58,014 nucleotides of DNA, taken from positions 1 to 58,014 of the forward strand of contig JAQXTR010000099.1 of the NCBI GenBank assembly GCA_029219585.1, given 5' to 3'. Below are positions 1 to 58,014 of the stretch, piece by piece (within the stretch, counting starts at the first letter, position 1; every line of letters begins with the position of its first letter). Under the pieces are notes generated by a model, which saw only the letters and a program-made list of their open reading frames with translations, ran no database searches and was not told the origin of the DNA. The translations under genes were made by a program, and so were the position numbers. Source of the stretch: Clostridiales bacterium (GTDB lineage Bacteria; Bacillota; Clostridia; UBA1381).

Positions 1-102
1 AGCACCCATACAATAGCTATATTCATATACATTAATTATAAACCAAGTTGTACTAAATTGCAATGTTTTTTTTAGCAATATTATGATTTTATATAAAACT
101 AA

Positions 103-144
103 CAAAAAAAGCCATGGTACTTTGTAAAAAAAGACTATGGCTTT
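103..144 (-). terminator. Rho-independent terminator of the 1.8-0.15 kb operon
   Basis: On the minus strand an AAAGCCAT arm pairs with ATGGCTTT about 26 bases later and is followed by a T run. It lies just after the stop codon of the CuAO-N/cohesin-like gene. Bases 1-102 hold no gene that I can see. Confidence 0.7.
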
Positions 145-153
145 AATGATTGC

Positions 154-1233
154 TTACTTTCCTATTGTGATTGTTTTGTTATCAAGATTTAGTGCCTTGC
201 CGTCAACCTCTATATCGGGGGCCTCATTGTTAGTGCCGTCATAGAACATAATATACGAATTGTATCCGGTAACTCCCAAGAAATCATTATTCAACGAAAT
301 GGTTCCTTTTTCTCCGGTAAGCGACTTAAATGTAGCTTTATATACATGACCCGGTGTCGTTCTTGCTCCGTTCTCGTCTATGGTAACATATACCACCTTT
401 GTTCCAAGCTCAAATTCTGTATTTTCTATGAACTCAGATGCCACATACGGAACATCATCATCACCCAGCATTGTACCGGAACCACTTACATATTCAAACT
501 TATTCTTATCATATTCAAATGATGCTACAACACCGTTAAGATATGCTGCATTGTCGATAAAATTATCCACATCAATATATACGGTGAATTCCTCGCCAAC
601 CTCAAGAGCTCCTGTTTTATCGGTTGAGATGCTCATTGAAGGTCTTTTATCTTCTATAACGGTCTCTGTTCCAATCTCATTACCGTCATCATCATATACG
701 GGCTTTTGTGTAACAGTCGGCTCCGGCGTTACTTTCGGAGGTGCATCCTCTGTAAGTATATCTGCACCCGTTGTAATCTCCACCGCATACTTTTCCTCAT
801 TCCAGTTCACTGTGCTTTCAAACGCTTCAGAAACAGCACGAAGCGGAATCATTGTTCTGTCGTTTATAATCTGCGCCGGAACTTCAAGCTTATAATCCAC
901 ATCTACCCTGTTCATAATATCTTTATATGTACATATCTTCATTGTATCACTGTCAATTGTGATAACAACATATCGCACACCGGTTGATGATGTTACTTTA
1001 ACCGTTCTTGTTTCTTCGTCCCAATCAACCTTACATCCCATTGCCGAGAACACGCCTCTTGCAGGAACAAGCGTTATTCCGTCGGTTATAACGGCATTCT
1101 GATCCTCAAATATGATCTTACTGTTGTCTACAAAAACATCCGGCTCATTCTTTAATTTATCTGCAGCTAAAGCCGATATTGTACATGCTGTAATTAGAGA
1201 AGATGCAACAAATATACTTATCAATTTTCTCAT
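154..1233 (-). CDS. Secreted protein with copper amine oxidase N-terminal-type domain and cohesin-like domain
   Basis: This is a 359-aa exported protein. A signal peptide covers residues 1-23 (cut near ALA-A). Residues about 33-155 are the two-part copper amine oxidase N-terminal-type (CuAO-N) fold, shown by the paired motifs LVPARGVFSAMGCKVDWDEE and MIPLRAVSEAF. A Pro/Thr-rich linker follows, then a beta-rich segment at about 203-355 (GEEFTVYIDVDNF, FEYDKNKFEYVSG) that resembles cohesin type domains. No enzyme active site is seen. These modules are typical of clostridial surface proteins involved in wall or carbohydrate binding, so a structural or binding role is inferred. ATG at 1233 is chosen because GGGAG (1246-1250) is placed for it, while the GTG at 1245 overlaps that site. 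It follows the frameshifted lipoprotein by 18 bases and probably shares its promoter. Confidence 0.75.
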   Translation of the reverse strand: MRKLISIFVASSLITACTISALAADKLKNEPDVFVDNSKIIFEDQNAVITDGITLVPARGVFSAMGCKVDWDEETRTVKVTSSTGVRYVVITIDSDTMKICTYKDIMNRVDVDYKLEVPAQIINDRTMIPLRAVSEAFESTVNWNEEKYAVEITTGADILTEDAPPKVTPEPTVTQKPVYDDDGNEIGTETVIEDKRPSMSISTDKTGALEVGEEFTVYIDVDNFIDNAAYLNGVVASFEYDKNKFEYVSGSGTMLGDDDVPYVASEFIENTEFELGTKVVYVTIDENGARTTPGHVYKATFKSLTGEKGTISLNNDFLGVTGYNSYIMFYDGTNNEAPDIEVDGKALNLDNKTITIGK

Positions 1234-1251
1234 ATTATATAACACTCCCTA

Positions 1252-1819
1252 TTATTTTTCAACCTTAATATTTTCTTTTACGACTTTCTTTAGTTCCTCA
1301 AGACGTTCCTCATTCCCGGCTTGCGTAATAGCTGTACTTGTTATTCTTATATCTCCGTCAACAGTTGTAATTACATACTTAACCTTGTCCATCTCCAGTT
1401 CTTCCTTGGTTGCTGCAACATATTCATATGTAATCTTTCCACTGTCATCCTTTGAGATATCGAAGTCTGAAATATCATAATTCTTCCCTATACGCTTTTT
1501 AATGGTCGCCTCATCCTTAGGTTCATTATCCGGATTTTTAATATCTGCCTCACCGTAAGAAACAGACTCTTCACCTTTGTTTATAATAAGGTTCTTTTCA
1601 TCATTTTTTTGTGCACTCCCAACCTTCCTCAGGAGCACTTATAGTTATTCCGTTTTCTTCCGACTTGAATGTTACACCATCCCAGTTATCCGGGATAGCA
1701 AACTCACCTGCCGTTTTTGGGGCTTCCGTAGTCTCAACCGGTGCTGATTTCTTTCCGCAGCCGCATGCAGCCGTCAACACAAAAGCCGCAACCGCTATTG
1801 TCGTTAATATTTTTTTCAT
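1252..1819 (-). pseudogene. Small secreted lipoprotein gene interrupted by a frameshift at an A7 run
   Basis: Two overlapping frames give one coherent product. The first begins at ATG 1819 behind AGAGG, with a lipoprotein-type signal (MKKILTTIAVAAFVLTAACG) and then a Thr/Glu-rich spacer. It reads to GWECTKK and stops. The second continues with NDEKNLIINKGEESVSYGE and ends at 1252. The switch falls on seven consecutive A residues on the coding strand (T run at 1607-1613). Removing one A restores a 188-residue protein. I do not recognise the family. The break may be a true mutation, a phase-variable tract, or a sequencing error in the homopolymer. Confidence 0.7.
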
Positions 1820-1862
1820 TATAAATATACCTCTTTCATTAATAATATAATCAACTGATTTC

Positions 1863-1891
1863 ATGATACCACAGCCGGCAGCTTTTGTCAA
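1863..1891 (-). promoter_or_regulatory. Sigma-A promoter of lipoprotein / CuAO-N operon
   Basis: On the minus strand the -35 is TTGACA (1886-1891) and the -10 is TATCAT (1863-1868), spaced 17 bases, with TGG ahead of the -10 (extended type). Transcription would start about 30 bases upstream of the lipoprotein ATG. Confidence 0.8.
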
Positions 1892-2098
1892 GCATTAGTT
1901 TCCGATTGTCACGACATACGCATGAATATTTATCCCCGTCTTTAGAGAGTAACACCATCATCTTTTGGAACACCATACCAAGAAAAATGTTGAATTTTGC
2001 CTTAAAATAGGGCTTTTTTATTGCAAAAAACACTTGACAAAAAATTTTTGTGATATAATTAATGGTGTTAGTAGTGTTGTGAAATTAGAGGTTTTATC

Positions 2099-2164
2099 AT
2101 GGCATATTTTTTAAAGAAAACTAAGCTTAAGCAGGTTCAATCTATCTTGAATTATATTATTTAA
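2099..2164 (+). pseudogene. 21-codon ORF, likely 5' remnant of an IS1634-like transposase
   Basis: A good ribosome site (AGAGG at 2087-2091) stands 7 bases before an ATG whose product starts MAYFLKKTKLKQ and stops after 21 codons. From memory, MAYFLKKT-K is the usual start of clostridial IS1634-family transposases, so this looks like the stub of such a gene. A TTGACA (2034-2039) and TATAAT (2054-2059) lie upstream but only 14 bases apart. An inverted repeat (GGCTGTTGC / GCAGCAGCC) follows at about 2176-2201; read on the minus strand it ends in TTTTT. The rest of 2034-2402 holds no gene I can support. Confidence 0.4.
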
Positions 2165-2330
2165 TGTACCTAAAAAGGCTGTTGCAAAGAGAGCAGCAGC
2201 CTTACATTATATGTCAAACTTGCACCATTTTTTAAAGTTGGATTCTAAAGTCATGTATTATTCAAGTTATCAGTTTATCACATTTACAGAAAAATTTCAA
2301 CTGCATTTTAATATTTTTTCACGTTTCTGA

Positions 2331-2346
2331 AATTTTTCAGAAATTG
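2331..2346. promoter_or_regulatory. Palindrome upstream of the SLH gene promoter
   Basis: TTCTGAAA-TTTCAGAA arms form a perfect inverted repeat in an AT-rich stretch about 60 bp upstream of the SLH gene -35 box. It could be an operator; no binding protein can be named. Confidence 0.3.
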
Positions 2347-2402
2347 TTCACATATTTAACGCGTAAACGCTGTTTGTATTGTATGAACATTTCTTTTTAT
2401 GA

Positions 2403-2431
2403 TTGACTTTATCGCAATTTAATGGTATAAT
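2403..2431 (+). promoter_or_regulatory. Sigma-A promoter of the large SLH protein gene
   Basis: TTGACT (2403-2408) and TATAAT (2426-2431) are spaced 17 bases. The transcript would begin near 2438 and carry a leader of about 75 bases with a small CCGGG/CCCGG hairpin (2460-2477). Confidence 0.85.
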
Positions 2432-2513
2432 GTTATAAGTGCATAAAAGGGAGATAACTCCGGGATGTTGCACCCGGCTTTATCCTTATTTTAGGAAAGG
2501 AACTGATAAAGTG

Positions 2514-5500
2514 ATGAAAAAACAAACCTTATTAAAAAGAATGCTTTCTTCAGCTGCAGCGCTTGCGGTTTCAGCCTCAGCACTGCTAACATCATTCAAT
2601 GTACAAGCTGCATTCAGCGATGTGCCGGATGATTACAGCTATAGAAAGGCTATAACAACTTTGAGCAAGCTGAAGGTCATAGACGGCTACGAGGACGGAA
2701 CCTTCGGACCTAACAAGAATATAACCAGAGCTGAGTTCACAAAACTGCTTGTTTATATGCTTGGCTACGGCGATATTTCCACAACCACAACACAGTTTGA
2801 GGATCTTGCCGCAGACCATTGGGCGAATGCAAATATTGCAACAGCATTCAGTCTGGGAATAGTAAACGGCTACAGCGATACCGAATTTGGTCCTGACAAT
2901 GCGGTCACATATGAGCAGGCTCTCAAGATGGTTGTCTGCGCGCTCGGTTATCAGAATGCGGCAGAAGCTATGGGCGGGTATCCTGACGGATATATCGCTG
3001 AGGCAGCATCTCTTAAGCTTAACGACGGCATTACCGCCGCAGTTTATACCGACAACGCTTCAAGAGGTCTGGTTGCTCAGATTATGTATAACGCGCTTGA
3101 GATTGATATGTATGAGTTGAGCGGTAATAAGTATGTTTCGACAGGTAAGAATCTTCTGAATGACTATCTTGATACCTACATAATGAAAGGTACTGTAGTA
3201 GGAGTTGAGGATTCTGTTACAATTGACTGTCAGACATCGCTCAATCCGGGCTTTATAGCAATTGATGAATCATCAACAGGTGATGAATATGTAATTGACT
3301 ATACTACGTATACAAAATCGCTTGCCTCCATGAATGACTTTCTTGGCAAAACAGTGCAGGTATATTACCGCAAGGACGGCAACAGTGATGATCTCTTCCT
3401 TATAGATATCGATAATGACATCTATAAAAACAAAGAACTGTCGGTTATGTATTATAATGTTGAATCCTTTGACGGAAATACATTTAAATACTATGTGGAC
3501 GGCACAAATAAAAAAGAAAGCGTACGGCTTGACACATCAAGTCTTACAATACGCTATAACGGCAAATCGATACGTAATAGTGTTACAATTGCCGGTACAA
3601 GCAAAAATGCAGAAGGAAACACAACTGCTGTCAGCAAGGAATGTACTCCCGAGGAGGCACTTACGGAATGGATCTCCCCGGACAGTGACTACTTTATTTA
3701 CGGTACAATAAAGTTTATAGACACAGGCTCAACAGGCAAATACAACATAGTCGATATTTATGATTATGACAATATAGTTGCCAATTCAGTACCGTCTTCC
3801 TCGGATTACAGAATCTCCGACAAGACGATAACCGGTAATTATCTCATTCTTGACCCTGACAGTATAGATTATACGTTCTCTATTATGAAAAACAATGCCG
3901 TAATACCAACAACATCAATTGCCGCAGGAGATGTAATAAACTATGCAAAGAGTCTTGAGGACGATGACTGCTACTATACGGTATATGCTACCGCTAAGAG
4001 TATTAAGGGTACAATAACATCCCTCAATATAGATGATAAGGCGGATGACAAGACAATATCAATTGATAATGTCGAATACCGAGTAACGGATCGCTTCATT
4101 GATTATATGAAGAAAAAAGAGCAGGTGACCCTTGAAACAGGTTCTTCAATCACAGCATATCTTGATATGTTCGGCTCGCTTGAATGGGGTACAATAAATA
4201 AATCTACAACATACTATCCGTATGCGTATGTTATTGACGTTGCCCAAGACGGAGAGGATTATTTCATTAAAATGTTTGCGCCTACAAACGGCAGTATAAC
4301 CTCATTATCCTCATCAACAGCATACTCCGTAAAGAGCTATAAGATAGCTGACAGTCCGAAGCTTAATTCGAAAAAATCTTCACCCGAAGGAATCGTATCA
4401 CAGCTTGCTCTAAACGCAGCCGCCGCAAATTTGGATACGCAGATTTCCGGTGCGAACATAAAAACAACCGATTACAACCAGCTTGTACGCGTACAATTCT
4501 CAGGAGGCGAGATTGTAAACATTGTAACCTTCGACACAGCTAACGACGGTAACAGAAATTCCGACACAAGCAAGATTGTAAGATTCCAGGCAATGAATCC
4601 TGCAACAAAATACTACGTAAGCTCATCAAGCGTAAAGAGCACAGCGCAGAGCAGCGGTACAACAATGTACTCAATAAAAACAACAACACCGCTGTTTGTC
4701 ATTCCCAAGGACAGGAATGATACTGCATCCTATGCTCTTAAGTCTGCAATAACAACAAACTCAATGACTTCAGGCGGAACTTATTATGTAGATGCATATG
4801 ATGTTGATGATTCAAAATATCCGGCATGTCTTCTCATTTATAATTCTTCACTGAAGAGCGGTACCGCAATCACCCACTCAACAGCATATAGACTTATATA
4901 TGACAAAATCAATCAGGAGGTTGAAGACGGAGATATCGTGAATAAGCTTTACACGTATAACTCAGCTACCACAAAGAGCTCGGCAACGATTGCCGCGTCA
5001 CCGAACAATGACTTCAACCGTCTGGGCAAAGGTGATATAGTGCTTGTAGGAAGCAACGGCGATAAAGAGCTTGATACATATATGCAGGTTCAAGATTATG
5101 ACGAGATTAAAACGGTTCTTGGAGGAGCAGTCGTTCCTGTCACCGGCAGCGACGGAACAGAGAAAAATGAACGCTTCAACTGGACAGCTGAGCAGGAGCA
5201 GACCGAGGAAAACAACTGGCAGAAATATAAATTTGACTTCCGTTATCCAAGAGCAGAAGTAACTGATCCTAATAACTATTGGGTAACAGGCGGTAACTAT
5301 ACAGGTATTTCCTCACGTGCCTTTATGTGCAACGTTCTTCAGGTGCTTGACGCGGAGAACCTTATTTATGTCACACCTAATGGTTTTGATGATAGTGGAA
5401 ACCTTCCAAGTGACTATATTGAAATCAAGGTTTCAAGCTCTACGAAGATCATAAGATATGATTCGAATGAAGATGAGTTTACGCCTTACGCGGAAGGTAC

Positions 5501-5648
5501 AACAGATACGGCTCTTGCAGTAACCGACCTCAAGGGTGCTGAAGATTACGGAGACGGATGCTCAAAGATTCTTCTTACATATGTATCAGGCTCAACATCG
5601 TCTTCATCTGCAACACCTACCGCTAAATTCATTGTCATCTATCAGTAA
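2514..5648 (+). CDS. Large S-layer homology (SLH) domain protein
   Basis: This is a 1044-aa exported protein. The signal peptide is residues 1-32 (NVQA-AFSDV). Three SLH modules follow: 33-85 (FSDVPDDYSY, GYEDGTFGP, ITRAEF), 95-147 (FEDLAADHWA, NGYSDTEFGP) and a weaker one at about 153-197. SLH modules bind pyruvylated wall polysaccharide, so the protein should sit on the outer wall. The remaining ~850 residues are Ser/Thr/Asp/Tyr-rich beta-type sequence with no family I can name. The length and strong promoter would suit an S-layer or major surface protein, which is inference. ATG 2514 is preferred: AGGAAAGG lies upstream and the signal peptide starts there. A GTG at 2511 is also possible. 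Confidence 0.85.
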   Translation: MKKQTLLKRMLSSAAALAVSASALLTSFNVQAAFSDVPDDYSYRKAITTLSKLKVIDGYEDGTFGPNKNITRAEFTKLLVYMLGYGDISTTTTQFEDLAADHWANANIATAFSLGIVNGYSDTEFGPDNAVTYEQALKMVVCALGYQNAAEAMGGYPDGYIAEAASLKLNDGITAAVYTDNASRGLVAQIMYNALEIDMYELSGNKYVSTGKNLLNDYLDTYIMKGTVVGVEDSVTIDCQTSLNPGFIAIDESSTGDEYVIDYTTYTKSLASMNDFLGKTVQVYYRKDGNSDDLFLIDIDNDIYKNKELSVMYYNVESFDGNTFKYYVDGTNKKESVRLDTSSLTIRYNGKSIRNSVTIAGTSKNAEGNTTAVSKECTPEEALTEWISPDSDYFIYGTIKFIDTGSTGKYNIVDIYDYDNIVANSVPSSSDYRISDKTITGNYLILDPDSIDYTFSIMKNNAVIPTTSIAAGDVINYAKSLEDDDCYYTVYATAKSIKGTITSLNIDDKADDKTISIDNVEYRVTDRFIDYMKKKEQVTLETGSSITAYLDMFGSLEWGTINKSTTYYPYAYVIDVAQDGEDYFIKMFAPTNGSITSLSSSTAYSVKSYKIADSPKLNSKKSSPEGIVSQLALNAAAANLDTQISGANIKTTDYNQLVRVQFSGGEIVNIVTFDTANDGNRNSDTSKIVRFQAMNPATKYYVSSSSVKSTAQSSGTTMYSIKTTTPLFVIPKDRNDTASYALKSAITTNSMTSGGTYYVDAYDVDDSKYPACLLIYNSSLKSGTAITHSTAYRLIYDKINQEVEDGDIVNKLYTYNSATTKSSATIAASPNNDFNRLGKGDIVLVGSNGDKELDTYMQVQDYDEIKTVLGGAVVPVTGSDGTEKNERFNWTAEQEQTEENNWQKYKFDFRYPRAEVTDPNNYWVTGGNYTGISSRAFMCNVLQVLDAENLIYVTPNGFDDSGNLPSDYIEIKVSSSTKIIRYDSNEDEFTPYAEGTTDTALAVTDLKGAEDYGDGCSKILLTYVSGSTSSSSATPTAKFIVIYQ

Positions 5649-5664
5649 TTACACTGTAAATTAT

Positions 5665-5700
5665 AAAAAAGTGTCATAAGCTCAAGCTTGACACTTTTTT
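5665..5700 (+). terminator. Strong rho-independent terminator after the SLH gene
   Basis: AAAAAAGTGTC pairs with GACACTTTTTT, with an inner AAGC/GCTT stem, starting 16 bases after the stop codon and ending in six T residues. Confidence 0.9.
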
Positions 5701-5754
5701 ATTTGAATTCTATAATCAGATTATACTTATCTTAAAGAGGAGAGTTTATCAATT

Positions 5755-7566
5755 ATGAAATCCAAAGTCTTGCTTAATATAATTGCTTCGCTTGCAATCC
5801 TGACTGTTTACACTACGTCTGCGAATCCGAAAAACGCGTGTGCGACAGTCCCCGTCATTTCAGCTATTACTGATGCAACCGTCAAGACAGAAACCAATAC
5901 TTCATATATCATTTATAATCATCTCACAGCATTTCTCACATCATTTTCTGCTGATGCCAACAGCTTAAGCTATAGCTATATCCTTACAGGTGATACCACC
6001 GGAGCTGATGCCTATCTTGCCGTATATGACACGGATAATAAGTTGAAATATATTTCTAAAAATCAGCCCTGCGCATCAGAAGCGGGTAACTTCAGCGGCT
6101 GTACACCTAAGCTAATGATATGGGATTCTTCACAGCATCCTCTAACCGACGTAATTACGGAGGTTTCACAGCCCGGAGAAATATGCGTTAATGACACTAT
6201 GCCCCCGGAAGATACAGATGATCTTTGGGTTAATTCCGTTACCCACCTTACGCTTAACACAATTCTTGAAGGAGATACTGTATGGTCTGTATCAGACAGT
6301 AACATCGCATCTATTACCCAAGACGGCATCCTTACGGCAACAGCCCCCGGTGCATTGACTGTTTTTGCCCAAATCAGCGGATACACATTTCAAAAAACAT
6401 TTACAGTTCGACGCTGCACCTTTTCGGGCAGCGCTTCATGCGGTGATGACACAGGGCGTCCCGCAGACAGCACCGACTATTTAAAAGCAGTTGACGGTGA
6501 CCTCAACACATACTTTGACGGCACCGAAAACGGCTGGATTCAATATGATTACGGTCTTCCGTTCAAGCTGCATGAAATCCGACTTGCCGCCCGAAACGGA
6601 ATGTCGGAATGCACAATAGGCGGCAGAGTTCAGGCATCCAATGATGGGATAGCATGGACTGACCTGTATCAAATATCCGCAGCAATTCCGGCAGACTCAT
6701 ATACCATAATCACCGCATCATCGCTTTTGGATAATCATGCCTACCGCTATTACAGATATACCAATCCGAACAATATGACAAATATAGCCGAATTTATCCT
6801 TTACGGTCATATCAGCAATGATACTCCGCCTGACGCACCGGAGATTAATGATATACAGGAATTTACCGACAGCTTTGAAAGCAATTCAAACATATTCGGC
6901 GCCGAAAACGGTACTCTTGATTCGGACGGAAATAAAGTATTTGACTCCGGTCTTGACCGTTTCGGCAAAGTATTTGCTCCTGTAAAAGCCACAGCTTCAT
7001 CATCACTTACCAAGCCTATAGAACTTACACACAATGAGTTGTTCAGAATAACCTTCACAATGTTTACAGGCTGGGAAAGCAACGGCAGGGATCATACCTT
7101 TGCCATCAAAGATAAAGACGGGAATGAAATAGCGGCCCTCTATATAACAAACGGAGGCTATACCTTAAGTGAAATAAGAATAGGCGGAGCTAATGTTCTT
7201 GACGCACCGACAATTGCACAAAGCCGCAGCAATCCCGGCACAATCAAAGCGGGTGCAAACGGCTGGAATGCAAACGGTCAGCCGTTTGTGAATACTGTCG
7301 GGTACAATAAGACTGTTGAGATCAGAATCGACGGCGCAGGAAATGCTTTAATTTCCGCATCAGGCGGTATGTATGATACCACCGTTACCGGAACACTGTC
7401 AGAGCCTGTGTCAATAGCTTCAATAGAGCTTACCGGCAGCTATAAAAAGGCACGCGGCAGAGTAGTTTCCTACGATAATCTTGATGCTGATGTTATCACC
7501 TACAGCACGGCATGTGATTCATCTATACCTTCTTCTGAACCGGTAACGACATCTGTACTGCCCTAA
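5755..7566 (+). CDS. Secreted multidomain protein with Big2-type and F5/8 (discoidin) C-type domains
   Basis: This is a 603-aa exported protein starting behind AGAGGAG. Residues 1-29 form a signal peptide. About 30-150 is an Ig-like region of unknown family. About 160-218 resembles a bacterial Ig-like (Big2) module (DTVWSVSDSNIASITQDGIL). About 220-350 fits a discoidin/F5-8C carbohydrate-binding module (AVDGDLNTYFD, WIQYDYG, LHEIRLAARNG, AEFILYG). The last ~230 residues (from IQEFTDSFESNSNIFGAENG) look like a beta-jelly-roll of the kind found in polysaccharide-binding proteins. No catalytic domain or wall anchor is visible. Glycan binding is inferred. The neighbouring surface proteins on both sides suggest a surface-protein island. 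Confidence 0.75.
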   Translation: MKSKVLLNIIASLAILTVYTTSANPKNACATVPVISAITDATVKTETNTSYIIYNHLTAFLTSFSADANSLSYSYILTGDTTGADAYLAVYDTDNKLKYISKNQPCASEAGNFSGCTPKLMIWDSSQHPLTDVITEVSQPGEICVNDTMPPEDTDDLWVNSVTHLTLNTILEGDTVWSVSDSNIASITQDGILTATAPGALTVFAQISGYTFQKTFTVRRCTFSGSASCGDDTGRPADSTDYLKAVDGDLNTYFDGTENGWIQYDYGLPFKLHEIRLAARNGMSECTIGGRVQASNDGIAWTDLYQISAAIPADSYTIITASSLLDNHAYRYYRYTNPNNMTNIAEFILYGHISNDTPPDAPEINDIQEFTDSFESNSNIFGAENGTLDSDGNKVFDSGLDRFGKVFAPVKATASSSLTKPIELTHNELFRITFTMFTGWESNGRDHTFAIKDKDGNEIAALYITNGGYTLSEIRIGGANVLDAPTIAQSRSNPGTIKAGANGWNANGQPFVNTVGYNKTVEIRIDGAGNALISASGGMYDTTVTGTLSEPVSIASIELTGSYKKARGRVVSYDNLDADVITYSTACDSSIPSSEPVTTSVLP

Positions 7567-7603
7567 TGCAGGGAGCTGCCGACTTATGGACGCATCGGCT
7601 TAT

Positions 7604-7637
7604 AAAAAAGCAGCAAAACTCATTTGAGCTTTGCTGC
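7604..7637 (-). terminator. Terminator of the minus-strand pyrE/CuAO/SLH operon
   Basis: GCAGCAAA (7610-7617) pairs with TTTGCTGC (7630-7637); on the minus strand the stem is followed by TTTTTT. It lies between two convergent genes and may also slow plus-strand transcription. Confidence 0.85.
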
Positions 7638-7643
7638 AAACAT

Positions 7644-8699
7644 TTATTTGTTAACTATACTATACAAACGGCTCAGTGTTGTTATCGCCTGCTCCACTGT
7701 TACCGGATTATACGGATAGAACTTATTGCTGTCATCAAGCGACATTATGCCGTGGTCAAGATTCCATCCAACATAGTATTTTGCCCAATCAGCAACTGCA
7801 GGCTTATCGGAGGTAACACATTTGTTGTCTGAACTTACATACATATACTTATCAGCCAGTCTTGTCATAAGAGTTGCCAGCTCCTGTCGCGTAAGCCGTC
7901 CGTCCGGGTCAAATTCCGTATCCGTTTTTCCGGTTATAATACCCAGTGCATAAAGCTGATTTATCGAATCAGCACGTCCGGAACAATCCGAGAAGAAACC
8001 GTTTATATATTCCGTACCCGTGGCAGTCATATACGACTCTATACTTGAATAGTTGCCATATACAACTATAAAATTGGCAAGAAGCTCTGTAAGCTGCTCA
8101 CGAGTTATATATCTTCCGTACAGACCGGTAAATTCATACGGAAGCAGTGACCTTGAAGCTGCGGTGCGCATCTCATGCTTAGCCCATTCCGCATCGGGAA
8201 GCTTAAGAAAATCCTTTGTTGTACATACATTCCACAATACACCTCCGTATGCCGTATCCTTCTTATCTAAGAACTCCGACTGAAGATAGCTCAGATTTAC
8301 GGCATCCGTTTTCGCAGGCATATAGCAGATATAATTATCAGTACCATATGTTCCTATCTGTATTCCCGATTCAAAATAATAACTTATTTTAGAACCGCTT
8401 GTTGTTGTAAAATTCACACATATGCCGCGGAACGGTGTCGGGTTTACCTTCCTCCATACCGTGACATTGCTTGAAGCATAGTAAAAATCTCTGATCTCAT
8501 TTTCATCAAGATTCTTATATATATTAGCATCAAGATCACATATCGTAGCGGAGGCTATATCATTTACATCATAAATTCCGAGAGCCTCCGCAAACGGCAT
8601 CGAATCCGGAAGATTTATAACATCATACGCAAATGCCTGCACCGGCAGCAGAACAAGCGCCGCAAACACTGCAAATATTTTTTTTAAAATAATAATCAC
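7644..8699 (-). CDS. SLH-domain protein (C-terminal SLH modules)
   Basis: This is a 351-aa exported protein. A signal peptide is at 1-24 (LVLLPVQAFA-Y). An uncharacterised region covers about 25-190. SLH-type modules lie at the C end: a partial one at about 193-216 (YITREQLTELLANFIVVYG), one at 237-288 (LGIITGKTDTEFDPDGRLTR) and one at 302-349 (WAKYYVGWNLDHGI, YPYNPVTVEQA). This is the reverse of the usual N-terminal placement seen in the 2.5 kb gene. The start is awkward: the only in-frame standard start before the signal peptide is the GTG at 8699, which overlaps the only good ribosome site (AAGGGG). An ATT codon just downstream might be used instead. It follows the CuAO-N gene by 8 bases and is probably coupled to it. 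Confidence 0.75.
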   Translation of the reverse strand: MIIILKKIFAVFAALVLLPVQAFAYDVINLPDSMPFAEALGIYDVNDIASATICDLDANIYKNLDENEIRDFYYASSNVTVWRKVNPTPFRGICVNFTTTSGSKISYYFESGIQIGTYGTDNYICYMPAKTDAVNLSYLQSEFLDKKDTAYGGVLWNVCTTKDFLKLPDAEWAKHEMRTAASRSLLPYEFTGLYGRYITREQLTELLANFIVVYGNYSSIESYMTATGTEYINGFFSDCSGRADSINQLYALGIITGKTDTEFDPDGRLTRQELATLMTRLADKYMYVSSDNKCVTSDKPAVADWAKYYVGWNLDHGIMSLDDSNKFYPYNPVTVEQAITTLSRLYSIVNK

Positions 8700-8707
8700 C
8701 CCTTCTG

Positions 8708-9952
8708 TCAGGTCTGATACGGCTTAATAACCGCTTTTGCTCCGTTTGAAAGCTCTATATAAAGCTCAATATACTTCCAGTCAGAAGCATCCACATAACC
8801 GTTCAGAATCTTAAAATGGTCAATATCATCCGAACTGATTACTCCTGTATCCGTGACATCCTTATAAGCACCCGGCGTGTAGTTGTCTGTATATATTACA
8901 TGATACAGCATCTTATCGTTATAAATCTTATAAAGATTTCTTTCATAAATTGATGAAATGCTTGTTATTCTGTTCAGTGTGAGTATTGAATTTTCATATG
9001 TATAAATTCCGCGCGTTACCATAATATCAACAAAACATGTGCCTGTAAGGTCTGAAAGTATATAGCCGTTCTTCTTGCCGCTGCTTCTGTCTGAGTCTGT
9101 ACCCTTTCCGCTTATCAGAAGCTTTGAAGCATATGTAACGGTAGAAGGATTTGTTCCGTCTGTTATCGGAATAAGTATACCATTTTCATAGCGGTAAAAA
9201 TGAGCCGTAAGTGTATCGCCGTTTTCTGAAACGATGATTTCTGTGGTATTATCCTCCTCGGCAAGGTCTACAACCGCTATCGAATATGCGCTTGTCAGTG
9301 TGCCCAGACTTGCGGTATAATCAAGATTATTTATCTTTAATACAGGCGCCGCCAATGCCGATGTGTCCTGTGTACTGTTAAACTCGACTTTCTCCGGTTT
9401 TCCGTCACTGTCAAGGTCAATTTCTGCAGAACCGTTGCTGCTGCAATAAAATTCTGCTGCATCCTCCAATGTCCTGAAACCGACCTTCAGGAATGCATAA
9501 GCTCTGTATGGCTTTCCGGTAGTAGAAACAAGAACCATCGAATGATGTCCGTCCCACGTTACCGCATAGTCCATAGCTTCCGCAATCGCGCGAACCGGAA
9601 TCATTATGCGGTCATTTTCCATAATAGCAGGCGCATCCAAAATAATTTTTTCTCCGTTCTTATACATGGCATTGTCACCGTATTTGATCGTGACGGTATA
9701 TCCGAGTCTTGATATTACTGCGGTCTGTGCCGCCTGATCCCAGCTTACCCCGCATCCCGCCTTTTCAAAGACGGCACGGATCGGAACCATGGTATAGCCC
9801 TCTCCGATAATCACCGGATTCTGATCAAATTCCACAGCCTGGTTGTCAACCTTAACTGTTACAATATCCGCCTCAGCATGCGCACTCACCGCACAAACTA
9901 CAAATAAACCGACTGCGGCAGCCGCTGCTGCAAAAAGCTTTTTATATTTCAT
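8708..9952 (-). CDS. Secreted protein with copper amine oxidase N-terminal-type domain
   Basis: This is a 414-aa exported protein with a signal peptide at 1-27. Residues about 32-148 form the two-part CuAO-N module (TMVPIRAVFEKAGCGVSWDQ and RIMIPVRAIAEAMDYAVTWD), closely similar in layout to the protein at 154-1233. Residues about 170-414 contain an Asp-rich VCBS/FG-GAP-like stretch (IDLDSDGKPEKVEFN) and more beta-type sequence of no recognised family. It has no SLH module or LPXTG-like anchor, so retention would depend on wall contacts of the CuAO-N module (inference). The start has GAAGGG six bases upstream. It lies 31 bases after pyrE and 8 bases before the SLH gene. Confidence 0.75.
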   Translation of the reverse strand: MKYKKLFAAAAAAVGLFVVCAVSAHAEADIVTVKVDNQAVEFDQNPVIIGEGYTMVPIRAVFEKAGCGVSWDQAAQTAVISRLGYTVTIKYGDNAMYKNGEKIILDAPAIMENDRIMIPVRAIAEAMDYAVTWDGHHSMVLVSTTGKPYRAYAFLKVGFRTLEDAAEFYCSSNGSAEIDLDSDGKPEKVEFNSTQDTSALAAPVLKINNLDYTASLGTLTSAYSIAVVDLAEEDNTTEIIVSENGDTLTAHFYRYENGILIPITDGTNPSTVTYASKLLISGKGTDSDRSSGKKNGYILSDLTGTCFVDIMVTRGIYTYENSILTLNRITSISSIYERNLYKIYNDKMLYHVIYTDNYTPGAYKDVTDTGVISSDDIDHFKILNGYVDASDWKYIELYIELSNGAKAVIKPYQT

Positions 9953-9983
9953 CTCTTACCCTTCTTTCCTGAAAAACCAAAAA

Positions 9984-10649
9984 TCAGATAATACAATATC
10001 TATCCATGTACTCTTTCATCTTTGGGATCATGTCGTCATATTCTCCCGATGCCTTAAGATACTCATATATATCCTCAACAGTTACAATAGCATGAACATT
10101 AATGCCAAAGTCCTCTCCAACCTCCATAATGGCAGTCTTACCCGGTGTATTTCCTACCTCGCAGCGGTTAACGGAAATGAACATATCCTTAACCGTTACA
10201 TCAGCCGCCCCGGTGAGAATAGGCATCGTTTCACGAATCGCAGTTCCGGCTGTTATAACATCCTCAATGATAATAACTCTATCCCCGTTCTGCGGCTTGA
10301 AACCCACAAGCGAACCGCCCTCGCCATGATCCTTCTCCTCTTTGCGGTTAAAGAAATACGGCTTATCTATTCCGTATTCGTTATAAAGCGCCGCGGCACA
10401 GCCTGCCGCCAGGGGAATACCTTTATATGCCGGTCCGAACATACAATCAAAATTATCACCTATCGTATCCTTAACCAGCGCCGCGTAGAATTTTCCTAAG
10501 GTTGCAATCTGTCTGCCTGTACGATAGTTTCCCGTATTTACAAAATACGGTGTATTGCGTCCGCTCTTTGTAACAAAATCACCGAATCGAAGTACATCTG
10601 ACTCCATCATAAATTCTATAAATTCTTTTTTTGTCTCCGTTATCATCAC
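9984..10649 (-). CDS. pyrE: Orotate phosphoribosyltransferase
   Basis: PyrE joins orotate and PRPP to give orotidine 5'-phosphate in UMP synthesis. The product is 221 aa, usual for the Clostridia type. The PRPP-binding motif RVIIIEDVITAGTAIRET is at about 125-141, and the flexible catalytic loop segment is near KEEKDHGEGG (103-112). The GTG at 10649 is seven bases from GGAGG; the ATG directly after it (10646) is equally possible. It is separated here from other pyr genes; its downstream partners are surface-protein genes, an unusual setting. PRPP would come from the nearby prs. No PyrR-type attenuator is visible in its short leader. Confidence 0.93.
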   Translation of the reverse strand: MMITETKKEFIEFMMESDVLRFGDFVTKSGRNTPYFVNTGNYRTGRQIATLGKFYAALVKDTIGDNFDCMFGPAYKGIPLAAGCAAALYNEYGIDKPYFFNRKEEKDHGEGGSLVGFKPQNGDRVIIIEDVITAGTAIRETMPILTGAADVTVKDMFISVNRCEVGNTPGKTAIMEVGEDFGINVHAIVTVEDIYEYLKASGEYDDMIPKMKEYMDRYCII

Positions 10650-10687
10650 AAAAAAGCCTCCTCACATTAGTTTATAATATTAATAAT

Positions 10688-10716
10688 AGTATATCACATA
10701 TTTTGAGATTTGTAAA
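10688..10716 (-). promoter_or_regulatory. Sigma-A promoter of pyrE
   Basis: On the minus strand TTTACA (10711-10716) and TATACT (10688-10693) are spaced 17 bases, about 40 bases ahead of the pyrE start. Confidence 0.75.
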
Positions 10717-10729
10717 CAGTTTTGTTTTT

Positions 10730-10772
10730 AAAAAAAGGGAGGAAACAATTGAAAACAATTGGATCCGTCCCT
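10730..10772 (-). terminator. Terminator of the repeat-protein pair
   Basis: On the minus strand AGGGA ... TCCCT arms with inner GGA/TCC and CAATTG/CAATTG pairing are followed by seven T residues, about 20 bases after the stop of the 10794-11630 gene. Confidence 0.85.
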
Positions 10773-10793
10773 CTGTGTTATAATTTTCCCAAA

Positions 10794-11630
10794 TTATTCT
10801 TCAGTTTCTGCAGCAGCATTCTCAGCATCAGTTGCTTCCGTTACTTCTTCAGTATCCGCAGCACCCTCTGCCTCATCTTCCGGCTCATCTGTTTCCTTTA
10901 CAGGATTCTTAGCCGCCTCATTCTGCTCCTTCATCTTCTGGTCTACCTTATTTCTTACCTCTACCCAAGGCGTATCAGCGGTTACGCTTTCATCAAGACC
11001 ATACTCAGCCTTGAATGAGTCAAGCTGCTCCTCGCCTACACGTGAGCCAACCGTAGTCTTATCAAAAACATCACCGATTGTTGTCTCCTCGGTTATACTG
11101 CTGTCATCTGTCAGTCCAAGCATCTCCTTGAGCGCATTGAAATCAACACCTGACATCTCTGCGAACTTCGCGGCAGGAATATTGTAATATGCCGCATTCT
11201 CAGAGGTTGATGCCGGCATGTCCGACGGCAGATCATACATCTCAAGAAAGTCCGCAAATTCCATACCCTGCTGATCGGCGATTTCACCGACTGTCGTTCC
11301 GGTTACATCAATATAATCCTTAGTATATGGATTAAAAAGACTCTTTCCGAAGATTATAAATGCTACAACCGCCGCAATCACAACAACTGCAGCTACAGCT
11401 ATAATAGCAATAAGTTTTATCTGCTTGTTGGTTTTTACTTCCGGCTCAGTTCCGACAGCCTCACCTTCAAAGCTTATCTCTTGATTTCCTTCGACAGCTT
11501 CAGCCGCTTCTGTACTCTCTGCTGTTTCCGGGGTCTGATCTTCCTGCTCTGTCTGCTCCGATACAGGTGTCTCCTCAGTTATATCCGAAGCTATTTCCTG
11601 ATCCTCAGGCTTCTTATTCTCATCATTCAT
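10794..11630 (-). CDS. Single-pass membrane protein with three ADQxGM-type helical repeats
   Basis: This is a 278-aa protein that I cannot assign to a named family. Residues 1-68 are acidic and Glu/Thr-rich, residues about 71-94 form one membrane helix, and a folded region follows outside. That region contains three related modules of about 38 residues: 113-150 (GEIADQQGMEFADFLEMYDL), 151-190 (AAKFAEMSGVDFNALKEMLGL) and 194-230 (EEQLDSFKAEYGLDESVT). The C end (245-278) is again acidic low-complexity. With no cleavable signal the acidic N end should be cytoplasmic. The neighbour at 11675 is a shorter paralogue sharing the first and last modules. The short modules with a G-hydrophobic core and LGL/YGL ends resemble small helical repeats; ligand or partner unknown. 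Confidence 0.75.
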   Translation of the reverse strand: MNDENKKPEDQEIASDITEETPVSEQTEQEDQTPETAESTEAAEAVEGNQEISFEGEAVGTEPEVKTNKQIKLIAIIAVAAVVVIAAVVAFIIFGKSLFNPYTKDYIDVTGTTVGEIADQQGMEFADFLEMYDLPSDMPASTSENAAYYNIPAAKFAEMSGVDFNALKEMLGLTDDSSITEETTIGDVFDKTTVGSRVGEEQLDSFKAEYGLDESVTADTPWVEVRNKVDQKMKEQNEAAKNPVKETDEPEDEAEGAADTEEVTEATDAENAAAETEE

Positions 11631-11674
11631 AATATATACTACTTCCTTTCACACTATATGTTCACAAACCGTTT

Positions 11675-12193
11675 TTACTCAGCCGCAGCTTCCGTATCGA
11701 GCTCTGCATTTACTGATGCACCGGCCTCTGACTCAGCATTTTTCGCTGCTTCTTCTTCAGCCTTCTTTGCACTCTGATAAGTATTGAACTTGTTTCTTAC
11801 TTCCTCGTCCTTTGTGTCCTTTGTTACATCATCACCGATCTCCTGATCAGCCTTGAATGCCGCAAATTCCTCATCTGTAAGCTCTACACCCCAAGCAAAC
11901 TTAGCAAAGTTTTCAAGTGTCATTTTGTTTGCAACATCCATAACGGAATCCTTCGCCTTTGCATCATCAGATGTAAGACCGTACTGAGCGAGATAGTCCT
12001 CAAGCTCCATACCTGCCTGGTCGGCAGCATAGCCAATTGAGCTGTCACCCTTTGCAGCCTTATTTACATTGATGTTTGTTGAAATCTTTCCGCTTACAGC
12101 GAAAATACCCAGCGCAAGTACCACTACTATAATTGCAACCGAGATGACAGTCATCATGCTTCCGGAAGCATTTGATGAATACCTTCTTGCCAT
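11675..12193 (-). CDS. Single-pass membrane protein, shorter paralogue with ADQxGM-type repeats
   Basis: This 172-aa protein has a short basic N end (MARRYSSNAS), a membrane helix at about 13-33 and an extracytoplasmic domain. GYAADQAGMELEDYLAQYGL (54-73) matches module 1 of the 10794 gene, and FAAFKADQEIGDDVTKDT with EEVRNKF (110-135) matches its last module. The C end is Glu/Ala-rich. The pair arose by duplication: same order, shared EVRNK and EAAKN motifs. The start is set by AAAGGAG nine bases before the ATG. The two genes are 44 bases apart and share the promoter at 12297-12325. Function unknown; an envelope-associated complex of the two proteins is a reasonable guess only. Confidence 0.75.
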   Translation of the reverse strand: MARRYSSNASGSMMTVISVAIIVVVLALGIFAVSGKISTNINVNKAAKGDSSIGYAADQAGMELEDYLAQYGLTSDDAKAKDSVMDVANKMTLENFAKFAWGVELTDEEFAAFKADQEIGDDVTKDTKDEEVRNKFNTYQSAKKAEEEAAKNAESEAGASVNAELDTEAAAE

Positions 12194-12224
12194 TTTGTTC
12201 TACTCCTTTCGTAATCTGGCAGTT

Positions 12225-12262
12225 CAAAGAAAACTGCTGCTATTTCCGAAACAGCAGCAGCT
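12225..12262 (-). terminator. Leader hairpin with T-rich tail (possible attenuator)
   Basis: On the minus strand CTGCTGCT pairs with AGCAGCAG (12234-12260) and is followed by TTTTCTTTG. It lies between the promoter at 12297-12325 and the ATG at 12193, inside the 5' leader, so it may attenuate the membrane repeat-protein pair. Confidence 0.5.
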
Positions 12263-12296
12263 TAAATATTGATTTCCGTTCTGCCGTATCCTATAT

Positions 12297-12325
12297 ATAA
12301 TAACACGAACTGCAAAAAAAATCAA
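12297..12325 (-). promoter_or_regulatory. Sigma-A promoter of the membrane repeat-protein pair
   Basis: On the minus strand TTGATT (12320-12325) and TATTAT (12297-12302) are spaced 17 bases, giving a leader of about 95 bases. Confidence 0.7.
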
Positions 12326-12417
12326 TATAAATTTATGAATATTATTAAAATTTTTTACGAATTTTTTAGCCGCTTCCGAAAATCCGCGGTCTGCCCGTAG
12401 ATTTTCTGCACCAAAAT

Positions 12418-12456
12418 TATGACACGGAGTGTTTTCCAACCCCATTATATGTCATA
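12418..12456 (-). terminator. Probable prs terminator
   Basis: TATGACA and TGTCATA arms (12418-12424 and 12450-12456) form a stem just after the prs stop, followed on the minus strand by ATTTTGG. The T run is short, so this is only moderately convincing. Confidence 0.45.
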
Positions 12457-12462
12457 AATACA

Positions 12463-13608
12463 TCAGTTGCCTCTCTTGGCAACAAGATTCTGAATCTTGG
12501 TGACAGGATCAAGAAGATGCGAAATCGTATCATCATGATTAAGAGTATTAATGAGGAGTGAAACATATTTTGACATGTCCACTTCATAATACCACTCACG
12601 ATCGGCAAGACCCGGATCTCTGTAGATAAGGTTTGTTGTGAATATTCTGTCTATTATGCCGTTCTCATATGCGCGGTCAAAAACCTCAAGACCGTTTACG
12701 AAAAGGCCAAAGGATGCGAATGCGAAAATCCTCTTTGCTCCTTTGTTTTTGAGCTTGGTTGCAACATCGATTATTGATTCTCCCGATGAGATCATATCGT
12801 CAACAATGATTACATCCTTGCCGTCAACCTCACGTCCGAGATACTCATGGGCAACAATCGGGTTCTTTCCGTTTTCAACTCTTGAATAGTCGCGGCGCTT
12901 GTAGAACATACCGAGATCAAGCTGCAGCACTGAGCTATAGTACATACATCTTGCCATACCGCCCTCATCCGGCGAAATTACAATAGTATCAAATTTATTA
13001 AACTTAACATCCGGCACAGACTTGGAAAGTGCCTTTATCATCTGATATGTCGGCTGAATATCGTCAAAGCCCGAAAGCGGAATTGCATTCGAAATCCTCG
13101 GATCATGTGCATCAAATGTAAGAATATTGGTTACACCCATTCCGGCAAGCTCTTGGAGCATAAGCGCAGCATCCAGCGACTCTCGGCCGCTTCTTCTGTG
13201 CTGTCTGCCTTCATAAAGCATTGTCATTACAACAGTTATGCGTCGTGCCTTGCCTCCCATAGCAGCAATAATTCTTTTAAGATCCTGATAGTGATCATCC
13301 GGACTCATGTGATTCTCATAGCCATACATTTTATATGTAACGCCGTGATTAAAGCAGTCGCAAATGATATAAACATCGTGGCCTCTGACAGTTTCCTCGA
13401 TCATGCCCTTACCCTCACCCGTTCCGAATCTCGGGCAGGTTACATGGGTTACATAGGAATCAACATCCTCAATATCCTTACGCATCTCCCGAAGGTATCT
13501 GTCTATCCTTTCGGTAAACTTTTCACAGCCCTTCATGCTGATAACACTAAGCTTACCTACTGTAGGCATTGCATCGGTTGCCGTTACATCATGATATGAA
13601 TTGGTCAT
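12463..13608 (-). CDS. prs: Ribose-phosphate pyrophosphokinase (PRPP synthetase), long clostridial form
   Basis: Prs makes PRPP from ribose 5-phosphate and ATP for purine, pyrimidine, His, Trp and NAD synthesis. The product is 381 aa, longer than the ~315-aa classical enzyme, with an extended N end. The region around MTMLYEGRQHRRSGRESLDA is at about 128-147, DAHDP at 166-170, and the PRPP-binding loop VIIVDDMISSGESI at about 268-281. The ATG at 13608 has AAGGAG seven bases upstream and is preferred over an in-frame codon at 13641. The gene is transcribed alone from the promoter at 13659-13687. It would supply PRPP to PyrE, encoded downstream. Confidence 0.93.
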   Translation of the reverse strand: MTNSYHDVTATDAMPTVGKLSVISMKGCEKFTERIDRYLREMRKDIEDVDSYVTHVTCPRFGTGEGKGMIEETVRGHDVYIICDCFNHGVTYKMYGYENHMSPDDHYQDLKRIIAAMGGKARRITVVMTMLYEGRQHRRSGRESLDAALMLQELAGMGVTNILTFDAHDPRISNAIPLSGFDDIQPTYQMIKALSKSVPDVKFNKFDTIVISPDEGGMARCMYYSSVLQLDLGMFYKRRDYSRVENGKNPIVAHEYLGREVDGKDVIIVDDMISSGESIIDVATKLKNKGAKRIFAFASFGLFVNGLEVFDRAYENGIIDRIFTTNLIYRDPGLADREWYYEVDMSKYVSLLINTLNHDDTISHLLDPVTKIQNLVAKRGN

Positions 13609-13658
13609 TTTTTTCTCCTTTTGGTCGTATATTCCGAACAAGATAAATTATCAAGGAT

Positions 13659-13687
13659 ATTATATCACCTTTTATATTTTTTTGCAA
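13659..13687 (-). promoter_or_regulatory. Sigma-A promoter of prs
   Basis: On the minus strand TTGCAA (13682-13687) and TATAAT (13659-13664) are spaced 17 bases, about 50 bases ahead of the ATG. Confidence 0.75.
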
Positions 13688-13760
13688 TTGTTATTCTAGA
13701 CATTTTAGAGCTTTTTTTACAAAAAATATTGTTAAATTTAATATAATCTCCATTTATAGC

Positions 13761-13786
13761 AAAAACGGACGGATTTCTCCGCCCGC
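13761..13786 (-). terminator. spoVT terminator
   Basis: On the minus strand CGGGCGGA pairs with TCCGTCCG across a GAAA loop and is followed by TTTTT, about 30 bases after the spoVT stop. Confidence 0.92.
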
Positions 13787-13817
13787 CATTCACTGTTGCT
13801 GCTTTGCCAAAGTCAAA

Positions 13818-14354
13818 TCAGCCTTCCATGTGTCTGCCTAAAAATCCGGCGGCGGTTTCTGCCAGCTTGTCCTCCACCTCACTCGGCTTTTCTCCGTCCT
13901 TCATTACAAATACAACGGAGCCTATGGTATCACCCTCTGAAATTATGGGAACAACCACACCGGCGTTATACTTATCATTACCGTCTGCGATAGATACGAC
14001 CCTGCCCGATTCATATGTCACCGTCACCTTATCATTCATAAGGTTATCAAGCTCATGCGAAACACGCTTTTCAATCAGCTCCTTCTTCGGAACGCCCGAA
14101 ACGGCTATTACATTATCGCGGTCTGTTATGCATGCCCCGTGTCCGCTTGCCTTGGCAAGTGTTTCGACATAGTTTGCGGCAAAATCACCCAGTTCACCGA
14201 TAGGTGAATACTTCTTGAAAATAACCTCCCCATCCTTTTCGGTGAAAATCTCAAGCGGATCCCCTTCGCGTATTCGCATTGTCCGTCTTATCTCCTTAGG
14301 TATAACTACTCTGCCCAGATCATCTATTCTTCTGACAATTCCGGTTGCCTTCAT
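13818..14354 (-). CDS. spoVT: Stage V sporulation protein T (AbrB-type regulator)
   Basis: SpoVT is a forespore DNA-binding regulator that adjusts the late sigma-G regulon. The product is 178 aa, the usual length. The N-terminal SpoVT/AbrB swapped-hairpin DNA-binding domain covers 1-50 (MKATGIVRRIDDLGRVVIPK, IRRTMRIREGDPLEIF). The C-terminal GAF-like domain covers about 55-178. ATG 14354 is chosen because GGAGG lies eight bases upstream; the TTG two codons earlier is less well placed. The gene stands alone between its own promoter, which matches sigma-G, and a strong terminator. It is good evidence that the organism makes endospores. Confidence 0.95.
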   Translation of the reverse strand: MKATGIVRRIDDLGRVVIPKEIRRTMRIREGDPLEIFTEKDGEVIFKKYSPIGELGDFAANYVETLAKASGHGACITDRDNVIAVSGVPKKELIEKRVSHELDNLMNDKVTVTYESGRVVSIADGNDKYNAGVVVPIISEGDTIGSVVFVMKDGEKPSEVEDKLAETAAGFLGRHMEG

Positions 14355-14397
14355 AAACAATTCCTCCTCAAATTTATAAGCTTTTGTTTTATAGCTT

Positions 14398-14426
14398 TAT
14401 TATGTGAAAAGGTTTGTCTTTTATAC
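14398..14426 (-). promoter_or_regulatory. Sigma-G-type promoter of spoVT
   Basis: On the minus strand GTATA (14422-14426) and CATAATA (14398-14404) are spaced 17 bases. Both elements fit the known sigma-G consensus (GHATR and CATWHTA) exactly, and spoVT is a known sigma-G target in Bacillus subtilis. Confidence 0.75.
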
Positions 14427-14492
14427 TTTTATTTTACTATAACAAAATATTACCATTCTTTCTCCGCGAATACTTTTTCTTCCGCAAAACAG

Positions 14493-16037
14493 TTATTTAA
14501 TTGTAATAACGGTCGGAAGTACCGTTAAGTTTATTTCTTCAGTACTCACCTCTGCAGATATATCCGGCTTAAATTCGTATATTGTATCCTTCATTTCTTG
14601 CTTGCCTTCATATGTGGCAATAAACCCCATAACCTGCTGATACATCATAACAGATTTATTAAAAATGTCATATGAAAGATCATTGCAGAAGCCGTTTGCA
14701 GTACGGCTCCGACTCCCGGAAATAACCATACTGCTGTCCATAGACTTAACATACTTAATTAGATTATTCTCATAAGTATCAAAAAATTCGCGAACCTTAT
14801 TTCCGTACAGTCCGCGGTTCTGTCCGCAGAGTGCACTCAGTCCCCGGCATGCCCAGTACATTGAGTACAAATCAAACTTAGGTGCATCAAGCTTGCACAT
14901 TATCGGAGTATCCGTTATTGCCGCCGCATAATAAGGAACAAATGCAGTAAATTCACTGTTCCCCATACACAGCCATTCTATACAGCTTGTTTCAATGTTC
15001 ATATTCTGCCGTATCTGCAAAATGTGACACTCCTCCTGCCGTGATGTCCCTATCGCACGAACATATTTATTCTTTTCAAAATTAACATTGTACTCAGTGT
15101 CCTCATATCTGTAACGCGTTACATTCATAACCTCCTTCAAGGTTATTTTCTGCGATGGTGTAAAAAGCAGTTCATAATCCGTTTTATACGGATCAGAACC
15201 GATGCTTCCGTGAAGCAGCCTTCTGCCGCCCCATATTCTTATTGAATTTGAATCCTTGGCAGGCTCCGCATAAGTCTCACGGAGATTTATTTTCCCGTTG
15301 CTGCCTTTGATTATGTTGTTTTCCTTTGCAAAGCTCACAATATCCTTGGATACAATCACATCCTCCGAATCCAAGTCAATCTCTCCAAGCATATATGCAT
15401 TTGCAATGACCGCAGCTTTGTCATCCGGCAGCTTTATTGCCGCATACTGATGCCCCGTATATATTTCCATATACCATGCCTCGTTGCGGTCTGCCGTCAT
15501 AATTATGTTTCCCTCGCCTGAACCGTATTTATCCACAATATCAGCTATAATTTCTATACCCTCTCTTGCGCTTGCAGCACGCGATAAAATTATATCATTA
15601 ATTGACAGCTCATACAAGCCATTCTCCGTGAACGGATCTGCAGCAATAGCTTTATCATTAGGATAAGCCGTTATTGTGGCAGTTGACGCAACACCAAGCT
15701 CATTAAAGCCTGCCTCTCCATAGGGAGCATCCCCGATTCCGCGCTCAGCTGATCCGGGTACTGCGGTATACCTGTATGTACGCTGCGGATATTCAAGCTT
15801 AAGTCCGACTGCATCCGTAAAATACTCCCCCGGCTTATGATCCTCTGCCTGATGCACAATAAACCTTTTACTCTCTCCGCTTTCCATATCCTCCGTGCGC
15901 ATAAGCATAACCGAGCCGTCCGCCGATACGCCCTTTCCTACATATACTCCCGTACATGCCGCCGCAGACGCTGCTGTCAACACTACTGTAACCAGTGCCA
16001 TAAACGGCACAGCTGCTATTCTAATATTCTTTCTCAT
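14493..16037 (-). CDS. Secreted C69-family (U34) dipeptidase
   Basis: Family C69 enzymes are N-terminal-nucleophile hydrolases that cleave dipeptides or related amides. The product is 514 aa. Residues 1-27 form a signal peptide, and its removal would expose Cys28 (AAA-CTGVYVGKGVSADGS), the expected nucleophile. Further family motifs are TEDME (48-52), GDAPYGEAGFNELGVA and GNIIMTADRNEAWYMEIYTG. The body ends with a helical C-terminal half and a short beta tail. The enzyme would work outside the membrane, for example on peptides imported later. It has its own strong promoter and is divergent from carD. Confidence 0.88.
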   Translation of the reverse strand: MRKNIRIAAVPFMALVTVVLTAASAAACTGVYVGKGVSADGSVMLMRTEDMESGESKRFIVHQAEDHKPGEYFTDAVGLKLEYPQRTYRYTAVPGSAERGIGDAPYGEAGFNELGVASTATITAYPNDKAIAADPFTENGLYELSINDIILSRAASAREGIEIIADIVDKYGSGEGNIIMTADRNEAWYMEIYTGHQYAAIKLPDDKAAVIANAYMLGEIDLDSEDVIVSKDIVSFAKENNIIKGSNGKINLRETYAEPAKDSNSIRIWGGRRLLHGSIGSDPYKTDYELLFTPSQKITLKEVMNVTRYRYEDTEYNVNFEKNKYVRAIGTSRQEECHILQIRQNMNIETSCIEWLCMGNSEFTAFVPYYAAAITDTPIMCKLDAPKFDLYSMYWACRGLSALCGQNRGLYGNKVREFFDTYENNLIKYVKSMDSSMVISGSRSRTANGFCNDLSYDIFNKSVMMYQQVMGFIATYEGKQEMKDTIYEFKPDISAEVSTEEINLTVLPTVITIK

Positions 16038-16083
16038 ATATATTCAAACCTTTCAGTATTCCTGTCTGTTTTACATATTACCT

Positions 16084-16112
16084 ATAATACATTATATTTC
16101 AGTTTTTGTCAA
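16084..16112 (-). promoter_or_regulatory. Sigma-A promoter of the C69 dipeptidase gene
   Basis: On the minus strand TTGACA (16107-16112) and TATTAT (16084-16089) are spaced 17 bases. Confidence 0.85.
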
Positions 16113-16193
16113 GTCCGCTGTAATTTCTGTTTGTAAAAAAAATTGATATTGATTTTTTTGATTTTTCATATCAGCTATGATAGAATATTTTGT

Positions 16194-16222
16194 TTGACTT
16201 TTCAGGAAAAATGTGCTATAAT
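16194..16222 (+). promoter_or_regulatory. Sigma-A promoter of carD-ispD-ispF
   Basis: TTGACT (16194-16199) and TATAAT (16217-16222) are spaced 17 bases, with TGC ahead of the -10 (extended -10). Confidence 0.88.
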
Positions 16223-16298
16223 ATTGATATGGAAGTAATTGATGTGTTAGGGATTTGTTCAAGGGAGAACACAGTCCCGGTAAAGGAGCGGTAAAAGC

Positions 16299-16787
16299 AT
16301 GTATTGCATCGGAGATAAGGTTGTACATCCCATGCACGGTGCCGGAATTATCAAGGATATGAAAAGGATTTCGATTGCCGGAATTGAAAGAGATTACTAT
16401 GTGGTCTGCTTTGCTGTCGGCAGCATGATTTCCGACATCCCGGTCGAGGGATGTGAAAAAATCGGCATCAGGGGTGTTATTTCAAAGGATGAAGCTAAAA
16501 AGGTTCTTGATTTTTTTCATAATTTTAAAATAGGTAATGACATCAACTGGAACAAAAGGCAGAGAGAAAATATGGCTAAGCTCAAGTCCGGTGATATATA
16601 CCAGGTTACAGGCGTTCTTAAGGAGCTTATGTGCCGCGAAAAGCGTAAAGGGCTCTCCACGAGTGAACGGAAAACACTCTGTTCGGCAAGGCAGATTGTA
16701 CTCAGCGAGCTTATTCTTTCCGAGGTTGCGGGGGAAAGCGATATTCAGATGATTCTCGATGATACGGTTTCGGAAGCTATCGGATAA
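16299..16787 (+). CDS. CarD-family transcription regulator
   Basis: CarD-family proteins bind the beta subunit of RNA polymerase and steady open promoter complexes. The product is 162 aa, the normal size. The N-terminal RNA-polymerase-interaction domain is at 1-60 (MYCIGDKVVHPMHGAGII, YYVVCFAVGSMISDIPVEG). A helical C-terminal domain follows (WNKRQRENMAKLKSGDIYQV, LSTSERKTLCSARQIVLSEL). The start has AAGGAG ten bases upstream. CarD next to ispD-ispF is a common Clostridia and Bacilli arrangement. A hairpin separates it from ispD. Confidence 0.92.
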   Translation: MYCIGDKVVHPMHGAGIIKDMKRISIAGIERDYYVVCFAVGSMISDIPVEGCEKIGIRGVISKDEAKKVLDFFHNFKIGNDINWNKRQRENMAKLKSGDIYQVTGVLKELMCREKRKGLSTSERKTLCSARQIVLSELILSEVAGESDIQMILDDTVSEAIG

Positions 16788-16806
16788 AATATGATGATAA
16801 ATACTT

Positions 16807-16836
16807 CGGGCAAAACGGCTATTCCGGTTTTGCCCG
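16807..16836 (+). other. Intercistronic hairpin between carD and ispD
   Basis: CGGGCAAAAC pairs with GTTTTGCCCG around a CTATT loop, with one bulged base. No T run follows on the plus strand, so it more likely marks mRNA processing or stability than termination. Confidence 0.6.
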
Positions 16837-16857
16837 TTATCATATACGGAGGAAAAT

Positions 16858-17544
16858 ATGAAGGTAACAGCAATAATAGTAGCCGGTGGACGAGGAAAAC
16901 GCATGGGAGCGTCTGTGAATAAGGTATTTCTTCAGTTATGCGGCAGAGAAATTCTGGCGCACACCATGACGGCATTTGAGGAATGCGGCATGGTGGATGA
17001 AATTATCGTTGTCACCGGAACTGATGATATACCCCTTGTCCGCAGCATTGCAGAGCGTGACGGCATATCAAAGCTCACCGCTGTGACCGAAGGCGGCGCA
17101 GAGCGTCAGAACTCAGTATATAACGGACTGTGCGCCGCAGCCGGGGATGTTGCGGTAATACACGACGGCGCGCGCTGTCTGATTACCCCTGCGGAAATTG
17201 AAGCCGTAATCTGCGATGCCTTAAAATACGGTTCGGCGGCTATAGGAGTAACAGTAAAGGACACACTTAAATCAATAGACGAAAACGGGACAATAACAGG
17301 TACGATAGACCGTGAACATACGGTTCAGATACAGACACCTCAGGTATTTATACTTGAAGATATAAAAGCCTTGCACGAGCGCGCTGCAGCGGATAAAATT
17401 ACGGTTACCGATGACTGCTCTGTTTTTGAACAGTATGGCAGAGAAATTCATGTTACAATCGGTACGTATGAAAACATCAAGCTTACAACACCGGAAGATA
17501 TTACAATCGGTGAGGAAATACTGAAAAGGAGAAATTCACAATGA
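16858..17544 (+). CDS. ispD: 2-C-methyl-D-erythritol 4-phosphate cytidylyltransferase
   Basis: IspD transfers CMP to methylerythritol phosphate in the MEP isoprenoid pathway. The product is 228 aa, the family size. The nucleotide-binding motif IIVAGGRGKRMGASVNKVFL is at 6-25, HDGARCLI is near 101-108, and the TPQVF segment is near 161. GGAGG lies seven bases ahead of the ATG. Its end overlaps ispF by four bases (ATGA), so the two are translationally coupled. Confidence 0.95.
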   Translation: MKVTAIIVAGGRGKRMGASVNKVFLQLCGREILAHTMTAFEECGMVDEIIVVTGTDDIPLVRSIAERDGISKLTAVTEGGAERQNSVYNGLCAAAGDVAVIHDGARCLITPAEIEAVICDALKYGSAAIGVTVKDTLKSIDENGTITGTIDREHTVQIQTPQVFILEDIKALHERAAADKITVTDDCSVFEQYGREIHVTIGTYENIKLTTPEDITIGEEILKRRNSQ

Positions 17545-18008
17545 GAGTAGGATTCGGATACGATGTACACAAATTGACTGAAGGCAGAAAATGTATTATA
17601 TGCGGTGTTGATATTCCGCACGACAAGGGGCTTTTGGGGCATTCGGACGCAGATGTTGCAATTCACGCGCTGTGCGATGCTCTGCTGGGAGCGGCAGCTC
17701 TGGGCGATATAGGCAGACTTTTCCCCGATACCTCTGCGGAATTTAAGGATATAGACAGCCGTATTCTGCTCCGCCGCGTAGTTAGCAAAATAAAGGATGA
17801 GGGTTATACTGTCGGCAACGCTGATATTACAATTGCCGCGCAGAAGCCCAAGCTTCTTCCGTATATTGAGAAAATGCGCGATAATATATCATCTGATTTG
17901 ACAATTGACCGCGAATGTGTTAATATAAAAGGAACAACAACAGAGCATCTCGGCTTTGAGGGACGCGAAGAAGGAATAAGCGCCTACGCAGTTGTGCTGA
18001 TAAATTGA
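17541..18008 (+). CDS. ispF: 2-C-methyl-D-erythritol 2,4-cyclodiphosphate synthase
   Basis: IspF forms the cyclic diphosphate intermediate of the MEP pathway. The product is 155 aa. Metal ligands are visible in GYDVH (Asp8, His10) and in GLLGHSDADVAIHAL (His42). The C-terminal motif KGTTTEHLGFEGREEG contains the Thr-Thr and Glu that hold the CDP portion. Together with ispD it shows that the cell uses the MEP rather than the mevalonate route. Confidence 0.96.
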   Translation: MRVGFGYDVHKLTEGRKCIICGVDIPHDKGLLGHSDADVAIHALCDALLGAAALGDIGRLFPDTSAEFKDIDSRILLRRVVSKIKDEGYTVGNADITIAAQKPKLLPYIEKMRDNISSDLTIDRECVNIKGTTTEHLGFEGREEGISAYAVVLIN

Positions 18009-18027
18009 CAGAAAGGTATAGCATACA

Positions 18028-18996
18028 TTGAATATTTATGATTTTGACAAGACAATATATGACGGTGATTCCACCGTTGACTTTATAAAGTACTGCGCCA
18101 AGCGGTATAAAAAGGCATATATAACAATAATACCTACACTATGGGCATTTTTTCTATATATGTTGGGGATTTACACAAAAACACAATTCAAGGAGCGTAT
18201 GTACCGCTTCCTGCGCTTTATTGACGATATTGACGGCACTCTTGAGGATTTTTGGAACAGTCATGAAAAGAACATTCTTGACTACTACAAAAAACAGCAG
18301 CAGGAGGATGATATTGTAATCTCAGCCTCACCGGAATTTCTTTTAAGGCCAATCTGCAGCAGACTCGGAATAAAAAGGCTTCTCGCCTCACGCGTAGATA
18401 AGCATACGGGGAAATATGACGGAGAAAACTGCTGGGGGGCTGAAAAGGTCAGCCGTCTGAAAAATGCCTACGACATAACTCACTGTGACGCTTTTTACTC
18501 CGACAGCTTCAGTGACACTCCGCTTGCTGAAATTTCGGATAAGGCATACATAGTACGACGCAATAATCTCACGCCGTGGAATGATTATAAAGAAAGCAAA
18601 AGCGAAAAATTGAAGCATATGTTTATAAATCCGGAATTTTTCATGTTCCTGGTTGTGGGAGTGATGAACACGCTGAGCAATATAATATTCTCAACGATTT
18701 ATTCTCTGTTTATTCCCAGCACCACGATTGCCTTTCTGCCGGGTTATGTTACATCCAATGTTGTGGCATATCTGCTCAACAGCAAGCTTACATTTAAGGA
18801 AAGTCTGGGCTTTGTGAAATTTATAAAATTCTTCATATCCTACATTCCCAATTTTATTATTCAGACTATTATTGTATGGCTGTTTGATACCTGCATTAAC
18901 GGACCTAGCTTTATAGCTTATGCCATTGCGGCATTGATTGGTGTCCCGGTAACCTTTTTGCTTATGAAAATATTCACATTTAAAAAGAAAAAATAA
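18028..18996 (+). CDS. Fusion of HAD-IB phosphatase and GtrA-like membrane domain
   Basis: This is a 322-aa two-domain protein. Residues 1-195 are a phosphoserine-phosphatase-like HAD hydrolase: DFDKT (5-9, with Asp5 and Asp7), the ISASPEF segment (98-104), Lys140 and SDSFSDTP (158-165). Residues about 203-322 are a GtrA-type membrane domain with four helices, starting FFMFLVVGVMNTLSN. GtrA proteins are linked to moving or making lipid-linked sugars, so the fusion may dephosphorylate a lipid or sugar phosphate at the membrane (inference). The start is a TTG at 18028, needed to include the DFDKT motif, with AAAGG about 11 bases upstream. It lies 19 bases after ispF. Confidence 0.85.
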   Translation: MNIYDFDKTIYDGDSTVDFIKYCAKRYKKAYITIIPTLWAFFLYMLGIYTKTQFKERMYRFLRFIDDIDGTLEDFWNSHEKNILDYYKKQQQEDDIVISASPEFLLRPICSRLGIKRLLASRVDKHTGKYDGENCWGAEKVSRLKNAYDITHCDAFYSDSFSDTPLAEISDKAYIVRRNNLTPWNDYKESKSEKLKHMFINPEFFMFLVVGVMNTLSNIIFSTIYSLFIPSTTIAFLPGYVTSNVVAYLLNSKLTFKESLGFVKFIKFFISYIPNFIIQTIIVWLFDTCINGPSFIAYAIAALIGVPVTFLLMKIFTFKKKK

Positions 18997-19002
18997 ATCA
19001 AA

Positions 19003-19121
19003 TGTATAGCATGCATTAAGTACTTCGTATTTTAATAATACTTAATGCATGCGGTTAATACCTCTTTTGACTAAGTTTTCTTCATTGCATTGACTATAGA
19101 AAACTTAGTCAAAAGCATATA
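19003..19121 (-). repeat. Two-palindrome dispersed element, full copy A
   Basis: This 119-bp copy is in minus orientation. It holds palindrome 1 (19065-19114, 17-bp arms TTTTGACTAAGTTTTCT) and palindrome 2 (19009-19052, outer arms GCATGCATTAAGTA). Palindrome 1 is identical base for base to copy C when reversed. Palindrome 2 carries a paired change (GCA/TGC instead of GCT/AGC) that keeps its stem. It fills the space between the convergent HAD-GtrA and proS genes. Confidence 0.85.
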
Positions 19122-19146
19122 GGACGGAGAATATACGCTCCGTCCT
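19121..19146 (-). terminator. proS terminator stem
   Basis: AGGACGGAG and CTCCGTCCT form a 9-bp GC-rich stem right after the proS stop. On the minus strand the T run is interrupted (ATATGCTTTTG) because element A begins there. Confidence 0.65.
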
Positions 19147-19151
19147 TCACC

Positions 19152-20858
19152 TTATCTATTCGCCTTTACAAACTCAACAACCTTTGAAACTGCCTCATCA
19201 AGACTGATTTCAACCGCTTTTTCCATTGTTCTTTCCTTGTATTCAACAATGCCCTCACCGACCTTCTTGCCGACTACAACTCTTACCGGAATACCGATGA
19301 GATCAGCATCCTTGAACTTTACTCCGGCGCGCTCATTACGGTCGTCAATTATCGTTTCTATGCCCGCAGACTGAAGCGCTTCATAGAGCTTTTCAGCCTC
19401 TGACACCTGCTCGTCGTTCTTATAGTTTGCCGGAACTACAATCGCCTCATACGGAGCAATCGAAACCGGCCATATTATACCGTTATCATCATGCAGCTGT
19501 TCAACGGCCGCAGCAATGCAGCGTGTTACACCGATGCCGTAGCAGCCCATGATTACAGTATTCTGCTTACCATTCTCGTCAAGATACTTAAGCCCCAAGG
19601 CATCCGAATACTTTGTTCCGAGCTTGAATATGTGACCTACTTCAATACCCTGCTCCGACTTAATTCTTCCGCCGCACTTCGGACACGTATCTCCGGTTGT
19701 TACAACTCTTATATCAGCAACCATGTCCGGTTCAAAATCTCTGCCGATATTTACATTCTTATAGTGCATATCGCTTTCATTTGCTCCGACAACGAAATTC
19801 TGCATCATTGCAACCTCTTTGTCGGCATATACCGGAATACCGAGATTTATCGGTCCTGCAAAGCCGACCTTTGCATGGGTAATCTCCGTTACCATATGCG
19901 GCTCTGCAAGCTCAAGATCATCCTGGCAACCAATAAGGTTCTTAAGCTTAACCTCATTAACGTCACGATCGCCGCGCACCATAGCGGCAATGTACTTGTC
20001 ATCGGCCTTATATATAATTGTCTTTGCAAAATTTGTTGCTTCCATACCGAGAGACTGTACAAGTTCATCTATTGTATGAGCATTAGGGGTATGGATCTTT
20101 TCCATCTCAAGATCACCGGAAATCTGAATAGCCTGTGTAGGAACACACTCACACTTCTCATAGTTGGCAGCATATCCGCAGTCGTCACAATAGGCAATAC
20201 CATCCTCGCCTACAGGAGATTTAACCATAAACTCCTGTGAACCGCTGCCGCCCATAGCGCCGCTGTCGGCATCAACAATTGTGAAGTCCAGTCCGAGTCT
20301 TGTAAAGATTCTGTTATACGCATCATACATAGCCTTATACGACTTGTCAAGCCCTGCTTCGTCAAGGTCAAAGCTGTAAGCATCCTTCATAATAAACTCA
20401 CGGCTTCTGATAACTCCGAAGCGCGGTCTGCCCTCATCACGGTACTTTGTCTGAATCTGATAAAGTGTCATCGGATATTCCTTGTATGAACGCACATTAT
20501 CAATCACGCATTGCGTAAAAAGCTCCTCATGTGTAGGTCCAAGACAGAAATCACGGTCACTGCGATCCTTAAGCTTAAACATACTTGGGCCGAAAACCTC
20601 CCAGCGTCCCGATGCCTGGTATGCCTCTGCCGGAAGCAGCGCCGACATAAGAAGCTCCTGCGCACCGGCTCTTTCCATTTCCTCGCGGATAATATTCTGC
20701 ACCTTCTGAAGACTTCTGAGTCCCAGGGGAAGATATGAATAAATTCCCGCGGCAAGCTTCCTTATAAGTCCTGCTCTGAGCATAAGCTGATGACTTGCTA
20801 TTTCCGCCTCTGCCGGAACCTCACGCAGGGTCGGCATTAACAGGTTTGACATTCTCAT
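19152..20858 (-). CDS. proS: Prolyl-tRNA synthetase (bacterial type)
   Basis: ProS charges tRNA-Pro. The product is 568 aa, the size of the bacterial form with an editing (INS) domain. The class II core runs from [20 protein letters not shown] (motif 1 region [20 protein letters not shown]). Motif 2 is near [20 protein letters not shown]. The INS domain spans about 225-405, motif 3 is near [13 protein letters not shown], and the anticodon-binding domain is at the C end. The first ATG is used, with AAGGA upstream overlapping the argB stop. It is the last gene of an argC-argB-proS cluster. Confidence 0.96.
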
Positions 20859-20874
20859 AATTATTCTGTTCCTT

Positions 20875-21753
20875 TCATGTTAAATATTTATCACTCTTTA
20901 TAAGCGAACCTATTCCTGTCTTTGTAAATATTTCAAGCAGCAGACAGTGCGGTATACGTCCGTCTATGATATGTACACCGGTTACACCCCTCTTTATGGC
21001 GTCCATGCAGCCCTTGACCTTAGGTATCATTCCGCCGTTAATCGTACCGTTTTCAATCATCTCATTAATGCGGTCAATCCCCGCCTCATAGACTATATCG
21101 CCGTTCTCGTCCTTTATACCCTCGACATCCGTCAAAAGAATGAGCTTTTCCGCCTGCACCGCCGCCGCAATCTCCGACGCCACTGTGTCTGCGTTTATAT
21201 TGTAGCTGTGTCCTTCCTCATCAACACCGATAGGTGCGATTACCGGGATCCACTGATCATTGCAGAGAAGGTCAAGGATACAGCGCTTAATATGCTTTAT
21301 TTTGCCTACATATCCTATATCTACCTCTTCTCCGTCTGCCACAGTCTTCTGCTTCTCACACTCGATAAAGGAGGCATCTATACCGCTTATTCCGACAGCA
21401 CGCCCGCCGGTTTTATTCAGAAGTGAAACTATCTCCTTGTTTGTTTTACCTATAAGCACCTCCTGGGCAACCTGAACCGTCAGCTCGTCCGTAACTCTCA
21501 GACCGTTTACAAACTTACTTTTAACTCCCTTTTCGTCAAGCGCCTTTGAAATATCAGGACCGCCGCCGTGAACAACTATAGGATTTAAACCTATAAACTT
21601 AAGGATAGTGATGTCCTCCATAACCTGATTTTTCAATTCTTCGTTAATCATTGCGTTGCCGCCGTATTTTATTACAACGGTCTTACCGGCAAACTTTTGT
21701 ATATAAGGTAGCGCATCAACCAATATCTGCGCTTTTTTTATTAATGCTTCCAC
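20875..21753 (-). CDS. argB: Acetylglutamate kinase
   Basis: ArgB phosphorylates N-acetylglutamate, the second step of arginine synthesis. The product is 292 aa. VIKYGGNAM (27-35) is the phosphate-binding strand, [10 protein letters not shown] (61-70) binds substrate, and the [10 protein letters not shown] segment with [12 protein letters not shown] forms the ATP-binding part. The start is a GTG with AAGGGG ten bases upstream. It is 17 bases after argC, and its stop codon overlaps the ribosome site of proS. Confidence 0.96.
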
Positions 21754-21770
21754 TGTTATTTAACCCCTTG

Positions 21771-22808
21771 TTATAAATAAAATCCCGCGTTGGATATGCC
21801 TGTCTTTTCGTCAAGGCCAAAGATAAGATTCATATTCTGAACGGCCTGTCCCGCAGCTCCCTTAAAAATATTGTCCAGCGCGGATACAATAACCGCACGG
21901 TTAACCCTCTCGTCAACCACTATTCCTATATCAACAAAATTTGAGCCCGCAACGTGCTTTGTTTCGGGGAGTATTCCTGCATCCTTTACACGTACAAAAT
22001 ACTCGTTCTTATAGAAGTCCTTATACAGCGCCGTAAGCTCCTCCGTCGTGCATTTCTTATTAAGATTTACATAGATCGTTGACAGAATACCTCTCTTCTG
22101 AGGAATAAGATGCGGAGTAAACGAAATAATTACCTCCTCACCCGCCGCCTTTGACAACTCCTGCTCAATTTCAGATGTATGACGGTGCGCAGCCACCTTA
22201 TACGCCTTCGTATTCTCTGTACACTCACAGAAATGATACGGCAGTCCGAGTCCTCTTCCCGCACCCGTAACACCCGACTTGGCGTCAACAATTATATTAT
22301 CAGGCTTTCCTATACCGCTCTTCAGAAGCGGATATGCGCCCAGGATTGAGCAGGTCGTATAACAGCCCGGATTTCCGATGAGCCTCGCCTTCTTGATTTC
22401 CTCTCTGTGCAGCTCCGGAAGTCCGTAAACACTTTCCTTTAAAAGCTCCGGCGCGCTGTGCTCCTGCTTGTACCATTCCTCATAAACCCTTACATCATCA
22501 TAACGGAAATCACCGCTGAGATCAATTACCTTTAAACCTCTTTCAATAAGCAACGGAATAACATCCTTTGAAGCGCCGTGCGGAAGCGCCGTAAACGCCA
22601 CATCACACTCTGACACTCTCTCAAGATCAAGCTTCTCACAGTTAAGGTCCAAAACATGTCCGAAATTCCCGTATACCTCCGAAATAGGTTGACCGTCAAA
22701 GCTCTGAGAGCCAAGTATTTTAAGCTCAGCATCGGGATGTCCCGAAAGAATCCTTACAAGCTCGATACCCGCATAGCCTGTAGCGCCCAAAACCGCTGTC
22801 TTTATCAT
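21771..22808 (-). CDS. argC: N-acetyl-gamma-glutamyl-phosphate reductase
   Basis: ArgC reduces the product of ArgB with NADPH. The product is 345 aa. The NADP loop is AVLGATGYAGIELVRIL (5-21) and the catalytic cysteine is Cys149 in IGNPGCYTT. Later family motifs are VDAKSGVTGAGRG and AAHRHTSEIEQEL. It is the first gene of the argC-argB-proS unit, behind a sigma-A promoter with two ARG-box-like sites in its leader. The remaining arginine genes are not in this window, apart from carAB and argR. Confidence 0.96.
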   Translation of the reverse strand: MIKTAVLGATGYAGIELVRILSGHPDAELKILGSQSFDGQPISEVYGNFGHVLDLNCEKLDLERVSECDVAFTALPHGASKDVIPLLIERGLKVIDLSGDFRYDDVRVYEEWYKQEHSAPELLKESVYGLPELHREEIKKARLIGNPGCYTTCSILGAYPLLKSGIGKPDNIIVDAKSGVTGAGRGLGLPYHFCECTENTKAYKVAAHRHTSEIEQELSKAAGEEVIISFTPHLIPQKRGILSTIYVNLNKKCTTEELTALYKDFYKNEYFVRVKDAGILPETKHVAGSNFVDIGIVVDERVNRAVIVSALDNIFKGAAGQAVQNMNLIFGLDEKTGISNAGFYL

Positions 22809-22833
22809 TTAACCTATGCCTTCTTTCATTATA

Positions 22834-22868
22834 TGTATATTTATTCGTGCAGCCCGAATTTTTATGCA
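22834..22868. promoter_or_regulatory. Tandem ARG boxes (ArgR operator) of argC
   Basis: TGTATATTTATTCG (22834-22847) and CGAATTTTTATGCA (22855-22868) each match 12 of 14 positions of the ARG-box palindrome TGAAT-WWWW-ATTCA. Their centres are 21 bp apart, the spacing known for paired ARG boxes. They lie between the predicted transcription start and the argC ATG. Confidence 0.7.
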
Positions 22869-22896
22869 TTCTATCAGACAGCACACCATGATATTT

Positions 22897-22925
22897 ATTT
22901 TATCACATTCCCTGTTATTTGTAAA
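22897..22925 (-). promoter_or_regulatory. Sigma-A promoter of argC-argB-proS
   Basis: On the minus strand TTTACA (22920-22925) and TAAAAT (22897-22902) are spaced 17 bases. Confidence 0.7.
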
Positions 22926-22979
22926 GTGGAATATTAAATAAATAATTTAATCAATTGTGCAACAGATATTGTTTTTATT

Positions 22980-23864
22980 TTATAAACTTTTAATGAAGCT
23001 TTCCATGTCCTTTGCTAACCGCGGGATAAATTCCATTTTCTCACCCGTCACGGGGTGAAGAAGACTCAGATACGATGAATGCAGCGCCTGACGCGGAAAC
23101 AATTCCTTATCCTCCTTGCCGTACAGCCAATCTCCCAAAAGCGGATGACCGATATGTGACATATGAACTCTTATCTGATGTGTTCGACCGGTTTCCAGAA
23201 TCAACTCAACAAGAGTGTAATTCCCAAAGCATTCTATTGTCCTGTAATGGGTTACGGCCCTCTGTCCCTCCGGAGCGACCGCACGCTTTATAAAATCCAC
23301 TCTTGCAATAGGTGCATCTATCGTTCCCCTGTCCTCCGTTGTTCCCTCGGCTATTGCAAGGTATCTGCGCCGCAGCTCGTGCGTTCCCAGCTCCTCTGCG
23401 AGTCTGGCATGTGCATAGCTGTTCTTTGCAATGCACATAACCCCTGAAGTACCGCTGTCAAGACGATTCACCGCCCGGAACATATGATGCTCACCGTTTT
23501 TATTATAGTGGTACATAACTCCGTTTGCAATTGTATCAGTAAAATGTCCTTTTGAAGGATGTGTAGGTATACCGGGCTGCTTGTTTATTATTAAAATATC
23601 CTCGTCCTCGTGCATAATATCAAGCGGTATATAATGCGGCTCTATGCTTTCAGAATCCGTATCATAAATATTCACGGTCAGAATGTCCCCTGTGTGTACA
23701 GGATCTACCGTGCGCATATGCTCACCGTTAATAAGAATGCCGTCCGGATATTTTTTCAGCTCTTTTATAAGCGCTGTGCTTATGCGCAGCTCTCGCCGCA
23801 GCACATCCTGTACCATTGCATCGTTATAATTACCCGTTATCTTATATTCTAAAGTTCGTTTCAT
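22980..23864 (-). CDS. RluA-family pseudouridine synthase
   Basis: This 294-aa enzyme converts uridine to pseudouridine in ribosomal or transfer RNA. An S4-like N-terminal part (1-65) precedes the catalytic domain. The catalytic Asp136 is in NRLDSGTSGVM, and later motifs are THYRTIEC and LILETGRTHQIRVHMSHIGHPLLGD. The ATG at 23864 has AGGAG eight bases upstream; the in-frame start eight codons earlier has none. RNA position cannot be told from sequence alone. It stands alone between argC and ilvE. Confidence 0.9.
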   Translation of the reverse strand: MKRTLEYKITGNYNDAMVQDVLRRELRISTALIKELKKYPDGILINGEHMRTVDPVHTGDILTVNIYDTDSESIEPHYIPLDIMHEDEDILIINKQPGIPTHPSKGHFTDTIANGVMYHYNKNGEHHMFRAVNRLDSGTSGVMCIAKNSYAHARLAEELGTHELRRRYLAIAEGTTEDRGTIDAPIARVDFIKRAVAPEGQRAVTHYRTIECFGNYTLVELILETGRTHQIRVHMSHIGHPLLGDWLYGKEDKELFPRQALHSSYLSLLHPVTGEKMEFIPRLAKDMESFIKSL

Positions 23865-23925
23865 ATGAATAACTCCTGAAGTAAACATGACAATTCCTAA
23901 AATTAATATACCAATATAATCCCTT

Positions 23926-23956
23926 CACAAAACAAGGCGGTCACACGACCGCCTTG
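23926..23956 (-). terminator. ilvE terminator
   Basis: On the minus strand AAGGCGGTC pairs with GACCGCCTT across a 4-base loop and is followed by GTTTTG, right after the ilvE stop. Confidence 0.9.
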
Positions 23957-23967
23957 GTAAATTCATT

Positions 23968-24993
23968 TTAGTCAATCTCGACAATCCAGCCCTCAGGAGC
24001 TTCAATTGTACCCATCTGGATACCGGTGAGAGTCTCGCGCAGCTTTGAAATTGTAGGGCCCATCTCATCCATGCCGCTGGGGAAGCATATTTCATTGCCG
24101 TGGTCATTAATTTTGCCGACCGGTGAAATAACTGCCGCAGTACCGCAAAGACCGCATTCTGCAAAGTCCTTGACTTCATCAAAATAAACTTCTCTCTGCT
24201 CAACCTCAAGTCCGAGATAATGCTCCGCAACATACATAAGCGACCGTCTTGTAACTGAAGGAAGAATTGAATCCGACTTAGGTGTTACGATTTTATTATC
24301 CTTTGTAACAAACAGGAAATTTGCACCGCCTGTTTCCTCAACCTTTGTACGCGTCTGCGGATCAAGATACATATTTTCATCAAAGCCCTTGTTATGAGCG
24401 TCAACAATTGCGTGCAGGCTCATAGCATAGTTAAGCCCCGCCTTTATATGACCTGTTCCGTGCGGAGCTGCGCGGTCAAAATCAGAAACTCTTATTGTTA
24501 TCGGCTTTGCGCCTCCCTTGAAGTACGGACCAACCGGAGTTGTAAACACTCTGTACTGGAACTCTTCAGCCGGCTTAACACCTATTACCGGATTAATGCC
24601 AAACATATACGGTCTGATATATAAGGTAGCCCCTGTGCCGTAAGGAGGCACAAAGCTCTCGTTTGCCTTTACAACCTTCTTGACTGAGTCCACAAAGCGA
24701 TCGGTCGGGAATACCGGCATTTCCATTCTCTTTGCCGAGTCTGCAAAACGCTCTGCATTAAGATCCGGTCTGAAAGTAACAATTTTGCCGTCAACTGTGG
24801 TATACGCCTTAATGCCTTCAAATATTGTCTGAGCATACTGCAGCACGCACGCGCATTCACTCATTGTTATCACAGGATCATCAATAAGCTGTCCCTCGTC
24901 CCATGAACCATCCTTCCAGGTCGAAACGTATCTCTTATCAGTCTGTACATAACCGAAACCAAGATTGCTCCAATCTATGTTTTTCTTCTCCAT
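23968..24993 (-). CDS. ilvE: Branched-chain amino acid aminotransferase
   Basis: IlvE moves the amino group between glutamate and the keto acids of Val, Leu and Ile, using PLP. The product is 341 aa, fold-type IV, long (clostridial/BCAT2-like) form. The PLP lysine is Lys184 in HGTGHIKAGLNYA. Other family motifs are QTIFEGIKAY, TLYIRPYMFG and the late segment ECGLCGTAAVISPV. ATG 24993 is preferred, with GGAAG about eight bases upstream. The transcript leader of about 150 bases contains the shortened palindromic element B. Confidence 0.95.
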   Translation of the reverse strand: MEKKNIDWSNLGFGYVQTDKRYVSTWKDGSWDEGQLIDDPVITMSECACVLQYAQTIFEGIKAYTTVDGKIVTFRPDLNAERFADSAKRMEMPVFPTDRFVDSVKKVVKANESFVPPYGTGATLYIRPYMFGINPVIGVKPAEEFQYRVFTTPVGPYFKGGAKPITIRVSDFDRAAPHGTGHIKAGLNYAMSLHAIVDAHNKGFDENMYLDPQTRTKVEETGGANFLFVTKDNKIVTPKSDSILPSVTRRSLMYVAEHYLGLEVEQREVYFDEVKDFAECGLCGTAAVISPVGKINDHGNEICFPSGMDEMGPTISKLRETLTGIQMGTIEAPEGWIVEID

Positions 24994-25045
24994 TGTAAAT
25001 ACTTCCTTTCTATGTAAGCATATCCTCTGACACGGATAATTATAA

Positions 25046-25110
25046 TATATGCTTTTGACCGCTTGCATTAAGTACGATTAAAATACAGGGTACTTAATGC
25101 AAGCTATATA
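25046..25110 (+). repeat. Two-palindrome dispersed element, deleted copy B
   Basis: This 65-bp copy keeps the left end TATATGCTTTTGAC, lacks the rest of palindrome 1, and keeps palindrome 2 (25061-25104, 15-bp arms GCTTGCATTAAGTAC) identical to copy C, plus TATATA. The missing piece is 54 bp. It lies in the 5' leader of ilvE, in reverse sense to that transcript. Confidence 0.85.
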
Positions 25111-25146
25111 GTTACTTATATTCAAACAAAAATTTGTTCACCGACT

Positions 25147-25176
25147 ATTATACCACACAGCAATGCCGTTTGTAAA
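25147..25176 (-). promoter_or_regulatory. Sigma-A promoter of ilvE
   Basis: On the minus strand TTTACA (25171-25176) and TATAAT (25147-25152) are spaced 18 bases with an extended -10 (TGG). I see no clear -35 for the divergent hpf gene; a TATATA tract at about 25234 may be its -10. Confidence 0.7.
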
Positions 25177-25274
25177 TACTTTCATAAAAAATTATAAAAT
25201 ATTTTTTTATGTGTTTAAAAGCAATTTTTTGCGGTATATATATATTAGAAAACAGTGTGAGAGGTGACTTAGTT

Positions 25275-25817
25275 ATGAAGTTTAACATTATTGCAAGAAG
25301 ATATGATTTAACTGACAAAATCCGCGAGTATATTGAAAAGAAGCTCTCAAAGCTCGACAAATTCTTCAAAGAAGAAGCATCTGCAAGAGTAGTCCTCGGA
25401 ACAATCAAAGATAATGACTACATTGAGGCGCAGATTAATGCCGGGGGGATGATTTTCAGAGCCGAGGTCGAGGACAAGGAAATACTCGCTGCTATAGATC
25501 GAATCGTAGACGTTATTGAGCGTCAGATAAGAAAAAACAAGACACGGCTGGCAAAGAAAATCAAACCGACAGCAACGGAGGACAACAGATTAATTTCAGG
25601 GGCTTCCTTCGTTGACGATGATGAGCCGGCAGGTGAATTTGAAATTGTTAAGAAGAAGAGATTTGCAGTTAAGCCAATGTCAGCGGAGGAAGCAATTCTA
25701 CAGATGAAGCTCTTAGGTCACAGCTTCTTTGTATTCAAGAACATTGAAACAAACGAGATGAATGTGGTTTATGAGCGTAAGGACGGTAAGTATGCGCTTA
25801 TCGAATCGGTAGATTAA
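25275..25817 (+). CDS. hpf: Ribosome hibernation promoting factor, long form
   Basis: Long HPF binds idle 30S subunits and pairs ribosomes into 100S dimers in slow growth. The product is 180 aa. The N-terminal S30AE domain is about 1-100 (MKFNIIARRYDLTDKIREYI, EAQINAGGMIFRAEVEDKE). A short linker precedes the C-terminal dimerisation domain at about 125-180 (VKKKRFAVKPMSAEEAILQM, LGHSFFVFKN). ATG 25275 has AGAGGTGA upstream. It is transcribed alone and ends at a hairpin shared with the convergent Cys-rich gene. Confidence 0.95.
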   Translation: MKFNIIARRYDLTDKIREYIEKKLSKLDKFFKEEASARVVLGTIKDNDYIEAQINAGGMIFRAEVEDKEILAAIDRIVDVIERQIRKNKTRLAKKIKPTATEDNRLISGASFVDDDEPAGEFEIVKKKRFAVKPMSAEEAILQMKLLGHSFFVFKNIETNEMNVVYERKDGKYALIESVD

Positions 25818-25873
25818 AAAGCTAATTTGCATATTCTTCGTTTATATATATCTTTTTTCCTACTTTTATGTGT

Positions 25874-25899
25874 GAAGCGAAGCCATTCGGCTTCGCTTC
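25874..25899. terminator. Bidirectional hairpin between hpf and the Cys-rich gene
   Basis: GAAGCGAAGCC pairs perfectly over 11 bp with GGCTTCGCTTC across a 4-base loop. Both sides lack a long T run. It begins where the Cys-rich gene stops and lies about 57 bases after the hpf stop. Confidence 0.65.
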
Positions 25900-26081
25900 T
25901 ACTGTATTTTGCTCACATTATCACTATCATCTTCAGCTTTATTTGCTTTTTCCAAAGATTTATATTTCGAACAGCTTTTACCGTTGTGACAGTACAGATA
26001 CGGGCAAAATGAGCCGTGTCTGTCAAGCAGACACGTATCATACCCAACTTTACAGGTTGAACATATATTTTTATTCCTCAT
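25899..26081 (-). CDS. Cysteine-rich mini-protein
   Basis: This 60-aa protein has six cysteines in the first 37 residues (C7, C10, C17, C26, C31, C37) and a charged tail. It starts MRNKNICSTCKVGYDTC, continues with HGSFCPYLYCHNGKSC, and ends with a Lys/Glu/Asp stretch. The pattern C-x2-C-x6-C-x8-C-x4-C-x5-C suggests metal binding. There is no signal peptide or membrane helix, so it is probably cytoplasmic. A strong ribosome site (AGAGGGGG) eight bases ahead of the ATG, and the hairpin exactly at the stop, argue that it is real. I do not recognise a named family. Confidence 0.65.
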   Translation of the reverse strand: MRNKNICSTCKVGYDTCLLDRHGSFCPYLYCHNGKSCSKYKSLEKANKAEDDSDNVSKIQ

Positions 26082-26103
26082 TCACACAACCCCCTCTATT
26101 TAT

Positions 26104-26268
26104 TATATTGTCGGATATACTGATATTGACCATAAAATTGAGAATACTTATAATTCTGATTTGAATGAACAAGAATATAAACACATCCAAGCCTACAGGA
26201 AGCTTAACAGTAAAGAAAAACAAAGTATTGACTTTATTATTGAAAATTATCTTGAAAACAAAATATGA
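26104..26268 (+). pseudogene. Possible C-terminal remnant of a regulator-like protein
   Basis: An open stretch without a usable start codon reads as a hydrophilic helical tail (DLNEQEYKHIQAYRKLNSKE, then KQSIDFIIENYLENKI and a stop). That composition is typical of the C end of small XRE-type repressors. No helix-turn-helix is left upstream. It may be a fossil or chance; I would not assign a function. Confidence 0.25.
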
Positions 26269-26288
26269 GCGGAGCCGATTGACTCCGC
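26269..26288 (-). terminator. recN terminator
   Basis: GCGGAG pairs with CTCCGC across an 8-base loop just after the recN stop; on the minus strand TCATATTTTG follows. Confidence 0.6.
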
Positions 26289-26295
26289 TTCTGAT

Positions 26296-27945
26296 TTATT
26301 TACGTCTTAGCATCTCACGCGCATATTCTTCACCGGCTGCACCGCCGCCCACAATTCTCGCAAGCTCTTTGACACGTCCTTCAAGGTCAAGCTCCACACG
26401 AGTAGTACTCGCCAACTCTCCGTCCACGTCCTTTACAATAAGGAAATGATTATCAGCGGTTGACGCAAGCTGCGGTAAATGGGTGATACATATTACCTGC
26501 TTACTCTCCCCTATTGTTTTCAGCTTATCGGCAATCTTCTGCGCCGCACCGCCCGAAACTCCGGTGTCAATTTCATCAAATATCAATGTATCAACATCAT
26601 CTGATTTTGCAAGTATGGATTTTATAGCAAGCATCACTCTTGACAGCTCACCACCCGACGCAATCTTTACAAGCGGCTTTAAGTCCTCACCGGGATTTGT
26701 AGCTATCATAAATTCCACAAGATCCGCACCGTTTGCTGCATATTCCTGCGGCTTTATTTGTACAGAAAATACAGCCTTCTCCATATTCAGCTCATGCAGC
26801 GCCCTTTCTATCTCCTTTTCAAGAACCGCCGCCGCTTCGGCGCGAGTCTTCGTCAGCACTGCGGCAGATTCCTTAAGCTGCTTATTGATCACATCAAGCT
26901 CTTTTTTCAGACCTTCGATCTGCTCTCCGCTTGTAACAATATCATTCAGTTCTTTCTCTGCTCTTTCACCGTATTTTATAACCTCATCAACCGTACCGCC
27001 GTATTTTCGCTTTAATTTATTTATCAGATCAAGTCTGTCCTGAACCTCATCAAGCGCCTGAGCATCAAACTCGACACTCTCACTGAAGCTCTTTACCTCG
27101 TGCGCGGCATCCTCAATGACATACATCGCGGATGAAATTGATTCATAGGCATTTCGCAGCTCCTCGCTAATCTCCGCAATCTCCGACATTGCGTCAACTG
27201 CATCGCTTATCATATCATATGCCGATTGACCATCCGGATAATCATACAGATTAGCATACGCTCTCTGCGCACACTCATTAATCTTCTCTGCGTTTTCCAG
27301 AAGCCTGCGCTGTGAAATAAGCTCCTCCTCCTCCCCCTGCTCCGGATTTGCCGAGCTTATTTCATTCACCTGATATGATAAGAGATCTATACGCTGCATC
27401 TTTGCCTGTTTATCTGTCTGAAAAGATTTTAAGCGGCGCTCAATAGCACGCATCCTGTCATACTTTGCTTTATATTCTGATAACGGCCGTGCAGTATGAG
27501 CATATGCGTCAAGAAACAAAATATGCTTTTCCGGTGTAAGCAGCGCCTGATTATCGTGCTGTCCATGTATATTTATAAGCATACCGGCAATTTCCCGCAG
27601 AAGATTGAGATTTACTGCCGCACCGTTTACTCTTGCGCTGCTTTTCCCATCTCTTGTGACTATTCTGCGAATGATTATACCGTCATCATCTGTATCAATA
27701 TCATTATCCTCAAGAAACCTGCGCACACCGTCAGACATAGAAAATATCGCCTGAACCTCTGCCTTTTCGGTTCCGCTGCGGACGAGCTCCTTATTAGCGC
27801 GGCTGCCGAGTATCATATTGATTGAGTCTATTATAATGGATTTTCCGGCACCCGTTTCACCCGTGAGAACAGTGACGCCGTCCTTAAATGATACTTCAAG
27901 CTTATCAATTACCGCTACGTTTTTTATTGTTAATTGCTCTAACAT
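26296..27945 (-). CDS. recN: DNA repair protein RecN
   Basis: RecN is an SMC-like ATPase that acts early at double-strand breaks. The product is 549 aa, the family length. Walker A is GETGAGKS (29-36). The coiled-coil arms occupy the middle third, and the C-terminal part carries the ABC signature region ASGGELSRVMLAIK and the Walker B DTLIFDEIDTGVSGGAAQ. GGAG lies six bases ahead of the ATG, overlapping the argR stop, so translation is coupled. The nadK-argR-recN order is standard in Firmicutes. Confidence 0.96.
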   Translation of the reverse strand: MLEQLTIKNVAVIDKLEVSFKDGVTVLTGETGAGKSIIIDSINMILGSRANKELVRSGTEKAEVQAIFSMSDGVRRFLEDNDIDTDDDGIIIRRIVTRDGKSSARVNGAAVNLNLLREIAGMLINIHGQHDNQALLTPEKHILFLDAYAHTARPLSEYKAKYDRMRAIERRLKSFQTDKQAKMQRIDLLSYQVNEISSANPEQGEEEELISQRRLLENAEKINECAQRAYANLYDYPDGQSAYDMISDAVDAMSEIAEISEELRNAYESISSAMYVIEDAAHEVKSFSESVEFDAQALDEVQDRLDLINKLKRKYGGTVDEVIKYGERAEKELNDIVTSGEQIEGLKKELDVINKQLKESAAVLTKTRAEAAAVLEKEIERALHELNMEKAVFSVQIKPQEYAANGADLVEFMIATNPGEDLKPLVKIASGGELSRVMLAIKSILAKSDDVDTLIFDEIDTGVSGGAAQKIADKLKTIGESKQVICITHLPQLASTADNHFLIVKDVDGELASTTRVELDLEGRVKELARIVGGGAAGEEYAREMLRRK

Positions 27946-27948
27946 AAT

Positions 27949-28401
27949 TTACTCCGCCTTAAATGTGTTCTTTATTCTTTTCTCAAGCTCCAAGGCCCCT
28001 TCCGGTGATTCTGTTATTATAAACACCGCATCGTCGCCGGCGATAGAACCGATAATTTCGCTGTGAAACGAGCTGTCTATTGCCGCCGCTACAGCCGATG
28101 CCATACCGGGATAGGTGTTTATTACAATCGTATGATATGCCGCCGTCACTCGTTTTATCGAATCAGCAACCATCTCAACTCTCGTTTTATTCGGCTCTGA
28201 CGCAGGCTCCGGAACCGAATATACCGAGCTTCCGTCCTGAGCGGGAACTTTAATAAGTCCAATCTCCTTTATATCTCTTGACACTGTTGCCTGCGTAACA
28301 TTAAAGCCCTCTGCTCTGAGCATTTCAATAAGCTCATCATGTGTATGTACCGGAGCATTTTTTACTATCGTTATAATCTTATTCTGACGTTTATATTTCA
28401 T
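27949..28401 (-). CDS. argR: Arginine repressor ArgR (AhrC)
   Basis: ArgR senses arginine and binds ARG boxes as a hexamer. The product is 150 aa. The winged-helix DNA-binding domain is at about 1-70 (IIKNAPVHTHDELIEML-type start, VTQATVSRDIKEIGLIKV) and the arginine-binding oligomerisation domain at about 80-150 (GMASAVAAAID, IGSIAGDDAVFIIT). AAGGAG precedes the ATG. Likely targets within this window are the ARG-box-like sites upstream of argC and carA. Confidence 0.96.
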   Translation of the reverse strand: MKYKRQNKIITIVKNAPVHTHDELIEMLRAEGFNVTQATVSRDIKEIGLIKVPAQDGSSVYSVPEPASEPNKTRVEMVADSIKRVTAAYHTIVINTYPGMASAVAAAIDSSFHSEIIGSIAGDDAVFIITESPEGALELEKRIKNTFKAE

Positions 28402-28412
28402 TTTATCACTCC

Positions 28413-29249
28413 TTAAGACAGCTTGCTTATCAAAGTATTGTAGAAGCTGCTTCTTCCTATTCTAATCAATTCAAACTTATAATCTGACTTTGTAATTGTT
28501 ATCTCATCATCTGCTGAAATAAAGCGCTGCCGCTCACCATCGGTTGTTATTATTGCCGAGGTGTTCGCATAGTCACTGCCTAAACGCAGAGTAATCTCTT
28601 TTTCCGCCGAAAGGATCGCGCTTCTTACCGAAAGCATATGCGCACATATCGGCGTGGCTATATAAAGACTCATTCCGGGATCAACCACCGGACCGCCCGC
28701 AGAGATTGAATATCCTGTCGAGCCTGTCGGAGTGGCAATTATCAATCCGTCGCCGACATAATGATTTACCAGCTCACCGTCTGTAAATAAGTCAAGGCTT
28801 ATCAGTTTCATCCCCTCCGGCTTTGATACTACAACATCATTTAAGGCATGGTATCCGGCAGTCTCTCCGTTTACACTTATTTTAAGCAGCATTCGCTTTT
28901 CGGTTATATATTCGCCGCTTAAAAGCTTTTTTGCAGCGGACGCCATATCATCCGGCTCAACCTCTGTCAGAAATCCTACCTTTCCCAGATTTATCCCCAG
29001 TGCAGGGATGTTATTTTGTGCGCATCTTGCTGCAACCCTCAGCAGTGTACCGTCGCCGCCGATCACAAGCACCGCCTCTGCCTCCGACCACAATGCTTCA
29101 TACGGCAGATAGGTTATATTATAGTTCCCGGGCAGAACACATTCTCGGCTCATATACAGCTCCGCCCTTCCGCTGAGCAGCTCCGCCGCCTTCATTGCAG
29201 TCACAAGACCTATATCCTTACTAACATTTGTAATAATTGCAATTTTCAT
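28413..29249 (-). CDS. nadK: NAD kinase
   Basis: NadK phosphorylates NAD to NADP. The product is 278 aa. The GGDGTLLR motif is at 64-71, the NDVVVSKPEG segment near 142-151, and the glycine-rich TPTGSTGYSISAGGP motif near 179-193. ATG 29249 is used; GGAAGG is four bases upstream, while a TTG five codons earlier lacks a ribosome site. It is followed by argR after 11 bases. Confidence 0.95.
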   Translation of the reverse strand: MKIAIITNVSKDIGLVTAMKAAELLSGRAELYMSRECVLPGNYNITYLPYEALWSEAEAVLVIGGDGTLLRVAARCAQNNIPALGINLGKVGFLTEVEPDDMASAAKKLLSGEYITEKRMLLKISVNGETAGYHALNDVVVSKPEGMKLISLDLFTDGELVNHYVGDGLIIATPTGSTGYSISAGGPVVDPGMSLYIATPICAHMLSVRSAILSAEKEITLRLGSDYANTSAIITTDGERQRFISADDEITITKSDYKFELIRIGRSSFYNTLISKLS

Positions 29250-29339
29250 AATTCCTTCCGCCAATCACAATTTATTTAAATCATTAATAATTATACACCA
29301 TATTCAGATATTTTGCAAGTATATCCAGAATTTTTATTC

Positions 29340-29373
29340 AAAAAACAAGCTGTACGGGATTCCCCGTACAGCC
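29340..29373 (-). terminator. SASP gene terminator
   Basis: GCTGTACGGG pairs with CCCGTACAGC across a 4-base loop; on the minus strand the T-rich tail TTGTTTTTTG follows. Confidence 0.92.
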
Positions 29374-29388
29374 TGTCTCGCTTAATGC

Positions 29389-29568
29389 TTACGCCTTCAT
29401 GCGGTTCTCATAATCCTCGACCATCTTCTTAACCATCTGGCCGCCGATTGAACCTGCCTGCTTTGCTGTGAGATCACCGTTATAGCCCTGCTTAAGAGCT
29501 ACACCTACCTCACTTGCTGCTTCCATCTTGAACTGCTCCATTGCCTGTTTTGCTTCAGGTACTGTCAT
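29389..29568 (-). CDS. Alpha/beta-type small acid-soluble spore protein
   Basis: SASPs coat and protect spore DNA and are amino-acid stores at germination. The 59-aa product begins MTVPEAKQAMEQFKMEAASE and has the family signatures GYNGDLTAKQAGSIGGQMVK (about 28-47), followed by KMVEDYE. The ATG at 29568 has GGAGG eight bases upstream and a terminator follows the stop. I could not find a sigma-G promoter matching both elements, although a TATAATA sequence stands about 55 bases upstream of the ATG. It confirms that this is a spore former. Confidence 0.93.
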   Translation of the reverse strand: MTVPEAKQAMEQFKMEAASEVGVALKQGYNGDLTAKQAGSIGGQMVKKMVEDYENRMKA

Positions 29569-29856
29569 TTTTGTTGCCTCCTTTTAAAACCATAGTCCCA
29601 TTGCAGCAATTCCGTATTATAACGCAGTCTATGCTAAGGCTGCCGTATGATACGCTCTGCCGCATCTATCTAAATGATGTGCCGATTTAATATACGGTTT
29701 CTCCCCGCCTCAGGCGGCGGTTGTATTTCAACCTTCACGACGTTTCGTGTCGAATTATATCGAACTAAATCGGCTACAGTAGTATTTTGTCCTGTATTGC
29801 TTTTTATATTCTTAGCAATTTTTTGATTTTTAAATTTTAAAAGGCGGTAATGCTTA
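29569..29856. other. Gene-free stretch between SASP and jag
   Basis: Apart from the SASP leader I see no supported gene. Small inverted repeats are present, such as CCGCC-TCA-GGCGG (about 29705-29717) and CACGA/TCGTG (about 29737). A minus-strand reading frame is open here but has no start codon with a ribosome site and no recognisable product. Confidence 0.4.
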
Positions 29857-29904
29857 AAGAAAAACGGGAGAAATGAGCTTTTAATAACCCCAATTCTCCC
29901 GTTA
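29857..29904 (-). terminator. Terminator of the rpmH-to-jag operon
   Basis: AACGGGAGAA and TTCTCCCGTT form a 10-bp stem about 20 bases after the jag stop; on the minus strand TTTTCTTT follows. Confidence 0.8.
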
Positions 29905-29925
29905 TGATTATCATATCGGTATGAT

Positions 29926-30900
29926 TTAATTTTTTGACTGTGCTGCAAGGTATTCCGCAAAATCCTTATATTCCGGTTTGTGCGGAGTCGGCTTAAAATC
30001 TGCCTTATACGTTGCTGAGCTTGCAACTGACGCCTCTTCATTCTTCTTCTCCGGTTTAACATAATCCGGACGGCTGTAACCGCCTCTGCCGCCGTTTGTG
30101 TGCTTTTTTTCGCCGCGGTTTTTATTATATCCGCTGCGTTTGCTGTTGTACGGCTTCGGATGCTTCGGAGCGATAACTACCCTTCTGTGCGGCTCCTGGC
30201 CTACAGAATAGGTTGTTACCTCTTCACTATCCTGGAGATTTGCATGAATTATGCGTCTCTCATAAGGATTCATTTCCTCAAGAGGGTATTTTCTTCTTGT
30301 TTTTGCAACTCTTGCTGCAAGCTTATTTGACAATGCGATAAGCGTTTCAGCGCGCTTTGCACGATAGTTCTCTGTGTCGATTGATACCTTTATATAATCC
30401 TATGAGTTCTGATTTACCACCAGTGACGTAAGGTACTGAAGGCTGTCGAGCGTATCTCCGCGCTTTCCTATTACAATACCCATATTCTCACCCTCAAGAT
30501 TTATCTTTACAATGTCATCCTCGAGAACTGCGTCAACCTTGACATCAAGTCCCATTGCCGTAAGAATGTTTGTTATAAAGCTCTTTGCATTCTCAACAGG
30601 CGACTCTGATGCATATATCCGGTTAACCGCTTTACCTGTATCAGCCGGCTCTTCGACCTCCGGCTCTGCCTCTTTAACGGATGAGGCCTTTACTGCCTCT
30701 GCACTATTCTTCGCAGAAACCTTAACAATCGCTTCCTTTGCTCCAAGGCCAAGGAAACCCTTTGACGACTCCTGTACTATTTCGATTACAGCGTCATCCT
30801 TCTTTATTCCCAGCTCCGCAAGAGCTTCTGCTACAGCGTCATCAACGCTTTTTGCTCTTTTTTCTATGATGCCGGTGTTTGTCTTCGGGAACTCTGACAA
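29926..30900 (-). pseudogene. jag: RNA-binding protein Jag/KhpB, split by an in-frame amber codon
   Basis: Jag (KhpB) is an RNA-binding protein with a Jag-N domain, a KH domain and an R3H domain. Here the frame runs from a TTG at 30900 (GGGGAGG six bases upstream), through the Jag-N part (IIEKRAKSVDDAVAEALAEL, GFLGLGAKEAIVKV) into the KH domain (GIVIGKRGDTLDSLQYLTSL). At 30400-30402 a TAG replaces what is normally Glu (VVNQNS-stop-DYIKVSIDTENYRAKRAET). The R3H part then continues in the same frame (NPYERRIIHANLQ) to a basic tail and stop at 29926. One base change (GAG to TAG) explains it. The first 166 residues could still be made but would end inside KH. The start overlaps yidC by 59 bases. 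Confidence 0.88.
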
Positions 30901-31816
30901 CGACGTCCTCCCCTTTCTTTTCAAAATAATAATATAAAACAATCTGCTGAACAATCTGAACAACACTGCTGATTATCCAGTAAAGACCAAGACCTGCCGG
31001 TAATATCAAAGTGAAATATGCTGTCATTACAGGCATCATCCATATCATCATCTTATTCATAGACTGCGCCTGTTCATTGCCGGTCTGCTTGTCCTGACCT
31101 GTCATGTGCATTGAAATTTTATTCTGAGCAACTGATGCTACTACGGCAAGAATCGGGATTATAAGCAGTAAAACAATACTTAAATTCCCCATAACATCGC
31201 CGAAACAGCCGAATGCTTTTGACGGTGTGTTCGACAAATCAAGTCCGAGGAACCTGAAGTTGATATACCACGGATCGCCGGAGCCGTTTATTGTATGCGC
31301 CCAGTTAGAAATCTGAATCTGCGACTGCTGCAATAACTGCTGTACAGAAAAATCCGCAATATTGCCGAGATTGTGTCCCGCACTTATCATCGCTTCCTTA
31401 AGCTGTGTAACCTTCTCTATAACGTCTGTCGCCTTTTCAAGAGCTTCTCCTTTATAAGGGACATTGAACATGTATGTGAGAGGTTTCTGAATTGCCTGAT
31501 AAAGTGCTAAAAGAATCGGCATCTGAATTAAAAGAGGCAGACAACCTCCCGTCATACTGATGTTGTTCTCTTTATAAACCTTCATCGTCTCCTGCTGGAG
31601 TCTGTTCTGGTCGTTGGCATACTTTTTCTGAATTTCAGCCAGAATCGGCTGCACCTTCTGCTGCTTCCTCATCGCTTTCTGTGAATGTATATTAAGCGGA
31701 ATTAATATACACTTTATTATAATGGTAAACAGTATAATTGCAACACCGTAATTGCGGGTAAGCTCATAAATTGTCTTCAATACCCAGCCTATTGCCAAAA
31801 CGATATAATGCCACAT
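30842..31816 (-). CDS. yidC: Membrane insertase YidC/SpoIIIJ
   Basis: YidC inserts and folds proteins in the inner membrane. The product is 324 aa, with the Gram-positive layout. A first helix is at 1-45 (YGVAIILFTIIIKCILIPLN), then the cytoplasmic coiled hairpin (QKKYANDQNRLQQETMKVYK), the GGCLPLLIQMPILLALYQAI helix and the final helices around MPVMTAYFTLILPAGLGLYW. The C-terminal tail is very basic (RHHRKKSKKR), as expected for ribosome contact. AAAGGA precedes the ATG. It sits in the classic rnpA-yidD-yidC-jag order. Confidence 0.95.
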   Translation of the reverse strand: MWHYIVLAIGWVLKTIYELTRNYGVAIILFTIIIKCILIPLNIHSQKAMRKQQKVQPILAEIQKKYANDQNRLQQETMKVYKENNISMTGGCLPLLIQMPILLALYQAIQKPLTYMFNVPYKGEALEKATDVIEKVTQLKEAMISAGHNLGNIADFSVQQLLQQSQIQISNWAHTINGSGDPWYINFRFLGLDLSNTPSKAFGCFGDVMGNLSIVLLLIIPILAVVASVAQNKISMHMTGQDKQTGNEQAQSMNKMMIWMMPVMTAYFTLILPAGLGLYWIISSVVQIVQQIVLYYYFEKKGEDVVVRVPEDKHRHHRKKSKKR

Positions 31817-31839
31817 ATAGTGTCCTTTCCGGTGCTTCC

Positions 31840-32055
31840 TTACGGAACAGGGTCGTATCCGCAGCCCCCGAACGGCCTGCAGCGCAGCAATCTTCGTACC
31901 GCAAGATAACCACCCTTTAACGCACCATATTTTTCTACCGCTTCAAGGGCATACTGCGAGCATGTCGGAGTAAACCGACAGCAGCCCCGAATCCCCTTTA
32001 TCGGTGAAATGTGGTGTCTGTAAAATTTGATTACAAAAATCAATATCTGCTTCAT
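31840..32055 (-). CDS. yidD: Membrane protein insertion efficiency factor YidD
   Basis: YidD assists YidC-dependent insertion. The 71-aa product has the family core FYRHHISPIKGIRGCCRFTP, with TCSQYALEAVEKYG and RRLLRCRPFGGCGYDPVP at the end. An N-terminal amphipathic helix is expected to lie on the membrane. Its ATG follows the rnpA stop by one base, and the ribosome site is weak, so translation coupling to rnpA is likely. Confidence 0.95.
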   Translation of the reverse strand: MKQILIFVIKFYRHHISPIKGIRGCCRFTPTCSQYALEAVEKYGALKGGYLAVRRLLRCRPFGGCGYDPVP

Positions 32056-32056
32056 T

Positions 32057-32419
32057 TTAAATCTCTGTTTCTTGTTTCTCTCCGTCGGGAAGTATCCCCA
32101 ATGAACGGAAAACGAATTTCATGTCACGCAATATCTGTGCATATGTTTTTCCTGCTGCTCTGTTCCTCGCAACAATAATCATATCCGAGCTGCCGCAAAG
32201 CCTGTCCTCAATCAATCTGTAGCTTTCCCGCATAAGCCGCTTTGTACGGTTTCTGACAACCGCCTTGCCTACCGATTTGCCTACGGTAAATCCGACTCTG
32301 TTATGTCCAAGACGATTCGGACTCATATATACTACAACAAATCCGCCCGCCATGCATTTACCTCTTGCGTATAAGCGTCTGAAATCCCTGTTTAGTTTAA
32401 TGCTGTGAGTCTTTTTCAA
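32057..32419 (-). CDS. rnpA: Ribonuclease P protein component
   Basis: RnpA is the protein subunit that helps RNase P RNA trim the 5' end of tRNA precursors. The 120-aa product has the expected start (KKTHSIKLNRDFRRLYARGK) and the RNR-type motif GKAVVRNRTKRLMRESYR. The start codon is TTG with AAGGAG eight bases upstream. A terminator-like hairpin stands between rpmH and this gene and may set its lower expression. Confidence 0.95.
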   Translation of the reverse strand: MKKTHSIKLNRDFRRLYARGKCMAGGFVVVYMSPNRLGHNRVGFTVGKSVGKAVVRNRTKRLMRESYRLIEDRLCGSSDMIIVARNRAAGKTYAQILRDMKFVFRSLGILPDGEKQETEI

Positions 32420-32466
32420 ACCAAAGTCTCCTTACGCCGCAGCGCCATAACAACTGCAGCCGCTTT

Positions 32467-32525
32467 AAAAAAAGAGCCGATCCCCTTATCCAGGCATTGA
32501 ATGCCTCATCCGCGAGACAGCTCTT
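32467..32525 (-). terminator. Terminator/attenuator between rpmH and rnpA
   Basis: On the minus strand AAGAGC pairs with GCTCTT about 45 bases later. An inner AGGCATT/AATGCCT stem lies within it, and seven T residues follow. It comes directly after rpmH and should stop most transcripts before rnpA. Confidence 0.8.
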
Positions 32526-32568
32526 AATTTATCAAAATTAATTCTTTAGAAGATAAAATTCTCGTATA

Positions 32569-32712
32569 TTACTTCTCTGAAGTAGTAAGAATCTTTCTAC
32601 CCTTTGCGCGTCTTGCCGCAAGAACCTTTCTGCCTGACTTAGTAGCCATTCTTGCTCTGAAGCCGTGAACCTTTACTCTCTGACGCTTTTTCGGCTGAAA
32701 TGTCATTTTCAT
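32569..32712 (-). CDS. rpmH: 50S ribosomal protein L34
   Basis: L34 is a small basic protein of the large ribosomal subunit. The 47-aa product starts [20 protein letters not shown] and continues with [20 protein letters not shown], a clear match to the family; the usual length is 44-47. AGGAGGTG lies nine bases upstream. It is driven by one of the strongest-looking promoters in the window. The usual divergent neighbour dnaA is absent; guaB lies upstream instead. Confidence 0.97.
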
Positions 32713-32842
32713 AGTTTTTAGCACCTCCTGTAATAATCGCGGCCCTGATTATAGCCGCCTCTGTTTTCCAAAATCCAAATAAACACACTCAAACTGAGGT
32801 CCTTCGGACAAATTTGAGCGATAACAATTAGACACCTCTTCT

Positions 32843-32871
32843 ATTATATTCACCAAACACCTATTTGTCAA
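32843..32871 (-). promoter_or_regulatory. Consensus sigma-A promoter of rpmH
   Basis: On the minus strand TTGACA (32866-32871) and TATAAT (32843-32848) are both perfect and spaced 17 bases. The leader is about 120 bases. No other gene is seen in 32713-33012. Confidence 0.93.
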
Positions 32872-33012
32872 GTGTTTTTTTTAATTTTAGGCAAATTTGC
32901 TCAAAATTCTTAAGCAATCTCTTAATCGACAATGCAAATAAGTATACCAAAAAGGTAAGTATCAAAAAAGACATCGGCAGATAAGTGCCTATGCCCTTTT
33001 GAAAATCTGTGT

Positions 33013-34491
<1,479 letters not shown>

Positions 34492-34527
34492 TCAAAATTA
34501 CATATTTATGCTATATGGTTAAATTCT

Positions 34528-34556
34528 ATTCTACCAAAAAAATCTGCATTTTTCAA
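34528..34556 (-). promoter_or_regulatory. Sigma-A promoter of guaB
   Basis: On the minus strand TTGAAA (34551-34556) and TAGAAT (34528-34533) are spaced 17 bases with an extended -10 (TGG). No purine riboswitch is visible in the short leader. Confidence 0.7.
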
Positions 34557-34581
34557 TATTTTTATACGATTTTTTTTATAT

Positions 34582-35538
34582 TTATAAGATATTATCAATA
34601 TAACTTGACAAAGCTTCTTTCATTGTAGCAAAATCACTAATTTTGAAAATTTCCGTCTTAATTGCGCCTGAACCCGGCATACCTTTGATATACCACGCTA
34701 TATGCTTACGCGCCTCTTTTATTCCGCGCGCCTCTCCCTTTGTCATCACAAGCCGTTCGGTATGCTTCAGAGCGGTCATTAATTTCTCACGCGGTGATGG
34801 AATCGTTTTTATCTCGCCGTATGCAAGCAGTTCGTTAATCTGGGTGAATATCCACGGATTGCCCTGTGCACCGCGCGCGACCATAACCGCATCACAGCCC
34901 GTATATTCAAGCATTCTCCGCGCATCCTCCGCTTTAAATATATCGCCGTTTCCGACCACGGGAATATTAAGCTCGGATTTTATCCTTTTTATCACATCCC
35001 AATCAGCACTTCCGCTGTAAAACTCCTTGCGAGTCCTGCCGTGAACCGCCACTGCCGCCGCGCCGTTCTCTTCCAGAATGTGAGCGCAAAGCAACGAGTT
35101 ATCTGTTTCCCAGCCCTTTCTCAGCTTAACCGTTACGGGTACAGCGGACGCGTCCGCTGCCGCACGTACTATCCTGCCCATAAGCTCCGGATTTTTCATA
35201 AGCGCAGAGCCGTCGCCGTTATTTACAATCTTCGGCGCAGGACATCCCATATTTATATCAATTATATCCGGTTTGTACTCCATGACCTTCGGAATTATCC
35301 CCGCAATAATCTCCGGCTCTGAACCGAATATCTGAATTGCGCAGGGGCTTTCTCCGGTCATATCCATAAGGGATGCGGTCTTTTTATCGCCGTAATGCAG
35401 CCCCTTTGCGCTTATCATTTCACTGTACACCATTCCCGCACCGAACTCACGGCAGATTTCACGGTATGGCTTATCCGTGACTCCTGCCATCGGCGCGAGA
35501 AATACGTTGCTTTCCAATTCTACATTTCCGATTTTCAT
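34582..35538 (-). CDS. dusB: tRNA-dihydrouridine synthase, DusB-like
   Basis: Dus enzymes reduce uridine to dihydrouridine in tRNA with FMN. The product is 318 aa. The flavin-binding start is VFLAPMAGVTDKPYREICRE (12-31), the catalytic cysteine is Cys99 in DINMGCPAPKIV, and VAVHGRTRKEFYSGSADWD and NGDIFKAEDA follow. ATG 35538 has AAGGA about nine bases upstream; the GTG nine codons earlier precedes that site and is rejected. Confidence 0.92.
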   Translation of the reverse strand: MKIGNVELESNVFLAPMAGVTDKPYREICREFGAGMVYSEMISAKGLHYGDKKTASLMDMTGESPCAIQIFGSEPEIIAGIIPKVMEYKPDIIDINMGCPAPKIVNNGDGSALMKNPELMGRIVRAAADASAVPVTVKLRKGWETDNSLLCAHILEENGAAAVAVHGRTRKEFYSGSADWDVIKRIKSELNIPVVGNGDIFKAEDARRMLEYTGCDAVMVARGAQGNPWIFTQINELLAYGEIKTIPSPREKLMTALKHTERLVMTKGEARGIKEARKHIAWYIKGMPGSGAIKTEIFKISDFATMKEALSSYIDNIL

Positions 35539-35567
35539 CTGTGCCGTCCTTTTAAGTATTTTCACAC

Positions 35568-35596
35568 ATTATATCAACTTGACGGTATATTGTCAA
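35568..35596 (-). promoter_or_regulatory. Consensus sigma-A promoter of dusB
   Basis: On the minus strand TTGACA (35591-35596) and TATAAT (35568-35573) are perfect and spaced 17 bases. It begins six bases after the vWA gene stop, so dusB is independent of the ECF operon. Confidence 0.88.
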
Positions 35597-35601
35597 GATG
35601 T

Positions 35602-37896
35602 TTATCTGTCAATATACTTCAAAAGCTCCGCAAGCTGCACGAACTCCCATCTGCCCGCAGTATCCCTTCCGTATGTGCCTTCAATCGGCAGCGCAGACAA
35701 CGCCTGCTCAATAACTGCGTCATAGCCTATATCAACAACACCGTTAAGCTTCAGTCCCAGCATCGCAGCCGCCGCGGCAAACCTTGTATCCTCATCGGCC
35801 GATACTGCCGCATTAGCTACCGGATATTCCTTCAGAATACTCTCTGTACCTCCCGGCTCCTTGTAGCGGATTTTTACATCAAATGCCTCATCGGTACCCT
35901 TATACTGATTTGTCTGATAGCGATAGGTTATATCGTCACCCTCCGCCGTTCCGTCACCGCTCATGACAAGCTCATAAATCGCCGTCACCTTAGCGCCCGC
36001 TCCGAGCTCTCCGGCATCTACTGTGTCATTTTCAAAATCCTCCGCATCAAGCTCTCGGTTTTCATAGCCGACAAGACGGTATTCACTTACCACAGCCGGA
36101 TTAAACTCAATCTGCAGCTTAACATCCTCCGCGACAGTATACAGAGTCTTGTTCAGCTTATCCGCAAATACTCTTTTTGCCTCACTTAAACTGTCAATAT
36201 AATAGTAGCTTCCGTTTCCGTAATCGGCGAGCAGCTCCATGCGGTTATCCTTATAGTTACCCATACCAAAGCCCATAGTAGTGAGATATATTCCTGCTTT
36301 GCGCTTTTCGGTAATAAGCTGCTTCAGCTCCTCCGTTGATGAAGGTCCAATATTAAAATCGCCGTCCGAGCATAGTATGATCCTGTTGTTGCCACCCTCA
36401 ACAAAACCCTTTTCAATTTCTTTATAAGCCAGTTCAAGACCGTCCGCACCGTTTGTTCCGCCGCCGGACATAAGCTCATCTATAGCCCCGTGCAGCTTTT
36501 TCTTCTCACTTCCGTTTGCCGCATCAAGCACAACTCTTGTTCCGCTTGCATACGTAACGATTGAAACAGTATCATTTTCATCAAGCTTATCCACAAGTAT
36601 TCCCAACGCCTGCTTCAGCATAGGAAGCTTATTATAAGATGACATTGAACCCGAAACATCTATGAGAAAAACAAGATTTGACTGCTTCCCCGTTTCTGCT
36701 TCTGCCCCTGCGATTGTCACCCTTGCAAGCTTATTTTCACTCCACGGACAGTCAACAATCTGCGCTGCAACACCGAACGGTGCATCCTCAGACATTTTCG
36801 GTGAGCTGTACTCAAAATAATTAATAAGCTCTTCGGTTCTCACTGAGCCTTCCTGCGGTTTCTGTCCGAGAGATATAAAGCGTCGCATATTTGAATATGA
36901 TGCCGTGTCGGTATCAATGGAAAAGGTTGACAATGGTGAAAGCTTCGTCCTGCGAAATTCATTCGGCTCGTAATTTTCATATTCCTCACAGCTGGGGTAC
37001 GGTATTCCGAAAATTACAGGCGGAGCACAGCTTAAACCATCACTTTCTCTTACTGCAATGCCACCGCCACCGCTGCCTGCCTCCTGTGATGAAGCCATTT
37101 CCGATAAACTGCCACCCGATGCCGAATCGGCAGTCGAAGCCATTGAACCCGTTTTATTATTCTGCGCTGAACCGCCGTTAAATATCGCCGAGCCTACAGT
37201 GCCTCCTGCGGACGGAATAATCGTCACCTCATAAGAAAACAGACCGTAACCCGCAATCCCCTTTGAATCATCGTCATCATTATACATAAGAATATCTGCC
37301 GGCCCAAAGCTCAGAGTTCCCTCGTTTACCGCCATATACGCATTATACATAAGCCTTGCCGTCTCGCTTCTCGTTATCGGCTCATCCGGTTTTACGGTTA
37401 TACCCGTCAGTATTTCACTGTCCATTGCCGCAGAAATATACCCGTACGGATAAACTACATCATACGGATTCATACCACAGGCTATCAGCACGATTTTAAC
37501 CGCCTGAGAATATGTCACGCTTTCCTCAGGACAGAAATGCTTATCATCAACACCGTCAATAAATCCAAGGGCTTTAGCCTTTGCTATAAATTCCATCGCC
37601 CAATAAGTCTTGGGAACATCCTCAAATGAGTTATACTTCACATATGAGTCCCCTCCCTGCAGCTCCTTCATCTTTTCATCTTCTGCCGCCGTTATGAGCA
37701 TTTTCACAAATTCTGCTCTGGTAATCGTGTCATCAAGATGCAGATCGCCCTTCTCATCCCCTTGCATAATACCATTTGCCGTTACAAAATCCACCGGGTC
37801 TGTATACTCGGTTGCCTCGGTTGCCTCCGTTGCAAACGTACTTGTAAATACAAGCATTGATACTGCAAGCACTGCGGCCGTTATTTTAATACACAT
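35602..37896 (-). CDS. SLH-anchored von Willebrand factor A protein (YfbK-like)
   Basis: This is a 764-aa exported protein. A signal peptide covers about 1-22. Three SLH modules follow: about 28-75 (GIMQGDEKGDLHLDDTITRA), 90-142 (SFEDVPKTYWAMEFIAKAKA) and 148-192 (PITRSETARLMYNAY). A Gly/Ser linker runs at about 225-285. The YfbK-type region begins with NEFRRTKLSPLSTFSIDTDT (vWF-A N-terminal type). The vWA domain is at about 405-580 with the MIDAS motif DVSGSMSS (413-420). The C-terminal domain of the DUF3520 type is at about 590-760. The vWA fold binds proteins through a metal ion. Coupling YfbK to SLH modules ties it to the wall. It follows the anti-sigma gene and has GGAGGT eight bases upstream. 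Confidence 0.9.
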   Translation of the reverse strand: MCIKITAAVLAVSMLVFTSTFATEATEATEYTDPVDFVTANGIMQGDEKGDLHLDDTITRAEFVKMLITAAEDEKMKELQGGDSYVKYNSFEDVPKTYWAMEFIAKAKALGFIDGVDDKHFCPEESVTYSQAVKIVLIACGMNPYDVVYPYGYISAAMDSEILTGITVKPDEPITRSETARLMYNAYMAVNEGTLSFGPADILMYNDDDDSKGIAGYGLFSYEVTIIPSAGGTVGSAIFNGGSAQNNKTGSMASTADSASGGSLSEMASSQEAGSGGGGIAVRESDGLSCAPPVIFGIPYPSCEEYENYEPNEFRRTKLSPLSTFSIDTDTASYSNMRRFISLGQKPQEGSVRTEELINYFEYSSPKMSEDAPFGVAAQIVDCPWSENKLARVTIAGAEAETGKQSNLVFLIDVSGSMSSYNKLPMLKQALGILVDKLDENDTVSIVTYASGTRVVLDAANGSEKKKLHGAIDELMSGGGTNGADGLELAYKEIEKGFVEGGNNRIILCSDGDFNIGPSSTEELKQLITEKRKAGIYLTTMGFGMGNYKDNRMELLADYGNGSYYYIDSLSEAKRVFADKLNKTLYTVAEDVKLQIEFNPAVVSEYRLVGYENRELDAEDFENDTVDAGELGAGAKVTAIYELVMSGDGTAEGDDITYRYQTNQYKGTDEAFDVKIRYKEPGGTESILKEYPVANAAVSADEDTRFAAAAAMLGLKLNGVVDIGYDAVIEQALSALPIEGTYGRDTAGRWEFVQLAELLKYIDR

Positions 37897-37929
37897 TGCA
37901 TTTTACCTCCTTTACGTTTTTTCATTGGT

Positions 37930-38048
37930 TATATGATTTTGACTAAGTTTTCTATAGTCAATGCAATGAAGAAAACTTAGTCAAAAGAGGTCTTAACCGC
38001 TTGCATTAAGTACGATTAAAATACAGGGTACTTAATGCAAGCTATATA
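37930..38048 (+). repeat. Two-palindrome dispersed element, full copy C
   Basis: This 119-bp copy is in plus orientation. Palindrome 1 is at 37937-37986 (17-bp arms TTTTGACTAAGTTTTCT, 16-base loop) and palindrome 2 at 37999-38042 (15-bp arms GCTTGCATTAAGTAC). It begins TATATGA and ends TATATA. It fills the gap between the anti-sigma and vWA genes, and its right end supplies the anti-sigma stop codon. Confidence 0.88.
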
Positions 38049-39307
38049 ATAGAAAATAATAAATCCGCTATTTCCTGACTGTCCATCTCCTCCGTCGTTA
38101 TCATATACGCTGTATCATAACTCTTCATACAGAATAAATATGACTGCTCCTTTTTAAATGCTGCAAGCTGAATATTGCTTATACTGCTTTTCACAACCTC
38201 GGGTGAGCTGAGGATTGAGTCTGCAAAGGTTGTGTCACGCGATGTAAGTATGCTTACAAATCTGCCGCCGTCACCTGTAAAGGTGAAAATTCTTGTATCA
38301 TTTTTCAATTTTCCGTTGCCGTCCACAGAAAAATAATATGAATTGTCACCGGAATATTCCATGTCATCACTCAGCTTCAGTCCATTAATAATATCAGTAC
38401 CCAGATAATCGAAATACATCTGATTATCCCATTTCTCGGTATGATATGTCTCGTCTGCCGCAGTATCCTCCGATACCTCCGCTGTTTGGTACATAAGCGC
38501 CGAAAGAACAGTCGGCGAATTCATTCTTAACGTCACTGCCCCTGTCGGAAACGGAATTACAAGCGATCCCCCCGTATCCTCTGAAACGGAGCTGACCGAT
38601 TCATTGGATTGTTCTGCAACATCGGACTGCAACACCATACGTGTCTGCATCTCTGTCTCTTTCAGTCCGCCATCATCTTTTTGGATATTTCCGTTCGTTT
38701 CCTCGGAAACAGTTTGGTTGTCATGTGCATCAGATTTCTGTGAAGAAGACAGTGTCTGCGTCCGGTTGCTCTCAGACTGAGGTGTCGGTATCGTATATAC
38801 ATTTAAAGCAGATTCCGTGTTAATGCCTTCAAAAGCATTATGCGCAGAATACTCATCTGCTTTATTTTCAGGTGCTGTCTTTTTCTCAGGTACTGTCTTT
38901 TTTTCGGGTATTGTTGCCGTTTCGCCGTATGCGGAGGTATTTTTCTTTTCTGCCGTCTCACTCTTGGCAGGCTCCGGAACAGAAACAGATTTCTCCTCTT
39001 TCTTCTCCGTCCTCTTGTCCGAAGCTTCAAACGCCTGTTCAGCCGATACGGAAAACCTTTCCTGCGGTACAGCCGTTTCTGTTACAGCCGTTTCAACAAT
39101 AACTCCATCATCACTATGGTTAAAATCATATCCCCTGACAGCCGCAAAAACAGCAACCGCTGCCGCTATTGTGCTGATTGCCGCAATTACCGGTCTTGCA
39201 TCATATTTTTTACGCTGCCGCGCAAGCACTCGGCTCTTAAGCTCATCACTCGCCTTTATACCGTCGAACAGTTCTTTATAATTGCTGTAAAGCTCTTTAT
39301 CCTCCAT
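38042..39307 (-). CDS. Probable anti-sigma factor with extracytoplasmic sensor domain
   Basis: This 421-aa membrane protein directly follows an ECF sigma gene, the usual place for its anti-sigma factor. Residues 1-38 are cytoplasmic and short (IKASDELKSRVLARQRKKYD). One helix spans about 39-57. A long Glu/Lys/Pro/Ser/Thr-rich spacer at about 60-280 includes a short repeat (PEKKTVPEKKTAPENK). A folded outer domain at about 285-421 resembles nothing I can name. The spacer would let the outer domain reach through the wall. No zinc-binding anti-sigma motif (HxxxCxxC) is present. The last codons run into element C, whose end supplies the TAG stop. Confidence 0.75.
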   Translation of the reverse strand: MEDKELYSNYKELFDGIKASDELKSRVLARQRKKYDARPVIAAISTIAAAVAVFAAVRGYDFNHSDDGVIVETAVTETAVPQERFSVSAEQAFEASDKRTEKKEEKSVSVPEPAKSETAEKKNTSAYGETATIPEKKTVPEKKTAPENKADEYSAHNAFEGINTESALNVYTIPTPQSESNRTQTLSSSQKSDAHDNQTVSEETNGNIQKDDGGLKETEMQTRMVLQSDVAEQSNESVSSVSEDTGGSLVIPFPTGAVTLRMNSPTVLSALMYQTAEVSEDTAADETYHTEKWDNQMYFDYLGTDIINGLKLSDDMEYSGDNSYYFSVDGNGKLKNDTRIFTFTGDGGRFVSILTSRDTTFADSILSSPEVVKSSISNIQLAAFKKEQSYLFCMKSYDTAYMITTEEMDSQEIADLLFSII

Positions 39308-39352
39308 GTCACATCACCTCCCGTCTCCGGCTTTTGTTTCCTTTAAGGACAT

Positions 39353-39814
39353 TCAATCCGCCTCCAGAATATTTTTCAGCATTTCTCTGCCTCTGTGAAG
39401 CTGCGCTTTTACCGTTCCCTGCTTAATTTTCATTATTCCGGAAATTTCATCAACGCTGTAGCCTTCATAATAATGCAGATGAATTACGGTTCTGTATTTT
39501 ACCGGCAGCTGCATAACCGCCTCATAAAGCTCACTTTTTTCATTTTCCTCCGCCGGAATGCTTTCATCCAGCTCATCCGTTTTACGCAGCCAGGACGACA
39601 TCAGTAAATCCTTCGTGTGGTTAATCGCCACCCGCAGCAGCCATGCCTTCAGATGCTCCTCACATTCAAATTTCTTTTTACTCTGCAGGAGCTTTAAAAA
39701 CACATCCTGCGTGACATCCTCCGCATGCTCCCGGGATTTTGTACGCGCCAAAGCAAGCCTATAGATCGTATCTATATAGCGCTCTGCTATATCATCATAT
39801 GTATAGCTGTACAT
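39353..39814 (-). CDS. ECF-type RNA polymerase sigma factor
   Basis: This 153-aa protein has sigma region 2 (YIDTIYRLALARTKSREHAE, DVTQDVFLKLLQSKKKF) and region 4 (LPVKYRTVIHLHYYEGYSVD, EISGIMKIKQGTVKAQLHRG) joined by a short linker, the ECF layout. ATG 39814 has GGAGG seven bases upstream; an in-frame codon seven residues earlier precedes that site. The promoter upstream fits an ECF autoregulatory site. It is the first gene of the sigma, anti-sigma, SLH-vWA operon. Confidence 0.92.
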   Translation of the reverse strand: MYSYTYDDIAERYIDTIYRLALARTKSREHAEDVTQDVFLKLLQSKKKFECEEHLKAWLLRVAINHTKDLLMSSWLRKTDELDESIPAEENEKSELYEAVMQLPVKYRTVIHLHYYEGYSVDEISGIMKIKQGTVKAQLHRGREMLKNILEAD

Positions 39815-39860
39815 CGCACATCCTCCCATGGGCAACTATCTTTCAAAACCGGTTTCATCA

Positions 39861-39891
39861 ATAATACGAATAGGGATATTAAAAGGTTGCA
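39861..39891 (-). promoter_or_regulatory. ECF-type (autoregulatory) promoter of the sigma operon
   Basis: On the minus strand a TGCAACC-TTTT -35 (around 39885-39891) is followed 16 bases later by CGTATTAT (39861-39868). The AAC core and CGT box at this spacing are hallmarks of ECF sigma promoters. Confidence 0.65.
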
Positions 39892-39921
39892 TTAGTTTCA
39901 AATTTTTTCTGCGTAATTCAA

Positions 39922-39945
39922 TAAAAGGAGGACTCTAGGTCCTCC
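39922..39945 (-). terminator. Terminator of the wall-polymer operon
   Basis: On the minus strand GGAGGAC pairs with GTCCTCC across a 5-base loop and is followed by TTTTATT, after the last DUF4330 gene. Confidence 0.88.
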
Positions 39946-39960
39946 CCATATCATTTTAAC

Positions 39961-40449
39961 TCAATCGCTGAGCTTCTTAACACTCATAATGGAGCCTGTC
40001 GTGTGAACATATTTCGAATATATGTCTGTGTTTCTTCCTACAGAAAGCTCTTCAGAATCGGCCGTAATGTAGCTGTTATCAGATTCTTTGCCATGTGTTC
40101 TGATTGTCACATAAACAGTATAACGATCCGGCTGATTTGCATATACCATACGTCCGTCAGCTGTTTCTGAAAGGAAGACTGCCGGCTCCTTCTGTACGTC
40201 AATGATTTCTCCGAGATCCACAGTTGCTTTTTTATCCGAAATCTTACCCTTCTTTTCAAGAGCATCAACAGTAAACTGCCTTACAGATTCAATTTTAACG
40301 ATATATTCAAATTCCTCATCAGATTTTACTGCCATTGTTATTTTGCTCCCGAATCTGACAGCTATACCCGCTATCACTGCTATTATCAGTATTATTACCA
40401 GAAGATCAATAATGTTGAACTTTCCTTTAATATTTCCGTCTTTATTCAT
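39961..40449 (-). CDS. DUF4330-family membrane protein (second copy)
   Basis: This 162-aa protein has one N-terminal membrane helix (FNIIDLLVIILIIAVIAGIA, about 11-31) and a beta-rich outer domain, the DUF4330 layout. ATG 40449 lies nine bases after GGAGG; two ATG codons further upstream overlap the site. It is a diverged paralogue of the gene before it, four bases away. DUF4330 proteins often accompany clostridial exopolysaccharide genes, which matches this operon; their biochemical role is not known to me. Confidence 0.75.
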   Translation of the reverse strand: MNKDGNIKGKFNIIDLLVIILIIAVIAGIAVRFGSKITMAVKSDEEFEYIVKIESVRQFTVDALEKKGKISDKKATVDLGEIIDVQKEPAVFLSETADGRMVYANQPDRYTVYVTIRTHGKESDNSYITADSEELSVGRNTDIYSKYVHTTGSIMSVKKLSD

Positions 40450-40453
40450 TTCA

Positions 40454-40924
40454 TTATTCCTCCTCATCAATAGTAATCACAAAGCCCTCTGTTGCATATC
40501 CCTTACTTCTGAACGGAAGTCTTGTACCAACCTGAACTATTGTTGACCCTGCTGTAAACGCGTAATCTGTTTCCGTTACATCCATCTCCACTACGGCATA
40601 AATATCTATTCTTCCCTCAATAGATGAATTTATATATTCACCGTTTATCGAGTCGTAGACCATTGTCGTTGCCGGTTCGGTTCTGAGATCAACAAGTGTT
40701 CCGGAATCCTTTTCCGTAAGGCTTACAGTTATGTTATCGCCCACAGCCATTGCATCTGCAAGCGATTGCATCTGATTTGCTATCATTACCTCAACTTTGA
40801 TTTTCTTTGACTCCCCTCCGATTATCCTTGTGCTGAACATTCTATAGCCTGCTGCACATGCAGCAACAACCAGGATAATAATCAGCGTATCAATCAAAGT
40901 CCATTTTTTCTTATCTGCCATCAT
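40454..40924 (-). CDS. DUF4330-like membrane protein (first copy)
   Basis: This 156-aa protein starts ADKKKWTLIDTLIIILVVAA after one or two Met residues, with one membrane helix (about 10-28) and an outer beta-type domain (VEVMIANQMQSLADAMAVGD). Its ATG overlaps the stop of the upstream glycosyltransferase (ATGATG behind GGAGT), so it is translationally coupled. The next gene is a paralogue with the same layout. A pair of small membrane-anchored proteins may act together in export or assembly of the polymer (inference). Confidence 0.7.
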   Translation of the reverse strand: MMADKKKWTLIDTLIIILVVAACAAGYRMFSTRIIGGESKKIKVEVMIANQMQSLADAMAVGDNITVSLTEKDSGTLVDLRTEPATTMVYDSINGEYINSSIEGRIDIYAVVEMDVTETDYAFTAGSTIVQVGTRLPFRSKGYATEGFVITIDEEE

Positions 40925-42051
40925 TTTACTCCTTTTCTGTCTATTATATCAAGATAAAATTCTTCGGTTCTGCGTGTCATTGCCTCCGCAGTAAATGTAC
41001 TGTTGAAAATTTCCACGCTCTTTTCACTCATATATTTGTAAAGTGCTTCATCCTTGATAAGAGTGTGAATCGCCGTTTTCAAAGCCGCACTATTCTGCTT
41101 TGCAACAACATATCCGTTTTCTTGGTTCTTTATAACTCCGGGATTTCCTCCGAAATCGGAAACGACTGCCGGAACTCCAATGCTCATACCCTCCAGCAGA
41201 GCAAGGCTTGTCGCCTCGGTTCCGTATGATGCATTAACCTGAATATCTGTTATATTCATAAGCTTATCCACATCCGATATAAAGCCCGTAAAGATTATTT
41301 TATCCTCACGTTCCAACCGCCGTACCTTTTCCTTCAGCGTGTTCTCATACGAGCCTGTTCCGGCTATAAAGAACTTTGCCTTTATCCCGTCCTTAAGCAG
41401 CATATCGGCAGCCTCTATGAAATATTCATGGCCCTTTATATCCTCAAGCCTTGCAACAATTGATATGACCTTCTCATCATCGTCAACGCCAAAGCGTCTG
41501 CGAAGCTCGGCTTTTTCCGTTTCTGTTGCAGGCTTAAGACCCTTGACGCCATTAAGAATTACCCTTATCTTTTCCGCATTTACGCCGGTATCCGTCAGGT
41601 TCTCCCTAGCCGCATCTGCAACGGCAATTATTCCGTCCGCATAGTAATTATTAAAAGCTCCGTTTATCTGCTTTCCCGGAAATCCTGTCATATACTTTTT
41701 AGGCGGAAACACACTGTGGCGCGTGTAAATTACTCTTGCGCCGGCATGTCTTGCGGCAATCCTCGCAGACATACTTGCATGAGTATGCACAAGATCCGGC
41801 TTTTCAGCCTTAAAAACCGATTTCAGCCTTTTGATTGACTTTATATCAAGGGACTTCTCCGCAATTCCCTCAACCTCTATAACCTCAATGCCGTTTTCCT
41901 CTACCATAGGCTTAAGCAGACTGTTCGGAGGAAGAATTACCTTAACGTCGAATTTACCGTAATCAAAGTTTTCAAGCAGTGTTATAAGGCACTTTCCGGC
42001 ACCGCCGATATTTGTATCGGAGGAAACCTCTATTATTTTCTTCTTATCCAT
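40921..42051 (-). CDS. GT4-family glycosyltransferase
   Basis: This 376-aa GT-B enzyme has an N-terminal acceptor domain (SSDTNIGGAGKCLITLLENF) and a C-terminal nucleotide-sugar domain with the family motif around EATSLALLEGMSIGVPAVVS (the E-x7-E pair). DLVHTHASMSARIAARHAG is typical of GT4. It should add a sugar to a lipid-linked precursor in the cytoplasm. The start overlaps the stop of the upstream ligase-like gene (TAATG), and GAGGGAG precedes it. Sugar and linkage cannot be told from sequence. Confidence 0.9.
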   Translation of the reverse strand: MDKKKIIEVSSDTNIGGAGKCLITLLENFDYGKFDVKVILPPNSLLKPMVEENGIEVIEVEGIAEKSLDIKSIKRLKSVFKAEKPDLVHTHASMSARIAARHAGARVIYTRHSVFPPKKYMTGFPGKQINGAFNNYYADGIIAVADAARENLTDTGVNAEKIRVILNGVKGLKPATETEKAELRRRFGVDDDEKVISIVARLEDIKGHEYFIEAADMLLKDGIKAKFFIAGTGSYENTLKEKVRRLEREDKIIFTGFISDVDKLMNITDIQVNASYGTEATSLALLEGMSIGVPAVVSDFGGNPGVIKNQENGYVVAKQNSAALKTAIHTLIKDEALYKYMSEKSVEIFNSTFTAEAMTRRTEEFYLDIIDRKGVK

Positions 42052-43937
42052 TATATATCTCCCTCTTCCTTACTGGTTATATACCGGAAACACATTGTAA
42101 TACCTATCACCATGAAAAATACTGCCATAACGCGATAATTGTAAAAGGTATAATCAAACAGGCTCTGGAACAGGAAGCCGCAGACTCCGGCCGCCAAAGC
42201 CAGCGTCATAGAGGAGTTAAACGACTTCTTTGCGCGTCTTGAATAGATTCTCTGCACGCTCTTAAGATAAACAACGATAACCGCAATGAATGAAGCCAGA
42301 GCCGGTATACCGCCTTCTACAAGCAGCTGCAGGAATGTATTATGTGAATGCGGAGCTATAATCGCATTATACGAAAAGAATGGATAAACCTGATTAAACG
42401 CAGCTTCTCCCATCCCTATACCCCCGGCAAGATAGTGCCTGAGCACACCAATCGCTCCCATCCAGATATACACTCTGTACGAAGTGGAGGAATCACTCAT
42501 ATTGCCGATACTCATAAGTCTGTCCGCAATCGTCTGCGGCACTATAAACGGCAGTATACATAATATGAGAGGAACAAAAGCCCACCATCGCCCTTCATAG
42601 AAGGTTATAAACAGCACTGCCGTCACCATAAATCCCAGCCAGCAGCCTCTTGACTGTGTGAGAATAAGACATAGAAAAATAAGTCCCGTTACAGCAAGAT
42701 ATACCCACTTTGACAGACTCTTTGCCTTATCCTTTAAAAAGAACAGTGCCGATACGGGAAGAACAAGGAGAAGATATTCACCCAGAACATTGGGATTGGC
42801 CAATGTTGAATAAACACGCATGGTCTCATCTTCAAACATTTGCTCATCTATCCATGCATTTGTTGTGGTCCAGCCGAACACATACTGCATAACACCGTAA
42901 AGCGCAACCAGCGCACCCGAGATAACAAACAGTCTCAGCAGCCCGTAAAGCTGTGATCTTGTTCTGATGGTATTAATAATTGCAAAATAGAAGGTTACAA
43001 ATATGAAATACATAACCCATACCGTAAGGCTCGATGTGCGTGCGAATGAGAAAATGCACGAAACAAGCAGCACTGCAAGGAATATCAGCAGAGCTGCGCC
43101 CACACCGTCACGTTTCCATACAAATTTCTTATCAATTATTGACTTTATAACAAGCGATAGCGTTGTCCAAAGACATATCCCCGCTATAGGGACCGATGAA
43201 AACGGTATAAGCGGAGCGACAAACACAGCCGCATATACACCTGTCACGGGATACTGCAGAACGAGAAGCATTCCAAATGCCGCAAACGGGATCAGCATAC
43301 CGTACAGCGGCATAACCGACATAACAGCTCCTGTAAGGATTCCTGCAAGAATTGCCGCTATGATTCTTGTGATCCCTTTTGTTTGCTTTTCATCATAGAA
43401 GTCAAAGCTCACACATTTTACACCCGCGCACGCTTTGCAGAAATCAATAAACCTTGAGCCTGAAAGCCAGCCCATAATATTAAGGCTTACAAGCGACATC
43501 AGCGCTGCGACAACCGAAAGACAAAGCACAATTTTATTAACTCCCATGCCGCGCAGAAAATGCAATGTGTTGAACACCAGTGTTGCGCAAAGAAGCAAAA
43601 TTCCCCAAAAGCGGGTATTTACTGCCATAAAATTCTGAACATACGCCCTCGCGGTTTCACAGATAATACTTTTGTGAATCTTTTCCGCAAGCTTATCACC
43701 GATTTTATCCCTTATTACTTCCGTTAATGTAAACGGCGACATCAAGGCACGTCCGAAAAAACTGTCGCGTGATGATATTCCGCCGGTTTTCAGCAATTTC
43801 ATTATCATACTGTTATTCCATGAATTACTGAAAAATCGGTTTATTCCCATAATGATTGCCCATAATCTGCTTTGCGTAAAATAATCCGCAAATTTCATAC
43901 AAAAATTGACAACCGCTGTAATTATAAGACTATTCAT
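42051..43937 (-). CDS. O-antigen ligase / Wzy-like polytopic membrane protein
   Basis: This 628-aa protein has many membrane helices and the O-antigen-ligase region in its second half (ANPNVLGEYLLLVLPVSALF, LILTQSRGCWLGFMVTAVLF) followed by a large outer loop with HSHNTFLQLLVEGGIPALAS, a typical family motif. It would join or polymerise lipid-linked glycan on the outer face of the membrane. The first ~180 residues are an extra N-terminal part. It lies between a flippase and a glycosyltransferase, with 12-base and 1-base junctions, in one polymer-assembly operon. Confidence 0.85.
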   Translation of the reverse strand: MNSLIITAVVNFCMKFADYFTQSRLWAIIMGINRFFSNSWNNSMIMKLLKTGGISSRDSFFGRALMSPFTLTEVIRDKIGDKLAEKIHKSIICETARAYVQNFMAVNTRFWGILLLCATLVFNTLHFLRGMGVNKIVLCLSVVAALMSLVSLNIMGWLSGSRFIDFCKACAGVKCVSFDFYDEKQTKGITRIIAAILAGILTGAVMSVMPLYGMLIPFAAFGMLLVLQYPVTGVYAAVFVAPLIPFSSVPIAGICLWTTLSLVIKSIIDKKFVWKRDGVGAALLIFLAVLLVSCIFSFARTSSLTVWVMYFIFVTFYFAIINTIRTRSQLYGLLRLFVISGALVALYGVMQYVFGWTTTNAWIDEQMFEDETMRVYSTLANPNVLGEYLLLVLPVSALFFLKDKAKSLSKWVYLAVTGLIFLCLILTQSRGCWLGFMVTAVLFITFYEGRWWAFVPLILCILPFIVPQTIADRLMSIGNMSDSSTSYRVYIWMGAIGVLRHYLAGGIGMGEAAFNQVYPFFSYNAIIAPHSHNTFLQLLVEGGIPALASFIAVIVVYLKSVQRIYSRRAKKSFNSSMTLALAAGVCGFLFQSLFDYTFYNYRVMAVFFMVIGITMCFRYITSKEEGDI

Positions 43938-43949
43938 TTTAATTACCTA

Positions 43950-45521
43950 TCATTCCTTTCCTTTTATTCTTTTCGGGATCAGCTCCATTATTATATCAAT
44001 CCTGAGAACAAATGCCGTTACACCGTACACAATAACCCCCGCAGCACCGCAGATCACACAGATCACTGTATTTCCGATCAGGTTCCCCATGAGTCCGCCG
44101 AATATAGGTGATACCATGTTATATACCGCCCATACAGCCGCCGCCATAACCACAGATGCAATAAGTACCTTCAGCACGGTTATGCCATCACTTTTCCTTA
44201 ACATTCCCGGATGCTTTCTCCCCATACTTACCGCATTCAGCACGGCATTGCATATGCTTCCGCAGGCGGTTGCAAGCGCCAGTCCGTTCGCCTTGAAGAA
44301 CGGAAACAGAAGATATGCCAGAACAATGTTTATAATCATACTTATAACGGAGTTTCGCATCGGTATCTTTGAATCCTGCATTGAGAAGAATGTCTTGGAC
44401 AAAACCTCATTCACGGCAAGACCTATCATTCCGATCGAATAATATTTAAGAAGTGTTGAAATTGCTATAACTCCTGTCTCCGTCATTTTTCCCAAGCCGT
44501 ATATCATTCCCGCAACAGGCCCCGATAGTACCATAAAGCCCGCCATCAGCGGCACAACCACCAGAAACATTGCACGTATTGATACCGAAAACAGCTTTTT
44601 TGCATCATCATCACGCTTATCCGCAATGGCCTGTGCAAGCTTCGGAAAAATAAGATTTGTTACAACAAAGCTTACAACACCCGTTACAACCAGATATAAT
44701 CTGCTTGATTGCTGAATATACGTTACGGCGCTGTCTATATTTGACGCAAGCTTCGAATTGACAAGCGTATACAGCGGCTGTACCCATGTTGCAATAAGCA
44801 TTGGTCCCGCAAGCTTTATTGCCTGAACAATATATTTATCTCTGAACCTGAAATCCGGCCTATATCTGACACCGAATTTTTTTATCCACGGCACCTCTAT
44901 TAAAAATTGCAGACTCCACGCTATAATCATTGTAATCGCCAGTCCGTAAACCCCGAATTTTTTTCCTAGGGTTATATAATAGATTATAATCGCCGCATTC
45001 GAAACAAGACTTATTATCGACGGAATATTGTACTCGCCGAACGACTGTAAAAGTCCCACAAAGGAGAATGCCAGTCCCGTGAATATTATCATAGGAAACA
45101 TTATAGCAGTCAGATTTGCCGCCAGCTTCTGCTTTTCCTGATCATAGCCCGACGCCATGAAGTTGACGAGGGGAATTCGCAGCAGGATTCCGATGATTGA
45201 AATAAGAACCGTTATACATATTACCAGGGTTACGAATTTATTCACGAAGCCCATAGCCTCGTCCTTGCCCTTTTCCGCCATTATGCCGTTAAATACCGGA
45301 ATAAACGTTGCCGATATAACGCCGCCGACCACAACATCAAAAAGTGTCGTCGGAATAGTAGATGCCGTAAAAAATGCGTCCGATTCAATGCCCGCTCCGA
45401 AAAATGCTGTCAGCATAGAATCTCTTGCCAGACCCAGAACCTTTGCGAGAAGCGTTGCCGCAACCATAATTCCTGCTGTCAGCAGCATTTTTCGTCCGGT
45501 ATCTCTTTCCTTGCTGCTCAT
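43950..45521 (-). CDS. murJ: MurJ/MviN-family lipid-linked precursor flippase
   Basis: This 523-aa membrane protein of the MOP superfamily has about 14 helices. The family start is seen in LLAKVLGLARDSMLTAFFGA and DAFFTASTIPTTLFDVVVGG. MurJ flips lipid II, but in this operon it may flip the wall-polymer precursor, so the symbol is a family call. Its first four bases overlap the end of the GT4-CsaB fusion (ATGA). A second, unlike flippase (SpoVB type) is encoded at 54.7-56.5 kb. Confidence 0.85.
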   Translation of the reverse strand: MSSKERDTGRKMLLTAGIMVAATLLAKVLGLARDSMLTAFFGAGIESDAFFTASTIPTTLFDVVVGGVISATFIPVFNGIMAEKGKDEAMGFVNKFVTLVICITVLISIIGILLRIPLVNFMASGYDQEKQKLAANLTAIMFPMIIFTGLAFSFVGLLQSFGEYNIPSIISLVSNAAIIIYYITLGKKFGVYGLAITMIIAWSLQFLIEVPWIKKFGVRYRPDFRFRDKYIVQAIKLAGPMLIATWVQPLYTLVNSKLASNIDSAVTYIQQSSRLYLVVTGVVSFVVTNLIFPKLAQAIADKRDDDAKKLFSVSIRAMFLVVVPLMAGFMVLSGPVAGMIYGLGKMTETGVIAISTLLKYYSIGMIGLAVNEVLSKTFFSMQDSKIPMRNSVISMIINIVLAYLLFPFFKANGLALATACGSICNAVLNAVSMGRKHPGMLRKSDGITVLKVLIASVVMAAAVWAVYNMVSPIFGGLMGNLIGNTVICVICGAAGVIVYGVTAFVLRIDIIMELIPKRIKGKE

Positions 45522-47755
45522 ATACGGTCACCGCCTTCATAAAGCTCAACCGCAAGCATTCCGTTTTGCAGTGCCTTTTTATTCAGCTCCTTATTGCATT
45601 CACTCAGCTCATGCTTGATTTTATCGTAATTGCTGAAGCAGTAATCTATCAGCTCCTTGCCCTTTTGGGCATCTATGCCTTTGATATCAAGGCACATCTG
45701 CTGTCCTGCATAATCCATAAAGCTCTTTATTTTGGGATCATACGCAAGACCGATAAGCGGCACCCGGCTGCTTGTGGCATATATTAATGAATGCAGCCTC
45801 ATACCTATACATACATCAAGCGACGCTACAAGCGACATCATATCTTGTACATCAAGGTGTATATCAACAATTGATGAGCGCGCTTTCATCCTTGACATTA
45901 TGCTTTTTGAAATGCCCTCATCCTTATTCATCTGCATCGGTATAAACACAGGATAACAACCGTATTTCTCCGCCGCATAATCGCACATAGCCGCAACCGC
46001 ACATTCAAACGCGCCGTTCGCATCCTTTGAGCGTCTGACGGAAACTCCCAAAAGTTTTTTTGTGTTTTCCGGTATTCCCAAGCGTTCGAGCAACGCTCTT
46101 CCGTATTCTCTGTCTGCAATATTCATACCGAATACCGGATCTGCCGTAACAATAATCTCAGGCTTATTAACTCCTATTTCCCTCAGCGTTCCCTCTGCAG
46201 CCGGATCCCGCAGCGTTATAAGCTCCACATTATTCAGTACCTTTCTTGCAAGAGCAATATTGCGCTCATTTGTAAGAGGTCCTATACCGTTTGAATACAG
46301 CATGACCTTTACATTATTCATCTGTGCCAGCTTTATAACCGTAAGATAATAAATCAGCGACTTTGTCGAGGTAGCATCCTGAATCAGTGTACCTCCTCCG
46401 GAAATCAGCATTCCCGCTTTTTTCATATGCTTTATTATTGAGAATATGTTAAGACGATTAATTGCCTTCACTCTATACTGCCGTACCGTCTCACGCGGAT
46501 TTGCCGAAAGCACAACAAGCTCCGGACTATCCTTATATCTCTTTATATCATCTATTATTGCCATAAGCAGCGCGTCATCACCGCTGTTTTTAAAGCCGTA
46601 ATAACCTGAAATCAGAATTTCCTCCCGATGCTTATCCAATGCCCATTCATACACCTTTATTGAATCATCCGCCATTCGGCTTACGGAATATTCCTTCTTT
46701 ATCAGCTCCCGTCCGTATAGCCCAAGGCGGCGCTGCTCCTCCGCTGTCATTGCGAAATATTTCTTTATATCCTCCAGCAGCAGCTTAGGCGAACTCTCTG
46801 CGCAGCCCCTGCAGCAGAAATTAGTGTCTATCCCGACGCCCAGCTTGTCCTCATCAAACAGACCGATATATCCCTCATTGCCGGCAATAATTACAGGCTT
46901 TTGCGCCGCCATCGCTTCAAGTGCGGCGCGGCTCACGCCTACGAACAAATCCGCCGGAGCTACCAGCCTATTAATATCGGTTCTTGCGCCTGTGAGAACA
47001 ATGCACTCTCTGCCCAGCTTCCTGTTTACGGCCTCCGTTCTGCTTTTTACATTCTCAAAATCATCACCGCCGCCAACAACAACAACCTTCAGGTTTTTAA
47101 TAAGCTTATCCAGCTCAGGTACTATCTCAATAAGCTGCTTTGCAACAAGGGAGCGCGACTCGTCCATACGGCTTACATATACAATAACCGTATCATCATC
47201 CTTAATGCCAAGCTCCTCTCTGATTTCGGAATCGTCGGTTTCAGGCGAGAACTTATCGGTATCAATTCCGTTTATCGTTACGCGTATATTCCCCTCCGGA
47301 ATCTTATAGTTATCCATAAGATATTTTTTTATATCCTCCGAAACCGCAACCGTTTTTTCTCCCCAGTCTGTAATATATTTAAGACCGTATTTCAGGGTAA
47401 ATACCCAGTGTGCCGTTGTAACAAAAGGAAATTTCATAACCTTATGAAGCTTTCCCAATATAAATGAAGGAATTCTCGCATGAGAATGAACAATATCTAT
47501 TTTTTCTTCAACTATTATCTTCTTTAGTAATCTTACTGATTTCAGCACATTCAACGGGTTTTTATTCTGCAAAGGAACGACGTAATGCTTAATTCCCGCA
47601 TCTTCCAGCTCCTTGACATATGAGCCGCCGTTTGAGGTTACCACCGGAACAAATCCCCTGCGCTTAAGCTCTTTAGCAAGCTCCACAACATGCGTCTCTG
47701 CGCCGCCGATATCAAGCTGCATCAGTGACAGCATAACCCTTAGTCCTTTTTTCAA
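45518..47755 (-). CDS. csaB: Fusion of GT4 glycosyltransferase and CsaB-like polysaccharide pyruvyl transferase
   Basis: This 745-aa protein carries two enzymes. Residues 1-375 are a GT4 glycosyltransferase (LDIGGAETHVVELAKELKRR, VHSHARIPSF, SRAALEAMAAQKPVIIAGNE). Residues about 382-745 are a pyruvyl transferase of the CsaB type (ILISGYYGFKNSGDDALLMA, GMLISGGGTLIQDATSTKSL, MRLHSLIYATSSRVPLIGLA). CsaB adds pyruvate ketals to the secondary wall polymer, making the ligand that SLH domains bind. So this gene should serve the SLH proteins of the window. The start is TTG at 47755 with AGGTG five bases upstream; an ATG at 47734 is possible. It heads a six-gene operon. Confidence 0.88.
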   Translation of the reverse strand: MKKGLRVMLSLMQLDIGGAETHVVELAKELKRRGFVPVVTSNGGSYVKELEDAGIKHYVVPLQNKNPLNVLKSVRLLKKIIVEEKIDIVHSHARIPSFILGKLHKVMKFPFVTTAHWVFTLKYGLKYITDWGEKTVAVSEDIKKYLMDNYKIPEGNIRVTINGIDTDKFSPETDDSEIREELGIKDDDTVIVYVSRMDESRSLVAKQLIEIVPELDKLIKNLKVVVVGGGDDFENVKSRTEAVNRKLGRECIVLTGARTDINRLVAPADLFVGVSRAALEAMAAQKPVIIAGNEGYIGLFDEDKLGVGIDTNFCCRGCAESSPKLLLEDIKKYFAMTAEEQRRLGLYGRELIKKEYSVSRMADDSIKVYEWALDKHREEILISGYYGFKNSGDDALLMAIIDDIKRYKDSPELVVLSANPRETVRQYRVKAINRLNIFSIIKHMKKAGMLISGGGTLIQDATSTKSLIYYLTVIKLAQMNNVKVMLYSNGIGPLTNERNIALARKVLNNVELITLRDPAAEGTLREIGVNKPEIIVTADPVFGMNIADREYGRALLERLGIPENTKKLLGVSVRRSKDANGAFECAVAAMCDYAAEKYGCYPVFIPMQMNKDEGISKSIMSRMKARSSIVDIHLDVQDMMSLVASLDVCIGMRLHSLIYATSSRVPLIGLAYDPKIKSFMDYAGQQMCLDIKGIDAQKGKELIDYCFSNYDKIKHELSECNKELNKKALQNGMLAVELYEGGDRI

Positions 47756-47795
47756 GAAATCACCTGCTTAATTTTAAATATACTAATCTATTGTC

Positions 47796-47824
47796 ATTAT
47801 AATTGATTTGCCCCGAATAATCAA
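47796..47824 (-). promoter_or_regulatory. Sigma-A promoter of the wall-polymer operon
   Basis: On the minus strand TTGATT (47819-47824) and TATAAT (47796-47801) are spaced 17 bases, about 35 bases ahead of the csaB fusion. Confidence 0.75.
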
Positions 47825-47925
47825 TACTTATCCTTTTTTTGTGACAGAAATGTAATCAAAGGGTAATATATGAATAAATTGTGAACACAAGAATACATAT
47901 ATATACATATAAAAATACATTTATT

Positions 47926-47960
47926 CAAGAAAAGAAAGCCCCGCATAACACGGAGCTTCC
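47926..47960 (-). terminator. amt terminator
   Basis: On the minus strand AAGCTCCG pairs with CGGGGCTT (one G-T pair) across a 7-base loop and is followed by TCTTTTCTT. Confidence 0.8.
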
Positions 47961-47987
47961 CATATGATTTTAAAACCATGAAATATA

Positions 47988-49307
47988 TCAATCCTTATAA
48001 GCCGGCATAAAGTCAGGATATGCTGACGGTAAGCCATGCTCTGTAGCATCAAGTCCGCCAAGCTCCTCCTCTTTGCTTGCTCTGAGCCTTCCTGCCTTCT
48101 TAAGAATCCCAAAGAGGATGCAGCCCATAGCTGCCGCCCATACAATCAATGCTGCAGCGCCTATAAGCTGCGGGCCGAGTTGACTCATACCACCTCCGTA
48201 GAATAATCCCATACCTACACCTGAGGCCTCATCCGATGAGAACAAGCCTACCGCAATTACACCCCAAAGACCACATACACCATGAACGCTGACCGCACCA
48301 ACCGGATCATCAACCTTAATCCTTGTATCTATGAACGGTACAGCCACGCATACGAGCACACCGGCTACAACACCGATAATTATTGAAGCAACCGGTGACA
48401 CACAATCACACGGTGCGGTTATTCCTACAAGACCTGCAAGGATACCGTTAAGAGTCATTGAAACATCAGGCTTCTTATATCTTATCCATGTGAAGAACAT
48501 TGATGTTATCGCAGCCGCACAGGCAGCAAGGTTGGTTGTAATGAATACCTTTGCGGCAAGCAGCGTTGCTGCGGCATCCAGAATACCCTCTGTTTCTCCC
48601 TCTCCTATGAGAGAAAGTGTTGAAGCAGGGTTAAATCCGAACCAGCCTACCCACAGAAGCAATACGCCCAGTGCGCCGATAATAATGCTGTGACCCGGAA
48701 TCGCGCGAGCCTTGCCGTCCTTACCATACTTGCCGATGCGAGGTCCGAGAATTGCGGCACCTACGAACGAAAGCACTCCGCCGAGCATATGTACGATACC
48801 TGAACCTGCAAAATCGTGGAAGCCCATCTCTGAGAGCCATCCTCCGCCCCATACCCAGTGACCTGCGATCGGGTAGATGAAAAGTGAAATCATTGCACTG
48901 TAAAGACAATATGCGCTGAACTTTGTTCTTTCTGCCATTGCGCCCGAAACGATTGTTGCCGATGTAGCGCAGAATACTGTCTGGAAAAACAATGTTGTGT
49001 AATCAACATCCGCAGCGGCAGCCGAGCCGTTCATAAATGCTGCGCCGAACGGTATTCCGATGAAGCCGTTGCCTTCGCCGTACATGAGACCATAGCCTAT
49101 AATCCAATAAATAACTGAACCAAACATGAAGTCCACTATGTTTTTCATTACAATGTTACCTGTATTCTTCGCTCTTGTAAAGCCCGCCTCAACCATTGTG
49201 AAACCGGTCTGCATCAAAAATACCAATATGCCGCCCACAAACAGCCAAAAACAGTTAATGGCTGTGGCTATCGCTTCATTGTTAGCTATTATATTCTGTA
49301 AATCCAT
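47988..49307 (-). CDS. amt: Ammonium transporter
   Basis: Amt forms a trimeric channel for ammonia/ammonium. The product is 439 aa with about 11 helices. Family motifs include MQTGFTMVEAGFTRAKNTGN, the twin-histidine region (DFAGSGIVHMLGGVLSFVGA) and GVCGLWGVIAVGLFSSD. ATG 49307 is used with AAAGGA ten bases upstream; an in-frame TTG two codons earlier is less likely. It lies 50 bases after glnK in the usual glnK-amt pair, whose PII protein would block the channel when nitrogen is plentiful. Confidence 0.95.
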   Translation of the reverse strand: MDLQNIIANNEAIATAINCFWLFVGGILVFLMQTGFTMVEAGFTRAKNTGNIVMKNIVDFMFGSVIYWIIGYGLMYGEGNGFIGIPFGAAFMNGSAAAADVDYTTLFFQTVFCATSATIVSGAMAERTKFSAYCLYSAMISLFIYPIAGHWVWGGGWLSEMGFHDFAGSGIVHMLGGVLSFVGAAILGPRIGKYGKDGKARAIPGHSIIIGALGVLLLWVGWFGFNPASTLSLIGEGETEGILDAAATLLAAKVFITTNLAACAAAITSMFFTWIRYKKPDVSMTLNGILAGLVGITAPCDCVSPVASIIIGVVAGVLVCVAVPFIDTRIKVDDPVGAVSVHGVCGLWGVIAVGLFSSDEASGVGMGLFYGGGMSQLGPQLIGAAALIVWAAAMGCILFGILKKAGRLRASKEEELGGLDATEHGLPSAYPDFMPAYKD

Positions 49308-49357
49308 TATCAATCAATCCTTTCCTTACCTTAACCTTACGAGAATGTGTTTCTTCC

Positions 49358-49711
49358 TTACAGAAGCGCTTCTCTGTCCGTTTCACCGGTACGAACCTTT
49401 ATTGTCTTCGTAACCGGAGATATGAAAATCTTACCGTCACCGATATCGCCTGTGCGGAGAACGCTGAGCGCGGTATTTACCACATCATCAACCGGAACCG
49501 TGCATACAACCATCTCTACTTTAATTTTCGGAAGAAGGTCTACGCTGTAATCAACACCTCTGTACTTATGCTTCTGTCCCTTCTGAACACCGTAGCCGAG
49601 CACGTTATACACAGTCATTCCGTTGATGCCTATTTCATTTAAGGCTTCCTTCAACGGCTCAAGCTTGCTCTGTCTTGTGATGATTTCAATTTTGGTCATT
49701 TCCTCTGCCAT
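49358..49711 (-). CDS. glnK: Nitrogen regulatory PII protein
   Basis: PII proteins sense 2-oxoglutarate and ATP/ADP and gate AmtB-type channels. The 117-aa product starts MAEEMTKIEIITRQSKLEPL and has the T-loop KYRGVDYSVDLLPKIKVEMV with the tyrosine that can be modified in other bacteria, then the B-loop/C-loop TGDIGDGKIFISPV. ATG 49711 has AGGAG nine bases upstream. A strong terminator hairpin in the leader (49741-49789) suggests regulated read-through. Confidence 0.94.
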   Translation of the reverse strand: MAEEMTKIEIITRQSKLEPLKEALNEIGINGMTVYNVLGYGVQKGQKHKYRGVDYSVDLLPKIKVEMVVCTVPVDDVVNTALSVLRTGDIGDGKIFISPVTKTIKVRTGETDREALL

Positions 49712-49740
49712 TTTTAATAACTCCTTTCGTTTTGCCCGGA

Positions 49741-49789
49741 AAATAAAAAGCGTGCTCTTATCAGATAATGACATCTGATGAGATCACGC
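49741..49789 (-). terminator. Intrinsic terminator in the glnK-amt leader (attenuator)
   Basis: A 17-bp stem (49750-49766 with 49773-49789; one mismatch and one G-T pair) is followed on the minus strand by TTTTTATTT. It lies between the promoter and the glnK start. An upstream hairpin (49820-49842, stem ATAAAGCTC/GAACTTTAT on the plus strand) precedes it. Confidence 0.85.
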
Positions 49790-49853
49790 CGTTGTGTCCG
49801 AACAAATTTTAAATTATTCATAAAGCTCTGACCGAACTTTATCTATGCCCTGT

Positions 49854-49882
49854 ATTATACTATTGTAGTTTGAAATTGTCAA
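49854..49882 (-). promoter_or_regulatory. Sigma-A promoter of glnK-amt
   Basis: On the minus strand TTGACA (49877-49882) and TATAAT (49854-49859) are perfect and spaced 17 bases; the leader is about 135 bases. Confidence 0.9.
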
Positions 49883-50031
49883 GACGCTGTTTTAAAGTTT
49901 ATGCAAGAGTAATATTTTTTATTAAAAGTATTTTTTTCCTTTATCAAAAATTCACAAGCCGTTCACATTTCTGATACAGGGGGGTAACTTCCCCGGACTG
50001 AAATGTAATGTTTTTACAAAAATATTAGCCA

Positions 50032-50097
50032 TGAATAACAATTCACTAAAACAGAAAAAATATGAAAAAATATTCGCAAATCGTGAATATTTATATT
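50032..50097. promoter_or_regulatory. Three ARG-box-like sites upstream of carAB
   Basis: TGAATAACAATTCA (50032-50045), TGAAAAAATATTCG (50063-50076) and TGAATATTTATATT (50084-50097) match 13, 12 and 11 of 14 positions of the ARG-box palindrome. Centres are 31 and 21 bp apart, so all face the same side of the helix. The last overlaps the -35 box. Confidence 0.65.
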
Positions 50098-50124
50098 GAC
50101 AAACCGGTCGAAAGGTGTTAAAAT
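50096..50124 (+). promoter_or_regulatory. Sigma-A promoter of carAB
   Basis: TTGACA (50096-50101) and TAAAAT (50119-50124) are spaced 17 bases with TGT ahead of the -10 (extended type). The transcript would start near 50131, about 190 bases before carA. Confidence 0.88.
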
Positions 50125-50152
50125 AAGATGAAATTGAAAGGGGCAGACTGAA

Positions 50153-50224
50153 ATGTGTAAGTATATTGAGAATAAAATATCAGCTTCGCATATTATATTG
50201 GAACGTTGTTCCTCTTTCTTTTAG
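50153..50224 (+). CDS. Putative 23-residue carAB leader peptide
   Basis: AAAGGGG stands nine bases ahead of an ATG that opens a 23-codon frame starting MCKYIENKISASH and ending ERCSSFF before TAG. Its last codons are U-rich (TCC TCT TTC TTT TAG) and it finishes 12 bases before a terminator hairpin. There is one Arg codon only, so amino-acid-sensing attenuation is unlikely; coupling of ribosome and polymerase over the U tract is more probable (inference). Confidence 0.6.
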   Translation: MCKYIENKISASHIILERCSSFF

Positions 50225-50235
50225 TTATTAATTAG

Positions 50236-50264
50236 ACAATGATTTGTAATCATTGTTTTTTTTT
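50236..50264 (+). terminator. Intrinsic terminator in the carAB leader
   Basis: ACAATGAT pairs with ATCATTGT across TTGTA and is followed by nine T residues. It lies between the leader peptide and carA, so it must act as an attenuator rather than a gene end. Confidence 0.88.
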
Positions 50265-50322
50265 GAAATAAATGGTCTCTGCGCCAACAACAGAGATAAG
50301 TAAGAAGGGAGTTTTTCACCAC

Positions 50323-51375
50323 ATGAAAGGACAGTTGATTCTGGAAAACGGTCAAAGGTTTACCGGGAAAATGTTCGGCGATGTCAGAAACATTGTTGGT
50401 GAGATTGTGTTTACCACCAACATGACCGGCTATCAGGAAACACTGACAGATCCGTCATATGCCGGGCAGATCGTCACAATGACATTTCCTCTTATAGGAA
50501 ACTACGGCATCAATCTTGATGACAGCGAAGCGAAACATACCAATTTAAAAGGGTTTGTTGTCCGCGAAAAGTGCGATTACCCGTCGAACTTCCGCAATGA
50601 AATGAATCTTGACGACTATTTGTCAGAGGAAGGCGTTGTCGGCATTGAAGGTATCGACACGCGTGCGCTCACGAGAATAATCCGCGATTACGGCTGCATG
50701 AAGGCAGTAATTATGCAGGGCGAACCGTCAGATGACGAGGTTCAGGCTCTTATGGCTACTCTTGACAACAGCAGGGTGATTCTTGAAACAACTACAGACG
50801 AGAGCTATGTTATCAATCAGGGAGGTCAGCCCCGTGTTGCGTTCATAGACATGGGTGCAAAGGACGGTATTCTGCGTGATTTAAAAAAACGCGGATGCGA
50901 AATTACGGTGTTTCGCGCCGATGCTTCACCTGAAGCTATACTGGAGATAAACCCGGATATGGTATTTCTTTCAAACGGTCCCGGAGATCCGCTTGATGCG
51001 CCCGGAACGGTCGATACAGTTAAGGCTTTGATAGGCAAGCTGCCGATATGCGGCATCTGTATGGGACACCAGATTATCGGGCTTGCGCTGGGCTGCAAAA
51101 CCGCAAAGCTTAAATTCGGGCATCACGGCGGCAATCATCCGGTAAAATACGCCGAAACAGGCATCTGTTATATCACAAGCCAGAACCACAACTATATATT
51201 AACCGATTATCCCGACGATGTTGAGGAATGGTTCACAAACGTCAATGACGGCACCTGTGAAGGGATCAGACATAAAACTCTGCCTATCGCAAGCGTTCAG
51301 TTCCATCCTGAGGCATCTCCCGGACCGCTTGATTCGGGATGGCTTTTTGACAGATTTCTAAAGGAGGTGTATTGA
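50323..51375 (+). CDS. carA: Carbamoyl-phosphate synthase small subunit
   Basis: CarA releases ammonia from glutamine for the large subunit, making carbamoyl phosphate for arginine and pyrimidines. The product is 350 aa. The N-terminal CPSase domain covers 1-150 and the class I glutaminase about 170-350, with catalytic Cys246 (GICMGHQ), His328 and Glu330 (QFHPEASPGP). ATG 50323 with AAGGGAG about 11 bases upstream is preferred over the ATG at 50272, which has no ribosome site. carB follows after 62 bases. Confidence 0.95.
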   Translation: MKGQLILENGQRFTGKMFGDVRNIVGEIVFTTNMTGYQETLTDPSYAGQIVTMTFPLIGNYGINLDDSEAKHTNLKGFVVREKCDYPSNFRNEMNLDDYLSEEGVVGIEGIDTRALTRIIRDYGCMKAVIMQGEPSDDEVQALMATLDNSRVILETTTDESYVINQGGQPRVAFIDMGAKDGILRDLKKRGCEITVFRADASPEAILEINPDMVFLSNGPGDPLDAPGTVDTVKALIGKLPICGICMGHQIIGLALGCKTAKLKFGHHGGNHPVKYAETGICYITSQNHNYILTDYPDDVEEWFTNVNDGTCEGIRHKTLPIASVQFHPEASPGPLDSGWLFDRFLKEVY

Positions 51376-51392
51376 ATGTTGAATACATTCAA
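51372..51392 (+). other. Hairpin across the carA stop codon
   Basis: TTGAATG and CATTCAA form a 7-bp stem around a 7-base loop, enclosing the carA TGA. No T run follows. It may affect coupling or mRNA stability between carA and carB. Confidence 0.45.
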
Positions 51393-51437
51393 TAGTTATG
51401 TTCGCTTGCAAACAAATAACGTAGGAGGTAAGATAAA

Positions 51438-54400
51438 ATGCCTTTAAATAAATCCATTAAGAAAGTTCTTGTTATAGGCTCCGGTCCGATAGTTATCGGA
51501 CAGGCTGCGGAGTTTGACTATTCCGGCACACAGGCATGCCGCGCCATTGAGGAAGAGGGTATAGAGGTTGTTCTCGTAAACTCAAACCCTGCCACCATTA
51601 TGACTGACCGCGATATTGCAAGCGACACATATATTGAACCGCTTACAGCCGAATATATAGAAAAGATAATAGCGCGCGAACGTCCGGACTCATGTATCGC
51701 CGGTATGGGCGGTCAAACAGGACTTAACCTTGCCTGCGAGCTGTACGACAAGGGTATTTTCCAAAAATACGGTGTAAACGTAATAGGCACATCAATCGAA
51801 TCCATCAAGGAGGGCGAGGACAGAGATTCCTTCAAGAGGTTGATGGAAAGAACAAATCAGCCTATTGCACCGTCCGAAATAGTTACAACCATGGAGGACG
51901 GAAGAACATTTGCCGAAAAAATAGGGTATCCTGTTATCGTTCGTCCGGCGTACACTCTCGGCGGCACGGGCGGCGGCATTGCGCAGACTCCCGAGGAGCT
52001 TGAAACCATTCTCGCTCAAGGTCTTCATCTATCGCGCGTAGGTCAGGTACTTCTTGAAAAATCCATCGCAGGCTGGAAAGAAATCGAATTTGAGGTTATG
52101 CGCGACGGTGCGGGAAACTGCATAACAGTATGTCCTATGGAAAATATTGACCCTGTCGGGGTGCACACAGGCGACTCAATCGTTGTTGCTCCGACGCTCA
52201 CCCTTGCAGACAAAGAGTTCCAGATGCTCCGAAAAGCGGCTATAGATATAATAAATTCAATTGAAATCAAGGGCGGATGCAATGTTCAGTTCGCTCTTAA
52301 CCCAAATAGCTTTGAATACGCGGTCATTGAGATTAATCCCCGTGTGAGCCGTTCATCCGCGCTTGCATCAAAGGCTACCGGCTATCCGATTGCCAAAATT
52401 GCCGCTAAAATTGCGCTGGGCTATAATCTCGACGAAATAACAAACGCCGTTACGGGTAAAACATACGCATGCTTTGAGCCTACAATCGACTATGTCGTTA
52501 CCAAAATACCAAAGTGGCCTTTTGATAAATTCTTCGGCGCAAGAAGAAAGCTCGGCACAAAGATGATGGCTACAGGTGAAATCATGTCAATAGGCAACAG
52601 CTTTGAAGCATCGCTTCTGAAGGGTATACGCTCGCTTGAAATAAAGCAGTATACACTGGAACGCGAATCATCAAAGAAGCGTTCTATAAAGGAGCTTCGC
52701 GCAAGGGTTCAGGTTCCCGACGACGAGAGACTTTTCGACCTCGCCGAGCTTATCAGACGACGCTACAACATAGAAATGATTCATGAGCTGACCGGCATAG
52801 ATATGTTTTTCTTAAAGCATATACAGAATATTGTTGAGGCTGAGGAGGCTTTAAAGCATATAACAATCAATACAATTGATGCCGATACAATGAAGCACTA
52901 CAAAAAAATGGGCTTCTCGGACCGCGGCATGAGTCAGCTTATGGGCTGTCATGTTGACGAGGTTTATGCAAAGCGAATGAGCTTTGATGTAAAGCCGGTT
53001 TACAAAATGGTTGATACCTGTGCAGGTGAGTTTGAGGCGGTTTCACCGTATTACTACTCAACCTACGATGAGATTACAGAATCATTCCCATCCGACAAAA
53101 AGAAGGTTGTTGTTATAGGTTCCGGTCCTATCAGAATAGGACAGGGCATTGAGTTCGATTACTGTTCGGTTCACAGTGTTATGGCACTTGAAAAGGCCGG
53201 TGTTGAAACAATCATTATAAACAATAACCCGGAAACGGTTTCAACGGACTTCGACACATCGGACAAGCTCTACTTTGAACCGCTCACAGAGGAAGATGTT
53301 TATAACATTATCTGTCTTGAAAAGCCTGATGGTGTAATTCTTCAGTTCGGAGGTCAGACAGCGATAAAGCTTGCAAACTTCCTCGCTGAAATGAACGTAC
53401 CCGTGCTGGGTACACAGCCGAAATATATCGACGAGGCAGAGGACAGAGAAAAGTTTGATGATATGCTTGAAAAGCTTAACATCAAGCGTCCTAAGGGCAA
53501 AGCGGTATGGACAGTTGAAGAAGGCGTTGAGGTTGCAAATGAGCTGGAATATCCGCTCCTTGTACGTCCGTCCTACGTTCTGGGCGGTCAGGGCATGGAG
53601 ATTACAAGAAACGAGCAGAGTCTTATACGTTATCTTGAGGACGCATTTAAAAAGGACACAAAGAATCCTGTTCTTATTGACCGCTATCTCGGAGGAAGAG
53701 AAATTGAGGTTGATGCCATCTGCGACGGTACGGATGTCCTTATTCCGGGCGTCATGGAGCATCTTGAAAGAGCGGGTATCCACAGCGGTGACTCGGTTTC
53801 GATCTATCCTCCGCAGCATATACCCGATCACATAATTAAAAAAATTGAGGATGTTACCTACAGAATAGCGCTTGAATTAAAGGTTATCGGTATGATAAAT
53901 ATTCAATTTATCGAATACCGTGATGAGCTTTATATCATTGAAGTAAATCCCAGATCATCAAGAACCGTACCCTATATCACAAAGGTTACAAGCGTTCCGG
54001 TTATTGACATTGCAACAAGAATTATGCTTGGTGAAAAGCTTAAGGATATGGGTTATAAGACAGGTATCGCTCCTATTACAAACACAGTAGCGGTTAAGGT
54101 GCCTATATTCTCAACGGAAAAGCTGCCGCAGGTCGAGGTTACACTCGGACCGGAAATGAGATCAACCGGAGAGGTTCTCGGTGTGGGTTATACCTTTGAG
54201 GAGGCAATGTACAAAGGATTTATGGCCGCTAAAACCTCGATTCCGCATAAGGGCTCGACAATTCTTGCAACAATCCGCGACATTGACAAGGAGGACTTTC
54301 TGCCATATGCCAGACGCTGCTATGAGCACGGCTGCAAGTTCATTGCAACCTCCGGAACAGCTAAGTTCCTGCGTGACAACGGAATTGCGTGTCAGCTTGC

Positions 54401-54662
54401 AAAGAAGATAGCGGAGGGCGTACCGAATCTTCTTGATTTACTGAGAAGCGGTATAGTTGATATGATTATCGATATTCCGTCAAAGACCAACGATGTTAAT
54501 TCGGACAGCTTCAAAATAAGACGAGTTGCAATAGAAAGTGATATTTCCATAATGACAAGCCTTGATACCTTCGGCGCATTGGTTGATGTTATGGAGCACA
54601 GCTTTACAACAGATAAGCTCAATACTATTTCGCTTAATGATATTAAGCCTGTTGAAGAATAA
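51438..54662 (+). CDS. carB: Carbamoyl-phosphate synthase large subunit
   Basis: CarB builds carbamoyl phosphate from bicarbonate, ammonia and two ATP. The product is 1074 aa, full length, with two homologous ATP-grasp halves. The first begins [20 protein letters not shown] (about 10-29), the second [20 protein letters not shown] (about 557-576). The C-terminal MGS-like allosteric domain starts near 935 ([20 protein letters not shown]). AGGAGG precedes the ATG. There is one carB only, so the same enzyme should feed both pathways, matching the double regulatory signals in the carA leader. Confidence 0.97.
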
Positions 54663-54692
54663 AATGCAAAAATAAATATTCGGATGATTATG

Positions 54693-54731
54693 AAAAAGCA
54701 TCACACAGATAACCTTCTATGTGATGCTTTT
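54693..54731. terminator. Bidirectional terminator between carB and the flippase gene
   Basis: AAAAGCATCACA pairs with TGTGATGCTTTT over 12 bp. T runs follow on both strands, serving the two convergent genes. Confidence 0.88.
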
Positions 54732-54741
54732 CTGTTATAAC

Positions 54742-56508
54742 CTATCTATATAACCCGGTTCTTTGGAGTACCCTGTAAAGCTTTGTTCCTGCCGGGAGAA
54801 GCAGAATATCTTCCTTGTCCATAACATGAAGAACAAGGAGCAAACCGATATATACTGCCGCAGCCGCCGCAATTGCAGCAGCAGATGCAATAAGATTGTT
54901 AATATATCCCGTCCCCAACAGCATGTCCATCAGCTTATAAACCCCGACCGCAGCAGCACCCATCATTACGCCGGCAAGGAGCGGCTTTACAATGTACTTT
55001 TTCAGCGTTACCTTTACAGGCACATACCGTATAAGCACTGAATAATTCACAAGGAACGCCACAAGCTGACATACTATGGACGAAATTGCCGCGCCGTATA
55101 TATTTACGGATGGGATTCTTATAAGCGTTAAATTCAGAATTATCTTGCATATACATCCGCAAAGGATACTGATTGCGGGCACAAAAACCTTTCCTATCCC
55201 CTGCAATGCACCTACCAGGGTTTGCGTAAGCGCGCTGAATATAAGCGCTATCGCCATTATTGCGAGAAGGTCTGCACCGTCGGGAGTTGACGGATATATA
55301 ATATTATATATAGGCTGCGCCAGAACAATGAATCCTATTGCGCACGGCAAAATTATCAATATTGATATAAGGAATGAATATGATGTCTTTGACGCGGCCT
55401 CCGCCTTATCTCCCCTTGCCAGAGCTCCCGCGATATGCGGCACAAGCACCGTTGCAAATGAAAGGTTAAGCGCAAGCGGCATATTATATAATGTATCACT
55501 CTTTGAAAGCATTCCCGACAGCGCAACCGCCGCACGATTAAGCTGCTCCGACGTCGGAAGTATAACCTTTTCCGCCGATATAACCCCCGCGGGTATCTCG
55601 GCTCTGAATGCAATCTCAAGCGCTCTTGTTATTGTTGCAAGGTCAACCACCCGGTTAATTGATGTTATAATCGATGCCAGAGAAATCGGAATCGAAAGCA
55701 TAAGTATCATTTTAACCAGCTTTCGTGTCGATGGATGAAATTCAGAATCAATTGATCTTTTTATGTTTTCATCAAGAGCTTTTTTACGTTTCATATAAAA
55801 GCACGAAAGGAACACAAAAGCAACAATTGTCGAAATCGAACTTGCCGCATTCGCCCACGCCGCCATAATTTCCGGAGGTGTTGTTTCAAGCCCTTTCATG
55901 TTATACAGCATTGCTGCCCTTGTTGCAAGCTGCATGATATACGGCATACTCCCTACAGTAAGAATAACCAGAAGTATTGTCAAACTGCATTTAAAAATCT
56001 GCTCTATCATCTGAGCAAAGCTGGTTGCACGCATATCGTTCAGACCTTGGAAATATCCCTGTATAACTGCCGAAATACACACAAAGAATATTGACGGAGC
56101 CAACGCGCGCATTACATACTGCGCACCGTTCATATGTATCACATGAACGGCAAAGAAATCCGAACCGGCATACAATATGATTGAACATACAAGACCTATA
56201 CACATGAACAGCTTAAAGGCTGTCTTAAAAATCCTATGCGCTGCCCTGTAATCACCCAGTGCCGCGCGTTCGGATACCATTTTTGCAATAGCATTAGGGA
56301 TTCCGACAGATGAAATTGCCAACAGCACGGTAAATACCTGGAAGCCCGCATTATAAAATCCGTTTCCCGCATTTCCGAAGCCCTCTATATTTGTTATTAC
56401 CATGCGGTAAACCATACCGAGAACCTTAACCATTATCTGTGCAAATAAAACCATTGCAACATTTCCCATAAAGGAATGTGACCTTTGTTCATTTATTTTA
56501 TTACCCAT
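54742..56508 (-). CDS. SpoVB-like polysaccharide/lipid-linked precursor flippase
   Basis: This 588-aa MOP-superfamily protein has about 14 membrane helices. The family start is SFMGNVAMVLFAQIMVKVLG with YRMVITNIEGFGNAGNGFYN, and SSVGIPNAIAKMVSERAALG and VIQGYFQGLNDMRATSFAQM are typical of SpoVB/PST exporters. It likely flips a lipid-linked wall precursor, perhaps for spore cortex or a wall polymer; which one is not clear. AAAGGA lies seven bases ahead of the ATG. It has its own promoter. Confidence 0.85.
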   Translation of the reverse strand: MGNKINEQRSHSFMGNVAMVLFAQIMVKVLGMVYRMVITNIEGFGNAGNGFYNAGFQVFTVLLAISSVGIPNAIAKMVSERAALGDYRAAHRIFKTAFKLFMCIGLVCSIILYAGSDFFAVHVIHMNGAQYVMRALAPSIFFVCISAVIQGYFQGLNDMRATSFAQMIEQIFKCSLTILLVILTVGSMPYIMQLATRAAMLYNMKGLETTPPEIMAAWANAASSISTIVAFVFLSCFYMKRKKALDENIKRSIDSEFHPSTRKLVKMILMLSIPISLASIITSINRVVDLATITRALEIAFRAEIPAGVISAEKVILPTSEQLNRAAVALSGMLSKSDTLYNMPLALNLSFATVLVPHIAGALARGDKAEAASKTSYSFLISILIILPCAIGFIVLAQPIYNIIYPSTPDGADLLAIMAIALIFSALTQTLVGALQGIGKVFVPAISILCGCICKIILNLTLIRIPSVNIYGAAISSIVCQLVAFLVNYSVLIRYVPVKVTLKKYIVKPLLAGVMMGAAAVGVYKLMDMLLGTGYINNLIASAAAIAAAAAVYIGLLLVLHVMDKEDILLLPAGTKLYRVLQRTGLYR

Positions 56509-56540
56509 ATCGTAATCCTTTCAACAGTAATTCAATATAT

Positions 56541-56569
56541 ATTATACGCCTGATTGATTTATTTTGCAA
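56541..56569 (-). promoter_or_regulatory. Sigma-A promoter of the SpoVB-like gene
   Basis: On the minus strand TTGCAA (56564-56569) and TATAAT (56541-56546) are spaced 17 bases. Confidence 0.75.
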
Positions 56570-56580
56570 TAGTAAATGCG

Positions 56581-56614
56581 AAAAAAATAACCGCGGAACC
56601 ATGTCCACGGTTAT
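56581..56614 (-). terminator. Terminator of rpsF-ssb-rpsR
   Basis: On the minus strand ATAACCG pairs with CGGTTAT, with an inner GG/CC pairing, followed by a run of T residues. Confidence 0.88.
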
Positions 56615-56638
56615 GTCAATAACGATTCGATAATCAGA

Positions 56639-56884
56639 TTATTCAGCAACGAACGGAAGCAATGCAACGATTCTTGCACGCTTAATAGCTGTTGTAAGCT
56701 GTCTCTGATGCTTTGCGCAGTTACCGCTTATTCTTCTCGGAACAATCTTACCGCGCTCTGAAACATAGCGACGAAGCTTTGCAGTATCCTTGTAATCGAT
56801 CTGATCAACCTTATCTACACAGAACATGCAGACCTTACGCTTAGGTCTTCTTGCTCTCTGCGGTCTGTCATTTCTTTCAGCCAT
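56639..56884 (-). CDS. rpsR: 30S ribosomal protein S18
   Basis: S18 binds S6 on the platform of the small subunit. The 81-aa product has [20 protein letters not shown] and [20 protein letters not shown], then [20 protein letters not shown]. The CxxC and C-x2-H pattern is that of the zinc-binding form. ATG 56884 has GGAGG eight bases upstream. It is the last gene of rpsF-ssb-rpsR. Confidence 0.97.
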
Positions 56885-56921
56885 CGAAATATCCTCCTTC
56901 AATTTTTATCATGCGGATTTA

Positions 56922-57425
56922 TCAGAACGGTAAATCGTCCTCACTGTCCGCATCATTCGAAAAATCCAAATCAACAAACCCATCATTATCTGAGCCTGCA
57001 TTTGCATCTGAACCATATGATGAGCCACCATATGAATTTGAACGTGATTGCGGCTCGGCATTAAAGCTGCCGCCGAAGTTCTGCTGATATGCTCCGTTTG
57101 AACCCGACTCATTTTTTGAACCTACAAACTCGACATTATCGCATACAACCTCAGTTGCATACTGACGCTTGCCATCCTGTCCGTCCCATGAACGTGTCTG
57201 GATTGAGCCTTCAACACCTATCAGCTTTCCCTTGTTAAAATAACGGCAAACAAATTCAGCCTGCTGACGCCATGCCACACAGGTTATAAAATCTGCCTGC
57301 TGTCCGCCTTCACGTCTGAAGCGTCTGTCTACAGCGACTGTGAATCGTGTAACTGCCGTACCCTGCGGGGTCTGGCGAAGCTCAGGATCCGCTGTTAAGC
57401 GACCTATCAAAAGTACCTTATTCAT
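56922..57425 (-). CDS. ssb: Single-stranded DNA-binding protein
   Basis: SSB coats single-stranded DNA in replication and repair. The 167-aa product has the OB fold at about 1-105 (MNKVLLIGRLTADPELRQTP, VTRFTVAVDRRFRREGG), a Gly/Ser/Asn-rich linker, and the acidic tip DDLPF that recruits partner proteins. GCGGTGA precedes the ATG. It sits between rpsF and rpsR as in most Firmicutes. Confidence 0.97.
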   Translation of the reverse strand: MNKVLLIGRLTADPELRQTPQGTAVTRFTVAVDRRFRREGGQQADFITCVAWRQQAEFVCRYFNKGKLIGVEGSIQTRSWDGQDGKRQYATEVVCDNVEFVGSKNESGSNGAYQQNFGGSFNAEPQSRSNSYGGSSYGSDANAGSDNDGFVDLDFSNDADSEDDLPF

Positions 57426-57442
57426 ACTGTCACCGCTTTCAA

Positions 57443-57745
57443 TTACGCTTCGTCCTTACGAACGATTATAGTTCTCAGAATGTTTTCGTCAATTCTGTAT
57501 CTTCTGTCGAGCTCCTTCGGGAAATCAACAGCTGCCTTGAAGTTTACAAGTACATAGTAACCCTCGTTCTTGAAATTGATCGGATAAGCAAGCTTTCTCT
57601 TGCCCCATTCCTCAACCTCTCCGATTTCACCATTAGCTGTAATAAGATTTACAAACTTATCCTTTTCTGCTGTGATAGCCTCAGGATCCAATGTTGAATC
57701 GATGATAAAAATTGTTTCATAGCTGTGAATTGCTGTTTCAGCCAT
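57443..57745 (-). CDS. rpsF: 30S ribosomal protein S6
   Basis: S6 binds S18 on the small subunit. The 100-aa product has YETIFIIDSTLDPEAITAEK, the KRKLAYPINFKNEGYYVLVN core and RRYRIDENILRTIIVRKDEA. ATG 57745 follows GGAGGTG by six bases. It is the first gene of the operon; a leader with alternative hairpins lies upstream. Confidence 0.97.
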   Translation of the reverse strand: MAETAIHSYETIFIIDSTLDPEAITAEKDKFVNLITANGEIGEVEEWGKRKLAYPINFKNEGYYVLVNFKAAVDFPKELDRRYRIDENILRTIIVRKDEA

Positions 57746-57762
57746 TTTTTGCACCTCCTTAT

Positions 57763-57792
57763 GGACATTTGTCCCGCGAACCTCCTCGCGGG
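57763..57792 (-). other. rpsF leader hairpins (possible S6:S18 autoregulation site)
   Basis: CCCGCGA/TCGCGGG arms (57773-57779 with 57786-57792) form one hairpin. GGAC-AAAT-GTCC (57763-57774) forms another that overlaps it by two bases. Leaders that bind the S6:S18 complex are known for this operon in many bacteria, but I cannot confirm the consensus here. Confidence 0.4.
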
Positions 57793-57819
57793 CAAGGATT
57801 GTCTTTTACAGACTTATTG

Positions 57820-57848
57820 AGTATATCACAAAATATTTGTTTTGTCAA
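57820..57848 (-). promoter_or_regulatory. Sigma-A promoter of rpsF-ssb-rpsR
   Basis: On the minus strand TTGACA (57843-57848) and TATACT (57820-57825) are spaced 17 bases. Confidence 0.9.
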
Positions 57849-57883
57849 GCAAAAATTTGAAATTCTTAAAAAAAGTAAATTTG

Positions 57884-58014
57884 CAAAGTAAATGCAACAG
57901 TGCAATTTAAAATTGCATTTACATTAAGAAGCATTTTATGATAGCATTTAGTCTGAGAAAGGAGGCTCAGACTAAAATGAATAATGAGCGAAAAAACAAA
58001 CACATGACACTTGC
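57884..58014 (+). mobile_element. Left end of a probable IS30-type insertion sequence (runs off the window)
   Basis: A transposase-like start (ATG 57977, GGAGG 11 bases upstream) reads MNNERKNKHMTL and runs off the window. HMTL near the N end, followed by an Ala codon, is how many IS30-type transposases begin (family memory). Upstream lie AT-rich inverted repeats (GTAAATGCAA / TTGCATTTAC within about 57887-57922) that could be the element end. Boundaries are uncertain because only 12 codons are visible. Confidence 0.45.

Follow-up and report, generated by a model that had tools for sequence, protein, structure and literature searches.

The question raised by this locus is what kind of element is formed by two large palindromes that lie between short AT-rich tags and recur at several sites. 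The window, i.e. the whole stretch of 58,014 nucleotides that was analysed, belongs to the draft genome of a Clostridiales bacterium (G000; 2,031,739 bases in 99 contigs, 92% complete). An earlier note on this DNA described a unit of 119 bp present in three copies (A, B and C) and suggested that it was a small non-coding mobile family. The features concerned, together with a twin of copy B elsewhere in the genome, are as follows.

19003..19121, minus strand: copy A, full length (119 bp), from the subfamily whose hairpin 2 has GCATGC arms; its right end reads TATACA
19065..19114, minus strand: hairpin 1 of copy A, a 50-bp palindrome identical to that of copy C
19009..19052, minus strand: hairpin 2 of copy A, 44 bp
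25046..25110, plus strand: copy B, internally deleted (65 bp), with both ends and hairpin 2 and without hairpin 1
37930..38048, plus strand: copy C, full length (119 bp), which departs at 1 position from the main-type consensus (10 copies)
37930..37935, plus strand: left terminal tag of copy C, TATATG
37937..37986, plus strand: hairpin 1 of copy C
37999..38042, plus strand: hairpin 2 of copy C
38043..38048, plus strand: right terminal tag of copy C, TATATA
C6:108476-108540 of G000: twin of the 65-bp form of copy B (L016)

Copy C opens with the tag TATATG and, after 1 base, the first palindrome (50 bp, outer stem of 17 bp); a spacer of 12 bp separates this from the second palindrome (44 bp, stem of 15 bp), after which comes the tag TATATA. 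The first five letters, TATAT, are found in all complete rows of the element alignment. A recount agreed with the layout described previously. Copy A (reversed) and copy C, both of 119 bp, share their ends and are identical at 109 of 119 positions, namely 50/50 in palindrome 1, 11/12 in the spacer and 37/44 in palindrome 2, in which A has GCATGC arms as claimed while B and C have GCTTGC/GCAAGC. Copy B retains both the left end TATATGCTTTTGAC and palindrome 2, its last 56 bases matching C at 55, and is indeed 54 bp shorter (65 vs 119 bp). All three copies are predicted to fold strongly as RNA (z of -10.04 for C, -8.83 for A and -5.45 for B), copy C on either strand, and the DNA folding of C and B gave z of -10.35 and -5.45, respectively. 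For each of five sequences, none of 200 shuffles was as stable, which rules out chance hairpins. An unfiltered covariance model run over the whole window recovered the A, B and C sites at E <= 0.0025, the next match having an E of 0.74. None of the 4227 Rfam families matched the window at its gathering score and, at E 0.1, the sole match at six loci was TPP-like and lay beside the element rather than within it. The identification of the element as an intrinsic terminator was rejected, as no terminator-like site was found when copy C was scanned.

The claim that all copies lie between genes requires qualification at two of the sites. At its right, copy C overlaps the end predicted for an ORF on the minus strand (38042-39307), the TAG stop of which comes from the element, so that the C-terminus of the product may have been altered by the insertion; this ORF has a predicted length of 421 aa and no Pfam match. 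Furthermore, one ORF call (23968-25068) extends into copy B unless a later ATG is used. Copy A is flanked by genes encoding a HAD/GtrA protein and a class II tRNA synthetase, the latter presumably of the prolyl type, and copy B by genes encoding an aminotransferase class IV protein and an S30AE protein, while copy C lies upstream of a VWA/YfbK gene.

The check proposed in the earlier note, a genome search with the 119-bp sequence, revealed many dispersed copies beyond the three known. The DNA search of G000 returned 41 rows, 15 of which were palindromes matching the opposite strand of the same copy. Among the 26 that remain, 13 are full or nearly full copies (11 spanning all 119 positions, A spanning 117 and L009 spanning 115), and the other 13 comprise copy B, its twin and 11 fragments that lack one end. 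The right-end pattern, allowing up to 3 mismatches, gave 29 matches in G000; since the backwards control gave 12, weak (3-mismatch) matches were counted only with supporting context (L178 and L179). The further sites of G000 are listed below.

C25, C11, C27:63627, C69, C6:1734, C83:61844, C44, C83:71161, C23, C39 and C49: the 11 one-ended fragments
C3:660-766: diverged full copy, added by model R1
L176: 27-bp copy in which the two ends are retained and hardly anything separates them, from the right-end pattern
L178: 16-bp right end, from the right-end pattern
L179: single-hairpin relative, from the right-end pattern
L177: doubtful hairpin, from the right-end pattern

Altogether, G000 contains about thirty sites of the two-hairpin element: 13 full or nearly full copies, 1 diverged full copy, 3 internally deleted derivatives that keep both ends (65, 65 and 27 bp) and 12 one-ended fragments. 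Copies A and L010 form a subfamily separate from the main type. Three left-end fragments (L020, L021 and L022) end at or just past TTTTCTATA, the loop of hairpin 1.

Outside this genome, diverged relatives that share the arrangement of the element (TATATR, hairpin 1, spacer, hairpin 2, YATATA) were found in two genomes, so that the family is present in 3 of the 391 class genomes searched, G000 included. The congener G001 contains 1 copy, and G027, from another genus of the same family, contains 7 full copies of a 104-bp sibling of the element. A pattern search of 70 genomes of the family yielded 2 positives, and model R1 yielded 3 among 95 genomes of the order at E 0.001. Model R2, applied at E 0.0001 to the 391 class genomes (sampled evenly from a larger group), recovered the same three and no relative in the other 388; weak relatives may be missed because the large searches used stricter filters. 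Wider spread was sought and rejected, as a pattern scan of genome contigs (possibly excluding the window's own genome) returned 7 stretches, four from G027 and three being unrelated hairpins from Hymenobacter, a Firmicutes MAG and Aeromonas. Viral carriage was likewise discarded: the pattern hits on viral contigs (L055-L057) lack a second hairpin within 120-200 bases to either side and appear to be chance matches. No match to copy C was found among the phage (50,697) and plasmid (72,556) records searched. The patchy presence is compatible either with horizontal arrival followed by loss or with descent from an old family that most lines have lost.

The copies in G000 have sharply defined ends. 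They lie in unrelated surroundings, as an all-against-all comparison of the flanks of 14 copies (200 bp per side) gave no non-self matches at E 0.001. Empty sites were sought by comparing the joined flanks of 11 of 17 loci, a set lying outside the A, B and C sites, with 15 congeners, in none of which the main-type element matched as a DNA query. Such orthologous sites, which the earlier note had named as support for mobility, were seen at three of the six loci that were aligned, in one case cleanly. The junction at L011 is spanned by matches of the joined flanks in 6 congeners, which lack about 120 bp. The element is also absent from the 3 congeners aligned at L008 and the 4 aligned at L006, the intergenic part being less alike at both loci than at L011; at L008, the match extends across the junction in 1 of the 3 congeners, with many gaps. 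At L004, L005 and L010, the flank is conserved on one side only. The dispersed copies, unrelated flanks and empty sites thus support the view of a small non-coding mobile family.

The insertion point can be read from a nested copy in G027, in which L026 lies inside another repeat at GCGGA-TA-GGCTC. The uninterrupted form of this repeat, GCGGATAGGCTC, is restored by removing 104 bp and leaving one TA, which identifies the insertion point as TA; when the flanks were rejoined with one TA, none or TATA, the scores against the uninterrupted repeat were 76, 65 and 69, respectively. This site fits insertion at a TA target, with either duplication of the TA or no duplication, both of which give the same letters.

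The account that we consider quite likely is that of a short, non-coding, non-autonomous mobile element composed of tags and hairpins, the folded ends of which would be read by a putative transposase acting in trans, with neutral decay after insertion. Besides the evidence from copies, flanks and empty sites, this account draws on the nested insertion of L026, the patchiness among related species, the deleted forms in which the two ends are retained and the stem pairing maintained between lineages (see below). The transposase would be encoded elsewhere and may now be missing or belong to a family outside those tested. It would recognise the tag and the hairpin in folded form, probably while the DNA is single-stranded, in the manner of RAYT/IS200-type enzymes, and the element would be inserted at TA-containing AT-rich sites. 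Recognition of folded ends is favoured, as an inference, because a tag placed against a hairpin is reminiscent of REP units, and also of PATEs with their near-terminal palindromes. The inserted copy would be mostly neutral and would subsequently decay, and copies that land in 5' leaders would add mRNA hairpins by accident.

A conventional MITE that duplicates TA, with duplex ends read by a DDE transposase (IS630/Tc1-mariner or IS5 subgroup) and hairpins that are incidental or serve the enzyme as internal binding sites, is a possible but rather doubtful explanation. It draws on the TATA at both ends and the TA of the nested site, and passages of PMC2229807 describe TA at the termini of Correia, ERIC and RUP elements as well. 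In addition, the deletion forms keep both ends, and the interior seems less important than the ends, to judge from the B-type and 27-bp copies. However, no terminal inverted repeat is found beyond TATAT, no DDE_3 (IS630) match was obtained at E 0.001 in any of 12 draft genome assemblies, all three hosts included, and the paired stem changes between lineages, described below, are left unexplained.

For an inverted repeat beyond TATAT, the shuffle fraction was 0.20-0.80 in 5/5 representatives and, when TATAT was also shuffled, 0.05-0.65. The proposal that the arms TTGAATAAGT and TTGCATTAAGT are one motif constituting a terminal repeat was abandoned, as the shuffle test did not support it. Each TATATR tag is set against a hairpin and, because the ends match no better than shuffles beyond TATAT, recognition of both ends by one protein would have to depend solely on the hairpins and the tag. 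In G000, TATATA is followed by G at 13 of 19 right ends, while no comparable preference is seen for the base that precedes the left end; in G027, the base before the left end is C in 6 of 10 cases (by eye).

The families tested as mobilisers were Y1_Tnp and DDE_3. At E 0.001, Y1_Tnp (IS200/IS605) had no match in the draft assemblies of G000 and G027, whereas G001 contains one such gene, encoding a protein of 246 aa. The best element match at this locus (E 0.074) lies inside the Y1_Tnp gene itself, no convincing copy being found beside the gene, and no better match was found with model R2 at eight Y1 loci. Since 5 of 9 other genomes carry Y1_Tnp without the element, the gene is not associated with it. 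A longer autonomous copy was sought at five partial-end loci (L019-L023) and rejected, as no longer, coding copy was present and the translations between the element ends contained no recognisable transposase. The gene beside L023, which starts 14 bp outside the right end, is one that we take to be serine-recombinase-like. Because the two main hosts show neither the IS200/RAYT nor the IS630 enzyme type, the nature of the mobiliser becomes a testable question.

These results also bear on the assignment of the element to the REPINs in the strict sense, that is, to a RAYT/IS200 system. The two inverted hairpins, each with a tag at its outer foot, in about 100 bp are comparable to the REP doublets described in excerpts of PMC3116915, and a Y1_Tnp protein is present in G001. 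On the other hand, the tag is TATATR rather than the GTAG or CGTC by which families are defined in sections of PMC3733652, and Y1_Tnp is without a match in G000 and G027, the two richest hosts, so we regard this assignment as improbable. We give equally little credence to a model in which a folded single strand moves via its TATATR-tagged hairpins and a transposase outside the known IS200/RAYT families, the letters of the stems being free to vary as long as they pair.

Whether the stems are kept paired was addressed with 18 aligned copies from two genera. Standard pairs occupy 93.5% of pair cells vs 88.0 in shuffles, 26 cells are changed on both sides vs 7.6 (0/500 shuffles), and the covariation score is 0.163 vs 0.067 (0/500), falling to 0.004-0.061 when the partners are slid. 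Two other counts, pairs with both partners altered (5 vs a shuffle mean of 4.7) and further pair types (12 vs 11.9), show no excess, and few independent events are represented because the aligned sequences fall in few lineages. The outer arms of hairpin 2 read GCTT, GCAT, GATT, GC or GGTC according to lineage, the partner arm being complementary each time; with C3, G001, L015 and L179 added, the arms still vary between lineages and are mostly complementary. Pairing is imperfect in the diverged lineages, with a one-base bulge in hairpin 2 of G001 and inner mismatches in C3 and L179.

Within a genome, the pattern is different. Among 10 of the 13 full copies of G000 (the main type, with A, L010 and the shorter L009 left out), 40 changes were counted, 16 in the 64 stem columns and 24 in the 55 unpaired columns (p = 0.083). 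Of the stem changes, 14 break a pair, 2 yield G-U and none is compensated. The earlier statement that both sides of the stem changed together, with pairing kept, is thus correct between lineages but not in individual copies. Because the stems are paired between lineages and undergo uncompensated decay within the genome, pairing seems to be kept by the mover and not by a job at each site. In our reading, pairing counts while a lineage moves and receives no upkeep at resting sites, although correction of palindromes during replication could be a simpler alternative for some of the paired changes. The lineage-level changes are relevant to the question of whether elements of this kind are read in the form of folded DNA.

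Another explanation would be a regulatory element or functional RNA, the spread of which was due to its regulation of the genes below it. In its favour, 16 of 28 classified copies are located <=60 bp upstream of a predicted start, compared with 34% of the window's intergenic TA sites and 27% of a second pool (binomial p = 0.015 against the window figure, post hoc and with crude gene calls). Moreover, one copy (L006, G000:C36:33230-33348) has a leader terminator before it and thiC after it, with a TPP-riboswitch-like sequence further upstream (RF00059, 29.9 bits, under the cutoff of 54.3). Nevertheless, the orthologous sites of congeners are without the element, the stem changes mostly break pairing and are never compensated, with stems not clearly slower to change, and copy C has no terminator-like site. 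Relative to the adjacent start, both orientations occur (9 copies sense, 8 opposite, counting the 16 upstream copies and B, measured by hand), and the three downstream genes looked up (thiC, homoserine O-succinyltransferase and lrgA) share no common theme. A regulatory origin of the spread therefore appears improbable. Under the preferred reading of a mobile element, the copies in 5' leaders, such as that at thiC, represent natural experiments in adding hairpins to mRNA. Gaps between convergent genes hold 1 of the 26 copies with two neighbours, vs 12% of the window's intergenic TA sites and 21% of the second pool. L003, L004, L009 and L013 were found by reading to lie 3-11 bp past a TATAAT-like box, and several copies, judged by eye, directly follow terminator-like or promoter-like sequences.

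The earlier remark that no named family has this layout was too strong. CIR, of Caulobacter and Brucella, is the nearest bacterial layout found: passages of PMC2229807 describe a linker that joins two long stem-loops, TA at the termini, the absence of a terminal inverted repeat and a location outside genes, features in which the present element is alike. The comparison with CIR is by description only; CIR carries GANTC at a loop, whereas GANTC occurs in none of 17 copies here. PATEs of Haloquadratum, according to excerpts of PMC3119063, also have near-terminal palindromes at both ends without terminal inverted repeats, are too short to code and include core-deleted forms. However, PATE palindromes are related there to IS605-type transposons, while no Y1_Tnp was found in G000 or G027 and the element model matched none of the eight Y1 loci at better than E 0.074; PATEs are likewise described without target duplication, whereas the one informative site here fits TA duplication or none. 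REPINs and BIMEs share the inverted hairpin pair and a similar size, and are predicted to move as one doublet in the same excerpts of PMC3116915, but differ in the foot tag, in the RAYT-type gene (0 in the two main hosts, 1 in G001) and in occurring in hundreds rather than tens of copies. RUP of Streptococcus pneumoniae is, in parts of PMC3049150 and PMC2229807, a 107-bp, AT-rich, non-coding intergenic element with TA ends; its terminal repeats are common with IS630-Spn1, and it is commoner between convergent genes, in contrast to the element studied here, with no such repeat, no DDE_3 protein and a single convergent copy. Double-hairpin elements of Allomyces fungal mitochondria, as cited in a portion of PMC2800124, are likewise small and apparently mobile two-hairpin units, although they are organelle elements for which mobility via RNA was suggested. 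With regard to MITEs in general, the element is short, non-coding, multi-copy and dispersed and has empty sites, but lacks terminal inverted repeats.

No description of this element was found in the titles or abstract openings of the papers that searches of the open-licence PMC literature listed. The family is real, mobile and non-coding. Its sequence is new to the collections searched and its kind is already known; it adds a sequence-distinct member to the small set of two-hairpin bacterial mobile repeats.

Two copies in G027 carry further short sequences. At L064 (C136, 160 bp, minus strand), a two-hairpin copy is interrupted by another short repeat; the latter has matching 11-bp ends, GAGCCTATCCG...CGGATAGGCTC, with TAA on either side, and resembles a MITE that produced a TNA-type duplication, its ends being presumably of the IS5 type. 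At L065/L066 (C180), a sibling copy contains, as judged by eye, about 60 extra bases in hairpin 1 with an inverted repeat of their own.
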